Shown: piece after piece, positions 1 to 44,504 of the stretch
How positions within the stretch are numbered: position 1 is the stretch's first letter
How the letters are laid out: each line of letters begins with the position of its first letter
DNA from: Sulfuritalea hydrogenivorans sk43H
GTDB taxonomy: Bacteria > Pseudomonadota > Gammaproteobacteria > Burkholderiales > Rhodocyclaceae
NCBI GenBank assembly: GCA_945870205.1
Contig: CAMBRI010000007.1
Location: 1-44,504, forward strand
Direction: 5' to 3'
Length of the DNA stretch: 44,504 bases
Translations under genes and position numbers: made by a program
The notes under the pieces: generated by a model
Told to the model about the DNA's origin: nothing
Database searches by the model: none
Seen by the model: the letters and a program-made list of their open reading frames with translations, nothing else

Positions 1-608
1 ACCATGAACAGCAGCACCGCGGAGAACTTGATGCGCTCGGCGAAGGCGCCGACGATCAGGCCGCAGGTGATGGCCGCGAAGGCGCCCTGGAAGGCAACGA
101 AGACAAACTCGGAAACCACGACGCCCTTGCTGAAGGTCGCGGCGACCGAATCCGGCGTGATGCCTTTGAGGAACAGCTTGTCGAGACTGCCGAAGAAGGC
201 GTTCCCCTCGCTGAAGGCGACACTGTAGCCATACACGGCCCACAGCACGCTGATCACCGAGAAGGTGATGAACACCTGCATCAGCACCGACAGCATGTTC
301 TTGCTGCGCACCAGGCCGCCGTAGAACAACGCGAGGCCAGGGATGCTCATCAGGATCACAAGCGCGGTGGATACCATCAGCCAGGCGTTGTCGCCCTTGT
401 TGGGCACCGGGGCGGGTGCCGCGGCAGGAGCTGCAGAAGGCGCTGCGGCAGGAGCAGCGGCCGGCGCGGATGTCGCAGCAGGTGCTGCAGCGGCTGACGG
501 AGCGGCAGCAGAAGCCGCCGCAGGCTTGTCGTCGGCCCAGGCGCTGGAAGCGCCGCCGGCGATGCCGACGGCAAGTACCGTCAGCAGAGTGGCTAGAAGT
601 TTCTTCAT
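1..608 (-). CDS. amtB: Ammonium transporter AmtB, N-terminal part (runs off the window)
   Basis: Ammonium/ammonia channel of the inner membrane (Amt/Rh family), controlled by GlnK, which is encoded just upstream. The visible part starts with MKKLLATLLT and a Sec-type signal peptide (about residues 1-25). A low-complexity Ala/Pro segment follows (about residues 29-75), before the first Amt membrane helix, which carries the family sequence SIPGLALFYGGLVRSKN. The next helices (ISVLWAVYGYS, and FVAFQGAFAAITCGLIVGAFAERIK shortened to its start FVAFQGAF) are typical of Amt. The gene is cut by the window edge, so the pore histidines and the C-terminal GlnK-binding tail are not visible. Its start lies 12 bases after the glnK stop, so it is the last visible gene of the TorF-glnK-amtB unit. 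The long Ala/Pro linker is longer than in the E. coli protein. Confidence 0.95.
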   Translation of the reverse strand, partial: MKKLLATLLTVLAVGIAGGASSAWADDKPAAASAAAPSAAAAPAATSAPAAAPAAAPSAAPAAAPAPVPNKGDNAWLMVSTALVILMSIPGLALFYGGLVRSKNMLSVLMQVFITFSVISVLWAVYGYSVAFSEGNAFFGSLDKLFLKGITPDSVAATFSKGVVVSEFVFVAFQGAFAAITCGLIVGAFAERIKFSAVLLFM

Positions 609-620
609 TTGAGCTCTCCC

Positions 621-998
<378 letters not shown>

Positions 999-1004
999 TC
1001 ATTT

Positions 1005-1035
1005 CATCCCGCCGACGCCGGCCGGGTCGGCGGCG
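1005..1035 (-). other. GC-rich hairpin between the porin gene and glnK
   Basis: On the minus strand the arms CCCGCCG and CGGCGGG can form a strong stem over a short GC-rich loop. It is not followed by a T-run, so it is not a textbook terminator. It could protect the upstream mRNA from 3' decay and so give more porin than GlnK/AmtB, which is inference. Confidence 0.5.
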
Positions 1036-1052
1036 GGATTGAAGTCGATGAC

Positions 1053-1961
1053 TTAGAACGTCTTCTTGAAAGACAGCACGATAGCTCCCTTGGCGACATC
1101 CTTGAAGCCATTCTGTCCGCCGGTGGTCGAGTTCATGTTCGCGCCCCAGCAGTATGCAGATACCGTACCTGCTGCCGGGAAGGGATTGCTGCAATGGCCC
1201 TTGGCATCGGTGTCCGAGTAGGTGAGGCCGACGACACCGAAACCGACATCCTTGGTAACGCCAATGTTCCAGTCGGTGTAGTCGGCAGAGGCCGCAGTCG
1301 GCACCGCTGCCGTCGTCGAAACGACATTTTTCACCTTCTGCTTGCCGACATGTCCGGATACGCCCCAGCCGTCGCCAACATCATAGGCGGCGTTGATTTC
1401 AAGGTAGTTCGACCCCTTCGTGTTTCGAGTTGCATCGGTGCCGGCTGCCGTTGTCGGCACCCAGCCGATGAAGTGCGAGGAAATGGCCTGCGAATACTTG
1501 ACCGTGACCCACTTGTAGCCAATGGCGCCATAGACTTCGGTGGTATTCGGGTTCGCGAACTGACTGAACACTGCGGCGTTGCCCTTGGTGGAGCCGCCAC
1601 TGCCCGGGTAGTTGTAGTGGATCAGACCCACGTCGTAAGTCCAGTCGCCGCCGGCGAACGTATTCTTGTAGCCACCGTACAGGTCAATTTCGGTCCCGCC
1701 GCTACCGAGTGCGTCCTTGACCCAGGAAATCGTGGACCCCCAGACGCCGGCATAGAGCCCGCTGGAGTGACTGTAGTCGACCCCACCCTGCAGGGCTGCC
1801 GCGTGACGCGTCTGGCTTATGCCGCGAAACAGGTAATCTGAAACGACGCCGACATTCGGCGCAAAGCTGTGGGTCGGTGTTGGCGCCGCATCGGCGGCAA
1901 ATACCAGTGCGGGTGAAGCGAAAGCGGTTGCCATGGCGGCAGCGATTAGAGTCTTGCGCAT
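1053..1961 (-). CDS. TorF-family putative outer-membrane porin
   Basis: Predicted outer-membrane beta-barrel of 302 residues. A signal peptide (MRKTLIAAAMATAFASPALVFA) is followed by the family opening FAPNVGVVSDYLFRGISQTRH. Alternating short amphipathic strands (YDVGLIHYNYPG, NYLEINAAYDVGDGW, VVGLTYSDTDAKG) follow, and the protein ends in FKKTF with the C-terminal phenylalanine usual for barrel proteins. The family is annotated from a conserved proteobacterial domain (TIGR02001, from memory); transport substrate unknown. It is the first gene of the unit that continues into glnK and amtB. With the sigma-54 promoter upstream, this suggests nitrogen-limited expression and a role in uptake of a nitrogen source, which is inference. 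The start is supported by AGGAG about 6 bases upstream. Confidence 0.85.
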   Translation of the reverse strand: MRKTLIAAAMATAFASPALVFAADAAPTPTHSFAPNVGVVSDYLFRGISQTRHAAALQGGVDYSHSSGLYAGVWGSTISWVKDALGSGGTEIDLYGGYKNTFAGGDWTYDVGLIHYNYPGSGGSTKGNAAVFSQFANPNTTEVYGAIGYKWVTVKYSQAISSHFIGWVPTTAAGTDATRNTKGSNYLEINAAYDVGDGWGVSGHVGKQKVKNVVSTTAAVPTAASADYTDWNIGVTKDVGFGVVGLTYSDTDAKGHCSNPFPAAGTVSAYCWGANMNSTTGGQNGFKDVAKGAIVLSFKKTF

Positions 1962-2003
1962 GATGAGGCTCCTGAAAGAGTTTAAAAATTACAAACTCTC
2001 TAA

Positions 2004-2019
2004 TGCAGAGACCGTGCCA
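2004..2019 (-). promoter_or_regulatory. Sigma-54 (RpoN) promoter of the TorF-glnK-amtB unit
   Basis: Read on the minus strand the sequence is TGGCACGGTCTCTGCA. This matches the -24/-12 consensus TGGCACG-N4-TTGCA at all but one base, and the GG and GC doublets are exactly 10 bases apart. Transcription would start near 1993, about 32 bases upstream of the porin start codon. NtrC-type sites lie upstream at suitable distances. Confidence 0.88.
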
Positions 2020-2081
2020 GACTTTTATTTCATTATTAATCCTATAGTTACACCTATCTTGCAATGCAGCATCGGCGACTT

Positions 2082-2098
2082 TGCACCAAACCGGGCCA
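2082..2098 (-). promoter_or_regulatory. Possible NtrC-binding site, weaker
   Basis: TGCACC-N5-GGGCCA. The first half-site is perfect for the NtrC consensus TGCACC-N5-GGTGCA and the second matches at 4 of 6 positions. Its centre is about 97 bases upstream of the predicted sigma-54 start and 32 bases (three helical turns) from the next site. Confidence 0.5.
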
Positions 2099-2114
2099 TA
2101 AGCACAGCGGCGAC

Positions 2115-2129
2115 GCACTGTCGTGGTGC
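2115..2129 (-). promoter_or_regulatory. NtrC-binding site (upstream activator)
   Basis: GCAC-N7-GTGC, the conserved core of NtrC enhancer sites, centred about 129 bases upstream of the predicted start. Together with the weaker site 32 bases closer it has the layout of a classical two-site NtrC enhancer. Confidence 0.65.
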
Positions 2130-2204
2130 GAGATCCGCGCTGACAGCGGTCGGCGACGTCGCTGTGCTAGACTTTATTTCGTCACCGTAAAGCACAACAA
2201 CATA

Positions 2205-2468
2205 ATGCTGAATCCCAAGTTGCTCGATGAAATGTCCGCCCGCGTCTCTTCACTGCTGGCGGCAACACCCGCCGGTGATGTCGAAAAGAACATGCGCGCG
2301 GCCTTGGCCGGCCTGTTTGCCAAGCTCGATCTTGTTACCCGCGAAGAGTTCGATGTGCAACGCGAAGTGCTGACCCGCACGCGAGAGAAACTCGTTGCGC
2401 TTGAAGCCCGGGTCGTTGAACTGGAAGCCCGGAATCAAGCCATTCAGCCAGACGTAGCGCGACCGTAG
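2205..2468 (+). CDS. ubiK: UbiK-type accessory factor (YqiC/BMFP family)
   Basis: Small protein of 87 residues (MLNPKLLDEMSARVSSLLAA), the usual length for UbiK. It has an amphipathic N-terminal helix and a C-terminal coiled coil (EEFDVQREVLTRTREKLVALEARVVELEAR region, residues about 48-78), which trimerises in the family. UbiK helps the soluble ubiquinone-biosynthesis complex under aerobic conditions and binds membranes. I chose the ATG at 2205 because it gives the family N-terminus; the longer open frame from 2064 has no family support. It is 8 bases upstream of yifB, a common pairing in betaproteobacteria. Confidence 0.85.
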   Translation: MLNPKLLDEMSARVSSLLAATPAGDVEKNMRAALAGLFAKLDLVTREEFDVQREVLTRTREKLVALEARVVELEARNQAIQPDVARP

Positions 2469-2476
2469 AACGCTCG

Positions 2477-4000
2477 ATGTCGCTCGCCGTTCTGCGCTCG
2501 CGGGCACTGGCAGGCCTTGAGGCTCCCGAAGTCACGGTTGAGGTTCATCTCTCGGCAGGATTGCCATCGTTCACCCTGGTTGGCTTGCCCGATACCGAGG
2601 TAAAGGAAGCGCGTGACCGGGTCCGTGCCGCAATCCAGAACTGTGGCTTCGATTTTCCGCAGCGGCGTATCACCGTAAACCTGGCGCCGGCCGACTTGCC
2701 CAAGGAGTCGGGCCGCTTCGACCTGCCCATTGCGCTGGGCATCCTGGTCGCCGCCGGGCAGATCAAGGCGCCAAACCTTGACGCCTATGAATTCGCCGGC
2801 GAACTGGCGCTCTCGGGCGAGCTGCGGGCCGTACGCGGCGCGCTTGCCATGTGCGCCGCAATCCACCGCCAGGCCGGATCGCGGCAGCAGGCCGCACGAG
2901 CCTTTGTTCTGCCGCTGGAGAGCGCTCCCGAAGCCGCACTGATTCAGGGCATCAGCATCCTGCCGGCGCAGAACCTGTTGCAGGTCTGCGCCCATCTTGC
3001 CGGACGCGAAACGCTCGCCGCTTTCGCCGCAACGCCGGCGCCGGCATTTGCACATTATCCCGATCTGGCCGACGTCAAAGGCCAGGAGCAGGCCAAGCGC
3101 GCCCTTGAAGTCACCGCGGCCGGTGGCCACAGCCTGCTCATGAGCGGGCCGCCGGGTGCCGGCAAATCGATGCTGGCACAACGTCTGCCGGGGCTGTTGC
3201 CGCCAATGACACCGGCTGAGGCCCTGGAGTCCGCCGCCGTGCATTCGCTGGCGGGTACATTCCGTCTGACGCACTGGGGTCAGCGTCCGTTTCGCGCTCC
3301 TCACCATTCGGCGTCCAGCGCCGCGCTAGTGGGCGGCGGCGGCACCCCGCGACCTGGCGAGATCTCGCTGGCCCACAACGGCACCCTGTTTCTCGACGAA
3401 CTGTCCGAGTTCCAGCGCGGCGTGCTGGAAGCCCTGCGCGAACCGCTCGAGACCGGGCAGATCCACATCGCCCGCGCCACGCGCCGCGCCGAATTCCCCG
3501 CGCGCTTCCAACTGGTGGCGGCGATGAATCCCTGCCCCTGCGGCTGGCTCGGCCATGGCTCGGGCAAGTGCCGGTGCACCCCGGACAATGTCGCGCGCTA
3601 CCGCGGCAAACTCTCGGGGCCCTTGCTCGACCGTATCGACCTGATGCTCGAGGTGCCGGCCGTGAGCGAAGCCGAACTGAGTACGCGCGGCGATGGCGAA
3701 TCCTCGGCGACCGTGCGTCAGCGCGTCATCGTCGCCCGCGACCGACAACTGGCGCGCCAAGGCAAACCCAACGCGCAACTCGCGCCCGACGAAATCGAGC
3801 GGCATTGCCTGCCCGACAGCAAGGGCGCCTTGCTGCTCAAGCAAGCCATGCAGCAGTTCGGCTTGTCGGCGCGCGCCTATCATCGCATCCTCAAGGTGGC
3901 ACGGACCATTGCCGACCTTGCGGAACTGCCGGATGGAACGCCGCTCACGGCGGCCCATGTCGCCGAGGCCGTGCACTACCGGCGCGGCCTGGCAGGCTAG
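2477..4000 (+). CDS. YifB-family Mg-chelatase-like AAA+ ATPase (ComM type)
   Basis: 507 residues, full length for the YifB/ComM family. Order: N-terminal ChlI-like Lon-protease-fold domain (about 1-185, with [17 protein letters not shown]), AAA+ ATPase domain with Walker A GPPGAGKS at 224-231, Walker [10 protein letters not shown], the cysteine-rich [10 protein letters not shown]...CRCT insert and the arginine-containing [10 protein letters not shown] segment, and a C-terminal winged domain ([19 protein letters not shown]). ComM is a helicase that promotes branch migration of heterologous DNA during natural transformation. No competence genes are nearby, so a role in transformation is inferred from the family only. 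Confidence 0.93.
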
Positions 4001-4044
4001 AATCCGCCATCGGCCGCCACCGCATCAGGCTCCAGGAGCGCGAC

Positions 4045-6432
4045 TTGGCAAAACAGCTTACCGCTGCCAATCTCACCAATACCCAGTTGCTGGGCATACT
4101 CGGCATCGCAGACGACGCCATCGTCTGCTTTGACAATGCCCTGCGGATCATTCTGTTCAACCAGGGTGCCACGCGCGTCTTCGGCTGGTCCGCCGCCGAC
4201 GCCATTGGCCAGACCATCGACCTGCTGTTGCCGCCACGCTTCCGACCGGGACACGGCGCGCTGGTGGATGGATTTCGCCAGTCCGCCGACGTGGCGCGAC
4301 GCATGGCAGAGCGCAGCTCGATATTCGCCATCCGCAAGGACGGCAGCGAATTTCCCGCGGAAGCCTCGATCTCGCGGCTGGGGACAGGCGCGACGCTGGT
4401 CTTTACGGTAATACTGCGCGACATCAGTGCGCGCGTCGCCCATGAACGCGAACTCGAGGCGGCGAAGGAAAAGGCCGAGGCGGCGATGCAGGCCAAGAGC
4501 ATGTTCCTGGCCAACATGAGCCATGAAATCCGCACTCCGCTCAATGCCGTGATCGGCATGACCAGCCTGTTGCTCAACACGCAGGTCGACGACGAACAGC
4601 GCGACTACGCCGAAACCGTTCGCGCCAGCAGCGAGGCCTTGCTGACGATCATCAACGACATCCTCGACTACTCGAAAATTGAAGTCGGAAAACTGGAAAT
4701 CGAGCGCTATCCCTTCGACCTGCGCCGCTGTCTCGAAGAGGCGATGGACCTGATCAGTGCCGACGCGGGCGAAAAGAACATCAATCTCGCCTACTTCATT
4801 GACGACAGCGTTCCGGCGTCGCTGATCGGCGACGTCACCCGCCTGCGCCAGATCCTGGTCAATCTGCTCTCCAACGCAATCAAGTTCACCCATCGCGGCG
4901 AGGTGGTGATCACCGTCACCGGCGTTGCGCTGGACGACCGGCGCCAGGAAATCAGCTTTGCCGTGCGCGACACCGGCATCGGCATCGCCGAGGACAAGCT
5001 GGCGGAGCTGTTTCAGTCCTTCACCCAGGTCGACGCTTCGACCACCCGCAAGTACGGCGGTACCGGGCTCGGCCTGGCGATCAGCCGCCGCCTCACCGAA
5101 ATGATGGGCGGCCGCATGTGGGTGGAAAGCCTGGTCGGAACAGGTTCCACGTTTTTCTTCACCATCGCGACCGAGGCGGCCGGCTCGCAACTGGCCAGCA
5201 GTTACCTGCAGGAATTCTCTTCCGCACTGGCAGGCCGACGCGTCCTGATCGTTGACGACAACAGCACCAACCGCCGCATTCTGGTGAAGCAGACCCTGAT
5301 CTGGGGCATGCTGCCATCGGCCGCCGCATCGGGCATCGAAGCGCTGGATTTCATTCGCCACGGTCATGCCTTCGATGTCGGCATTCTCGACATGAGCATG
5401 CCGGAAATGGATGGCCTGGCACTGGCCCTCGAAATCCGCAAGCACCGCGACCCGCAGGCCCTGCCGCTGGTGATGCTGACCTCGGTGACGAATCAACGGT
5501 CCAAGGACGACAAGATGGGCCGTGCCGCATTCGCCGCCTACCTCAACAAACCGATCAAGCCTGCCGCGCTGCTCGACGTGCTGCTCCATGCCATGCGCGT
5601 AGCTCCGATCATTACCGAACCCCGGCAGCCGATGCAGACCAAAGCGAAGCTGGCGGACACCCTGCCGCTCGCCATCCTGGTGGCCGAAGACAACACGGTG
5701 AATCAGAAGGTGGTGCACCAGTTACTGGCGCACCTGGGTTATCGCGCCGATGTCGTCGCCAGCGGCGCCGAAGTGCTCGATGCGCTGGAACGACAGAATT
5801 ACGACGTGATCCTGATGGATGTGCAGATGCCGGAAATGGACGGCCTTGAAGCAACGCGCCGGCTCAAGGCGCGCTTCGGCCTTGCAACGTCGCCGCGCGT
5901 CGTCGCCATGACGGCCAGCGCGATGCTCGGTGACCGCGAAAAATGCCTCGCTGCAGGGATGGATGCCTATGTCTCCAAGCCCGTGGAACTCGATCAGGTA
6001 CGGGAGGTGCTGATCGCCGTCACCCGGGGAACGGACGTCCGGCCGATTGCCGTGGGGGGAGACACTGACGACGACATTCCGGTGATCGATCTGCGCCGCA
6101 TCGCGCAGTTGCTCGACCTGCAGGACGAGCAGCAACCACGCATGGTCGCCGACCTGATCGCGATGTTCTTCGCCGACTCTCCGGGGCATATGCAGCTGCT
6201 TGCGGACGCAATCCACGGCACCGACCCGGTGCATCTGGCCGCCGCCGCCCACCGCTACCTGTCAAGCGTAGAGAATCTCGGCGCGCGACGCATGCGAGCC
6301 CACTGCATGGAGCTCGAACGTCTGGGGATGGACGGTACCGTTGCGGGCGCCGCCGAAGCGCTTGAACAACTGCAACTGGAACTTGCGCTGGTCCGCGAGC
6401 AACTCGCGGCGATCGCCGCAAAACAGCAATAG
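4045..6432 (+). CDS. Hybrid sensor histidine kinase: PAS - HisKA - HATPase - REC - REC - Hpt-like
   Basis: 795 residues. I chose the TTG at 4045 because AGGAG lies 6 bases upstream and it starts just before the PAS domain; upstream sequence in this frame overlaps yifB. Domains: PAS (about 15-130), coiled linker, HisKA with phospho-accepting His160 ([12 protein letters not shown]), HATPase with N box LLSNAIKF, G1 [10 protein letters not shown] and G2 [15 protein letters not shown]1 with Asp449, REC2 with Asp592, and a C-terminal Hpt-like bundle around His736. There are no membrane segments, so it is probably cytoplasmic, as in BarA/ArcB-like kinases without a periplasmic sensor. The Hpt motif [12 protein letters not shown] lacks the usual Lys-Gly after the histidine. 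The output partner is not encoded nearby. Confidence 0.9.
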
Positions 6433-6468
6433 AATCTCGCGCCTACCCGGCGCTCAGGAGCCTTTCCG

Positions 6469-7107
6469 ATGGAATACCGCATCATTCCCGTCACACCGTT
6501 CGAACAGAACTGCACCCTGCTGTGGTGCACCGAGACCATGAAAGGCGCACTGGTCGACCCCGGCGGCGATACCGAACGCTTGCAGGCTGCCGCCGCCAAA
6601 CTGGGCGTGACGGTGGAGAAGATCCTGCTGACCCACGGGCATATCGATCATGCCGGTGGCGCCGGCGAGTTGTCGACACGTCTTGGTGTACCCATCGAAG
6701 GTCCGCAGCGCGAGGAGAGCTTCTGGATCGACCAACTGGTCGCGCAAAGCCGCAGCTTTGGCTTTCCGCCGGCACAGCCCTTCACGCCGGATCGATGGCT
6801 CGAGGATGGCGACACGGTCTCCTTCGGCAAGGAAACCCTGCAAGTGCTTTTTACGCCGGGTCACACGCCCGGTCATGTGGTGTTCTTCCACGCCCCGTCG
6901 AAGCTGGCCATCGTCGGCGATGTGCTGTTCGCCGGTTCGATCGGTCGCACCGATTTTCCGCGTGGCAATCACCAGACGCTGATCAACTCGATCAAGCAAA
7001 AGCTCTGGCCGCTGGGCGATGATGTCGAATTCATTTCCGGCCACGGGCCGATGTCCACCTTCGGCGAGGAGCGCCGCAGCAATCCCTTTGTTGGCCAAGG
7101 AGCCTGA
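6469..7107 (+). CDS. MBL-fold metallo-hydrolase (glyoxalase II-like)
   Basis: 212 residues of the metallo-beta-lactamase superfamily, the short YcbL-like glyoxalase II group. Zinc ligands are visible in order: [10 protein letters not shown] (about 55-64), GHTPGH, the aspartate in [13 protein letters not shown], and the histidine in FISGHGP. The product probably hydrolyses a thioester such as S-lactoylglutathione in the cytoplasm, but the exact substrate cannot be read. It starts at the ATG after GGAGCC and is followed after 2 bases by the EF-hand-loop membrane protein, so the two are co-transcribed. Confidence 0.88.
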
Positions 7108-7109
7108 CC

Positions 7110-8966
7110 ATGCCACACACCTTCAGATTCTTTCGCGCAGGTGGCTTCGACCAGGTGCGCATCGACACCGCGGCCGATTTGCTGGCGCTGAAGGAACTCG
7201 ACCAGAAGCTCTGGGTTGCGCTTTCCTGCCCGGTAAAGGGCATCGAGTTCGATACGCGCACGCTGGCATTGATCGACAGCGACAACGACGGGCATATCCG
7301 CGCGCCCGAACTGCTGGCGGCGATCGACTGGGCGGCGGCGCGGCTGAACGAACCCGAGTTGCTGGCGCAGCAGCTCGACGGTGTGCCGCTGTCGGCGATC
7401 AGGAACGACGAAGCCGGCGCGCCGCTGATTGCCGCTGCAAAAGGACTGCTGGACGAAGGACAGAACATTATTTCCGTGTATGCCGCAAGTGCTGCAGAGG
7501 CCGAGTACAGTGCGCGCGCCCTGGCGGCATGGGAGGTCGCCGGCAGCGCGGCCAAGCCGCTCGGTGATGCCACCGAAGCCGCCTGTGCAGCGCTTGCCGA
7601 TGTCAGGGACAAGCTCAATGACTTCTTTGTCCGCTGCCGCCTGGCTGCCTTCGATACGCGGGCCGGCGATGCACTCAACGCCTCCGACGATGCGCTGAAG
7701 TCCCTCGGCGCTGCCGCGCTTTCGTCCGCCCATGCCGATATTGCCGCCCTGCCGCTGGCCCGGGTGGATGCCGGTGCCACGGTGCCATTGGGCGCTGCCA
7801 TCGATTCAGGGATCAACCCGGCCTGGGCCTCACGCATGGCGGCCTTTCGCGAAGCCGCCGTGGTGCCCCTGCTCGGCGCTCGAGCCGCGCTCACGGAAAG
7901 CGACTGGCTGGCGATCCAGGATCAGCTGGTCGGGTTTGTCGCCTGGCAGGCGGCCAAGCCTGCCGGTTTGCCTCCCGAGGCCGACGCCGTACGCGACCTG
8001 GAGCGTCTGGCCCGTTACGTGCGCGACCTGCTGCCGCTGGCCAACAACTTCGTCGCCTTCCGCGATTTCTATACGCATCAGGGCAAGGGCACCTTCCAGA
8101 TCGGAACGCTGTTTCTCGACGGCCGCTCGGCAGAATTGTGCGTGGCGGTCAATGATGCCGCCAAGCATGCCTCACTGGCGGGGCTTTCCCGTATCTGCCT
8201 GGTGTATTGCGACTGCGTCCGCAATGGAGAAAAGCTGACCATAGCCGCCGCGTTCACCGCCGGCGATTCCGATCAGTTGATGGTGGGTCGCAACGGCGTG
8301 TTTTACGACCGCCAGGGGCGCGACTGGAACGCAAGCATTACCAAGCTGGTCGAGCACCCGATCAGCCTGCGCCAGGCCTTCTGGTCGCCCTACAAGAAGC
8401 TGATGCGCATGGTCGGGGAACAGTTGCAGAAGATCGCCGCGAGCAAGGCTACGGCCGTCGAGGGAAAGCTCGCCGAAACCGCCCTTGGCGTCGGCAAGAA
8501 AGTCGACGGCCTGCCCGCCGCCGCCCCAGCCAAGCCCGCGGCCGCACAGCAGGCTTTCGATGTCGGCAAGTTCGCCGGCATCTTCGCCGCGATCGGCCTC
8601 GCCGTCGGCGCCATAGGGACGGCGCTGGCCGCCGTGTTGACCGGCCTGCTCGCCCTCAAGTGGTGGCAGATGCCGCTGGCCATCGGCGGCCTGATGCTGA
8701 TGATCTCCGGTCCGGCCATGGTGCTCGCCTGGTTCAAGCTCAGAAGCCGCAATCTCGGCCCGATACTCGATGCCAACGGTTGGGCGGTAAATGCCCGCGC
8801 GCGCATCAACATTCCTTTTGGCACCTCGCTCACGCAACTGGCGCAATTGCCTGAAGGCGCGGAACGTGCGCTGACCGATCCCTATGCTGAAAAGGAGCGG
8901 CCGTGGAAGACCTATGCGGTGATTGCGGTCATCGTCTTTATCGCCGCGGCCTGGTGGACGCGCTGA
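7110..8966 (+). CDS. Membrane protein of unknown function with an EF-hand loop
   Basis: 618 residues, not recognised. The long N-terminal part is soluble and acidic. At residues 56-67 it contains a complete EF-hand calcium loop, DSDNDGHIRAPE, with ligands at positions 1, 3, 5 and 12, Gly at 6 and Ile at 8. Near the C-terminus are two adjacent membrane helices (about 488-515 and 519-546), then a segment with NARARINIPFGTSLTQLAQLP, and a final helix at about 598-616 ending in WWTR. An Ala/Pro-rich linker precedes the helices (about 465-485). The gene begins 2 bases after the MBL hydrolase gene. A calcium-responsive envelope function is only a guess; the single loop could also be structural. Confidence 0.75.
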   Translation: MPHTFRFFRAGGFDQVRIDTAADLLALKELDQKLWVALSCPVKGIEFDTRTLALIDSDNDGHIRAPELLAAIDWAAARLNEPELLAQQLDGVPLSAIRNDEAGAPLIAAAKGLLDEGQNIISVYAASAAEAEYSARALAAWEVAGSAAKPLGDATEAACAALADVRDKLNDFFVRCRLAAFDTRAGDALNASDDALKSLGAAALSSAHADIAALPLARVDAGATVPLGAAIDSGINPAWASRMAAFREAAVVPLLGARAALTESDWLAIQDQLVGFVAWQAAKPAGLPPEADAVRDLERLARYVRDLLPLANNFVAFRDFYTHQGKGTFQIGTLFLDGRSAELCVAVNDAAKHASLAGLSRICLVYCDCVRNGEKLTIAAAFTAGDSDQLMVGRNGVFYDRQGRDWNASITKLVEHPISLRQAFWSPYKKLMRMVGEQLQKIAASKATAVEGKLAETALGVGKKVDGLPAAAPAKPAAAQQAFDVGKFAGIFAAIGLAVGAIGTALAAVLTGLLALKWWQMPLAIGGLMLMISGPAMVLAWFKLRSRNLGPILDANGWAVNARARINIPFGTSLTQLAQLPEGAERALTDPYAEKERPWKTYAVIAVIVFIAAAWWTR

Positions 8967-9057
8967 TAACCGGAAAATAAACCTACCACGTGATCAGCGG
9001 CTGCGTCCGCGGTAGCGCCCGCCCACCGGATTACTACGTCCGGACATCCGGTTTCGC

Positions 9058-9345
9058 CTAGCGCTCCCGCCAATACCCCGGCAGCCGGTGCTGATGGCCA
9101 ACTGCCAGCACCAGCAACTCTCCAGGCAATGGCGCATAAATCACAAGGTACGGGAAGCGAGTGAGCAGACATTTTCGCGTGCCCTCGCCACTAACAGGCC
9201 ACGCCAGCGGCATCGTCGTTACCAGCCGCAGGAGTTGGCGAAGTTCCAACCTGAATGCCTTGCCCAAATCGGGAGAAATCGCCGCGTAGTAATCAGCCGC
9301 CTCGCGAATCTCCTCCTGGGCGATAGCCAAATAGCGGATTTTCAC
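9058..9345 (-). CDS. RelE/ParE-superfamily toxin of a type II toxin-antitoxin pair
   Basis: 95 residues, MKIRYLAIAQEEIREAADYY with the ParE/RelE beginning (beta strand, then a long helix pair). A core GKAFRLELRQLLRLVTTMPLAWPV and the C-terminal FPYLVIYAPLPGELLVLAVGHQHRLPGYW resemble ParE-like and RelE-like toxins. The family poisons gyrase or cleaves mRNA; sequence alone does not decide which. The start codon overlaps the antitoxin stop by 4 bases (ATGA), so the pair is translationally coupled. Antitoxin-first order is typical. Confidence 0.88.
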   Translation of the reverse strand: MKIRYLAIAQEEIREAADYYAAISPDLGKAFRLELRQLLRLVTTMPLAWPVSGEGTRKCLLTRFPYLVIYAPLPGELLVLAVGHQHRLPGYWRER

Positions 9346-9563
9346 TGGCGATCGAGATCGCCGAAGACTTCGCTCTCATCGACAGCCGCGAGTTCGCCGC
9401 GTCTATAGGCCGCCAGTCGACTTTCCGCCTCCGCAGCCCAGGCGGCAGCAATTTCCGGATCAGGTTTGTCGAGGGTGGCCAAAATAGTTTCGACGATCTG
9501 AAGGCGGTCGCTCGGCGGAAGCTTGGCTGCTTGCGAGGCGAGTTCTTGTGCGACAGTCATCAT
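9342..9563 (-). CDS. Addiction-module antitoxin (unstable antitoxin family)
   Basis: 73 residues starting MMTVAQELASQAAKLPPSDR. The start at 9563 is set by AGGAGA 5 bases upstream; a longer frame to 9608 has no ribosome site. The sequence LPPSDRLQIVETILATLDKPDPEIAAAW resembles the short Unstab_antitox (PF09720) family, in which a helix wraps the ParE/RelE toxin. It would neutralise the toxin encoded downstream and repress the operon. It has no separate DNA-binding domain, as usual for this group. Confidence 0.85.
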   Translation of the reverse strand: MMTVAQELASQAAKLPPSDRLQIVETILATLDKPDPEIAAAWAAEAESRLAAYRRGELAAVDESEVFGDLDRQ

Positions 9564-9774
9564 GACGTTCTCCTGCGGGTCCGAATTGGCGCACCTTACC
9601 CCAGCCACCGTCCATCATCAAGGCCATTGAAACACCCATGGCCGTGTCGGTCGTTGCGCTTTGAGCAGGGCTTCCGTGCTGTGGCACAATGAACGGTGTG
9701 CTGCATTGCAGCAGCGCGCTGGCGCAAACTTATCCGGATACCGTTCCCCGCCCGCGGCAGGGGGCATAAAAATA

Positions 9775-12498
9775 ATGACAGTCCGCAATCTCGAATTCCT
9801 CTTCAGGCCGAAATCGGTCGCTGTCATCGCTGAACCCGACTCGCCCGGCTGTTATGCGGAAGTCGTGCTGCGCAATCTCGCGGCGGGCGGATTTTCGGGG
9901 CCAATCATTTCAGTCGCCGCGGAGAAGCGTTCGCTATTTGGACTCGGCGCCCATATCCACATGGATGAAATCGAGCTGGCGCCCGATCTGGCAATTGTCT
10001 GTGCGGCACTCGAGAATACCCCGCAAATCATTGCCAAACTCGGCGCACGAGGCACGCGCGCCGTTATCGTCGGCCCATCGATGCGGGACAAGACCGGCGG
10101 CGGCGAGGCTTTGGACATCCGCAAGGCCATCCTCGATGCGGCGCGGCCCCACCTGATGCGAGTTCTCGGACCGGGCAGCGGGGGGCTCGTGGTGCCCGCC
10201 AGCGGGCTCAACGCCAGCGTGGCGACGGTTACTCCGCTTCCCGGCAAGATTGCGCTGGTCGCCCAATCGACCTCCGTTGCGGCCTCGGTACTGGAAAGGG
10301 CTTGCGGCAAGGGAATCGGCTTTTCGGCGGCACTGCATCTGGGTGCCAGCGTCGATATCGATCTTGCCGACATCCTCGACTGGCTGGCGGCCGACCCCGA
10401 TACCGAAGCCATCCTGGTGCAACTGGATTCAATATCCGGCGGACGCAAGTTCATGTCGGCGGCACGCGCGGCGGCGCGCAACAAGCCGGTGGTGGCCATA
10501 CGCAACGGCAGGCTCGACGCCCGGCGCGAAAACGGGGGGCCGTTCACCCGTGATGACGTCTATGAAGCGGCATTGCGCCGCGCCGGCTGGGTCCGCATCG
10601 ATACCCTGGAAGACTTGTTCGATTCGGCCGAAGCCATGGCCCGCGTTCGTCCGATGCGCGGCCAGCGCCTGTGCATTCTGGCCAATGGCCACGGCCTCGG
10701 ACGGATTGCCGCCGACACGCTGCTGCGCTCCGGCGGGCGCCTCGCGACCCTGTCTGCGGATACCCGAGGACACCTCGGCGAACTGCTTGGCAAGGGCCTG
10801 ACTCTGGACAATCCGCTCGCCCTTCCGGCCGATTTATCCGCCGCCCAATGGGCCGGGGCACTCACGGAAGTGCTGGCGGACAACAACACGGACGCGGTGC
10901 TCACGGTCTGCTCGCCATCTCCGTTTGCGGCAAGCGCGGATGTCGCCAAGGCCATCTGCGAAGTGGCCCAGACCAGTCAGCGCAACGTATTCACCTGCTG
11001 GGTAGGCGGCGCGGCAATGCAGGAGGCACAGCAAATTGCGGCGAACCATGGTGTGTTGAGCCATGACTCGCCTGAAAAGGCGATTGCAATTTTCCAGGGC
11101 ATCGTCAATTACGAACGAAACCGGGAAATGCTGATACAGATGCCGCCGTCGGTGGCCGAGGATTTCATGCCGGACCTCGATGCGGCCCGCGGCGCGGTAA
11201 GCGAAGCAATCGATGCCGGTGCCGCCGACCTGCCGCCACGCCAGGCCAGAAACCTGCTGCAGGCCTATGGCATCGACGCCGCCGAATACCCGCTGGCTGG
11301 CAGCATCGATGCCGCGATTCTGGCCGCCGACGACATCGGCTACCCGGTCGATCTGAGTCTGGCGCTCGCCGGCACCACCGAGAATCGAGACATTGCCACC
11401 GGATTGCGCTCGCCGGCGGATATCCAGATTGCCGTGCGCAGCCTGCGCGGCAAGGCACGTAAGCAGTTTCCCGGCAGCCGCATCAGCGGCTACCAGCTGC
11501 GGCCCAGTGCGGCGCGCAGCGGGATCGGCGCCTTGCGGCTGGGCGCCGCCGACGACGCGGTTTTCGGTCCGGTCATTTTTCTTGGCCCGGCGTCTGCCAC
11601 GGCAACGGCCAGAGGCAATGGCATTGTCGCCGCCTTGCCGCCGCTCAACCTGGCGCTGGCACAAGACCTGGTGGCGCGCAGCCGCTTTGCCGACGATGCG
11701 CCGGATGAGGATCGACCCGCGCTGGAAGCGGCGGTAGCGACTGCGCTGGTACGCCTGTCGCAACTGCTCACGGACATCGACGAAGTGGCAGCCGTCGAAC
11801 TCGACCCGGTGCATGTCGAAACCACGGCGGTGCTTGCGCTGGGGGTCCGCATCCGCATTGAGAAGCGGGGGCGCAAGCTCGGTTTCCGGCGCTTCGCGAT
11901 CCGGCCCTATCCGAAAGAACTCGAGCGCCGGGTGGAGTGGGATGGCCGTCGGTTGTTGATCCGGCCCATCCGGCCCGAGGACGAGGCCACGCTCGGCGAC
12001 CTGCTGAACTCGCTTGATCCGGAAGATTCGCGCATGCGTTTCTTCGGCACCATGCGCAATCTGCCGCGATCCCAGCTCGCCCGCTTTACCCAGATCGACT
12101 ATGACCGCGAAATGGCGCTGGTGGCGATCGAACAGGACAGCAACGGCGTCGAACGCTCGCTGGGTGAGGTGCGTGCCATGGCCGACCCCGACAACCGGGT
12201 CGCCGACTTCGCCATCGTGGTCGGTTCCGACCTCAAGGGCAAGGGCCTCGGACGCCTGCTGCTTGCCAGCATCATCGACTACTCGCGTTCTCGCGGCATT
12301 GGCGAACTGCGCGGCGAAACCATGGCCGGCAACCAGCGCATGCAGCGACTGGCCCATGACCTGGGATTCGAGCTGAAGGCCGGGGCCGACATGGGTACGG
12401 TTGCGCTGCACCTTCAGTTGCGCGAACCCGAGCTTTCAGAACAAGCGGTGGCGAATCAGGCCGCCAGCAAGAGTCGCGGCCGCAAGCCGAAGGGCTGA
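9775..12498 (+). CDS. PatZ-like protein acetyltransferase: acyl-CoA-synthetase-like region plus GNAT
   Basis: 907 residues. The ATG at 9775 gives the family start (MTVRNLEFLFRPKSVAVI). Order: CoA-binding Rossmann domain (1-130), succinyl-CoA-ligase-like domain (about 140-430), ATP-grasp-like domain (about 480-690) and a C-terminal GNAT domain (about 720-890) with the acetyl-CoA loop LKGKGLGRLL. This layout is that of PatZ/Pka lysine acetyltransferases, which acetylate enzymes such as acetyl-CoA synthetase. The synthetase half looks catalytically dead: where active enzymes have SHTGALAGSD with the phospho-histidine there is ENGGPFTRDD, and the ATP-grasp lysine after GYPV is lost (GYPVDLSLA). 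It probably works as a ligand-sensing regulatory region, as proposed for PatZ. It stands alone; no acs gene is nearby. Confidence 0.87.
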   Translation: MTVRNLEFLFRPKSVAVIAEPDSPGCYAEVVLRNLAAGGFSGPIISVAAEKRSLFGLGAHIHMDEIELAPDLAIVCAALENTPQIIAKLGARGTRAVIVGPSMRDKTGGGEALDIRKAILDAARPHLMRVLGPGSGGLVVPASGLNASVATVTPLPGKIALVAQSTSVAASVLERACGKGIGFSAALHLGASVDIDLADILDWLAADPDTEAILVQLDSISGGRKFMSAARAAARNKPVVAIRNGRLDARRENGGPFTRDDVYEAALRRAGWVRIDTLEDLFDSAEAMARVRPMRGQRLCILANGHGLGRIAADTLLRSGGRLATLSADTRGHLGELLGKGLTLDNPLALPADLSAAQWAGALTEVLADNNTDAVLTVCSPSPFAASADVAKAICEVAQTSQRNVFTCWVGGAAMQEAQQIAANHGVLSHDSPEKAIAIFQGIVNYERNREMLIQMPPSVAEDFMPDLDAARGAVSEAIDAGAADLPPRQARNLLQAYGIDAAEYPLAGSIDAAILAADDIGYPVDLSLALAGTTENRDIATGLRSPADIQIAVRSLRGKARKQFPGSRISGYQLRPSAARSGIGALRLGAADDAVFGPVIFLGPASATATARGNGIVAALPPLNLALAQDLVARSRFADDAPDEDRPALEAAVATALVRLSQLLTDIDEVAAVELDPVHVETTAVLALGVRIRIEKRGRKLGFRRFAIRPYPKELERRVEWDGRRLLIRPIRPEDEATLGDLLNSLDPEDSRMRFFGTMRNLPRSQLARFTQIDYDREMALVAIEQDSNGVERSLGEVRAMADPDNRVADFAIVVGSDLKGKGLGRLLLASIIDYSRSRGIGELRGETMAGNQRMQRLAHDLGFELKAGADMGTVALHLQLREPELSEQAVANQAASKSRGRKPKG

Positions 12499-12610
12499 GA
12501 AACCCGGTGTGACTCTTGCTGTCCCGAGTCCCTGTCAGCACTGGCCTATTGACATCGGTCAACACCGGGGCTCCCGAACCCGGCAAGGCCACCACCCGGC
12601 AGCACCGAAG

Positions 12611-13858
12611 TCAGGTCCCGGGTCGGGCCGCGGAGGCTCCGGTGTGCATGTGTATCTGGCCGACAAAAACCATTGCCGTCAGCGTCGCCGCGATCGCCAG
12701 CCAGCCGACCATGCCGTAGCCGACAATCTGCCCCGCGGCATCGGCTGCGATCATCGCCCCGCCCACATAGGACGCGCAGCCCGATGCCAGTTGCTGCACG
12801 GCGCCGTTCATGGACAGGAAAGTCCCGCGCAGACGGGGCTGCACGGCGGAGGTGACGATCGCCATCGCCGGCACCATGCGGCCGGGAACAAAAACGAAGA
12901 ACACGGTGGACCAGAAGATCATGATCCACAACGGTACCGGCGTCAGGTGGGTCTGCACGAACAGCGGCACCATGGAGCACAGGGCCATCCAGCGGTAGAC
13001 CCGTATCTTGCCGTGGGCATCGGCCAGGCGGCCGACCAGGCGTGAAGTGAAAAATGTGGCGCAGCCGCCGAACAGGTAGATCAGCGGAATGTCTTCCTGC
13101 CGGATGTGCACATTCGCCGTGACATAGATGGTGATGTAGGGGATCACGGAAAAGCCGGAAAACATGATCAGGGCCATGAACACCAACGCGCGCAAATGAT
13201 TCGCATCGCGCAGCACGGCCAGCATCGCCGACAGGGGGTGGGCGCGCTCAGTCTCGCTCACGATCGCCGTCGGCAGATGCCCGCGCAGCACGGGAAGCAT
13301 TTTCCAGCCGAGCAGGAGGAATCCAAAGGACAGAGCGGCGATGAACATGAAGGGAAAGCGCCAGCCAAAATGATTGGCCAGGTACAGCGAGAGCGGCACC
13401 CCGGCCACGGTCGATAGCGAAAACGCCGACATGACCGTGCCACTGGCCCGGCCGCGACGCTCGAAGGGAATCAGGTCGCCGACCATGGTTTGCACCATCG
13501 AACCCAGCACGCCGCCAAACGCGCCGGCCGTGCCACGCGCTGCCAGCAGGCTCCAGTAGCCCGGCGCCAGACTGCAGGCCAGGGTTGCCAGGGCAAACAG
13601 GGCAAACATGGTCAGCAACAGGCGCTTGCGCTCGAAGCGGTCGACAAACATCGCCGCGAGCAGGCCGGTGAACGCCGCCGAAAACGTATAGGAAGAAACC
13701 AGCAGGCCAAACTCGTGGGTACCGACGCCGAGTTCCCGCATCAGGATCGGGCCCAAGGGCATCATCACCATGAAGTCGAGGATGTGGGCGAACTGAATCC
13801 CGGCCAGGGTCAGCAGCAGGGCGCGTTCGCGCGCGGGATCGAGGGCTTCGGGAGTCAT
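12611..13858 (-). CDS. Major facilitator superfamily transporter
   Basis: 415 residues with about 12 hydrophobic segments. It has the loop 2-3 motif A-like sequence DRFERKRLL and a second copy region VGRLADAHGKIRVYRW in the C-terminal half. It resembles drug- or sugar-efflux type MFS carriers (AraJ-like), but the substrate cannot be told. It starts 5 bases after the stop of the LysR gene on the same strand, so the regulator and transporter form an operon. The operon is divergent from the flavodoxin-pirin pair. Export of a quinone-like or electrophilic compound would fit the context, which is inference. Confidence 0.88.
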   Translation of the reverse strand: MTPEALDPARERALLLTLAGIQFAHILDFMVMMPLGPILMRELGVGTHEFGLLVSSYTFSAAFTGLLAAMFVDRFERKRLLLTMFALFALATLACSLAPGYWSLLAARGTAGAFGGVLGSMVQTMVGDLIPFERRGRASGTVMSAFSLSTVAGVPLSLYLANHFGWRFPFMFIAALSFGFLLLGWKMLPVLRGHLPTAIVSETERAHPLSAMLAVLRDANHLRALVFMALIMFSGFSVIPYITIYVTANVHIRQEDIPLIYLFGGCATFFTSRLVGRLADAHGKIRVYRWMALCSMVPLFVQTHLTPVPLWIMIFWSTVFFVFVPGRMVPAMAIVTSAVQPRLRGTFLSMNGAVQQLASGCASYVGGAMIAADAAGQIVGYGMVGWLAIAATLTAMVFVGQIHMHTGASAARPGT

Positions 13859-13863
13859 GAGGG

Positions 13864-14760
13864 CTAAGGCGAATCAAGAGCGCCCGGCAACTGCAGCCGC
13901 GCGCGCCACCACTTCAGCGCCTCGCCTTCAGCGTCGAGTTTCCATGCCAGCCACAGCGGTTCGCTGGCGCGCACTTCGGCCACCTCCCGCGCGACCAGTT
14001 CGCGCTTCGTCAGCGCGGCGTCGATGCGACAGCGCGGCAGGAAGCCATAGCCCAGCCCGGCGATCTGCAGCGCTATCTTCGCCTCGATGTTGGACACGGT
14101 GATGCGCGACTGCCCGGACAATACGCCGATGCTGCGCGTGGGCAGCAGGCGGGCGCTGTCGGCAACGACAATGGCCGTATGCACCAGAAAATCGTCCGCC
14201 GTCAGTGGGTGGTCGATGCGCGCCAGCGGATGCTGCGGCGCGACGCAGAAGACGAACTCGATATCGCGCAGGCGCCTGGCCTGCTGCCCAAAGCCGGGCG
14301 GCGGATCGCCGACCGCCAGCACCAGATCCGCGCGGCCTTCGCGCAAGGCCTCCCAGCTTCCGGTCATGACTTCGCTGCTGATGCGCAAGCGCGTTCCGCA
14401 GCCCAGCGCCTCGAAAGCGCGGATGTCATCGACCAGTGCCGCAGTAGGCAACAGGGAATCGTGCACCAGGCGCAATTCGGATTCGTAGCCGGTGGCGATG
14501 CGGCGCAGGCGCGATTCGAGATCGGCCGCGGAGCGCAGCAGCCAGCGGCCTTCATTCAGCAACTCGCTGCCGGCCGGCGTCAGGGTTACGCGCGGCCCGC
14601 GGCGGACGAAGAGCGGGAAGCCGAGTTGTTCCTCGAGTTTTGCCACCGTATAGGAAATCGTCGAGGGCACCTTGTGCAGGGCCTCGGCGGCAGCGGCAAA
14701 GGAACCGCCGCGATCGATGGCGTCAATGATCTCGATGGCATCGAGGGTCAGCTTGAGCAT
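13864..14760 (-). CDS. LysR-family transcriptional regulator
   Basis: 298 residues, the normal LysR length. The N-terminal winged helix-turn-helix (about 5-62) reads AIDRGGSFAAAAEALHKVPSTISYTVAKLEEQLGFPLFVRRG with all the usual landmarks (shortened here: SFAAAAEALHK, STISYTVAKLE). A periplasmic-binding-like sensor domain follows (about 90-290). It is divergent from the flavodoxin-pirin genes and directly upstream of the MFS gene, so it probably controls both units in response to a small effector. A T-N11-A dyad lies 16-30 bases upstream of its start codon. Confidence 0.92.
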   Translation of the reverse strand: MLKLTLDAIEIIDAIDRGGSFAAAAEALHKVPSTISYTVAKLEEQLGFPLFVRRGPRVTLTPAGSELLNEGRWLLRSAADLESRLRRIATGYESELRLVHDSLLPTAALVDDIRAFEALGCGTRLRISSEVMTGSWEALREGRADLVLAVGDPPPGFGQQARRLRDIEFVFCVAPQHPLARIDHPLTADDFLVHTAIVVADSARLLPTRSIGVLSGQSRITVSNIEAKIALQIAGLGYGFLPRCRIDAALTKRELVAREVAEVRASEPLWLAWKLDAEGEALKWWRARLQLPGALDSP

Positions 14761-14775
14761 GGGACTGTATCAATA

Positions 14776-14790
14776 ATCGAAAACATCGAT
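14776..14790. promoter_or_regulatory. LysR-type operator (T-N11-A dyad)
   Basis: ATCGAAAACATCGAT is a perfect inverted repeat (ATCGA-N5-TCGAT) that contains the T-N11-A core of LysR-family sites. It lies 16-30 bases upstream of the lysR start, as expected for an autorepression and divergent-activation site. Confidence 0.6.
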
Positions 14791-14896
14791 CATAGCCTGG
14801 GAAAAGTCTCACGAGCGAATGGCTTGTAATGCCTGATACTACACTTACTCGACTATTTCACTCAACTTTGATCCGGAGCTGGTTGAGGAAAGTTTT

Positions 14897-14925
14897 TTGA
14901 TACATCATCAGATAAATCGAATATT
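14897..14925 (+). promoter_or_regulatory. Possible sigma-70 promoter of the flavodoxin-pirin operon
   Basis: TTGATA, 17 bases, then AATATT, followed by AGGAGA 6 bases before the flavodoxin start codon. The -10 is imperfect, which would fit an activator-dependent promoter. Confidence 0.45.
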
Positions 14926-14942
14926 TCAACAGGAGATTTGCC

Positions 14943-15518
14943 ATGTCTCACACAGTCATCGTTTATCACAGCGGCTACGGCCACACCCGCAAGCAGGCCG
15001 AGGCCGTGCAAAAGGGCGCTGCCGGCGTCGCCAATGCCACCGCCGAACTGCTCGAAATCAGTGCCGAGGGCGAACTGCTCGCTGCCTCCTGGGAAAAGCT
15101 GGAGGCCGCCGATGCCATCGTCTTCGGCACGCCGACCTACATGGGCGGGCCCTCGTGGCAGTTCAAGCGCTTTGCTGATGCCAGTTCCAAGCCCTGGTTC
15201 GGATCCAAGTGGAAGAACAAGATTGCCGCCGGCTTCACCAATTCGGCATCGGTGAACGGCGACAAGTCGTCGACCCTGAACTACCTGTTCACGCTCTCTA
15301 TGCAGCAAGGCATGGTCTGGATCGGCACCGGGATGATGCCCGCCAACAGCAAGGCGGCGCAGCGCAATGACCTGAACTGGCTGGGCGCCTTTTCGGGTGC
15401 CATGGCGCAGTCGCCGTCGGATGCCAGTCCCGAAGAAGGCCCGCTGCCCGGCGACCTTGAAACCGCACGCCTGTTCGGTTGCCGCATCGCCGAAGCCGCA
15501 GCGCGCTGGAACCGCTGA
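14943..15518 (+). CDS. Flavodoxin-family protein (WrbA/NAD(P)H:quinone oxidoreductase-like)
   Basis: 191 residues. The N-terminal phosphate loop YHSGYGHTRKQAEAV (about 8-22) and the FMN-contact segment FGTPTYMGGPSWQFKRF (about 60-76) mark a WrbA-like flavodoxin fold. Such proteins reduce quinones by two electrons in the cytoplasm. AGGAGA lies 6 bases before the ATG. The pirin gene follows after 25 bases, a frequent pairing linked to quinone or flavonoid stress and controlled here by the divergent LysR regulator. Confidence 0.88.
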   Translation: MSHTVIVYHSGYGHTRKQAEAVQKGAAGVANATAELLEISAEGELLAASWEKLEAADAIVFGTPTYMGGPSWQFKRFADASSKPWFGSKWKNKIAAGFTNSASVNGDKSSTLNYLFTLSMQQGMVWIGTGMMPANSKAAQRNDLNWLGAFSGAMAQSPSDASPEEGPLPGDLETARLFGCRIAEAAARWNR

Positions 15519-15543
15519 CACGTCACGACCTGAGGAGACAGAC

Positions 15544-16263
15544 ATGCTTGAACTGCGCAAGGCTGCCGAACGCGGGGCGGCCAACTTCGGCTGGCTCGAT
15601 TCGCGCCACACATTTTCCTTTGGCAACTACCATGATCCACGCCAAGTCGGCTTTTCCGACCTGCTGGTGATCAATGATGATCGGGTCGAACCCGGCATGG
15701 GCTTCGGCACCCATCCGCATCGCGACATGGAGATTTTCTCCTACGTGCTGGAAGGTGCGCTGGAACACAAGGATTCAATGGGCACGGGCTCGGTGATTCG
15801 CCCCGGCGACGTTCAGATGATGAGCGCCGGCAGCGGCATCACCCACAGCGAGTTCAATCCTTCGCCTCAGGAATCGGTGCATTTCCTGCAGATCTGGATC
15901 ATGCCGAACCGGCTGCGCGTCACTCCGCGCTACCAGCAGCAGAATTTTTCGGCCGCGGACAAGCGTGGCCGGTTGCGCCTGATCATTGCGCCCGACGCCG
16001 AGGACGGCGCGCTAAGCGTGTACCAGGATGCGCGGGTGTATGCCGGACTGTTCGATGGCGCCGAGCGCGCCGAGTTCGAGGTCGCAGTCGGACGCTACGC
16101 CTATGTCCATGTCGCGCGCGGCTCGCTGCGAATCAATGGCATTGCCATGGAAGCCGGCGATGGCGCCCGCGTGCGCAATGCCGGCACGCTGGTTTTCGAG
16201 GGCGGAGCGGATGCCGAAGTACTGCTGTTCGACCTGCGTCCGGCCGAGTTGCCGATGCGCTGA
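15544..16263 (+). CDS. Pirin family protein (quercetinase-like bicupin)
   Basis: 239 residues, starting at the ATG after GAGGAGA; the frame extending upstream overlaps the flavodoxin gene and has no support. The N-terminal cupin carries the pirin metal ligands His57, His59, His101 and Glu103 (GTHPHRDMEIF and SAGSGITHSEFN). The C-terminal cupin is PF17954-like without a metal site. Bacterial pirins such as YhaK/YhhW act as quercetin 2,3-dioxygenases or redox sensors. It is probably co-transcribed with the flavodoxin gene. Confidence 0.92.
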   Translation: MLELRKAAERGAANFGWLDSRHTFSFGNYHDPRQVGFSDLLVINDDRVEPGMGFGTHPHRDMEIFSYVLEGALEHKDSMGTGSVIRPGDVQMMSAGSGITHSEFNPSPQESVHFLQIWIMPNRLRVTPRYQQQNFSAADKRGRLRLIIAPDAEDGALSVYQDARVYAGLFDGAERAEFEVAVGRYAYVHVARGSLRINGIAMEAGDGARVRNAGTLVFEGGADAEVLLFDLRPAELPMR

Positions 16264-16421
16264 AACCGCCCGGAGCAAGACAGAATGGCGGCTTCAAACT
16301 TACGGAGCCACGCATTTCCATTCGCCTGCTCGCCGCCGCAGTGCGCTCTGCACGGGGATTTGGTGCCGAAATCACCGCATTCGACCTGCGCGCCGAATTT
16401 TTGCCACCCTATGGCGGCGAT

Positions 16422-17216
16422 TCAGGCAAGTTGCTGTCGCAGCTCGGCCAGATAGCGCAGCCCGGCGATCGCCCGGCTGCCGTACCACGAGAGCATTTCG
16501 CCATCGACGCGGGTGACCGGCCGCTGGGCCAGCGTGGCGACCTCTGCCAGATGCCGATCCGTGAAAGCATACGGTTCCGAAGGCAGCAGCACACGTCGCA
16601 CGTCGCTCAGCCAGGGTGCGTCCCAGGAAAACTCCGGGAAGCGCGAGGGGGCGTCGACGGGCAGTGTGTCCCAGCCCGCCGCGTCAAGCATGGCAGCGAT
16701 GTAGGTATCGCGCCGCACGGTCATCCAGGGCTCACGCCAGATCGGATAGAGCACGGACTCGCGCGGCTGGCTCACGCTGATCCGGGCCAGCGCCTCGCGC
16801 GCCGCAGCGAAGCCATCGGCAAGCCCGGCGGCCTCGGCATCGCGGCCGAACACTCCACCAAGCAACGCATACAGGCCCAGGTTGTCATCCACGATTCGTG
16901 GATGCACGACGATCACGCGGGGAACGAATTGCGCCATCGCCTCGACCGCGTCGCGGCGGTTCTCATCGATGTCGGCGATCAGGTGCGTCGGCGCCAGTTG
17001 CCGAACGACATCGAGCTTGACGTCCTTGGTGCCGCCTACTTTGGGAATATGCCGCAGGACTTGCCGCGGATGAACGCAAAAGCCGGTGCGGCCGACCAGG
17101 CGATCCGCCAGGCCCAGATCGCAGATGAGTTCCGTCAGGCTGGGTACCAGGCTGACAATGCGCGGTACGCCGTCATACCGCTGATGCAGGCAGCCGAGGG
17201 AGTCGATCAGGGGCAT
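16422..17216 (-). CDS. Cobalamin- or metal-binding helical-backbone protein (BtuF/TroA fold)
   Basis: 264 residues. The sequence RIVSLVPSLTELICDLGLADRLVGRTGFC is the typical BtuF/FepB-like opening, followed by PKVGGTKDVKLDVVRQLAPTHLIAD (quoted in pieces: PKVGGTK, LAPTHLIAD). The long interdomain helix and WREPWMTVRRDTYIAAML resemble the cobalamin-binding subgroup. No signal peptide or lipobox is visible from this start, and no ABC permease or ATPase is adjacent. It may therefore be a cytoplasmic ligand-binding protein, or its true start may differ. Its start overlaps the SDR stop by one base (TAATG), so it is the last gene of the argS operon. Confidence 0.8.
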   Translation of the reverse strand: MPLIDSLGCLHQRYDGVPRIVSLVPSLTELICDLGLADRLVGRTGFCVHPRQVLRHIPKVGGTKDVKLDVVRQLAPTHLIADIDENRRDAVEAMAQFVPRVIVVHPRIVDDNLGLYALLGGVFGRDAEAAGLADGFAAAREALARISVSQPRESVLYPIWREPWMTVRRDTYIAAMLDAAGWDTLPVDAPSRFPEFSWDAPWLSDVRRVLLPSEPYAFTDRHLAEVATLAQRPVTRVDGEMLSWYGSRAIAGLRYLAELRQQLA

Positions 17217-18001
17217 TACAGATCCAGACCGCGCGGTTTCCTTCCGGCATGGGCGAACAGGGCGTCGAACACCGGGTTGGGCAACAGGCGCATGAGTTTC
17301 GCGACCACGCCCATCTGCCAGGGAATCACGGCATAGCTGGTGCCGCGCGCAATGGCACGCGCAAAGCGGCGCGCGGCTTCGTCGGCCGGAAGCAGGAACG
17401 GCATCGGGTAGCTGTTCACCGCCGTCATGGGCGTCGCGATATAACCCGGCGCGATAGTGACCACCTTGACCCCGCTACCGCGCAACTCGACACGCAGCGC
17501 TTCCAGGTAGGCGATGGTCGCGGCCTTCGAGGCGCAGTAGGCACCTGCTCCGGGCAGGCCCCGAATGCCAGCCACCGAAGCGATGCCGACCAGGCGCCCG
17601 CTGCCGCGCGCCTTCATGGCTGCGATGAATGGCTGGAAGGTTTGCGCCATGCCCATCACGTTGGTTTCGAACACGCTGCGAAAGGCGGCCAGATCGCCCG
17701 CCTCGGCAGCCAAGGTGCCGACTGAGATGCCGGCATTGGCGATGACGATGTCCGGGCAGCCGCAGCGCCCGATGAAATCCGATGCTGCCGCCTGCAGTGC
17801 CGCAGCATCGGCCACATCCAGCGGATAACAGGCGTGGCTGCCGGGCAGCGCCGCCGCCAGGTCCGCAAGCCGGTCCGCGCGACGTGCGGCCAGACCAAGA
17901 GTGGCGTCCTCTGCCGCGTAGTGCCGGGCCAGCGCCTCGCCGATGCCGCTGGATGCGCCGGTCAGAAAACAGGCAGTTTGCGTAGAGGCCGGGGCCGGCA
18001 T
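17216..18001 (-). CDS. Short-chain dehydrogenase/reductase (SDR)
   Basis: 261 residues from the ATG at 18001; the longer frame to 18097 would overlap dsbA. It has the Rossmann TGASSGIG motif (14-21), NAGIS, and the catalytic Ser142, Tyr155 and Lys159 (GAGAYCASKAA). It is a classical SDR of NADP(H) type, with Arg40-Arg41 after the second strand. The C-terminal part, VIPWQMGVVAKLMRLLPNPVFDALFA, resembles membrane-associated SDRs. The substrate cannot be predicted. It lies 40 bases after dsbA on the same strand. Confidence 0.9.
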   Translation of the reverse strand: MPAPASTQTACFLTGASSGIGEALARHYAAEDATLGLAARRADRLADLAAALPGSHACYPLDVADAAALQAAASDFIGRCGCPDIVIANAGISVGTLAAEAGDLAAFRSVFETNVMGMAQTFQPFIAAMKARGSGRLVGIASVAGIRGLPGAGAYCASKAATIAYLEALRVELRGSGVKVVTIAPGYIATPMTAVNSYPMPFLLPADEAARRFARAIARGTSYAVIPWQMGVVAKLMRLLPNPVFDALFAHAGRKPRGLDL

Positions 18002-18041
18002 TCTCGGCGTCAAGCGCTGCAGCCGCGACCCGGCAATGGCA

Positions 18042-18683
18042 CTATTTTCCGCCCGCTTCGTGGCGGACGCGCGCCACCAGAGTATCGATGACGGCAATCA
18101 GTTCCTCGTAATTCCCCTGGGTGATTGCCTGATAGCGACCCTGCACCACCACCGCCGGAACGCCCGTCAAGCCGGCCGCCTGGGTAGTTTCCCGGGCCTG
18201 CCGTACGCGGCTTTGCACACCAAAAGAGGCCCAGATTTCGCCGAATTTTCTGGCGTCAATCCCCTTCTTCGCCACCCATTCGAGCAGGACCTTGTCGTCA
18301 TCGAGGCGCTGGCGGTCAACATGTATCGCATTGAACACGTCGACATGCAGCTTCTCCAGCAGATTCATGGCTTCCAGCGTGTAGTAGAGCCGGGCGCCGG
18401 GCGCCCACTTGTCGTTGGGAAATATCGTCGGTACGCGGCGAAAGCTCACGTCGGCCGGGAGCTTTTTCACCCACGCCGCGAGGACCGGCTCGAAGTCGAA
18501 GCAATGCGGGCAGCCGTACCAGAAGAATTCGATGACCTCGATCTTGTTCTGCTCGACCACCAGCGGCGGCGTGAGCACACGGAAATCCCGGCCCGCCTTC
18601 AGTTCAGCGGCGCCCACGCCAAACGCCAGGCCCATACCAAGCGTCACCAGCAACGCTGTCAGAACTCCACGCAATGCCACCAT
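18042..18683 (-). CDS. dsbA: Periplasmic thiol:disulfide interchange protein DsbA
   Basis: 213 residues. A Sec signal peptide (about 1-25, ending FGVGAAE) precedes a thioredoxin fold with the active site Cys58-Pro-His-Cys61 (FFWYGCPHCFDFEP) and the cis-proline loop GLTGVPAVVV. The helical insertion lies between them. It introduces disulfide bonds into exported proteins and is reoxidised by DsbB, which is not in the window. It follows the SPOR gene by 9 bases and is part of the argS operon, an arrangement common in betaproteobacteria. Confidence 0.95.
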   Translation of the reverse strand: MVALRGVLTALLVTLGMGLAFGVGAAELKAGRDFRVLTPPLVVEQNKIEVIEFFWYGCPHCFDFEPVLAAWVKKLPADVSFRRVPTIFPNDKWAPGARLYYTLEAMNLLEKLHVDVFNAIHVDRQRLDDDKVLLEWVAKKGIDARKFGEIWASFGVQSRVRQARETTQAAGLTGVPAVVVQGRYQAITQGNYEELIAVIDTLVARVRHEAGGK

Positions 18684-18692
18684 GTCTGCCTC

Positions 18693-19373
18693 CTATTCCT
18701 TCTGCTTGATGACGGTCCCCTGCACGCCGGATTGAGACAGCAGAGTTCGCGCCCGGTTCATTTCTTCCGGGTCGCGGAAGGGGCCGACACGGACGCGGTG
18801 CATGGTGCCCTTGTCCGGAATGCTCACTTCCTGCACGCTAGCCTCAAGCCCGGTCAAGGCCAGCTTGGCCTTGAGGTTGTCGGCGTCGGCGGCTTTCTGG
18901 AAGGCACCCACCTGAAGGAAATAAACTTCCGTCGGCGCCGGCTTGGCCTCGCCCGCAGGTGGCGCCGTCACCGCCGCGGTCGGGGCAGTCGCGCCGGGTG
19001 CTGGAGCGCCCGCGGAAGCAGTGCCAGCCGGCGGCTGCTTGCCTTCGAGAATGCCATAGAACTCGAAGCGCTGTTTATCATTGGCCTTGTCGCCGGGTTT
19101 TCCGGGCAACGGTGCAGGTGCCTGCGGAGCAGTTGCGGCGCCGCCGGGCGCGGCGGGCTTTTCCTTATCGGCTTTCGGCGCGCCCTCGTATTTGTTGAGG
19201 AAGGGCAGCGGCGACTTGTTGAGGTACCAGACCACCCCAAATGCGATCAGCACGCCGACCACGAGGCCGACGAAAATACCGAGCACGGTACCGCCGCCGC
19301 TTTTCTTCTGCGGCGCCCGGGCCTTTGCCGGCGGGCGCGCCGATTTGTCGGAGTTCCTGTCGAATTTGCTCAT
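18693..19373 (-). CDS. SPOR-domain (FtsN-like) cell-envelope protein
   Basis: 226 residues. The order is a basic cytoplasmic N-terminus (KSARPPAKARAPQKKS), one membrane helix at about 27-50, a Pro/Ala-rich periplasmic linker and a C-terminal SPOR domain (about 150-226, YFLQVGAFQKAADADNLKAKL... shortened: YFLQVGAFQKA, VRVGPFRD). SPOR domains bind denuded peptidoglycan at the septum. The layout resembles FtsN, but the family is broad. It starts 1 base after the argS stop. Confidence 0.88.
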   Translation of the reverse strand: MSKFDRNSDKSARPPAKARAPQKKSGGGTVLGIFVGLVVGVLIAFGVVWYLNKSPLPFLNKYEGAPKADKEKPAAPGGAATAPQAPAPLPGKPGDKANDKQRFEFYGILEGKQPPAGTASAGAPAPGATAPTAAVTAPPAGEAKPAPTEVYFLQVGAFQKAADADNLKAKLALTGLEASVQEVSIPDKGTMHRVRVGPFRDPEEMNRARTLLSQSGVQGTVIKQKE

Positions 19374-19374
19374 G

Positions 19375-21138
19375 TCACATGCTCACCGGTTGCGAAACTC
19401 CCAGCAGGGAGAGGCCATTTTGCAGCACCTGCCGCGTTGCCAGGGCCAGCGCCAGGCGTGCCAGTCGCATCGCCTGATCGTCCACCAGCACACGTTCGGC
19501 GTTGTACCAACTGTGAAAATCGCCGGCCAGATCCTTGAGATAGAAGGCCAGCGCGTGCGGCGCATAGTCGCGCGCCGCGCCCTGGATCAACTCCGGGAAT
19601 TCAGCCAGCCTCGCACAGAGCGCGAACTCGCGTTCATGCAGCAGCGGCGTCAGATCGACCCGACCCAATGATGCCTGGTCGCCATCCCATTGCGCCAGCA
19701 CCGAGCAGATCCGGGCATGAGCGTATTGAACGTAGTAGACCGGATTGTCGTTGCTCTGCGATTTCGCCAGATCGAGATCGAAATCCAGCGCCTGGTCACA
19801 TTTGCGCAGCATGTAGAAGAAGCGGCAGGCGTCATTGCCGACTTCCTCGCGCAACTGGCGCAAGGTTACATAGTCTCCGGAGCGGGTAGACATCGAAACC
19901 TTGTTTCCATCGCGAAACAGGCTCACAAACTGCACCAGGGTCACATCCAGCCGCCCGGCATCGGCGCCGGACGCCGAAAGGGCGCCCTTCACCCGCGGTA
20001 TATAGCCGTGATGATCGGCGCCCCAGACGTCGATCACCTTGTCGAAACCGCGCTCGAACTTGTTCAAGTGATAGGCGATGTCGGATGCAAAGTAGGTATA
20101 GAGACCGTTGTCACGCTGGACCACGCGGTCCTTTTCGTCACCAAAGGCGGTCGATTGGAACCACTTGGCGCCGTCCTGCACATAGATGTGGCCCGATTTT
20201 TCCAGCGCCGCCACGGCGCGCGCCACCATGCCTGTGTCGTAGAGGCTACGCTCGGAAAACCATGCGTCGAAGTGCACGCCGAACTCTTCGAGGTCGGCTC
20301 GGCAATCCGTCAACTGTTCGTTCAGCACATGACTGTGAATGTAGGCCCAGTCTTCGCCCAGGAGATCCTTGCCGGCCAGTATCAGGGCGTCGAGCCGGGC
20401 GTCGACATCTTCCGTGTCGGGCAGGCAGGCCAGCACGGCCTCGGCGGGATGCACGTAGCGGTCGCCGTGGGCCTGTTTCACCTGTTCTGCCATTTCACGC
20501 ACGTAGCCGCCCTGATAGGCGTTGGGCGGAAAGGGAACCGGCTCATCGAACAGTTCCAGATAACGCAGCCAGGTCGAGACGGCAAGGATGTCCATCTGCC
20601 GTCCGGCATCATTGACGTAATACTCGCGCGACACGTCATGTCCGGCAAAGGCCAGCAGCGAAGCCAGGCTTGCGCCGTAAGCCGCGCCGCGCCCATGGCC
20701 GACATGCAATGGCCCCGTGGGGTTGGCGGAAACGAACTCGACTTGGAGTCTTGTCCCGCTTGCCGCGCCACGACCGAAGCCGGGCCCTGCCGCGAGAACG
20801 GCGGCGACCACGGTGGTCCTGGCCGCCGCGGTCAAAGTGAAATTGATGAAGCCGGCACCGGCAATTTCGACCTTTGCCACGAAAGGCGAGGAAGGCAGCT
20901 CGTGCATCAGGCGCTCGGCGATCTGCCGCGGATTGGTCTTCAGTTCGCGTGCCAGTTGCATCGCCAGGTTGCTGGCGAAATCGCCGTGACTCGCCTGCTT
21001 TGGCCGCTCTAGTATGATTTCTGCATAGGCCTGCCCGGGCGCCACGCTGGCTAGCGCAGCGCGCAGCAACCCGGTCAGGTGCTGACGGACATCTAAGGAA
21101 ATTCCGGCTATGCCGGTCGGTGCGCTGGATGCAGCCAT
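19375..21138 (-). CDS. argS: Arginyl-tRNA synthetase
   Basis: 587 residues, full length for class Ia ArgS. The N-terminal Add1 domain that reads the tRNA D-loop precedes the HIGH motif as SANPTGPLHVGHGRGA (HVGH 145-148). The KMSKS equivalent is degenerate, GNKVSMSTRSGDYVTL, as in other ArgS of this type. The C-terminal DALR domain ends GLSLLGVSQPVSM. The catalytic residues look intact. It is the first gene of the operon argS - SPOR - dsbA - SDR - cobalamin-binding protein. The region upstream (21139-21279) is shared with the divergent ubiB. Confidence 0.96.
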   Translation of the reverse strand: MAASSAPTGIAGISLDVRQHLTGLLRAALASVAPGQAYAEIILERPKQASHGDFASNLAMQLARELKTNPRQIAERLMHELPSSPFVAKVEIAGAGFINFTLTAAARTTVVAAVLAAGPGFGRGAASGTRLQVEFVSANPTGPLHVGHGRGAAYGASLASLLAFAGHDVSREYYVNDAGRQMDILAVSTWLRYLELFDEPVPFPPNAYQGGYVREMAEQVKQAHGDRYVHPAEAVLACLPDTEDVDARLDALILAGKDLLGEDWAYIHSHVLNEQLTDCRADLEEFGVHFDAWFSERSLYDTGMVARAVAALEKSGHIYVQDGAKWFQSTAFGDEKDRVVQRDNGLYTYFASDIAYHLNKFERGFDKVIDVWGADHHGYIPRVKGALSASGADAGRLDVTLVQFVSLFRDGNKVSMSTRSGDYVTLRQLREEVGNDACRFFYMLRKCDQALDFDLDLAKSQSNDNPVYYVQYAHARICSVLAQWDGDQASLGRVDLTPLLHEREFALCARLAEFPELIQGAARDYAPHALAFYLKDLAGDFHSWYNAERVLVDDQAMRLARLALALATRQVLQNGLSLLGVSQPVSM

Positions 21139-21279
21139 ATCAGGAGTTCACAAGGTCAAGGGGACGCAGCGGGTAGACTGTCAATTATACTTCCCGCTTT
21201 TGTTTCCGGCCGCGGCGCTTAGCGTCGATAATGCCGACCAGCCTCGACCGAAACCCCACCTTATTCAGCCCCGAGCTCC

Positions 21280-22818
21280 GTGCGCATCTTCCGCCTGATC
21301 CGAATAGCCCGTGTTGCCTACCTCTACGGGCTCGACAGCCTGATCCTGGAGCACGAACTCGAACCCAGTTTCCCTGCCCGCATCCTGTTCGCCGCCCAGC
21401 GACTGATGTTCTGGCGCGATCTCTCGGCGCCGCGCGCCGTGCGTCTGCGCCAGGCGCTCGAAGACCTCGGCCCCATCTTCGTCAAATTCGGCCAGTTGCT
21501 GTCGACCCGCCGCGACCTTCTGCCGCTTGATATCGCCGATGAACTGGCAAAGCTCCAGGACCGGGTACCGCCGTTCCCATCGGAACTGGCGATTGCCGCA
21601 CTGGAAAAGGCCTACGGCAAGCCGGTCAATCAGGTGTTCGCCGAATTCAAGCGCGAACCGGTTGCCTCGGCTTCGGTGGCGCAAGTGCATTTCGCCGTGC
21701 TGCCGGACGGACGCGAAGTCGCGGTGAAAATCCTGCGTCCCGGTATCCAGCCCATCATCGAACACGACATCGCCCTGCTGCAGGTCGCCGCCAGCCTGCT
21801 GGAAACCCTCTGGGCCGACGGCCGCCGCCTCAAGCCACGGGAAGTGGTGGCCGAGTTCGACAAGTACCTGCACTACGAACTGGACCTGATGCGGGAAGCC
21901 GCCAACTGTTCGCAACTGCGCCGCAACTTCGAGGGTTCCGACCTGCTGATCCTGCCCGAAGTGCATTGGGACTGGTGCACCCAGAGCGTGATGGTGATGC
22001 AGCGCATGCATGGCACGACGATTTCGCAAATCGACACGCTGCGCGAAAAGGGTGTCGACATCCCGCGCCTGGCCCGCGCCGGAGTCGAGATTTTCTTCAC
22101 CCAGGTATTTCGCGACGGCTTCTTCCATGCCGACATGCACCCCGGCAACATTTTCGTGGTCACCGAGGGTGAGCGCAAAGGCAGCTACATCGCGCTGGAT
22201 TTCGGCATCGTCGGCACCTTGTCCGACAGCGACAAGAATTACCTGGCGCAGAATTTCCTCGCCTTCTTCAAGCGCGACTACAAACGCGTCGCCGAGGCCC
22301 ACATCGAATCCGGGTGGGCGCCCAAGGAAACCCGGGTCGATGAATTCGAAGCCGCGATACGTTCCGTCTGCGAGCCCTTCTTCGACCGACCGCTGAAGGA
22401 AATCTCGCTGGGCCGCGTGCTGCTGCGCCTGTTCCAGACCTCGCGCCAGTTCAACGTGGAGGTGCAGCCGCAACTGGTGTTGCTGCAGAAGACCCTGCTC
22501 AACGTCGAAGGTCTGGGCCGCGAACTCGATCCCGAACTCGACCTGTGGAACACCGCCCTGCCCTATCTGGAGCGCTGGATGGGCGAACAACTCGGCTGGC
22601 AGGCTCTGGAAAACAACATCAAGCGAGAGGCCTCGAGCTGGGCCAAGCTGCTGCCGACGCTGCCGCGGCTCGTGCACCAGGCGCTGACCGCGACGGCAAC
22701 TCCGGCCCCCATCCTCGAACTCGAGAGCCTGGCCGCGGAAGTGCGCTCCCTGCGCCGCTTGCTCTGGGTCGTGCTGACGCTTGCCGGCGTTGCGCTGGCC
22801 TTCGCCGTTTTACAATAA
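21280..22818 (+). CDS. ubiB: UbiB-type atypical kinase for ubiquinone biosynthesis
   Basis: 512 residues, starting at GTG. The N-terminal KxGQ motif ([16 protein letters not shown]), the ADCK Ala-rich loop ([13 protein letters not shown]), the lysine in VAVKILRPG, the catalytic-loop region [12 protein letters not shown] and the metal-binding DFGIVG are all present. Two C-terminal membrane helices ([18 protein letters not shown] is the last) anchor it in the inner membrane. UbiB is an ATPase needed for coenzyme Q synthesis. It is divergent from argS; ubiE and ubiJ, its usual partners, are not next to it. Confidence 0.94.
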
Positions 22819-22833
22819 CGACCAACTCACTCG

Positions 22834-22907
22834 ACGCAGAGGACGCAGAGAACTTCCGCAGCAACTGAATTGTTTTCTCGCCTGACTTTTCTCTGCGCCT
22901 CTGCGTT
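22834..22907. repeat. Dispersed-type inverted repeat (CGCAGAG family) between ubiB and the symporter gene
   Basis: Left arm 22834-22852, ACGCAGAGGACGCAGAGAA; right arm 22889-22907, whose reverse complement is AACGCAGAGGCGCAGAGAA. The arms are nearly identical and enclose 36 bases. Repeats with this CTCTGCG/CGCAGAG motif occur in many proteobacterial genomes (from memory). The hairpin could terminate ubiB transcription. Confidence 0.75.
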
Positions 22908-22940
22908 GAAAGCGGTTAACTTCCCTGACGAGGATTAGCG

Positions 22941-24437
22941 ATGCTGCTCTGGTTTGTCGTGCTCTATCTCATGGTGTCTGTCGGCATCGGACTATTCGCC
23001 GCCACCCGCGTCCACAACGCCCGGGACTTCGCCGTTGCCGGCCGCAGCCTGCCGCTGCCGGTAGTGATGGCCACGGTGTTCGCCACCTGGTTCGGCGCCG
23101 AGGCCGTGTTCGGCGTTTCGGCCACCTTCGTCAAGGACGGCCTGACCGGGGTCGTCGCCGACCCCTTCGGTTCGTCGATGTGCCTGATCATTGCCGGCAT
23201 CATCTTCTCGCGTTACCTTTACAAGCTCAACATCATCACCCTGGGCGACTTCTACCGCATGCGCTACAACCGCACGGTCGAGGTGGTCACCACCATCTGT
23301 ATCGTGCTCTCCTACCTGGGCTGGGTGGCGGCGCAGATCAAGGCGCTGGGGCTGATCTTTTTCGTCGTCACCGACGGCGCCGTCTCGCAGAACGCGGGCA
23401 TGATCCTAGGCGCCGCCATCGTGCTGACTTATACCGTTTTCGGCGGCATGTTCTCGGTCGCCATCCTCGACTTCGTGCAGATGGCCGTATCCATGGGCGG
23501 CCTCTTGTTCATTGCCTGGACGGTCAGCGGCAAGGTGGGCGGCGGTGCTGCGGCGGTGATCGAGCACGCCCGCGCCGCCGGCAAGCTGGAGTTCTTCCCG
23601 CCGCCCGACCCCTGGCTGTGGGTCACCTTCCTTGGCACCTGGATGACCATGATGCTGGGTTCGATTCCGCAGCAGGACGTATTCCAGCGCATCACCTCGG
23701 CCAAGAGCGCCAACATCGCGCTGGCCGGTTCGATCCTCGGCGCCTCGATCTATTTCTGCTTCACCTTCGTGCCCATGTTCATTGCCTACTCGGCGACCCT
23801 GATCGATCCGGTGCTGTTCACCGACCTCATGGCAAAGGACACGCAGCTCGTATTGCCCACTCTGGTTCTGCAGCACACGCCGCTGTTTGCCCAGGTGCTC
23901 TTCTTCGGCGCCGTGCTGTCGGCGATCATGAGCTGTTCGTCGGCCACCTTGCTGGCGCCCTCGGTCACCTTCGCCGAGAACGTGATCAAGGGCTTCTACC
24001 CGAACATGGGCGACCACCAGTTCCTGCGCGTGATGCGAGGCTGCCTGATCGTGTTCACTTGCATCGTGCTGGGCTTTGCGCTGAAATCCGAATCCTCGAT
24101 TTTCAAAATGGTGGAGAACGCCTACAAGGTCACTCTGGCCGGCGCCTTCGTGCCGCTTGCCGCCGGGATATTCTGGCGCCGCGCGACGACGCAGGGCGCG
24201 CTGGCCGCGACCTTCGGCGGCCTCGTCTCGTGGGTGCTGATCGAGGTCCTGATCGGCGAAGCCAGCCCGGTGCCGCCGCAACTGATAGGCCTCGGCGTCT
24301 CTATCCTCGGCATGGTGGCGGGCTCGCTGCTGCCGCAATGGGTAGGCCACAAACTACCGCACCAGGATCCGCACGCGATACTGCACCATCATGCCGCGTC
24401 GCAGACCCATCACGCCGAGCCGGAACACCGGCACTGA
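22941..24437 (+). CDS. Sodium:solute symporter family (SSF) transporter
   Basis: 498 residues with about 13 membrane segments. The SSF signature regions are present: FATWFGAEAVFGVSATFVKDG, the helix with TYTVFGGMFSVAILDFVQM and PQQDVFQRITSAKSA (in pieces). The last 30 residues are His-rich (HKLPHQDPH, HHHAASQTHH, EHRH), which is not part of the SSF core. The transported solute cannot be told from sequence; the opening resembles proline/pantothenate-like SSF. GAGGA lies 6 bases before the ATG. It is followed after 9 bases by the J-like/trypsin-like gene. Confidence 0.88.
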   Translation: MLLWFVVLYLMVSVGIGLFAATRVHNARDFAVAGRSLPLPVVMATVFATWFGAEAVFGVSATFVKDGLTGVVADPFGSSMCLIIAGIIFSRYLYKLNIITLGDFYRMRYNRTVEVVTTICIVLSYLGWVAAQIKALGLIFFVVTDGAVSQNAGMILGAAIVLTYTVFGGMFSVAILDFVQMAVSMGGLLFIAWTVSGKVGGGAAAVIEHARAAGKLEFFPPPDPWLWVTFLGTWMTMMLGSIPQQDVFQRITSAKSANIALAGSILGASIYFCFTFVPMFIAYSATLIDPVLFTDLMAKDTQLVLPTLVLQHTPLFAQVLFFGAVLSAIMSCSSATLLAPSVTFAENVIKGFYPNMGDHQFLRVMRGCLIVFTCIVLGFALKSESSIFKMVENAYKVTLAGAFVPLAAGIFWRRATTQGALAATFGGLVSWVLIEVLIGEASPVPPQLIGLGVSILGMVAGSLLPQWVGHKLPHQDPHAILHHHAASQTHHAEPEHRH

Positions 24438-24446
24438 GCCAATCTC

Positions 24447-25568
24447 ATGTCGGAAAGACAATCGCTCTACGAACTGCTCGGACTTAGTGACAAGGCATCC
24501 CCCGAGGATATCAAAGGGGCCTTCGATGAGTTGCGGCAGGCAATGGCGACAGAACCCGACGGGGAAGAAACACGCAACCGCCGCGCCATCCTCCAGCATG
24601 CCCATGACGTCCTGAACGATCGCCGCCAGCGGGCCGGCTACGACCGCCGCCGTCGCGACCGGCGCGATGCCGAATTGGCGAGGGACTCTGCGCCGGCAAG
24701 GCCTCTCTGGCCTTTCCTCGTCATGTTGCTGATGGCAGGTACGATTTACCCGGCCTGGCTTTATGTCTCAGCGAAGGTACCCGAGCCGAGCGCACCAACA
24801 CAAGAGCTCAGTACGCCTCCGGCGGTAGCAATCACGGAGGCGCCGGCAATAGGAGAGGATATCGCGGCCTTGCTGCCGCCACCGAACCCGGTGGCGGCGC
24901 CGGGCAGTTCGGCGCCCAAGACCCCAGTGGCCGGGCCACAAAGCCCGCAAAAACTGGCCTTCGATGGCCCCAACGCGGCGGCTTTGGCGAAGGTCGCCGA
25001 CTCGACCTATCTGATCATCGGAGCCGAGGGCCTGGGCACCGGCGTGGTGATCGACCACGACAAGCTCCTGACCAACTGTCATGTGATCGCGCCAAATGTG
25101 CTCAAGGGTCCAATCCTCGCCATCAATCCGGCAACGCGGGAGAAAACGCGCATCGTGGCGGCTGCTTTTCTGATCAGGGAAGATGCCTGCGTCGTACACG
25201 CCCCCGGCCTCAATGGCAAACCGATTGCCATCGGCGATGCAGCCCGTCTGGCGCGCGGCGCGCGGATCTTCAATATTGGCTTTGCCAACGGCCGGTTGAT
25301 TTCCTCGGCCGGCGCCCTGCTCGGGGTGATAGATCGCGGCGGGCAGACCTATCTGGTTTCCTCCAACTACTGCGACCAGGGCGTTTCAGGCGGTCCGCTG
25401 GTGGATGAGGAAGGTCGCCTCGTCGGCCTGACCTCGGGCGGACCGCCAGACCGGAGCTTCTGCCTCTCCCTTACTGCCGAGACCGCACGCACGGTACTGA
25501 CACAGACCCTGATAGCGATCGACGCCTTCCCTCCCAGCTACCTGAGCAACCTGGCGCGTCGCTGGTAG
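24447..25568 (+). CDS. J-like domain - membrane helix - trypsin-like protease fusion
   Basis: 373 residues. The N-terminal 70 residues look like a DnaJ-type helical bundle (SLYELLGLSDKASPEDIKGAF ... AHDVLNDRRQRAGYD in pieces), but the HPD motif is replaced by EPD, so Hsp70 stimulation is doubtful. A basic stretch RRRRDRRD is followed by a membrane helix at about 88-107 and a Pro/Ala linker. The C-terminal domain is trypsin-like with His212 (LLTNCHVIAP), Asp246 and Ser314 (GVSGGPLVDE), spaced as in the S1 family. The protease would face the periplasm. It starts 9 bases after the symporter gene. The combination is unusual; function unknown. Confidence 0.8.
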   Translation: MSERQSLYELLGLSDKASPEDIKGAFDELRQAMATEPDGEETRNRRAILQHAHDVLNDRRQRAGYDRRRRDRRDAELARDSAPARPLWPFLVMLLMAGTIYPAWLYVSAKVPEPSAPTQELSTPPAVAITEAPAIGEDIAALLPPPNPVAAPGSSAPKTPVAGPQSPQKLAFDGPNAAALAKVADSTYLIIGAEGLGTGVVIDHDKLLTNCHVIAPNVLKGPILAINPATREKTRIVAAAFLIREDACVVHAPGLNGKPIAIGDAARLARGARIFNIGFANGRLISSAGALLGVIDRGGQTYLVSSNYCDQGVSGGPLVDEEGRLVGLTSGGPPDRSFCLSLTAETARTVLTQTLIAIDAFPPSYLSNLARRW

Positions 25569-25629
25569 TCGCAGCATCCGCACAACCCGCCCTTGTCCCG
25601 ACACGACGAAGCCGGCAAAATCGGAAGTT

Positions 25630-26697
25630 GTGGCAAACAACGCGCGCACCCACCTGACCCTTTACCTGACCGCCGGCTATGCGCTGCTGATCATCTACGC
25701 CAGCCTGTATCCCCTTGTCGGCTGGCACGACAGCGGCGGCGATCCACTGGCGTTTCTTGGCGGGGCATGGCCGCGTTACTACACCGGCTTCGATCTGGCG
25801 ACCAATGTGCTCGCCTATATGCCATTGGGTTTTCTCTGTGCCGCGGCCCTGCACCATCGCCTGGCGCCATTGCCGGCCTGGCTGCTGGCGGTCATTTTCG
25901 GCAGCGCGCTGAGCCTGACCATGGAACTGCTGCAGAACTACCTGCCCAGTCGCGTGCCGTCCAACCTGGACCTGGCCTGCAATGCCGCCGGTACCTTGCT
26001 GGGCGGCTGGCTCGGCGCGCGCTGGGGCGCCCGCGCGCTCGACCGGGGGCAACTCGCACGCTGGCGCCACCAACTCATGATGAACGGCTACGGCGTCGAC
26101 GCAGGTGTGGTACTGGTTGCGGCATGGCTGATGACCCAACTCTCACCGGAAACACTCCTGTTCGGCAGCGGAAACCTGCGCCAGATACTCGACCTGCCGC
26201 CGGTCCAGCCCTTCCTGGCGGAACGCTTCGTCGATCTGGAAGCCGTGATCGCCGCCGCCGGCCTGCTGGCCGCGGGACTGATCGTTACGCTGCTGCTGCG
26301 CCGCCATGCCCGCTGGCTAACCTTCGGCCTGCTGTTCGTCGCCGTGCTGATCAAGACGGCCACCCATGCCTTGTTGCTGGGGCCGACCTCGGCCCTGGGC
26401 TGGATTACGCCGGGCAACAGCCTTGGCCTGGGCGTCGGGCTGCTCCTGTGGTGGAGCGCATCCTTTCTCGGCTTCCCGCTGCAGCGAGCCGTCGCCGCAC
26501 TGGCGCTGCTGCTGGCCACCGTGATGGTCAATGTCGCGCCGGAGAACCCTTATCTGCATAACATGCTGCAATTCTGGAATCCGAGCCAGTTCCTCAATTT
26601 CAACGGCCTCACGCGACTGATATGCTCGCTGTGGCCTTTCCTTGCCCTGCCCTGGCTGATGATCTACCGTCCGAGAAGAAATGAATCCGATTACTGA
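25630..26697 (+). CDS. VanZ-like family membrane protein
   Basis: 355 residues, starting at GTG after GGAAG. The first 130 residues form the VanZ-like unit: LIIYASLYPLVGW, NVLAYMPLGFL, SLTMELLQNYLPSRVPSNLDL (in pieces), with conserved acidic and Asn residues. The remaining 220 residues add about six more membrane helices, a longer form than VanZ itself. VanZ-like proteins are linked to glycopeptide resistance or cell-envelope changes, but most are uncharacterised. Its end overlaps the MazG-like gene by 17 bases. Confidence 0.82.
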   Translation: MANNARTHLTLYLTAGYALLIIYASLYPLVGWHDSGGDPLAFLGGAWPRYYTGFDLATNVLAYMPLGFLCAAALHHRLAPLPAWLLAVIFGSALSLTMELLQNYLPSRVPSNLDLACNAAGTLLGGWLGARWGARALDRGQLARWRHQLMMNGYGVDAGVVLVAAWLMTQLSPETLLFGSGNLRQILDLPPVQPFLAERFVDLEAVIAAAGLLAAGLIVTLLLRRHARWLTFGLLFVAVLIKTATHALLLGPTSALGWITPGNSLGLGVGLLLWWSASFLGFPLQRAVAALALLLATVMVNVAPENPYLHNMLQFWNPSQFLNFNGLTRLICSLWPFLALPWLMIYRPRRNESDY

Positions 26698-27004
26698 CCT
26701 CACCTCCCTGCGCGATGCGCTGCGGGCCTTTTGCGCCGCACGCGACTGGCATCGCTACCACACCCCGAAGAACCTAGTGATGGCCTTGAGCGTCGAAGCC
26801 GCGGAACTGGTCGAGCATTTCCAGTGGGCAACGCCCGAGGAGAGCCTAGCGCTCACCCCCGAAAAACGTGCAGCGGTCGCCGACGAAATTGCCGACGTGC
26901 TGATCTATCTGACCGAACTGGCTGACGTGCTCGGCATCGACCCGATTGCCGCGACTCGCGACAAGATCATCAAGAACGCGGCCAAATACCCCGCACCTCT
27001 ATAA
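26681..27004 (+). CDS. MazG-like nucleotide pyrophosphohydrolase (dCTPase/RS21-C6 type)
   Basis: 107 residues. The all-alpha NTP-pyrophosphatase metal motif is complete: Glu39-x-x-Glu42-x-x-Glu45 (SVEAAELVEHFQW) and Glu69-x-x-Asp72 (ADEIADVLIYL). The family hydrolyses non-canonical or excess nucleoside triphosphates to monophosphate and pyrophosphate, in the cytoplasm. It overlaps the VanZ-like gene by 17 bases and is followed by the ferredoxin gene, so the group is probably one transcript. Confidence 0.9.
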   Translation: MNPITDLTSLRDALRAFCAARDWHRYHTPKNLVMALSVEAAELVEHFQWATPEESLALTPEKRAAVADEIADVLIYLTELADVLGIDPIAATRDKIIKNAAKYPAPL

Positions 27005-27030
27005 TTCGCGCTTTGAGCAAAGCCCGCCCC

Positions 27031-27339
27031 ATGAGCCATTTCACGCACCACGTGTTTTTCTGCACCAACCAGCGCAACGCGGGCGAAGCCTGCTGCAACA
27101 ACCATGGTGCCGGCGACATGCGTGCCTATGCCAAGGACCAGGTCAAGGCGCTCGGCACCAAGGTGCCGGGCAAGGTGCGGATCAATTCCGCCGGCTGCCT
27201 CGACCGCTGCGAACAGGGGCCGGTCATGGTGATCTACCCGGAGGCGGTCTGGTACACCTACGTGGACCAGGAAGACATTGACGAGATCATCGATCAGCAC
27301 CTCGTCAACGGCTGTGTCGTCGAGCGCCTGAAGGTCTGA
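27031..27339 (+). CDS. Thioredoxin-like [2Fe-2S] ferredoxin
   Basis: 102 residues from the ATG at 27031 (MSHFTHHVFFCTN); a TTG at 27013 would add six residues and is less likely. Candidate cluster cysteines are Cys11, Cys21 or Cys22, Cys56 and Cys60, in FFCTNQRNAGEACC and SAGCLDRCEQGP, the pattern of thioredoxin-like 2Fe-2S ferredoxins. These proteins carry electrons in the cytoplasm; the partner is not evident here. It starts 26 bases after the MazG-like gene and 3 bases separate its stop from the alpha/beta hydrolase gene. Confidence 0.9.
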   Translation: MSHFTHHVFFCTNQRNAGEACCNNHGAGDMRAYAKDQVKALGTKVPGKVRINSAGCLDRCEQGPVMVIYPEAVWYTYVDQEDIDEIIDQHLVNGCVVERLKV

Positions 27340-27342
27340 GCA

Positions 27343-27999
27343 ATGTCCCGCCACGAACGTGTCCTGCTTGACGGGCCCGACGGCAAGATCGAGGTCTTCG
27401 TCGAGGGGCATGAGAACCCGCGGGGCATCGCGCTGATTGCGCATCCGCATCCCCTTTTCGGCGGCACCGCCGACAACAAGGTGGTGACCACGCTGGCGCG
27501 TGCCTTCCGCGAACAGGGCTGCATCACGCTGCGGCCACATTTTCGCGGCGTCGGCGATTCCGAAGGCGAGCACGACCATGGCGATGCCGAGACCGAGGAT
27601 CTGCTGGCACTGCACGACTGGGCGCGCGCCCGCTATGCCGATGTACTTGCCGACAACGGCACGCCGCTACCGCTGTATCTGGCCGGATTTTCCTTTGGTG
27701 CCTATGTCACCACGCGCCTTGCCAAACGCCTCGCGGCGGCCGGCGACCCTGCCAAGTGGCTGGTTCTGGTGGGTACCGCGGCGGGCTTCGTCGAAGGCAT
27801 GCGTCACTACGAAACCGAGGCCGTCGGACCCGACACGCTGGTTATCCACGGCTCGGAGGACGAAACCGTGCGTCTCGATAATGTCCTGGCCTGGGCCAAG
27901 CCGCTGGAAATTCCGGTAGTCGTGGTGCCCGGCGCCGATCACTTCTTCCACCGCCGCCTGCACCTGATCCGAAACATCATTCACCGCGCCTGGCGCTAG
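27343..27999 (+). CDS. Alpha/beta-hydrolase family protein
   Basis: 218 residues. It begins with the fold's first strands (GIALIAHPHPLFGGT, the oxyanion region with HPHP) and has the nucleophile elbow GFSFGA with Ser117, a downstream acid in IHGSEDETV, and the catalytic histidine in GADHFFHRR. It resembles the COG2945 group of small alpha/beta hydrolases whose substrates are not known. It follows the ferredoxin gene by 3 bases and is the last gene before the convergent response-regulator gene. Confidence 0.88.
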   Translation: MSRHERVLLDGPDGKIEVFVEGHENPRGIALIAHPHPLFGGTADNKVVTTLARAFREQGCITLRPHFRGVGDSEGEHDHGDAETEDLLALHDWARARYADVLADNGTPLPLYLAGFSFGAYVTTRLAKRLAAAGDPAKWLVLVGTAAGFVEGMRHYETEAVGPDTLVIHGSEDETVRLDNVLAWAKPLEIPVVVVPGADHFFHRRLHLIRNIIHRAWR

Positions 28000-28019
28000 C
28001 GTTGCGCCAAGCCTGAAGG

Positions 28020-29777
28020 CTAATGCGCCACGGCGTCCCATGCCTTGCGGATCTGCTCCAGCCGGTGATTTCCGGCATCGCGCAAAGCGACGAAATTCAG
28101 GTAGCCCTGCATGCGATTGTTGAGACGCTTGCTGGTATTGGCATCCATCGCCAGACGACCCGCAGTGAGGTCCTCGAAACATTTGACGATACACGTGGCG
28201 GCGTTCAGGTAAACCGCGACGTTCTTGTTGGCTTCAGCCAGGCGGGCGAATTCTTCGACGGCATCCAGCAGTTGCCCATGCTTGGCCATGTTGGCCGCGG
28301 CGACGTTCATCTGCCGGAGATTCTCGGTCGCCCCGTCGGCAATCCGCGAGGCTTGCGCCTGCAGGCCGCCGCCGGCCATGGTTCGTGCGATGCGCCCTTC
28401 CATCGACTGGTTGCCGACGTGATCCTGGTACAGCACCTCGGCCATCCGGCATGCCGTCTCCTGATCCCCCATCTCCACGGCGGCCTCAAGCATGAACATC
28501 GATTGCTCGCTATCCACTTCCTGTGCCGCCCCCTTGGCCGACTCGTGGGCCTGCCGCATTTTCTGGAAGGCGTCCGCGGCCGCCTTTCGATCGCCCGTGC
28601 CGATTGCCGTGGCATAGGAAACCGTTCTGGCGGCAAGAACGTAGGCGGGATTGTCCCGGTGAAAATCCCGCAGATTGTTGTTCAGCGATTCCAGTCGTTC
28701 CGCCGCGGCCTTGGTCCCGCTCTTGATCAGCAGGGATGCGTAGGTGCAAAAATCGCCCGGGCGCACAAAGCTTGAGCCGCGGCCGTGCTGATGCATGAGG
28801 GCAAGAGCATCAATGGCGGTCTGCGTGTCGCCGGTCGCCACCGCTATCCGCGCGATGTTGCGCTGCCTCGACAACGACTTGGGGTTCTTCTCCAGCACCA
28901 GTTTCAGCAAGGCCTTGGTCGCTTCCAGGTCCCCCTTGCGCTCATGTACCTTTGCCAGCAAATCGTGCGCCTGCAGGTAATCCGGGTTGTCGTGGATCAG
29001 TTCCTCGATGATGGCCGCGGTTTCGTCGTACCGATCGAGGTGAAAAAACGCCCGAGCCTTGCCCAGCTTGGCCCATGGCAAGCTGGGCTTGTTTTCAAGA
29101 ATGGATTCGAAATGGTTGTAGGCTTCCTGAAAATGCTCCATCTGGATCATGCATTCGCCGGCGATGCGCTGAAATCCGCTGGCGTGACGCGGATTGCCGC
29201 CTGCCTCGTCGAGGCAGAGCTTCAGGGCCTGGTCGTAGTCCCCCTTGTCGAACAGGTCGGTCACACCCTTCAAGGCCTGGTGACGGTCCCACGCCTTGCC
29301 CAGACGCTCGTGCAGCGTGTCCGGCGAGATCGGCTTGATCAGGTAGTCATCCGGCGCCAGTTCCACGGCGGAGAAAACCTGCTCGTATTTGCGCTCGCCG
29401 GTGATCATGATCCAGATGGTCGATTGCGGCAGCAGCTTCTGCCTTCTGACTTCTTCCAGCAATTGCTGCCCGTCGCGCGTGTCGGAAAGGATGTAGTCGC
29501 AGAGCACCACGTCGTAGTTGCCCCGGGTGCGAATTCGATACAGTGCATCGTGGTAGCTGTCCGATACGTCGATCCTGCTGCCGCCCGCATTGACGATCGT
29601 GTTGCGCAGCCAGACCCGCATGGTCTGGGAGTCTTCGATCAGGAGATAGGAGAGCTTGTCATAGGGACAGGGGACCGGGGGGGCAAGCGGTGCCCTGGCG
29701 GCATCCGCGGCCAAGTCGTCGACCTCGATACCATCCATCAACCTCAATAAATCATCGGCACCAAAGAGTTCAGGCAT
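28020..29777 (-). CDS. Response regulator with TPR output region
   Basis: 585 residues. The N-terminal receiver (about 41-165) has all the marks: acidic pair in LLIEDSQT, phospho-acceptor Asp94 (VVLCDYILSD), Thr126 (MITGE) and Lys148 (LIKPIS). It is preceded by a 40-residue acidic N-terminus. The rest is helical with tetratricopeptide repeats, such as SGFQRIAGECMIQMEHFQEAYNHFESIL (in pieces) and KARAFFHLDRYDETAAIIEELI. No DNA-binding or enzymatic domain is seen, so phosphorylation probably regulates a protein-protein scaffold. It is a lone gene convergent with the hydrolase gene; the cognate kinase is not linked, although the hybrid kinase at 4045 is in the same window. Confidence 0.88.
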   Translation of the reverse strand: MPELFGADDLLRLMDGIEVDDLAADAARAPLAPPVPCPYDKLSYLLIEDSQTMRVWLRNTIVNAGGSRIDVSDSYHDALYRIRTRGNYDVVLCDYILSDTRDGQQLLEEVRRQKLLPQSTIWIMITGERKYEQVFSAVELAPDDYLIKPISPDTLHERLGKAWDRHQALKGVTDLFDKGDYDQALKLCLDEAGGNPRHASGFQRIAGECMIQMEHFQEAYNHFESILENKPSLPWAKLGKARAFFHLDRYDETAAIIEELIHDNPDYLQAHDLLAKVHERKGDLEATKALLKLVLEKNPKSLSRQRNIARIAVATGDTQTAIDALALMHQHGRGSSFVRPGDFCTYASLLIKSGTKAAAERLESLNNNLRDFHRDNPAYVLAARTVSYATAIGTGDRKAAADAFQKMRQAHESAKGAAQEVDSEQSMFMLEAAVEMGDQETACRMAEVLYQDHVGNQSMEGRIARTMAGGGLQAQASRIADGATENLRQMNVAAANMAKHGQLLDAVEEFARLAEANKNVAVYLNAATCIVKCFEDLTAGRLAMDANTSKRLNNRMQGYLNFVALRDAGNHRLEQIRKAWDAVAH

Positions 29778-30006
29778 GCGTCACCGCGACAAGTTCGGCC
29801 GCCCGGACCATGGACGGCACGTTGCAGCGGGTATTCTGCCTTCTTTTGCTCCCCGGCGGAGACGACTTGCGCTACCCGCAAGCGTCTGTCCGCAAGTAAA
29901 TTCCCACGTACCGGCGAGACAGTGGAATTCCACGCCGGATCCCGGGTACCCTAGAATTTCTGCCTGCCCCGAATAATCTTGCAATGACCCACGTCCCCGC
30001 CAATTC

Positions 30007-30918
30007 ATGAGTCCCCTGCTGGTGTCAGCACTGTGCAAGTCCTACGAGGGCCGCAAGGTGGTGGCCGGGCTCAACTTCGAACTCCAGCGCGGTGAATGCT
30101 ATGGCCTGCTCGGGCCTAACGGCGCCGGCAAGACAAGCACCCTGCGCTGCTGCCTCGGGCTGACAACGCCAGATTCCGGCGAGATAACACTGGTCGGCGA
30201 ACCGGTGCCGGCGCGCGCGCGAGAGGCCCGCATGAAAATCGGCGTGGTGCCGCAGTTCGACAACCTCGACCCGGACTTCACCGCCGCCGAGAACCTCATC
30301 GTCTATGGCCGCTACTTCGGCATGAAGGACAAGGAAATCCGGCCGAAGATTGCCGAACTGCTTGATTTCGCCGGCCTCGCCGGCAAGGAAAATGCCAATA
30401 TCCGCACCCTTTCCGGCGGCATGAAGCGGCGCCTGACGCTGGCGCGCGCACTGGTAAATGATCCGGAACTGCTGTTGCTCGACGAGCCCACCACCGGGTT
30501 GGACCCGCAGGCGCGCCACCTGATCTGGGAGCGCCTCAAGCGCCTCCAGGCGCAAGGCAAGACCATCCTGCTGACGACGCACTTCATGGATGAGGCCGAA
30601 CGGCTGTGCCAGCGCCTGGCGATCATCGATGACGGAAAGATGGTCGCCGAAGGCGCACCGCGGCAACTGATCCACGAGCAGATCGAAGCGCAGGTGGTCG
30701 AAGTCTACGGCGAGGATGCACCGGGCTGGGCCGAGCGCGAAGCCAAAGCCTTTTCGCGACGCGTCGAAGTCAGCGGCGAGACCGCCTTCTGCTATGTCGA
30801 AGACGCCGCGCCCCTGCTCGCCCACCTCGCCGCCTGGCCCGCGCTGCGTACCTTGCACCGGCCGGCGAACCTGGAAGACGTGTTCCTCAAGCTTACCGGC
30901 AGGGAACTGCGCGACTGA
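30007..30918 (+). CDS. ABC transporter ATP-binding protein, NodI/DrrA type
   Basis: 303 residues. Walker A GPNGAGKT (36-43), Q-loop VPQFDNLD, signature LSGGMKRR (135-142), Walker B LLLLDEPT (155-162) and the H-loop [10 protein letters not shown] are intact. The C-terminal extension ends LTGRELRD. It belongs to the ABC-2 export group that includes NodI. Its usual partner, the ABC-2 permease, follows immediately in related genomes (from memory). Here the best match to that partner is at 38838-39623, after a 7.9-kb insertion. Expression of the permease may therefore be uncoupled from this gene. Confidence 0.92.
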
Positions 30919-31137
30919 GCCCACTACAGCGGCTTTGGCGTCGCGCCTGGATGCGGGTCCGTTTGGTGCGTCACAAGAGTCGGCGCTGGCGGCGCGACGA
31001 ACGGGGTCCCACGACGTTGCGGGCCAGAGCGCGCAATCACTGATATTGGCGCCTGGCACCCCGGCGACCAACTCGCGCTGACGCCGGTTGGCAAGAAATT
31101 CTGGTCTGAAACCTTCAACCACGGTATCGCCGTATCA
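30919..31137. other. Gap at the left island junction, no gene seen
   Basis: 219 bases between the ABC ATPase stop and the left repeat copy. Short open frames exist on both strands but have no recognisable features. No second copy of the permease start is visible. Confidence 0.5.
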
Positions 31138-31290
31138 CCAGCGCCGACTTTTCACTTTCGCGTCTACGTCCGCGCCGGGACTCGCCCCGGCGGGCGACCT
31201 ACTTTCTTGCTCGTGCAAGAAAGTAGGCAAAGAAGCACGCCCCGCCTCCCCGGCCCTGCGGGCTCCCCTCGCTGCGGAAGGCCCGGCGGG
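31138..31290 (-). repeat. Left copy of a 153-bp structured inverted repeat
   Basis: The reverse complement matches 37553-37705 base for base except at one position, with no gaps. The copy holds a perfect 13-bp hairpin, CCTACTTTCTTGC (31198-31210) and GCAAGAAAGTAGG (31215-31227), with a 4-base loop, plus further GC-rich hairpins. It looks like a dispersed intergenic element of a type I remember from other betaproteobacteria. Flanking sequences differ, so the shared unit is well bounded. Confidence 0.9.
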
Positions 31291-31819
31291 TCAGAGGGGC
31301 AGTGAAACCACCGCTCGTTACTGGCCCCAGCAAATCCAACTGGAACCCGAATAAAAATTCAGGGGCAGCAGACTGACAACTGCCTGCTGACACCGTCATA
31401 CCCAGAGGCCGCAGCACTCAGTTTGCTGCAGTTCAGCCTTGGCTTGGTCGGATGGCTCTTGGGTGCACATTGCTGCCGGTGGCGAAAATCGAGAGCGGCC
31501 ATTCGCCAGGAACCCCGAGAATGCCGGAGCCGTCATTCGCTATGCGTTAGTGATATTCTTGCCTCGAAGGCTGTTGGGCAGCGGGAACGGTCACTGGCGA
31601 GGCTGAAATGATGTGGCCGTGAGCGGCGGCTTGCTAATTGGACCCGGTGTTCCAACGGGGATCTGTTTTTTCGGGTGGCAGGCGATCCTTGGCCAATTGC
31701 GGCTATTCAATCGGGTGGAGGTTTGATCGGCGATTGGTTTCCTGACCCAGGCAAAACTGGGCACCAGTTGATGCTGAAAACGTGGTTCGGTTCAGACCGC
31801 GAGTTGGAATGCGATCCGG
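31291..31819. other. Long non-coding stretch in the island
   Basis: 529 bases without a supported gene; the open frames are short and lack family features. The sequence looks unlike the neighbouring core genes (lower GC by eye). Confidence 0.5.
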
Positions 31820-32413
31820 TTAATGGGGTTTTATCTTATTCTTTTCGATCAGGCCGCTCACGATGGGTAACATCCCTTTCGCCCACAACTCGCAACCCCT
31901 TTCGGTCATGTGCCCATCCGGCAGGAAATTCCCCGCAACTCTTGGTACGTCCTTGGTCCAGAAGCCGTAGTAGATCGCGCCAAACTTATCAGCAGAGGTG
32001 CGGGCCTGTTCTATCGATTGGATCGAAGTGAAGGACACATAAATCGTCGGGATATGCTTTTCCTGTAGCCAGGCGAGACCCTTTTCCGTGTATTCGACTG
32101 CGGCGGTAACATTCTTATCGTTCGGACCCGGTTCGAAAATGACGATCTGGGTCTTGTCAGTCACGTCTTGATTCTTCATACGCTGAAATATGAAGTGGGG
32201 CTTGTCACCGTTAACCCCTGCATTTTTTACGGTTGCATCGATTCCTTCCGCTTTGAGCAAGGATTCCAGAATTGCGGGGAAGTTTTTGTCGCTCGGTATC
32301 CCTTTGCAGTTCGTGGCACTAGTTCCAATTGCCACGATTTGAATTGGTTCTGCCCGGACCAAGCCGGTAGCCAACAACAGAGGAAATAACAACACCACAA
32401 CTTTATTACGCAT
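31820..32413 (-). CDS. Exported SGNH/GDSL-type hydrolase
   Basis: 197 residues with a signal peptide (MRNKVVVLLFPLLLATGLVRA). The catalytic serine block reads AIGTSATNCKG (Ser32, GTS instead of GDS). The Gly and Asn oxyanion-hole residues are in NAGVNGD (Gly66) and EPGPNDKN (Asn98), and the Asp/His pair is in LPDGHMTERG (Asp166, His168). It resembles the short arylesterase-like SGNH group and probably cleaves an ester in the periplasm. Lower GC by eye and lack of operon partners fit horizontal transfer. Confidence 0.8.
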   Translation of the reverse strand: MRNKVVVLLFPLLLATGLVRAEPIQIVAIGTSATNCKGIPSDKNFPAILESLLKAEGIDATVKNAGVNGDKPHFIFQRMKNQDVTDKTQIVIFEPGPNDKNVTAAVEYTEKGLAWLQEKHIPTIYVSFTSIQSIEQARTSADKFGAIYYGFWTKDVPRVAGNFLPDGHMTERGCELWAKGMLPIVSGLIEKNKIKPH

Positions 32414-32874
32414 AAGCTACTCCAAGAAAAATTGGCGAATTGGCCCGGTTCTTAGAAATCTATAGTTGTGGTCAAAGAGCCAATCAGTACCGGAGCTTTG
32501 ATTCTAACTTGGTTGCACATGCGGCGCTGAACGCGATTTCTGCATTGAAGAGACTTTAACGTTCTGTTACCGAAAGCGTGCGCAGGGCTCCGGGTCAGCA
32601 AGAGCGGGCCGACCAAGCCGAAGCCCGACGGCAGGTATTTGGGTGGACCGACCACCGGCCATGACAATGTCAGCAGCCGGTTCCGGCGCGGGTCAAGGTA
32701 GTTGTCGCCTCGGTCATGCAGCCAACGCCAGAATATGAGAAGCTGCCGTTTGTGGCGCTACACGGGTTACATTACCAGCCTCGCGGCCCGGCTTAGCGAT
32801 TGGCAGTTTCTACGCACATTGCAGCCTCAATAGTCGAGGATATCCTTCCAACCCACACCAAGAAAGTCTCGTGG
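32414..32874. other. Non-coding stretch in the island
   Basis: 461 bases between the SGNH hydrolase gene and the frameshifted gene. The open frames are short and unsupported; I see no repeat, promoter or RNA signature. It would contain the hydrolase promoter, which I cannot identify. Confidence 0.5.
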
Positions 32875-33521
32875 CTACTCGACCTTCGCACTCTTGAGTT
32901 CGTAGGCATTCCCACCAGTGCCACCCTTCGTTCCCCAAACTGTTTCCACCTTCACCGCCACCTTCAGTGACGGAACGTACCAATACTTCTCTGTGTGCTT
33001 GTCACTCCCGTAACAATTGTTCCAATAGCCGGAGTGATCCACGCGCAGGGCGCGATACGTTCCTGCGGGAACCGTCACGGTTTCCCAACCGACAACTTCT
33101 GCCTTGATGTCTATCCTGGACGTACCGCAAGCGGGGTATGGGAAGGTTGTGCTGTATTCCCACTTTTTCCCAACCTCAAGCGGAAAGGAATAGTCTGCTT
33201 TGGCGGCGTATAGGTGCGTTGGGTGTCAGCGATAATTCGACCGCCGTCACGGTCGGTGATGGAAGATCCCGAAGTGCCTGACGAATTCTTCACTTCGTTC
33301 TTGATTTGCGTATCGTCAATCGACGCAGTCGTCACTACGAACACGCTCGTCTGAGCCCTCGAAAAGGGATCGAGCATCGCATACGTCCATGTGTTGCCCA
33401 ACTTCGGCTCGGCTCGCTCAACCTTTGCCGGATCGGCGGATGCCGGTTTCTGCTCCTGTGCAACGGTAGACGCAGAAATTGTCACCAATACAGACAGTGC
33501 AAACAGCGTGGAACGATTCAT
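32875..33521 (-). pseudogene. Frameshifted gene for a small exported protein
   Basis: One gene broken into two frames. The first frame starts at 33521 with a strong AAGGAGG site and a signal peptide (MNRSTLFALSVLVTISASTVAQ), then KLGNTWTYAMLDPFSRAQTS, and goes out of frame after TPPKQTIPF. In the other frame the natural continuation LEVGKKWEYSTTF, then ACGTSRIDIKAEVVGW, TVPAGTYRALRVDHSG and KYWYVPSLKVAVKVE runs to a stop at 32875. One missing base near 33180-33187 would restore the frame. The domain looks like a family of exported proteins with a WEY...VPAGTY...WYVP pattern of unknown function. It could be a sequencing error rather than a real mutation. Confidence 0.8.
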
Positions 33522-33560
33522 GTTGCCTCCTTATGATTATTCTTGCGACGACGTCCCAAA

Positions 33561-33785
33561 TCAGGGACTCAGTTTCACCTTGAGTACAGGATATCCGGGG
33601 ACGCTTTGACGAATCTCCCCTTCATATTCCTCGGAACCATCTTTCTTCGAAATCACCATCGACACATTGTCGGGACAGGGGTTCGAATATTCTTTCGATA
33701 CCGTCATTGTGATCTTGTTCCCGTCTCTTGCCACGGTCCACGGCGCGTCGCGTCGCGCATCGTGCAACGAGAATCGCTTGACCAC
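33561..33785 (-). pseudogene. Remnant of a small protein gene (C-terminal part)
   Basis: The frame encodes 74 residues (RFSLHDARRDAPWTVARDGN, then KDGSEEYEGEIRQSVPGYP) from a GTG with no ribosome site. An in-frame stop lies just upstream and there is no signal peptide, although the next gene on this strand encodes an exported protein. It is most likely the C-terminal end of a truncated gene. An alternative is a short cytoplasmic protein. Not recognised. Confidence 0.4.
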
Positions 33786-34173
33786 AACACCCGTTTTGTT
33801 GAGATGAGTCTAATACAGTTATATGCAATATGGTAAGAATCCCCTATGTTATATGCCTAAAGTCGTAAGTGAATGACAACTATCGAGAGCAGGTTTTGCT
33901 GAACGGCTGCAATATAAATAACTCTCCCGCCGGCTGGTCATGGCCGTGGCCTGCCTGCCACCTGAATCAGACTCTACCCGCGGGAGCGGCCGGTGGACTC
34001 CGTAACCCGCCTGTCAAATCTCATGCTCAAGCCATCGCCAGTGACGGCAACTTGCGTTGCCGACGTGGCCAGAACGTAGCTGGCCCACATTGCTGCTGGC
34101 TGCTTTGCTGCTATCTGGGACTACTTTCTACGCTGGCGAGCGCTGTCGGGTAATGGCGGATTCAAGTCCGAAA

Positions 34174-34217
34174 CTGAAAATCCGTGTGTCGGCAGTTCGA
34201 TTCTGCACCTGACAACA
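34174..34217 (+). pseudogene. Degenerate 3' half of a tRNA (tRNA-Phe-like)
   Basis: From CTGAAAATCCG, the anticodon loop and 3' stem of tRNA-Phe (anticodon GAA), through GTGTCGG to a T-arm with GGCAG, TTCGATT and CTGCA (34191-34207), ending CTGACAACA instead of a proper acceptor end plus CCA. The 5' half is missing: the upstream sequence does not pair with it. A terminator follows immediately, as after real tRNA genes. Integrases often recombine at tRNA 3' halves starting at the anticodon loop, so this may be a decayed attachment site. Confidence 0.5.
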
Positions 34218-34224
34218 GTATCTA

Positions 34225-34256
34225 AGCGGCTCCCGGCGATGGGGGCCGCTTTTCTT
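34225..34256 (+). terminator. Rho-independent terminator
   Basis: AGCGGCTCCC (34225-34234) pairs with GGGGGCCGCT (34241-34250) over a 6-base loop, with one G-T wobble, and is followed by TTTCTTT. It lies 7 bases after the tRNA-like fragment. Confidence 0.85.
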
Positions 34257-34378
34257 TGTGGGTCGGGGTTGGCCCGGGGTTACGGTTTCCGTGCCAGTTG
34301 AGCCATGATCATCACGGTCAAGCAACGTTTCTAGCCACCATGACCAGCGCGCTTACTGCCAAGGAACCAGCAGAAGAA

Positions 34379-35824
34379 CTACAGCTCTCTCAATAGAGAT
34401 GGTTCAAGAAAGTCGGTCAGTTTGATCGGACGATACCCAAGGTCGCGGGATTTCTTTTCAAAGTTTGCCGCGTCAACAGTCTGCCCGGCCTGCCTATAGA
34501 TCTCAGATAGCTCCCAGCTTGCAATTCCACTCCCAAACTCTGCCGAAAATCGCAGCCACTGCTCAGCGCGTCTAGCATTTGCTGCCACACCTGATTTGCC
34601 CATCTTGTAAGCAATCGATAGGCGGCGCGCGGCGTCCTTGTCTCCCCGCAGAGCCTTGGTCAGATCATCGCGAAAGTCTCGGTCCCCAGTTGCGTCTTCG
34701 AAAAGATCTCCTGAAAATCCAGCCGAGCGCTGACTTTCGAGCACTTGGCGCGCGCCGTCAATCGTTACGCGAATCTGTTGCTGATACACGCTGCCAGGAA
34801 AATCCTTTTCAAACTGCTCGCAGAGTCGAATCAAACGAGTAGGCCTGAGCGTATCCAGAATAGCCTGCCAACGTTTTTCTAGTAGCAAGAGGTCGGCACC
34901 AACCCAATGCGATCCCTTGCCCGGACGGCCACGATTCAACTCAAGCTGGCGATTGCGGATCACGAAGCGCCCCCGCAGATTACCGGTACTCTCAGGAAAC
35001 TGCGCCGGGATGGTCAACTTCACCTTGTCGAACTCTGCCTTGACCCGCGTCTGGCATTCGATCGCTGCGATGCGGAAAAGGTCGTCGATCGGCGTCACGC
35101 CGTTGGCCTCGCGCAGCACGTCTATCAGGGCACCAGCGAAAAAGGTATTGCGGTCCGGGCTGATCGGCGCCAGGGCCGGGCGTCCAGCACGCGTAGCAAA
35201 GAACAACAGCATCCCCTCCGGCGCGACAATCTGATTGAATTCGTCGACGCCGCGGCGGATCGACGGATCGGTGCGACAAGCATCAATCAGCGCAATGCTG
35301 ACCCCTGGGTAGCGTTGGGGCAATGCCATCAGGACGTCTTCGTTAAGGCGCAGGGAGGAAGCAATCGCTTTTTCCGAAGACGGGTCCACACCGGCGGGCA
35401 CCAGATAGTTGCGTCCGGCCGACTGGAAACCATGTCCGCAGAAATAGAACACCACGGCAACCGAACCCGGCAGGACGGACTCGCGTGCACTCCTCAGTTC
35501 GGCCCCGAACTCGGCCAGCACCCGGGCCATCGACATGGCATCCAGGTCAACATAGTCACGCACCTTGAACTCGTAGTATTCGAGAATATCCTTGAGATCC
35601 CTGACGTTCTTGTGTGCCGGCGCAATGTCCTTGCGGTCGGGATAGTCGCGGTTGCCGATGAGCAGGGCAAACTTTCTGCGCGGCACGTAAATATCCTGGA
35701 TCGGCTCGGCCGACTGCACCTGCGCAAAGCAATTCGACGCCTGGGAAAGCGTACCTAGGGCAAGTGTGGCGGCGCCTGCGATGACGAGACTGCGACGCGA
35801 CTCGCAAAAAGGTGGCTCATACAT
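34379..35824 (-). CDS. Exported caspase-like (C14) protein with Sel1-like C-terminus
   Basis: 481 residues. The N-terminus ESRRSLVIAGAATLALG carries a twin-arginine (Tat-like) or Sec signal. The caspase-like domain follows (about 50-260), with catalytic His131 (YFCGHGFQSAG) and Cys183 (ALIDACRTDP), so the dyad is intact. The C-terminal 170 residues are helical, and residues about 390-460 resemble Sel1/TPR repeats (ARRLSIAYKMGKSG, AEQWLRFSAEFGSG, ASWELSEIYRQAG). Bacterial caspase homologues cleave after Arg/Lys or Asp and act in stress or defence, but exported ones are poorly known. It stands alone within the island. Confidence 0.87.
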   Translation of the reverse strand: MYEPPFCESRRSLVIAGAATLALGTLSQASNCFAQVQSAEPIQDIYVPRRKFALLIGNRDYPDRKDIAPAHKNVRDLKDILEYYEFKVRDYVDLDAMSMARVLAEFGAELRSARESVLPGSVAVVFYFCGHGFQSAGRNYLVPAGVDPSSEKAIASSLRLNEDVLMALPQRYPGVSIALIDACRTDPSIRRGVDEFNQIVAPEGMLLFFATRAGRPALAPISPDRNTFFAGALIDVLREANGVTPIDDLFRIAAIECQTRVKAEFDKVKLTIPAQFPESTGNLRGRFVIRNRQLELNRGRPGKGSHWVGADLLLLEKRWQAILDTLRPTRLIRLCEQFEKDFPGSVYQQQIRVTIDGARQVLESQRSAGFSGDLFEDATGDRDFRDDLTKALRGDKDAARRLSIAYKMGKSGVAANARRAEQWLRFSAEFGSGIASWELSEIYRQAGQTVDAANFEKKSRDLGYRPIKLTDFLEPSLLREL

Positions 35825-36130
35825 AGCTTGATTTGCCCTTAGACATTTGTTGCATCCAGTGTGTATTGAGCGATCGCTCCGCCCCGGAACACTGGGCTAG
35901 CGCGACCCCGCATAGCGCAGCCCTGCTGAGGCGCTTCCCGAGAATTTGTGGTCAGGTACAGACCAATTCTTTTTTCCCGGCTTTATTGGGTGGCTGCGGC
36001 AGACGCATCGTAAGCGCCTGCAACAGACGGCCTTGCAAGCCTGGAAGAAGACGGAACTTCATGGAAGCCGAATGGTATGCCGGGAATGGCACCGAAGCAA
36101 GAATGGTTATTCGCAACATAAGGGGGCGGT
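35825..36130. other. Gap between the caspase-like gene and IS30 element
   Basis: 306 bases. Open frames of 69-101 residues overlap here but lack recognisable domains; one frame (35946-36155) has a faint basic WLRQTHRKRLQ pattern that I do not trust. It presumably includes the promoter of the caspase-like gene. Confidence 0.45.
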
Positions 36131-37221
36131 TTCAATGACCAAGTGCAAAAAGTGAAGCGTGATGATGTCTGCAGTCAAAAGCGTCTGCAGAAAACAATTC
36201 GGCGGGGCATTTGAAGCCGAGGGATTTTCGCGGACGGGTATTCAACTGCCAGGCGACGGCATCGAGTTCCTCTTGAGTGAAGCCACCCAAGTCAGTTCCC
36301 TTGGGGAAATGCTGTCTGAGCAGGCCGTTGGTATTTTCGTTGATGCCGCGCTGCCATGGACTGTGCGGATCGGCGAAGTAAACTTTCACGCCGGTGGTCT
36401 GGGTCAAACGCTGGTGCTCAGTCATCTCCTTGCCCTGATCGTACGTCAGCGAAAGGCGCTTCTGCGATTCGATGCGGTTGAGGACATGGCTGAAGCCACT
36501 GACCGCAGCCTCGGCACCCGCATCCTCCATTCGGGACAGAACAGTGAACAGTGTCGTGCGTTCGACCAGCGTGCCTATCGCCGAACGGTTGAACGCCCCT
36601 TTGATAGGGTCGCCCTCCCAGTGGCCCGGCACCAACCGTTCGTCCACTTCAGGTGGGCGGTCAGGAATGCGCACACGCCGATCTTCACCACGCGCTCGGG
36701 GGCGGCGTTTGGCATGCCCAAAGCGCAACCAGCCAATGTCCTCCGTGCGCAGCTCTCCACGTGGCATCGCGTAAATGGCGGTGTAGATGGTCTCGTGAGA
36801 AACCTGCAGGGACGGCGTATCGGGATGCACAAGCGCCAGTGTGCCAGCTATCTGCTCCGGCGAGTATCTGGCCTTGAGGTAGTGGCAGACCTGCTCCCAC
36901 AACGGTGTGCCCGGCCTCAGCCGACGCGCAACGCGCGGCTTCGTTGTGCTGACATGGGCGCGTCGATGCGCCGCATCGGAACGATAACCGCCCGCCATCA
37001 GCGGACGCCCGCGCCCACACCGATCCTTCGGCCGAACCGATCCGTTCCGACTCAACTCACGCGAAAGTGTCGAAGCAGAACGACCAAGCTCAACAGCAAT
37101 AGCCCCAGGCTTGATCCCCATCTCCAGCTTCGTTTGAATCATCGTCCGCTCTTCAATGCCCAACTGCTTGTAGTTTCCCATGCAACATTCTCTCCCGATA
37201 ATGTTGCACTTGGATTTTGAG
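36131..37221 (-). mobile_element. IS30-family insertion sequence
   Basis: About 1.09 kb, bounded by imperfect 18-base inverted repeats: TTCAATGACCAAGTGCAA at 36131-36148 and, on the other strand, CTCAAAATCCAAGTGCAA at 37204-37221 (14 of 18 match, CCAAGTGCAA identical). It has a single transposase gene. The exact ends and target duplication cannot be fixed without a second copy. It lies inside the island next to the right 153-bp repeat copy. Confidence 0.85.
36132..37181 (-). CDS. IS30-family transposase
   Basis: 349 residues. The N-terminal helix-turn-helix reads LGIEERTMIQTKLEMGIKPG, then AVELGRSASTLSRELSRNG, the IS30 signature. The catalytic triad is Asp191 (HWEGDPIKG), Asp248 (LTYDQGKEMTEH) and Glu282 (WQRGINENTNGLLRQ), with exactly 33 residues between the last two, the DD(33)E pattern of IS30. 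The conserved RPRKSLGFKCPAEL end is present, so the enzyme is complete and probably active. The stop codon lies in the inverted repeat. Confidence 0.95.
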   Translation of the reverse strand: MGNYKQLGIEERTMIQTKLEMGIKPGAIAVELGRSASTLSRELSRNGSVRPKDRCGRGRPLMAGGYRSDAAHRRAHVSTTKPRVARRLRPGTPLWEQVCHYLKARYSPEQIAGTLALVHPDTPSLQVSHETIYTAIYAMPRGELRTEDIGWLRFGHAKRRPRARGEDRRVRIPDRPPEVDERLVPGHWEGDPIKGAFNRSAIGTLVERTTLFTVLSRMEDAGAEAAVSGFSHVLNRIESQKRLSLTYDQGKEMTEHQRLTQTTGVKVYFADPHSPWQRGINENTNGLLRQHFPKGTDLGGFTQEELDAVAWQLNTRPRKSLGFKCPAELFSADAFDCRHHHASLFALGH

Positions 37222-37552
37222 CGCGCCGGGCTATTCGCCGAAAGCCTGTTCGGAGATTCGGCATCGCGCTGCAGTTACGCCTGCGTCATGTCTGCTTTGT
37301 GGTGGGAACCGACCTACAAATCGCATTCCCACGGCATCGCCAGTGACGGCATAACGCTGCGTTGCAGTCAGTCATGTATTCAACGTGGAATCAATTGAAA
37401 GCCACTCTGGCTATCCTCGCCATGACCCACCGTGCGCGTTGGTTTGTTCTTCCTTCCCCTCTGACCCGCCGAGCGAGGAAGGTTCGTCGGGGGAAGTCCG
37501 GTCGCGTTGTCCGACGCCGGCCGTTTTTTTGGCCGGCTAGTTTAGCGACCGG
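37222..37552. other. Gap with a structured module next to the right repeat
   Basis: 331 bases without a gene. From 37456 to 37552 it holds sequence that belongs to the repeat family: CCCCTCTGACCCGCC also precedes the left copy, read on the other strand. Between the two is an 88-bp segment missing from the left copy. That segment has nested stems CCGGTCGC (37498-37505) / GCGACCGG (37545-37552) and GCCGGCC (37516-37522) / GGCCGGC (37531-37537) around a T-rich loop. Confidence 0.7.
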
Positions 37553-37705
37553 CCCGGCGGGCCTTCCGCAGCGAGGGGAGCCCGCAGGGCCGGGGAGGCG
37601 GGGCGTGCTTCTTTGCCTACTTTCTTGCACGAGCAAGAAAGTAGGTCGCCCGCCGGGGCGAGTCCCGGCGCGGACGTAGACGCGAAAGTGAAAAGTCGGC
37701 GCTGG
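37553..37705 (+). repeat. Right copy of the 153-bp structured inverted repeat
   Basis: Reverse complement of 31138-31290 with one mismatch. Hairpins include CCTACTTTCTTGC (37616-37628) / GCAAGAAAGTAGG (37633-37645) and CGCCGGG (37651-37657) / CCCGGCG (37664-37670). The one mismatch and the missing 88 bp in the left copy are explained together by deletion between CCCGCCG (37465-37471) and CCCGGCG (37553-37559). Confidence 0.9.
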
Positions 37706-37740
37706 CAGGGCGGCGATGCAGTGGGCGAGTGTCAAGCGTC

Positions 37741-37758
37741 GATTGACATCCGTCAATC
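37741..37758. promoter_or_regulatory. Palindromic operator of the higBA operon
   Basis: GATTGAC-ATCC-GTCAATC, a perfect 7-base dyad. It overlaps the -35 box of the higBA promoter, as expected for autorepression by the HigA antitoxin. A TTGAC-N4-GTCAA core also resembles FNR/DNR sites, but the position would not suit activation. Confidence 0.75.
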
Positions 37759-37771
37759 ATGGCTTTACACT
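37743..37771 (+). promoter_or_regulatory. Sigma-70 promoter of higBA
   Basis: TTGACA (37743-37748), 17 bases, TACACT (37766-37771), a strong match. The predicted start, about 7 bases downstream, falls on or beside the higB start codon at 37778, so the mRNA may be leaderless. Confidence 0.75.
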
Positions 37772-37777
37772 CCATCG

Positions 37778-38053
37778 ATGATCCCAAGCTACCGACACAA
37801 AGGGTTGGCGGAACTGGCCGATACGGACAAGTCGACCAAGATACGGCCTGATCTGTGGGTACGAACGGCGCGGCGGCTGGATGCCATCGCTACGGCAAAG
37901 ACGCCGGAGGCGCTGCGACTGCCCGGGTTTGATTTTCATTCGCTGCAAGGTGTGCCCAAGCGCTACAGCGTGCATGTGAACTGGCCGTGGTGTCTCACGT
38001 TCGGCTGGGAAGGTGAAAATGCCGTCGATATTGATCTGGAAAACTATCACTGA
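37778..38053 (+). CDS. higB: HigB-type mRNA-interferase toxin
   Basis: 91 residues from the ATG at 37778 (MIPSYRHKGLAELADTD), which matches the common HigB start (MI.S.RHKGL). The upstream open frame to 37613 runs into the 153-bp repeat and is not coding. The core RRLDAIATAKTPEALRLPGF, then KRYSVHVNWPWCLTFGWEGE and VDIDLENYH is typical of HigB toxins, which cut mRNA in translating ribosomes. The toxin-first order and overlap of its stop with the antitoxin ribosome site are typical. It lies just outside the right repeat copy. Confidence 0.9.
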   Translation: MIPSYRHKGLAELADTDKSTKIRPDLWVRTARRLDAIATAKTPEALRLPGFDFHSLQGVPKRYSVHVNWPWCLTFGWEGENAVDIDLENYH

Positions 38054-38065
38054 GGAGTGTGCCTG

Positions 38066-38365
38066 ATGAAGACGATGACGCGCTGCCCGACGCATCCGGG
38101 CGAGATTCTGCGAGAGGATTCCTTGCCCGCAATGGGATTGTCGGTGGCGGCATTCGCCCGCGCGCTGGGGGTTTCCCGTCAGATGGTGCATGGCATTCTG
38201 GCCGAGCGCTCCGCGGTATCGCCGGAGATGGCGGTGCGCCTGGGAGCGTTCTTCGGCAACGGCCCGCAGTTGTGGATCGACATGCAGACCCGCCGCGATC
38301 TCTGGCTGGCGGAAAAGCGCATGGCGGGCCATTTGCCGAAGACGTTCGAGACCATGGCGGCGTAA
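38066..38365 (+). CDS. higA: HigA-type antitoxin, XRE family
   Basis: 99 residues from the ATG at 38066, with AGGAG 8 bases upstream. It starts with TRCPTHPGEILREDSLPAMG, followed by the helix-turn-helix LSVAAFARALGVSRQMVHGILAE and the family end RRDLWLAEKR. It neutralises HigB and represses the operon by binding the upstream dyad. Starts at 38057 are not supported by a ribosome site. Confidence 0.93.
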   Translation: MKTMTRCPTHPGEILREDSLPAMGLSVAAFARALGVSRQMVHGILAERSAVSPEMAVRLGAFFGNGPQLWIDMQTRRDLWLAEKRMAGHLPKTFETMAA

Positions 38366-38396
38366 GTACGCTAAGGTCAGCAACGATTGAATAGAC

Positions 38397-38789
38397 ATGA
38401 AACTCAAGCCCATCCGCAGCAAGAAGGAATACCAGATGGCGCTGGCCGAGGTCGAACGCCTGTGGGGTGCGCCGGCAAAGTCTGCCGAAGCAGACCGGCT
38501 CGACGTGCTGACGATGCTGGTCGAGAACTATGAACGGCAGCACTTCCCGATTGCCGATCCCGATCCCATCGAGTTCCTCGGCCATATCATGAAGAGCCGG
38601 GGTCTGACGCGCAAGGACCTGGAGGCTTACATCGGGCCGCGTGGTCGTGTCGCGGACATCCTGAACCGCACCCAGCCGCTGACACTGGAAATGATCCGGC
38701 GTCTCGCCGATGGTTTGCAGTTGCCGGCCGAGGTATTGATCAGGCCCTACCGGCTACGCCGTGAAACCAGCGTATTCGAGGCGGCATGA
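38397..38789 (+). CDS. Orphan HigA-like antitoxin / HTH regulator (COG5499 type)
   Basis: 130 residues. An N-terminal helical segment (MKLKPIRSKKEYQMALAEVE, then LDVLTMLVENYERQHFPI) is followed by a C-terminal helix-turn-helix (LTRKDLEAYIGPRGRVADIL). This is the layout of the second HigA family, usually preceded by its own HigB-like toxin. Here no toxin gene precedes it: only 31 bases separate it from the other higA. It may be a solitary antitoxin or regulator. It is the last gene before the permease. Confidence 0.85.
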   Translation: MKLKPIRSKKEYQMALAEVERLWGAPAKSAEADRLDVLTMLVENYERQHFPIADPDPIEFLGHIMKSRGLTRKDLEAYIGPRGRVADILNRTQPLTLEMIRRLADGLQLPAEVLIRPYRLRRETSVFEAA

Positions 38790-38837
38790 CGGATTCTGCT
38801 GCGCCGACTGCCGTGCTTTCCTGATGCAACACTTTTC

Positions 38838-39623
38838 GTGAGAGCACTACTTCTCCCCTTGCCGCAACTCTCGGTCCGCGCTTTCGCCGTCTGGCGGCGC
38901 AATTTCCTGGTCTGGAAGAAGCTCGCCATCCCCTCGCTGCTAGGCAACCTGGCCGATCCGATGATCTACCTGTTCGGCCTCGGCTACGGCCTCGGCGGGC
39001 TGCTGCCACAGATCCACGGCGTGTCCTACATCGCCTTTCTCGCCGCCGGCACGGTATGCGCCTCGACCATGAACGCCGCCTCCTTCGAGGCGCTGTACTC
39101 GGCCTTCTCGCGGATGCACATCCAGCGCACCTGGGAAGCGATCATGAATGCGCCCGTGACGCTGGAAGACGTGATGGCGGGCGAACTGCTCTGGGCGGCG
39201 GCCAAGGCCACGCTGTCCGGCACCGCGATCCTGGTGGTGATTTCGCTGCTGGGTTTGGTTGCTTCGCCGCTGGCCTTGTGGGCGCTGCCCGTGATCTTTC
39301 TCACCGGACTGGCGTTTGCGGCCATGGGTCTGATCGTCACTGCGCTGGCACCGTCGTACGACTTCTTCATGTACTACTTCACCCTGTTCATCACGCCCAT
39401 GGTGCTGCTATGCGGCGTATTTTTCCCGCCCGAGCAGTTGCCGCCGCTGGTGCAGGCGATCGCGGCCTGGCTGCCGTTGACCCATGCCGTGGCGCTGGTG
39501 CGCCCGCTGCTGTTCGGCGAGATACCGGCCGGCATCATGGGTCACACCGCCGCCTTGCTGACAGTGGCGGCGGTCGCCTTCTGGATTGCGCTGACCCTGA
39601 TCCGGCGCCGCCTGCTGAAGTAA
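38838..39623 (+). CDS. ABC-2 type transporter permease, NodJ-like
   Basis: 261 residues, starting at GTG; no strong ribosome site is seen and no other start lies between 38790 and 38838 in frame, so its native start may have been altered at the junction. The first helices follow AVWRRNFLVWKKLAIPSLLGNLAD, with DPMIYLFGLGYGLG, and the core MYYFTLFITPMVLLCGVFFPP is typical of NodJ-type permeases. It should pair with the NodI-like ATPase 7.9 kb upstream to export a small molecule. thiS follows after 9 bases. Confidence 0.9.
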   Translation: MRALLLPLPQLSVRAFAVWRRNFLVWKKLAIPSLLGNLADPMIYLFGLGYGLGGLLPQIHGVSYIAFLAAGTVCASTMNAASFEALYSAFSRMHIQRTWEAIMNAPVTLEDVMAGELLWAAAKATLSGTAILVVISLLGLVASPLALWALPVIFLTGLAFAAMGLIVTALAPSYDFFMYYFTLFITPMVLLCGVFFPPEQLPPLVQAIAAWLPLTHAVALVRPLLFGEIPAGIMGHTAALLTVAAVAFWIALTLIRRRLLK

Positions 39624-39632
39624 AATGAACTC

Positions 39633-39833
39633 ATGGACATTATCGTCAACGGCGAACCGCAGGAACTGGCGGACGTCATCACCATTGCCACCCTGCTCGA
39701 GGCCCGCGGCCTGACCGGAAAGCGCGTCGCGGTGGAAAGAAATGGCGAGATCGTGCCGAAGAGCCGCCACGCCGAAACGGCAATCGCCAGTGGCGACCGG
39801 ATTGAAATTGTCGTTGCCGTCGGCGGCGGCTGA
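39633..39833 (+). CDS. thiS: Sulfur carrier protein ThiS
   Basis: 66 residues with ubiquitin-like fold, ending in the essential Gly-Gly (AVGGG). The opening MDIIVNGEPQEL is the family start. Its C-terminal thiocarboxylate donates sulfur for the thiazole ring of thiamine. It lies 9 bases after the permease and 21 bases before thiG. The activating enzyme ThiF and the other thiazole genes are not in the window. Confidence 0.94.
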   Translation: MDIIVNGEPQELADVITIATLLEARGLTGKRVAVERNGEIVPKSRHAETAIASGDRIEIVVAVGGG

Positions 39834-39854
39834 ATTATCCAGGACCTGACATTC

Positions 39855-40652
39855 ATGAGCACAGATTCTCTCGTCATCGCCGGCAAGGCCTACGGTTCGC
39901 GACTGCTGGTCGGCACAGGCAAGTACAAGGATTTCGCCCAGACCCGAGCCGCCATCGACGCCTCGGGCGCCGAGATCATCACGGTCGCCATCCGCCGCAC
40001 CAACATCGGCCAGGAACCGGGCCAGCCCTCCATCCTCGAAGTGCTTCCGCCATCGCAATTCACCATCCTGCCCAATACGGCCGGCTGCTACACGGCGGAC
40101 GATGCCGTGCGCACCCTGCGCCTGGGCCGCGAACTGCTCGACGGTCACGCACTGTGCAAGCTTGAAGTGCTGGGCGATCCGCAATCGCTGTTTCCCAACA
40201 TGCCGGAAACCCTCAAGGCCGCCGCCACGCTGGTGAAGGACGGTTTCCAGGTCATGGTGTATTGCTCGGACGATCCGATACAGGCGCGAATGCTGGAAGA
40301 CATCGGCGTGGTTGCGGTGATGCCGCTGGCCTCGCTGATCGGTTCCGGCATGGGCATCCTGAATCCGTGGAACCTGAAGCTGATCATCGAGCAGTCGAAA
40401 GTGCCGGTGCTGGTCGATGCCGGCGTCGGCACCGCCTCGGATGCGGCAATCGCCATGGAACTCGGCTGCGACGGAGTGCTGATGAATACCGCGATTGCCG
40501 GCGCAGAGGATCCGGTGCTGATGGCCGGCGCCATGAAGAAGGCCGTCGAGGCCGGCCGCGACGCTTTTCGGGCGGGCCGCATGCCGAAGAAATTCTACGC
40601 GGCTACCCCGAGTTCGCCCGTTGGCGGAATGATCGGCCCCGGCACCCGGTGA
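39855..40652 (+). CDS. thiG: Thiazole synthase ThiG
   Basis: 265 residues, TIM barrel. Family sequences include [34 protein letters not shown] with the Schiff-base lysine, and [20 protein letters not shown] (in pieces) forming the phosphate-binding loop, ending GGMIGPGTR. It joins deoxyxylulose phosphate, dehydroglycine and the ThiS sulfur into the thiazole. The next start codon overlaps its stop (GTGA). Confidence 0.96.
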
Positions 40653-41212
40653 AGCGCGTTCTTGCACTGCTGCTGCTTGCTGTCACGCTGTCGGCGGCGC
40701 GGGCGGAAGATATGCCGCAGGCAAGCCCGGAGGCCACCACCAGGGCAACACTCGTCGTCCTGCCACAACGCATGGGCTACGCTTTCGAGCAGCCGGAAAT
40801 CCTGATTCGCCAGCGCCTGTTCGGACTGGCGCACGGACTGTCCCTGCTGGCCGCGTCCTGCCTCGATCTTCCTGCCCATTCGATGCCGATCCAGGATGCC
40901 TACGCGGCCTGGCATGTGAAACAAGGCAAGACCATTGAAACCATCGTGCATGACCTTGCCGACTACTATTTCGGGCCGCGTGCCGACGAAGCCCGGTGGC
41001 CCGATTTGTCGCGCGCCCTGAATCTCCCCGACAGCATCCAGCCGGCACTGGGCGAAGTGAGCTTGCTTGCTGCCTGCGCCACCCTTCCCGAAGCGATCGC
41101 ACGGCCGCGCTATGCGCTCGACCAGATTCTGGCCGGTACCGCCGGGCCGGAGGCGCTGCCAAATGACGGCGTAGCCATGCCGCCGCCGGCACTTCAAAGA
41201 GTTCCCGAGTGA
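40649..41212 (+). CDS. Small exported protein of unknown function
   Basis: 187 residues starting at GTG, overlapping the thiG stop by 4 bases. It has a signal peptide ([18 protein letters not shown]). The mature part, with [44 protein letters not shown] and [20 protein letters not shown] (in pieces), is not recognised. A small two-cysteine pattern (SCLDL and ACATL) is visible. It is followed by trmB in an overlapping arrangement, so it is in the thiS-thiG-trmB transcript. Confidence 0.8.
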
Positions 41213-41916
41213 GCAAGATCGACGAAGAGGCGGCTGCAGCAGAGCGCCGCGCCAGCCACATCCGCAGCTTCGTACTGCGCCAGGGCCGCGTTTCCGATGC
41301 ACAGCGGCGCTTTCACGAGCAAGGCATGCCGCGCTGGGGCATCACCTACCAGGCCACCCCGCTTGATCTTGGCGCTGTTTTCGCGCGCAGCTCGCACCGG
41401 ATTCTCGAGATCGGTTGCGGCATGGGGGAGACCACCGCGATCATTGCCGCCGAGCATCCGCAAAACGACTATCTGGGCATCGAGGTGCATACGCCCGGGG
41501 TCGGCAGCCTGCTGAAGGAAATCGCCACGCGCGAGCTGTCCAATCTGCGAGTGATCCAGCACGACGCCGTCGAAGTCGTGCGCGACATGATCGCGCCGGG
41601 AACGCTGTCCGGCATCCACATCTTCTTTCCCGACCCGTGGCCGAAGAAGCGCCAGCAGAAGCGCCGCCTGGTGCAGCCGGAGTTCGTCCGCCTGCTGGCG
41701 ACGCGACTGAAGCCCAGCGGCTACGTGCACTGCGCGACCGACTGGGAGGACTATGCCCGGCAGATGCTCGAAGTGCTTTCCGCCGATCCGCAGCTTGTGA
41801 ATATGGGCAATGGCTTTACGCCGCGGCCGCCCTATCGACCGCAGACCAAGTTCGAGAGCCGCGGCCTGCGCCTGGGCCACGGTGTCTGGGATGTCGTGTT
41901 CCGCCGCAAATCCTAA
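41209..41916 (+). CDS. trmB: tRNA (guanine-46-N7)-methyltransferase TrmB
   Basis: 235 residues, starting at GTG that overlaps the previous stop. The SAM-binding motif [12 protein letters not shown] and the TrmB signature [20 protein letters not shown], with the RNA-contacting basic stretch, are intact. It makes m7G46 in the variable loop of tRNAs. The N-terminal [22 protein letters not shown] is typical. The diguanylate cyclase gene starts 2 bases after its stop. Confidence 0.95.
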
Positions 41917-41918
41917 CG

Positions 41919-43052
41919 ATGCAAAATCTCGATCCGCGCAGCATTATTCTGCTGGCCGGGATCATGGCTGTGCTGATGTCGGTAGTTCTGTTCTTCCTGC
42001 GCCGCAACTACCCGCCATCGATCAAGGGCCTTACCGAATGGGCGGCGGCTCCGGCCCTCGTTTTTGTTTCCACCCTGCTGCTCGGCTCACGCGGCGAAAT
42101 TCCGGATTTTCTATCGATAGTCGTCGGCAACACGGTTCTGCTCGTCGGTTTGACGGTGCTGTATTTCGGCAGCCAGCGCTTCTTCGGCCTGGCACCGTCG
42201 GTCCGCCTCTGGAGCGGCGCTGTCCTTGCTGGCGTCGCCGTGCTGGTGTGGACCCATGTCGAACCCCACTATGGCAACCGAGTGCTGGTGATGGCCCTGC
42301 TCATGAGCCTGATTTCGTTCAGCCATCTCCGTCTGCTTCTGCTGCATGGCGCTCGCGGTTTTGCCACCTACCTGACCGCCCTGGCGTTGCTGATCCAGAC
42401 CATTGCCCAGGCATATCGCTTCGCCGCCGCACTCGGCGCACCCGCGGACGACACCTTGCTGCTGCTATCGCCAGCACAGACCGTGCTGGTCACCACCTAC
42501 GCGATCTGCATGATGATGGTCACCATCGGTGTCATCCTGATGGCAACCGAAAAGCTGCGCGCCGAGTTCGAACATCTGGCCAGTCACGATTCGCTGACCG
42601 GTGCCCTCACCCGCCGCGCCCTGATCGACGCCTGCGAACAGGAACTCGAGCGCGGCCGCCGCAAGCAGCACCCGATGTCGCTCTTGATGCTGGATCTGGA
42701 CCACTTCAAGGCAATCAATGACACCCATGGCCACCTGGTCGGAGACCGGGTGCTGGTCGAATTCGTCGCCCGCGTCACGGCCCTGCTGCGGCGCCCCGAC
42801 CACTTCGGACGATTCGGCGGCGAAGAATTCGTCGCCCTGCTGCCGGAAACCTCGCCAGCCGAGGCCATGATAGTGGCCGAGCGGATTCGCTTCGAAGTGG
42901 CGGCGGCCCCGCAGCCGGCATGCACGGTAAGCATCGGTGCCGCCTCGAGCGATGCCGACGACACGTCGCTCGATACCCTGCTGGCACGCGCCGATGCGGC
43001 GCTCTACGAGGCAAAGGCCGCCGGCCGCAACTGCATCAGGCAAGCGGCCTGA
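41919..43052 (+). CDS. Membrane-bound diguanylate cyclase (GGDEF)
   Basis: 377 residues. The N-terminal half has about six membrane helices (residues about 8-205) with no known sensor family, followed by a helix into the GGDEF domain. The active site reads RFGGEEF (GGEEF 300-304). An RxxD I-site, RRPD at 291-294, sits five residues upstream, so c-di-GMP product inhibition is likely. It makes c-di-GMP at the inner membrane. The NnrS gene starts 7 bases downstream. Confidence 0.93.
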   Translation: MQNLDPRSIILLAGIMAVLMSVVLFFLRRNYPPSIKGLTEWAAAPALVFVSTLLLGSRGEIPDFLSIVVGNTVLLVGLTVLYFGSQRFFGLAPSVRLWSGAVLAGVAVLVWTHVEPHYGNRVLVMALLMSLISFSHLRLLLLHGARGFATYLTALALLIQTIAQAYRFAAALGAPADDTLLLLSPAQTVLVTTYAICMMMVTIGVILMATEKLRAEFEHLASHDSLTGALTRRALIDACEQELERGRRKQHPMSLLMLDLDHFKAINDTHGHLVGDRVLVEFVARVTALLRRPDHFGRFGGEEFVALLPETSPAEAMIVAERIRFEVAAAPQPACTVSIGAASSDADDTSLDTLLARADAALYEAKAAGRNCIRQAA

Positions 43053-43059
43053 CACGGCA

Positions 43060-44220
43060 ATGAAGCTCGCGTCGCACCCCTTCTGGCTGGTCGGCTTTCG
43101 CCCCTTCTTTGCCTTCGCCTGCCTGTCAGGTCTCATCCTGCCCTTGCTCTGGGTGCTGATTTTCCTGGGAACCGTGGCGGCTCCTCAAACCTCGTTCGCA
43201 GCAGTGCAATGGCACGCCCACGAGATGTTCTTCGGCTTCGGCTGGGCCGTGCTCGGCGGCTTCCTGCTGACCTCGACCAAGAACTGGGTGCAGATTCGCG
43301 GCTATCACGGCGCGGCGTTAATCTACCTGGCCGCAGCCTGGTTGTTCGAGCGCGCCGGAATGTGGCTCGGCGGGAACTGGCCTTCGTGGCTGTTTGACGT
43401 GTCGAACAAGCTCTTCCTCGGCTCGATTGTCGCGATGCTGTTGTGGACCCTGGTGCGCCATCGCGAGGACGACAGCTACCGCGACAACTATTTCTTCCTG
43501 CTGATCCTGCCCGCCTTCCTGATCGCCAAGCAACTGATGCTGAGCACCGAGCACTTCCAGATCGGCATCGGCATGGCCACCGGCCTGTTCCGTGTGGCCT
43601 TCCTGGTCATGCTGGAGCGCACCCTGACCCCGTTCATGAAAGGCATCTTCCAGGTGGACATCCTGCGCCACGCGGTACTGGACAAGACCATCAAACTGCT
43701 CGCGCTGCTGCTGGTCGCCGCCAGCCTGATGCCGCCGCCGCTGGCGGCCTGGATGTCGCTGCTGCTGGCACTGCTGCTGGCGGGGAGATTCTGCTACTGG
43801 AAGCCGCAACTGGCCCTGCGGCGCATCGATCTCGGCATCATGTACCTGGGCTACCTGGCCATCGTGCTGCAACTGCTGGTTGAATTCCTCGACCAAACTG
43901 CGCACCCGGCATGGCTCGGATCATTCTCGGTGCATATCTTCACGCTGGGAGTGATGGGCCTGATCATTCCGGCCATGCTGATCAGGATCGCCAAGGGGCA
44001 CACCGGTCGAAAGGTTGTTTTTGAAACGGCCGACAAACTCGTGCTCTGGATCATGATGTCGGCCTTCCTGCTGCGCGTCGTCGCGCCGCAGATGCATCCC
44101 GCCGGCTATGCGCTCTGGCTGGTCCTCGCCGCCTGCGGCTGGCTGGCCGGCTTCGGCATACTGGCCTGGCGGCTGATTCCATTTCTGCTGCAGGCCAGGG
44201 TGGATGGCAAGGAACACTAA
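43060..44220 (+). CDS. NnrS family haem- and copper-containing membrane protein
   Basis: 386 residues, 12 predicted membrane segments. It has the family start FWLVGFRPFFAFACLSGL, then WHAHEMFFGFGWAVLGGFLLT with conserved histidines, and SVHIFTLGVMGLIIPAML (His around 292). NnrS protects against nitric oxide or nitrosative stress in denitrifiers. The initiation codon at 43060 has no strong ribosome site but gives the family N-terminus. It follows the diguanylate cyclase gene by 7 bases. No nitrite or nitric oxide reductase is in the window. Confidence 0.92.
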   Translation: MKLASHPFWLVGFRPFFAFACLSGLILPLLWVLIFLGTVAAPQTSFAAVQWHAHEMFFGFGWAVLGGFLLTSTKNWVQIRGYHGAALIYLAAAWLFERAGMWLGGNWPSWLFDVSNKLFLGSIVAMLLWTLVRHREDDSYRDNYFFLLILPAFLIAKQLMLSTEHFQIGIGMATGLFRVAFLVMLERTLTPFMKGIFQVDILRHAVLDKTIKLLALLLVAASLMPPPLAAWMSLLLALLLAGRFCYWKPQLALRRIDLGIMYLGYLAIVLQLLVEFLDQTAHPAWLGSFSVHIFTLGVMGLIIPAMLIRIAKGHTGRKVVFETADKLVLWIMMSAFLLRVVAPQMHPAGYALWLVLAACGWLAGFGILAWRLIPFLLQARVDGKEH

Positions 44221-44350
44221 CGCTCATGGCACCGAGCGCCGCCCGCAGAGGATGCAACACGCGAAAACGAAGTTTCAGTGGAGGCTAACGCCGGCATCAT
44301 CGGCGTTAAGTGCAGCGGCCGCAACTAAAGGCGAATTGAAGGCCCCCGCC

Positions 44351-44504
44351 CCCCATCCCCCCTCACGGCTATCGTATGCACACAAGTCGAAGCCGGAAAC
44401 TCCTCCCCCTTCAAGGGGGAGGTTGGGAGGGGGATGGGGAAAGAAAGATACGAGCAAATTCAATCTATTGAAAATGAGGCATGAATTGAACCCCATCCCC
44501 ACCC
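44351..44504. repeat. Dispersed-type C/G-rich hairpin repeat at the window end
   Basis: The inner hairpin CTCCCCCTTCAAGGGGGAG (within 44402-44422) is palindromic; outer arms are CCCCATCCCCC (44351-44361) and GGGGGATGGGG (44429-44439). The sequence ends with CCCCATCCCCACCC (44491-44504), apparently the start of another copy. Repeats like this occur in many bacterial intergenic regions (from memory). No gene in 44221-44504. Confidence 0.7.

Follow-up and report, generated by a model that had tools for sequence, protein, structure and literature searches.

The 153-bp inverted repeats that bracket a 6.2-kb segment of the window, the whole 44,504-nucleotide stretch of Sulfuritalea hydrogenivorans sk43H DNA analyzed here, are, on the sequence comparisons made, paired termini belonging to a family of cassettes that carry genes in Sulfuritalea and its relatives, and the bracketing is real. 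As delimited by comparison across loci, the putative cassette unit has a palindrome (PAL) at each end, next to it a structured arm that is inverted relative to its partner, and between the two arms one accessory gene or a few, with spacers and SP motifs lying outside. The explanation favored here, at somewhat less than an even chance, treats the repeats as the termini of a gene cassette that is mobile but non-autonomous. An enzyme supplied in trans would recognize the arm by its fold, probably in the form of a single-strand or cruciform hairpin, and PAL would be the point at which the unit enters, is lost, or is exchanged; replication slippage between the two PALs may also cause loss.

Positions 31138-31290 and the reverse complement of 37553-37705 are identical at 152 of 153 positions without gaps, in agreement with the preliminary description, and the 13-bp stem it placed in each copy was found at 31198-31227 and 37616-37645. 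Both strands folded better than shuffles (z of -2.44 for the plus strand and -3.25 for the minus strand). The sharp stop described at both ends of the match has to be revised. On the outer side the match fades over 19 nt, and a repeat search of the window returned an ungapped inverted repeat of 172 nt at 95% (31119-31290 and 37553-37724), while the inner edge at 31290 marks sequence deleted from the left copy. Past the point matching that edge, the right arm continues inward to about 37412, and the left arm skips from CCCGGCGGG straight to TCAGAGGGG, retaining the inner tail alone. The 153-bp repeats thus cover the outer portions of two ~260-nt arms, of which the left lacks its inner part, and their outermost 36 nt belong to the spacer and part of the SP motif and not to the arm. 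The caspase-like gene and IS30 element reported within the 6.2-kb cargo were both recovered, as a PF00656 domain and an HTH_38/rve transposase. The features of the locus are as follows.

30007..30918, plus strand: left flanking gene, an ABC transporter ATPase by sequence reading; the cassette site lies behind it
30975..31000, minus strand: inverse copy of the SP motif, beyond the left end (repeat and motif search)
31127..31152, plus strand: SP motif (TCGCCGTATCACCAGCGCCGACTTTT) on the outer side of the left arm (repeat and motif search)
31153..31173, plus strand: outer spacer, left end
31174..31191, plus strand: PAL palindrome GCCGGG-ACTCGC-CCCGGC, left arm tip
31174..31345, plus strand: left arm, inner part deleted (arm match 134 bits)
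31198..31227, plus strand: 13-bp hairpin of the left arm, a helix that covaries in the family
31820..32413, minus strand: cargo ORF, 197 aa, without a Pfam match
33111..33521, minus strand: cargo ORF, 136 aa, without a Pfam match
34015..34049, plus strand: repeats, at 86%, the inner edge of the cargo on the right at 37317-37351 (repeat search), possibly the seam of two cassettes
34379..35824, minus strand: caspase-domain cargo gene (Peptidase_C14, PF00656), 481 aa (Pfam E 1.1e-20)
36132..37181, minus strand: IS30-type transposase gene within the cargo (Pfam HTH_38, rve)
37412..37669, minus strand: right arm, complete (arm match 250 bits)
37616..37645, minus strand: 13-bp hairpin, right arm
37652..37669, minus strand: PAL, right arm tip
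37670..37690, minus strand: outer spacer, right end
37691..37716, minus strand: SP motif outside the right arm

Because its left arm is truncated, an IS30 element lies inside it, and its inner edge is duplicated at 34015-34049, the unit in the window looks like an old and damaged member of the cassette family, here with a caspase-like gene.

The 153-bp query matched 26 of the 31 Sulfuritalea genomes, and the arms measure about 215-260 nt. One set of loci (L078-L117) was chosen by hand from these matches, many of them for visible pairing, so pairing and convergence were counted instead on loci fetched by a one-arm pattern (95 loci, admitted on any arm match and not just on those above 40 bits). 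Among these, 34 of the 36 pairs of neighboring arms are convergent. A further 48 loci showed a single arm, which counts against the cassette reading, although in 40 of them less than 3 kb of sequence remains where the cargo would lie. G002, the one genome of the genus in a single contig, holds three elements, all of them pairs, and PAL copies number from 0 to 8 per genome. The directional pairing and low copy number rule out the earlier suggestion that dispersed repeats flank the cargo by chance; rather than many random copies with no flanked cargo, the arms are few and stand as facing pairs around cargo. Long inverted repeats also allow flipping, and an invertible segment whose arms flip the cargo and switch its expression would account for the near-identity of the arms in the window, as expected after gene conversion or inversion. 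Yet the left and right arms of one element have a mean similarity of just 0.886 (89%) and the scanned cargo contains no invertase domain, which leaves inversion an extremely unlikely explanation.

Beyond the genus, paired relatives of the arms occur across Burkholderiales, often around short non-coding centers; 20 stretches of these wider relatives were taken from the order-wide matches, the first five being visible or likely pairs. Viral sequences were also considered. A distant-setting search of phage records gave no arm match, a viral search with the hairpin pattern gave no match, and the exact core pattern matched two viral contigs, one with a single arm; a phage origin was rejected on these results.

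The arms have an elaborate fold that is conserved by compensation, with 124 two-sided changes, whereas shuffles gave 44.3 and sliding the partners gave 3-35. Such a fold, together with the stretches AACTCG, GACA, and AAAGAA that are kept across arm families and the arm pairs in other families that enclose no long ORFs, is what would be seen if the arms were functional RNAs or transcription-boundary elements (a terminator or insulator) between which cargo gathers as in a safe place. Against this, G-U cells, counted by eye, are not clearly in excess of A-C cells, as would be expected of a transcribed strand, and the turnover of cargo at fixed sites is left unexplained. Rfam 15 gave no match in the window and two matches around the right arm, both under their gathering scores, so a known RNA family is ruled out at that threshold. 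An RNA or boundary function as the whole explanation is regarded as highly improbable.

The site behind ffh, read by eye in 30 genomes, illustrates this turnover. Depending on the species, the same site holds differing cassettes, a small cargo-free form (mini) with a single 18-nt PAL, or nothing: 12 genomes have arms, five have single-PAL minis, and six have nothing, and the rest have a solo SP (four), a diverged SP, an SP pair without PAL, or an SP and PAL with a stub (one each). Six of 16 single-PAL loci match a full cassette on both flanks, namely the five ffh minis, which share both flanks with cassettes L097 and L101, and the mini at L079, which shares both flanks with the L086 cassette beside dnaE (a gene named by reading). 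The other 10 lack such a match and count against insertion at PAL, as does the site of the window in G004, where the gene, SP, and right flank are present without PAL. In the window-site comparison, in which some gene ends were misjudged or cut, arms stand behind the 30007..30918 gene only in G000 and G024 among the 29 genus genomes inspected.

These comparisons bear on a further alternative, that homologous recombination following DNA uptake exchanges whole-gene cassettes, for which the arms and outer repeats provide nothing but homology. Species differ in the genes between identical conserved neighbors, as in the minimal mobile elements (MMEs) of Neisseria, where, according to the part of the source available, differing whole-gene cassettes lie between the same conserved genes and are incorporated solely by homologous recombination (PMC3898611). 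Swaps driven by flanks should leave the arms site-specific, but arm similarity between genomes at the ffh site is 0.841, compared with 0.836 for unrelated arms, and the nearest neighbor is the arm's own partner for 25 of 88 arms. Sharing a site therefore does not make arms more similar, which means that they turn over along with the cargo. Exchange of this kind also has no need of structured ends, yet the arms covary and pair in other families, and it is judged distinctly unlikely.

The preferred reading, a cassette inserted and replaced at PAL, depends on where the unit ends. SP has 139 near-copies (two mismatches or fewer) in the genome of the window, compared with three for a reversed-pattern control. 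In the 75 nt outside PAL, a stretch that takes in flank beyond SP wherever the spacer is short, a site effect was equaled in 0 of 1000 shuffles for the spacer and in 98, 50, and 250 of 1000 for parts of the arm; within 20 and 35 nt of PAL the effect was weaker (5 and 39 of 1000). At these two lengths, a spacer is more similar to the spacer at the opposite end of its element (0.379 and 0.436) than to those at the same site in other genomes (0.248 and 0.280, respectively) or at unrelated ends (0.167 and 0.216). Outer spacers thus seem to track the site to a moderate degree and to correspond better to their own element, and their closeness to the element's other end makes the PAL boundary less certain. 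The two PALs of one cassette have loops inverted relative to each other, which integration at one site does not predict and which likewise counts against insertion at PAL.

These observations would suit a classical non-autonomous transposon that runs from SP to SP with its transposase in trans, the minis being nearly precise excision scars made by slippage between the PALs, as described for Tn10. SP, spacer, PAL, and arm are all inverted on both sides, the spacers of one element are the most alike, and SP-to-SP minis exist. SP itself, however, has hundreds of copies, some single; spacers partly track the site and arms hardly do; no target-site duplication was seen by eye at the ffh site; and a Pfam transposase is missing from the scanned cargo save for the IS30 of the window. 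Such a transposon is considered possible, if unlikely. Of the three possibilities in the preliminary description, mobilization ends is the one favored by genome comparison, although no mobilizing enzyme and no moving copy were seen; the lack of any observed recombinase, target-site duplication, excised form, or copy moved within a strain weighs against a mobile cassette.

Two candidate movers were followed across the genus. Y1 (RAYT-like) transposases were detected in 26 of 31 genomes, three of which (G006, G008, and G030) gave no arm match, and no PAL lies beside the 12 Y1 loci examined. The SP motif is present at 11 of these 12, and its density over 30 Y1 loci is 0.48 per kb, compared with 0.27, 0.28, and 0.32 around three other genes, a small excess that may or may not be meaningful. 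A Y1 mover was rejected, as its presence does not follow the arms. An integron integrase scores over the cut-off in 23 of 31 genomes, several of which are incomplete; it is present in G008 and G019, both without arm matches, it is not over the cut-off in the arm-bearing G001, G015, G020, and G029, and eight integrase loci that were fetched contain no arm. This distribution does not follow the arms either, and the integrase was likewise rejected.

The cargo was surveyed in 67 elements (45 non-redundant), which are convergent pairs by construction, each arm scoring 40 bits or higher and the two separated by over 200 nt. The 45 non-redundant pairs frame 0.6-6 kb of mostly unrelated genes, and just six pairs of cargoes share similarity for over 100 nt. 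PADLOC defense matches were obtained in six cassettes, in a scan without a random-gene control that covered 20 of 57 proteins singly and all 57 in a pool, for which the best 25 of 79 matching families were considered. Defense-like cargo includes an AriAB/PARIS-like protein, a type IV restriction-like protein, and caspase and CHAT proteins. Among the best 25 of 57 NCBIfam families, guided_IscB matched two cargo members (best 1.8e-11), where HNH domains may be responsible; two members matched a SepA-like family, and one matched "radical SAM mobile pair protein A". The Pfam set consisted of 60 proteins (59 of 70 cargo ORFs and the IS30 gene of the window), among which no transposase, recombinase, or invertase was found except that IS30. 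About 24 of the 60 had no match at all, so an enzyme of a new type could hide among the cargo.

A broader proposal, which is rather doubtful at present, is that these elements form a separate class of bacterial gene capture, in which paired, inverted, fold-recognized arms frame single accessory or defense genes. An undescribed recombinase would insert and exchange them at a palindrome within resident repeat elements, and relatives devoid of cargo would be spread across Burkholderiales. If true, this would explain the swapping of single accessory genes, including defense-like ones, at fixed places, the arms would provide ready-made boundaries for mining unknown defense genes, and there would be grounds to look for a new recombinase. 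A literature search that included four strings of the element's sequence found no description of a paired-arm element in the portions of the sources available.

Mobile insertion cassettes carry cargo between IS ends without a transposase. They and MITEs resemble the present elements in their inverted ends, lack of a transposase, and presumed movement in trans; the ends here differ in being ~260 nt long with a multi-helix covarying fold, and neither a parent IS nor a target-site duplication was seen. REPINs are not known to carry genes. REPINs and RAYTs, in the part of the source available, share with these elements an inverted pair of repeat units and repeat-rich surroundings (PMC3116915), and Y1 genes are widespread here (26 of 31 genomes). 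The arms are far longer than REPINs, at about 215-260 nt, and enclose genes. Neisseria MMEs, like the cassettes here, place alternative genes between fixed conserved neighbors; the available part of their description mentions no structured ends (PMC3898611), whereas the arms here are structured. Exchange by homologous recombination in the flanks is spoken against by arms that are not site-specific. Integron cassettes have one attC each, recognized through its fold, and form tandem arrays. Like the armed cassettes, they carry single accessory genes and turn over at fixed places, and their end is recognized through its fold, as is proposed for the arms. They differ in standing in tandem beside an integrase with one attC per cassette, whereas here each cassette has two inverted arms and occupies a separate site, the eight integrase loci fetched are armless, and no attC core was seen on reading the arm sequence by eye. 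If the proposal is correct, the paired-arm elements would constitute a cassette system parallel to integrons.

The window holds two inverted copies of a 153-bp repeat differing at 1 of 153 positions, as the preliminary description held, although the sharp inner edge placed there at 31290 is not a true repeat end. Each copy forms the outer portion of a longer structured end of about 260 nt (arm), and because the left arm lacks its inner part, 31290 marks the end of a deletion in it. Both arms open with an 18-nt palindrome (PAL), GCCGGG-ACTCGC-CCCGGC, followed outward by a 21-nt spacer and a 26-nt motif (SP), CGCCAGCGCCGACTTTT; these outer parts, which lie outside the arm, account for the first 36 nt of the repeat as reported.

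Arms of the window, inverted and facing each other
31174 inward: left arm, inner part missing
37669 inward to about 37412: right arm, complete

The right inner cargo edge (37317-37351) has a second copy within the window's cargo, at 34015-34049.

At the window's own site, behind the left flanking gene (30007..30918), arms were present only in the window's genome and G024 among 29 genomes inspected, some of these stretches being short or the gene end misjudged. G024 has a TPR and CHAT cargo, and its sequence agrees with the window's along both inner edges of the cargo (31281-31370 and 37317-37724, arms included); the middle is unrelated except for 56 nt. This 56-nt match and the duplicated edge suggest that the window's unit may be two fused cassettes, a cassette being two facing arms around cargo genes. 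In G004, the same right flank is joined to the left gene through one SP, leaving an empty site without PAL.

Matches to the 153-bp unit (E up to 0.001) occur in 26 of 31 genomes of the genus and 4 of 30 other relatives; those listed for G012 and G021 cover the tip or outer part only, so arms proper are present in fewer than 26 genus genomes. That two dispersed elements chanced to flank the cargo is rejected by 102 stretches fetched with a pattern requiring one arm only: of 36 adjacent arm pairs in them, 34 are convergent, the other two both coming from one locus with four arms. A single arm was found in 48 of these loci, 40 of which had less than 3 kb remaining on the cargo side, and in G002, whose assembly is one contig with a completeness rating of 100%, all three elements found are arm pairs. 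The window's assembly (4.44 Mb in 391 contigs) contains a second pair, on contig C340, enclosing 1.1 kb of cargo, in which an insertion splits the hairpin loop of the left arm. An insertion ending in GTGTATAGACCGGACACATAGGTAAC or a near variant occupies the arm hairpin loop in three genomes, G000 (the window's own), G004, and G005; it was seen at L031, 29-1310, at the end of L340, at L354, about 455-490, and in G005 at the site behind ffh.

A profile made from 57 arms was applied to the window, to L031, and to loci L078-L219, and 67 facing pairs were taken from all loci, 45 of them with non-redundant cargo. These 45 cargoes are 0.6-6 kb long and mostly unlike, with only six cargo pairs similar over more than 100 nt. 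One to four ORFs cover most of the cargo, and its G+C content is 48-57% (32 loci). Among 60 proteins scanned against Pfam (59 of 70 cargo ORFs plus the window's IS30 gene), none except IS30 matched a transposase or recombinase domain, and a sizeable share matched nothing. Among the nuclease and defence-like domains are Mrr_cat (two), Mrr_N (two), HNH (two), HARE-HTH, PLD/NgoFVII, T5orf172, CHAT, caspase, RES, and AAA_21 with DUF4435. PADLOC models matched 7 of 20 cargo proteins, from six cassettes, at E up to 1e-8, namely an AriAB (PARIS) protein (4.7e-138), HEC-08, PDC-S14, PDC-M41A and M30B/M41B, a type IV restriction-like protein, and a weak TIR effector; the other 13 had no match at that threshold, and the window's caspase-like protein had none at 1e-5 among the matches listed. 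Since other cargo (an outer-membrane protein, GGDEF, a cyclase) is not defence-like, defence cargo is frequent in these cassettes, not universal.

For 73 arms, RNAalifold gives 45 base pairs, eight with two-sided changes. Under this structure, which was taken from the alignment on which it was tested and is thereby favoured, 98.0% of cells pair, versus 94.3% when columns are shuffled and 40-55% when partners are slid, and 124 cells carry two-sided changes, versus 44.3 and 3-35, respectively. Further pair types do not exceed shuffles (24 versus 25.4). Covariation is clearest at columns 25-56 (G-C 40, C-G 32), 26-55 (four Watson-Crick types), 136-206, and 143-193. Counted by eye, G-U departures are about as frequent as A-C ones, so neither strand stands out as RNA.

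Flank clustering placed 11 of the 45 cassettes behind ffh, ten in Sulfuritalea and one in a Sterolibacterium record, with no similarity listed among their cargoes. Of the 31 genus genomes, 30 yielded the ffh site, and its state in each was scored by eye.

State of the ffh site in 30 Sulfuritalea genomes
Arms: 12 genomes, G003, G004, G005, G007, G011, G013, G014, G018, G023, G024, G025, G029 (arm broken near a contig end in G003 and G005)
Mini (SP, spacer, one PAL, spacer, SP): 5 genomes, G001, G012, G015, G021, G028 (PAL imperfect in G012 and G021; left SP absent in G028)
SP pair without PAL: G020
SP and PAL with arm stub: G016
Solo SP: G008, G010, G019, G022; diverged SP in G027
Nothing: G000, G002, G006, G009, G017, G030

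Between genomes, arm likeness at the ffh site is 0.841 on the same side and 0.840 on opposite sides, versus 0.836 at unrelated places; it is higher for the two arms of one cassette (0.886), and somewhat so for arms of one genome (0.865). For 25 of 88 arms, the nearest neighbour is the opposite arm of the same cassette. Because ffh-site arms are no more alike than unrelated ones and own partners are, arms turn over along with their cargo. Arm parts carry little site signal (98, 50, and 250 of 1000 label shuffles), whereas the 75 nt outside PAL carry a strong one (0 of 1000), often reaching beyond SP into the flank.

A genome-wide PAL survey found SP on either side of a single PAL in 11 of 41 loci examined, although at one of them, L354, the PAL belongs to an arm that an insertion has interrupted. 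When these 11 and the five ffh minis were compared with full cassettes, 6 of the 16 matched on both flanks (L079 with L086; the ffh minis with L097 and L101); the remaining 10 had a one-sided match or none. Restricting the outer sequence to 20 and 35 nt weakens the site signal (5 and 39 of 1000 shuffles), and a spacer is then closer to the opposite end of its own element (0.379 and 0.436) than to the same site elsewhere (0.248 and 0.280) or to unrelated ends (0.167 and 0.216), so the border at PAL rests chiefly on the single-PAL empty sites. The spacer results lower confidence in that border and raise it for a transposon running from SP to SP, with slippage leaving the scars, a reading somewhat less likely than exchange at PAL; plain homologous exchange of cassettes is less likely again. 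For arms whose anatomy, pairing, site polymorphism, and covariation are established, the most likely mechanism is a putative trans-acting recombinase that would recognise the folded arm and exchange cassette units at PAL.

Among 399 genomes from the order, at least 71 hold arm-related sequence (E up to 1e-5), many matches being partial; this is a lower bound because only two candidates were scored per genome. Of 20 stretches hand-picked from these, ten have convergent arm matches separated by 68-336 nt, and longer ORFs are enclosed in loci L414 and L425. Facing pairs recur in further loci of the order, beside some single or irregular arms, and Comamonas odontotermitis and Variovorax paradoxus carry them on plasmids. 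Across 22 aligned arms from several families, the layout of PAL, hairpin, CAAAGAA, AACTCG-hairpin-CAGACA, CTCGGCG, and AGGGG is kept, with single-row exceptions. A viral-collection contig (L441, IMG/VR 3300033413_000091) has one arm, at 3468-3624, adjoining ORFs, possibly through a prophage or host carry-over.

SP itself is abundant, with 139 near-copies in the window's genome versus 3 for a reversed control, and 45 to 614 per genome across the 31 genus genomes. It sometimes seems to lie in frame within proteins, at apparent interdomain linkers, where we read it as AVPPAPTF (for example in L018, L021, L022, and L023, on contigs C300 and C132 of the window's genome). Integron integrase genes above the TIGR02249 cut-off are present in 23 of 31 Sulfuritalea genomes, including the window's own (G000:C124:154-1095). 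Outside several arms, for example in L106 and L101, the spacer between SP and PAL is occupied by a CGTC-tagged REP-like sequence (CGTCATTCCNGCGAA...), the tag being named as in PMC3733652.
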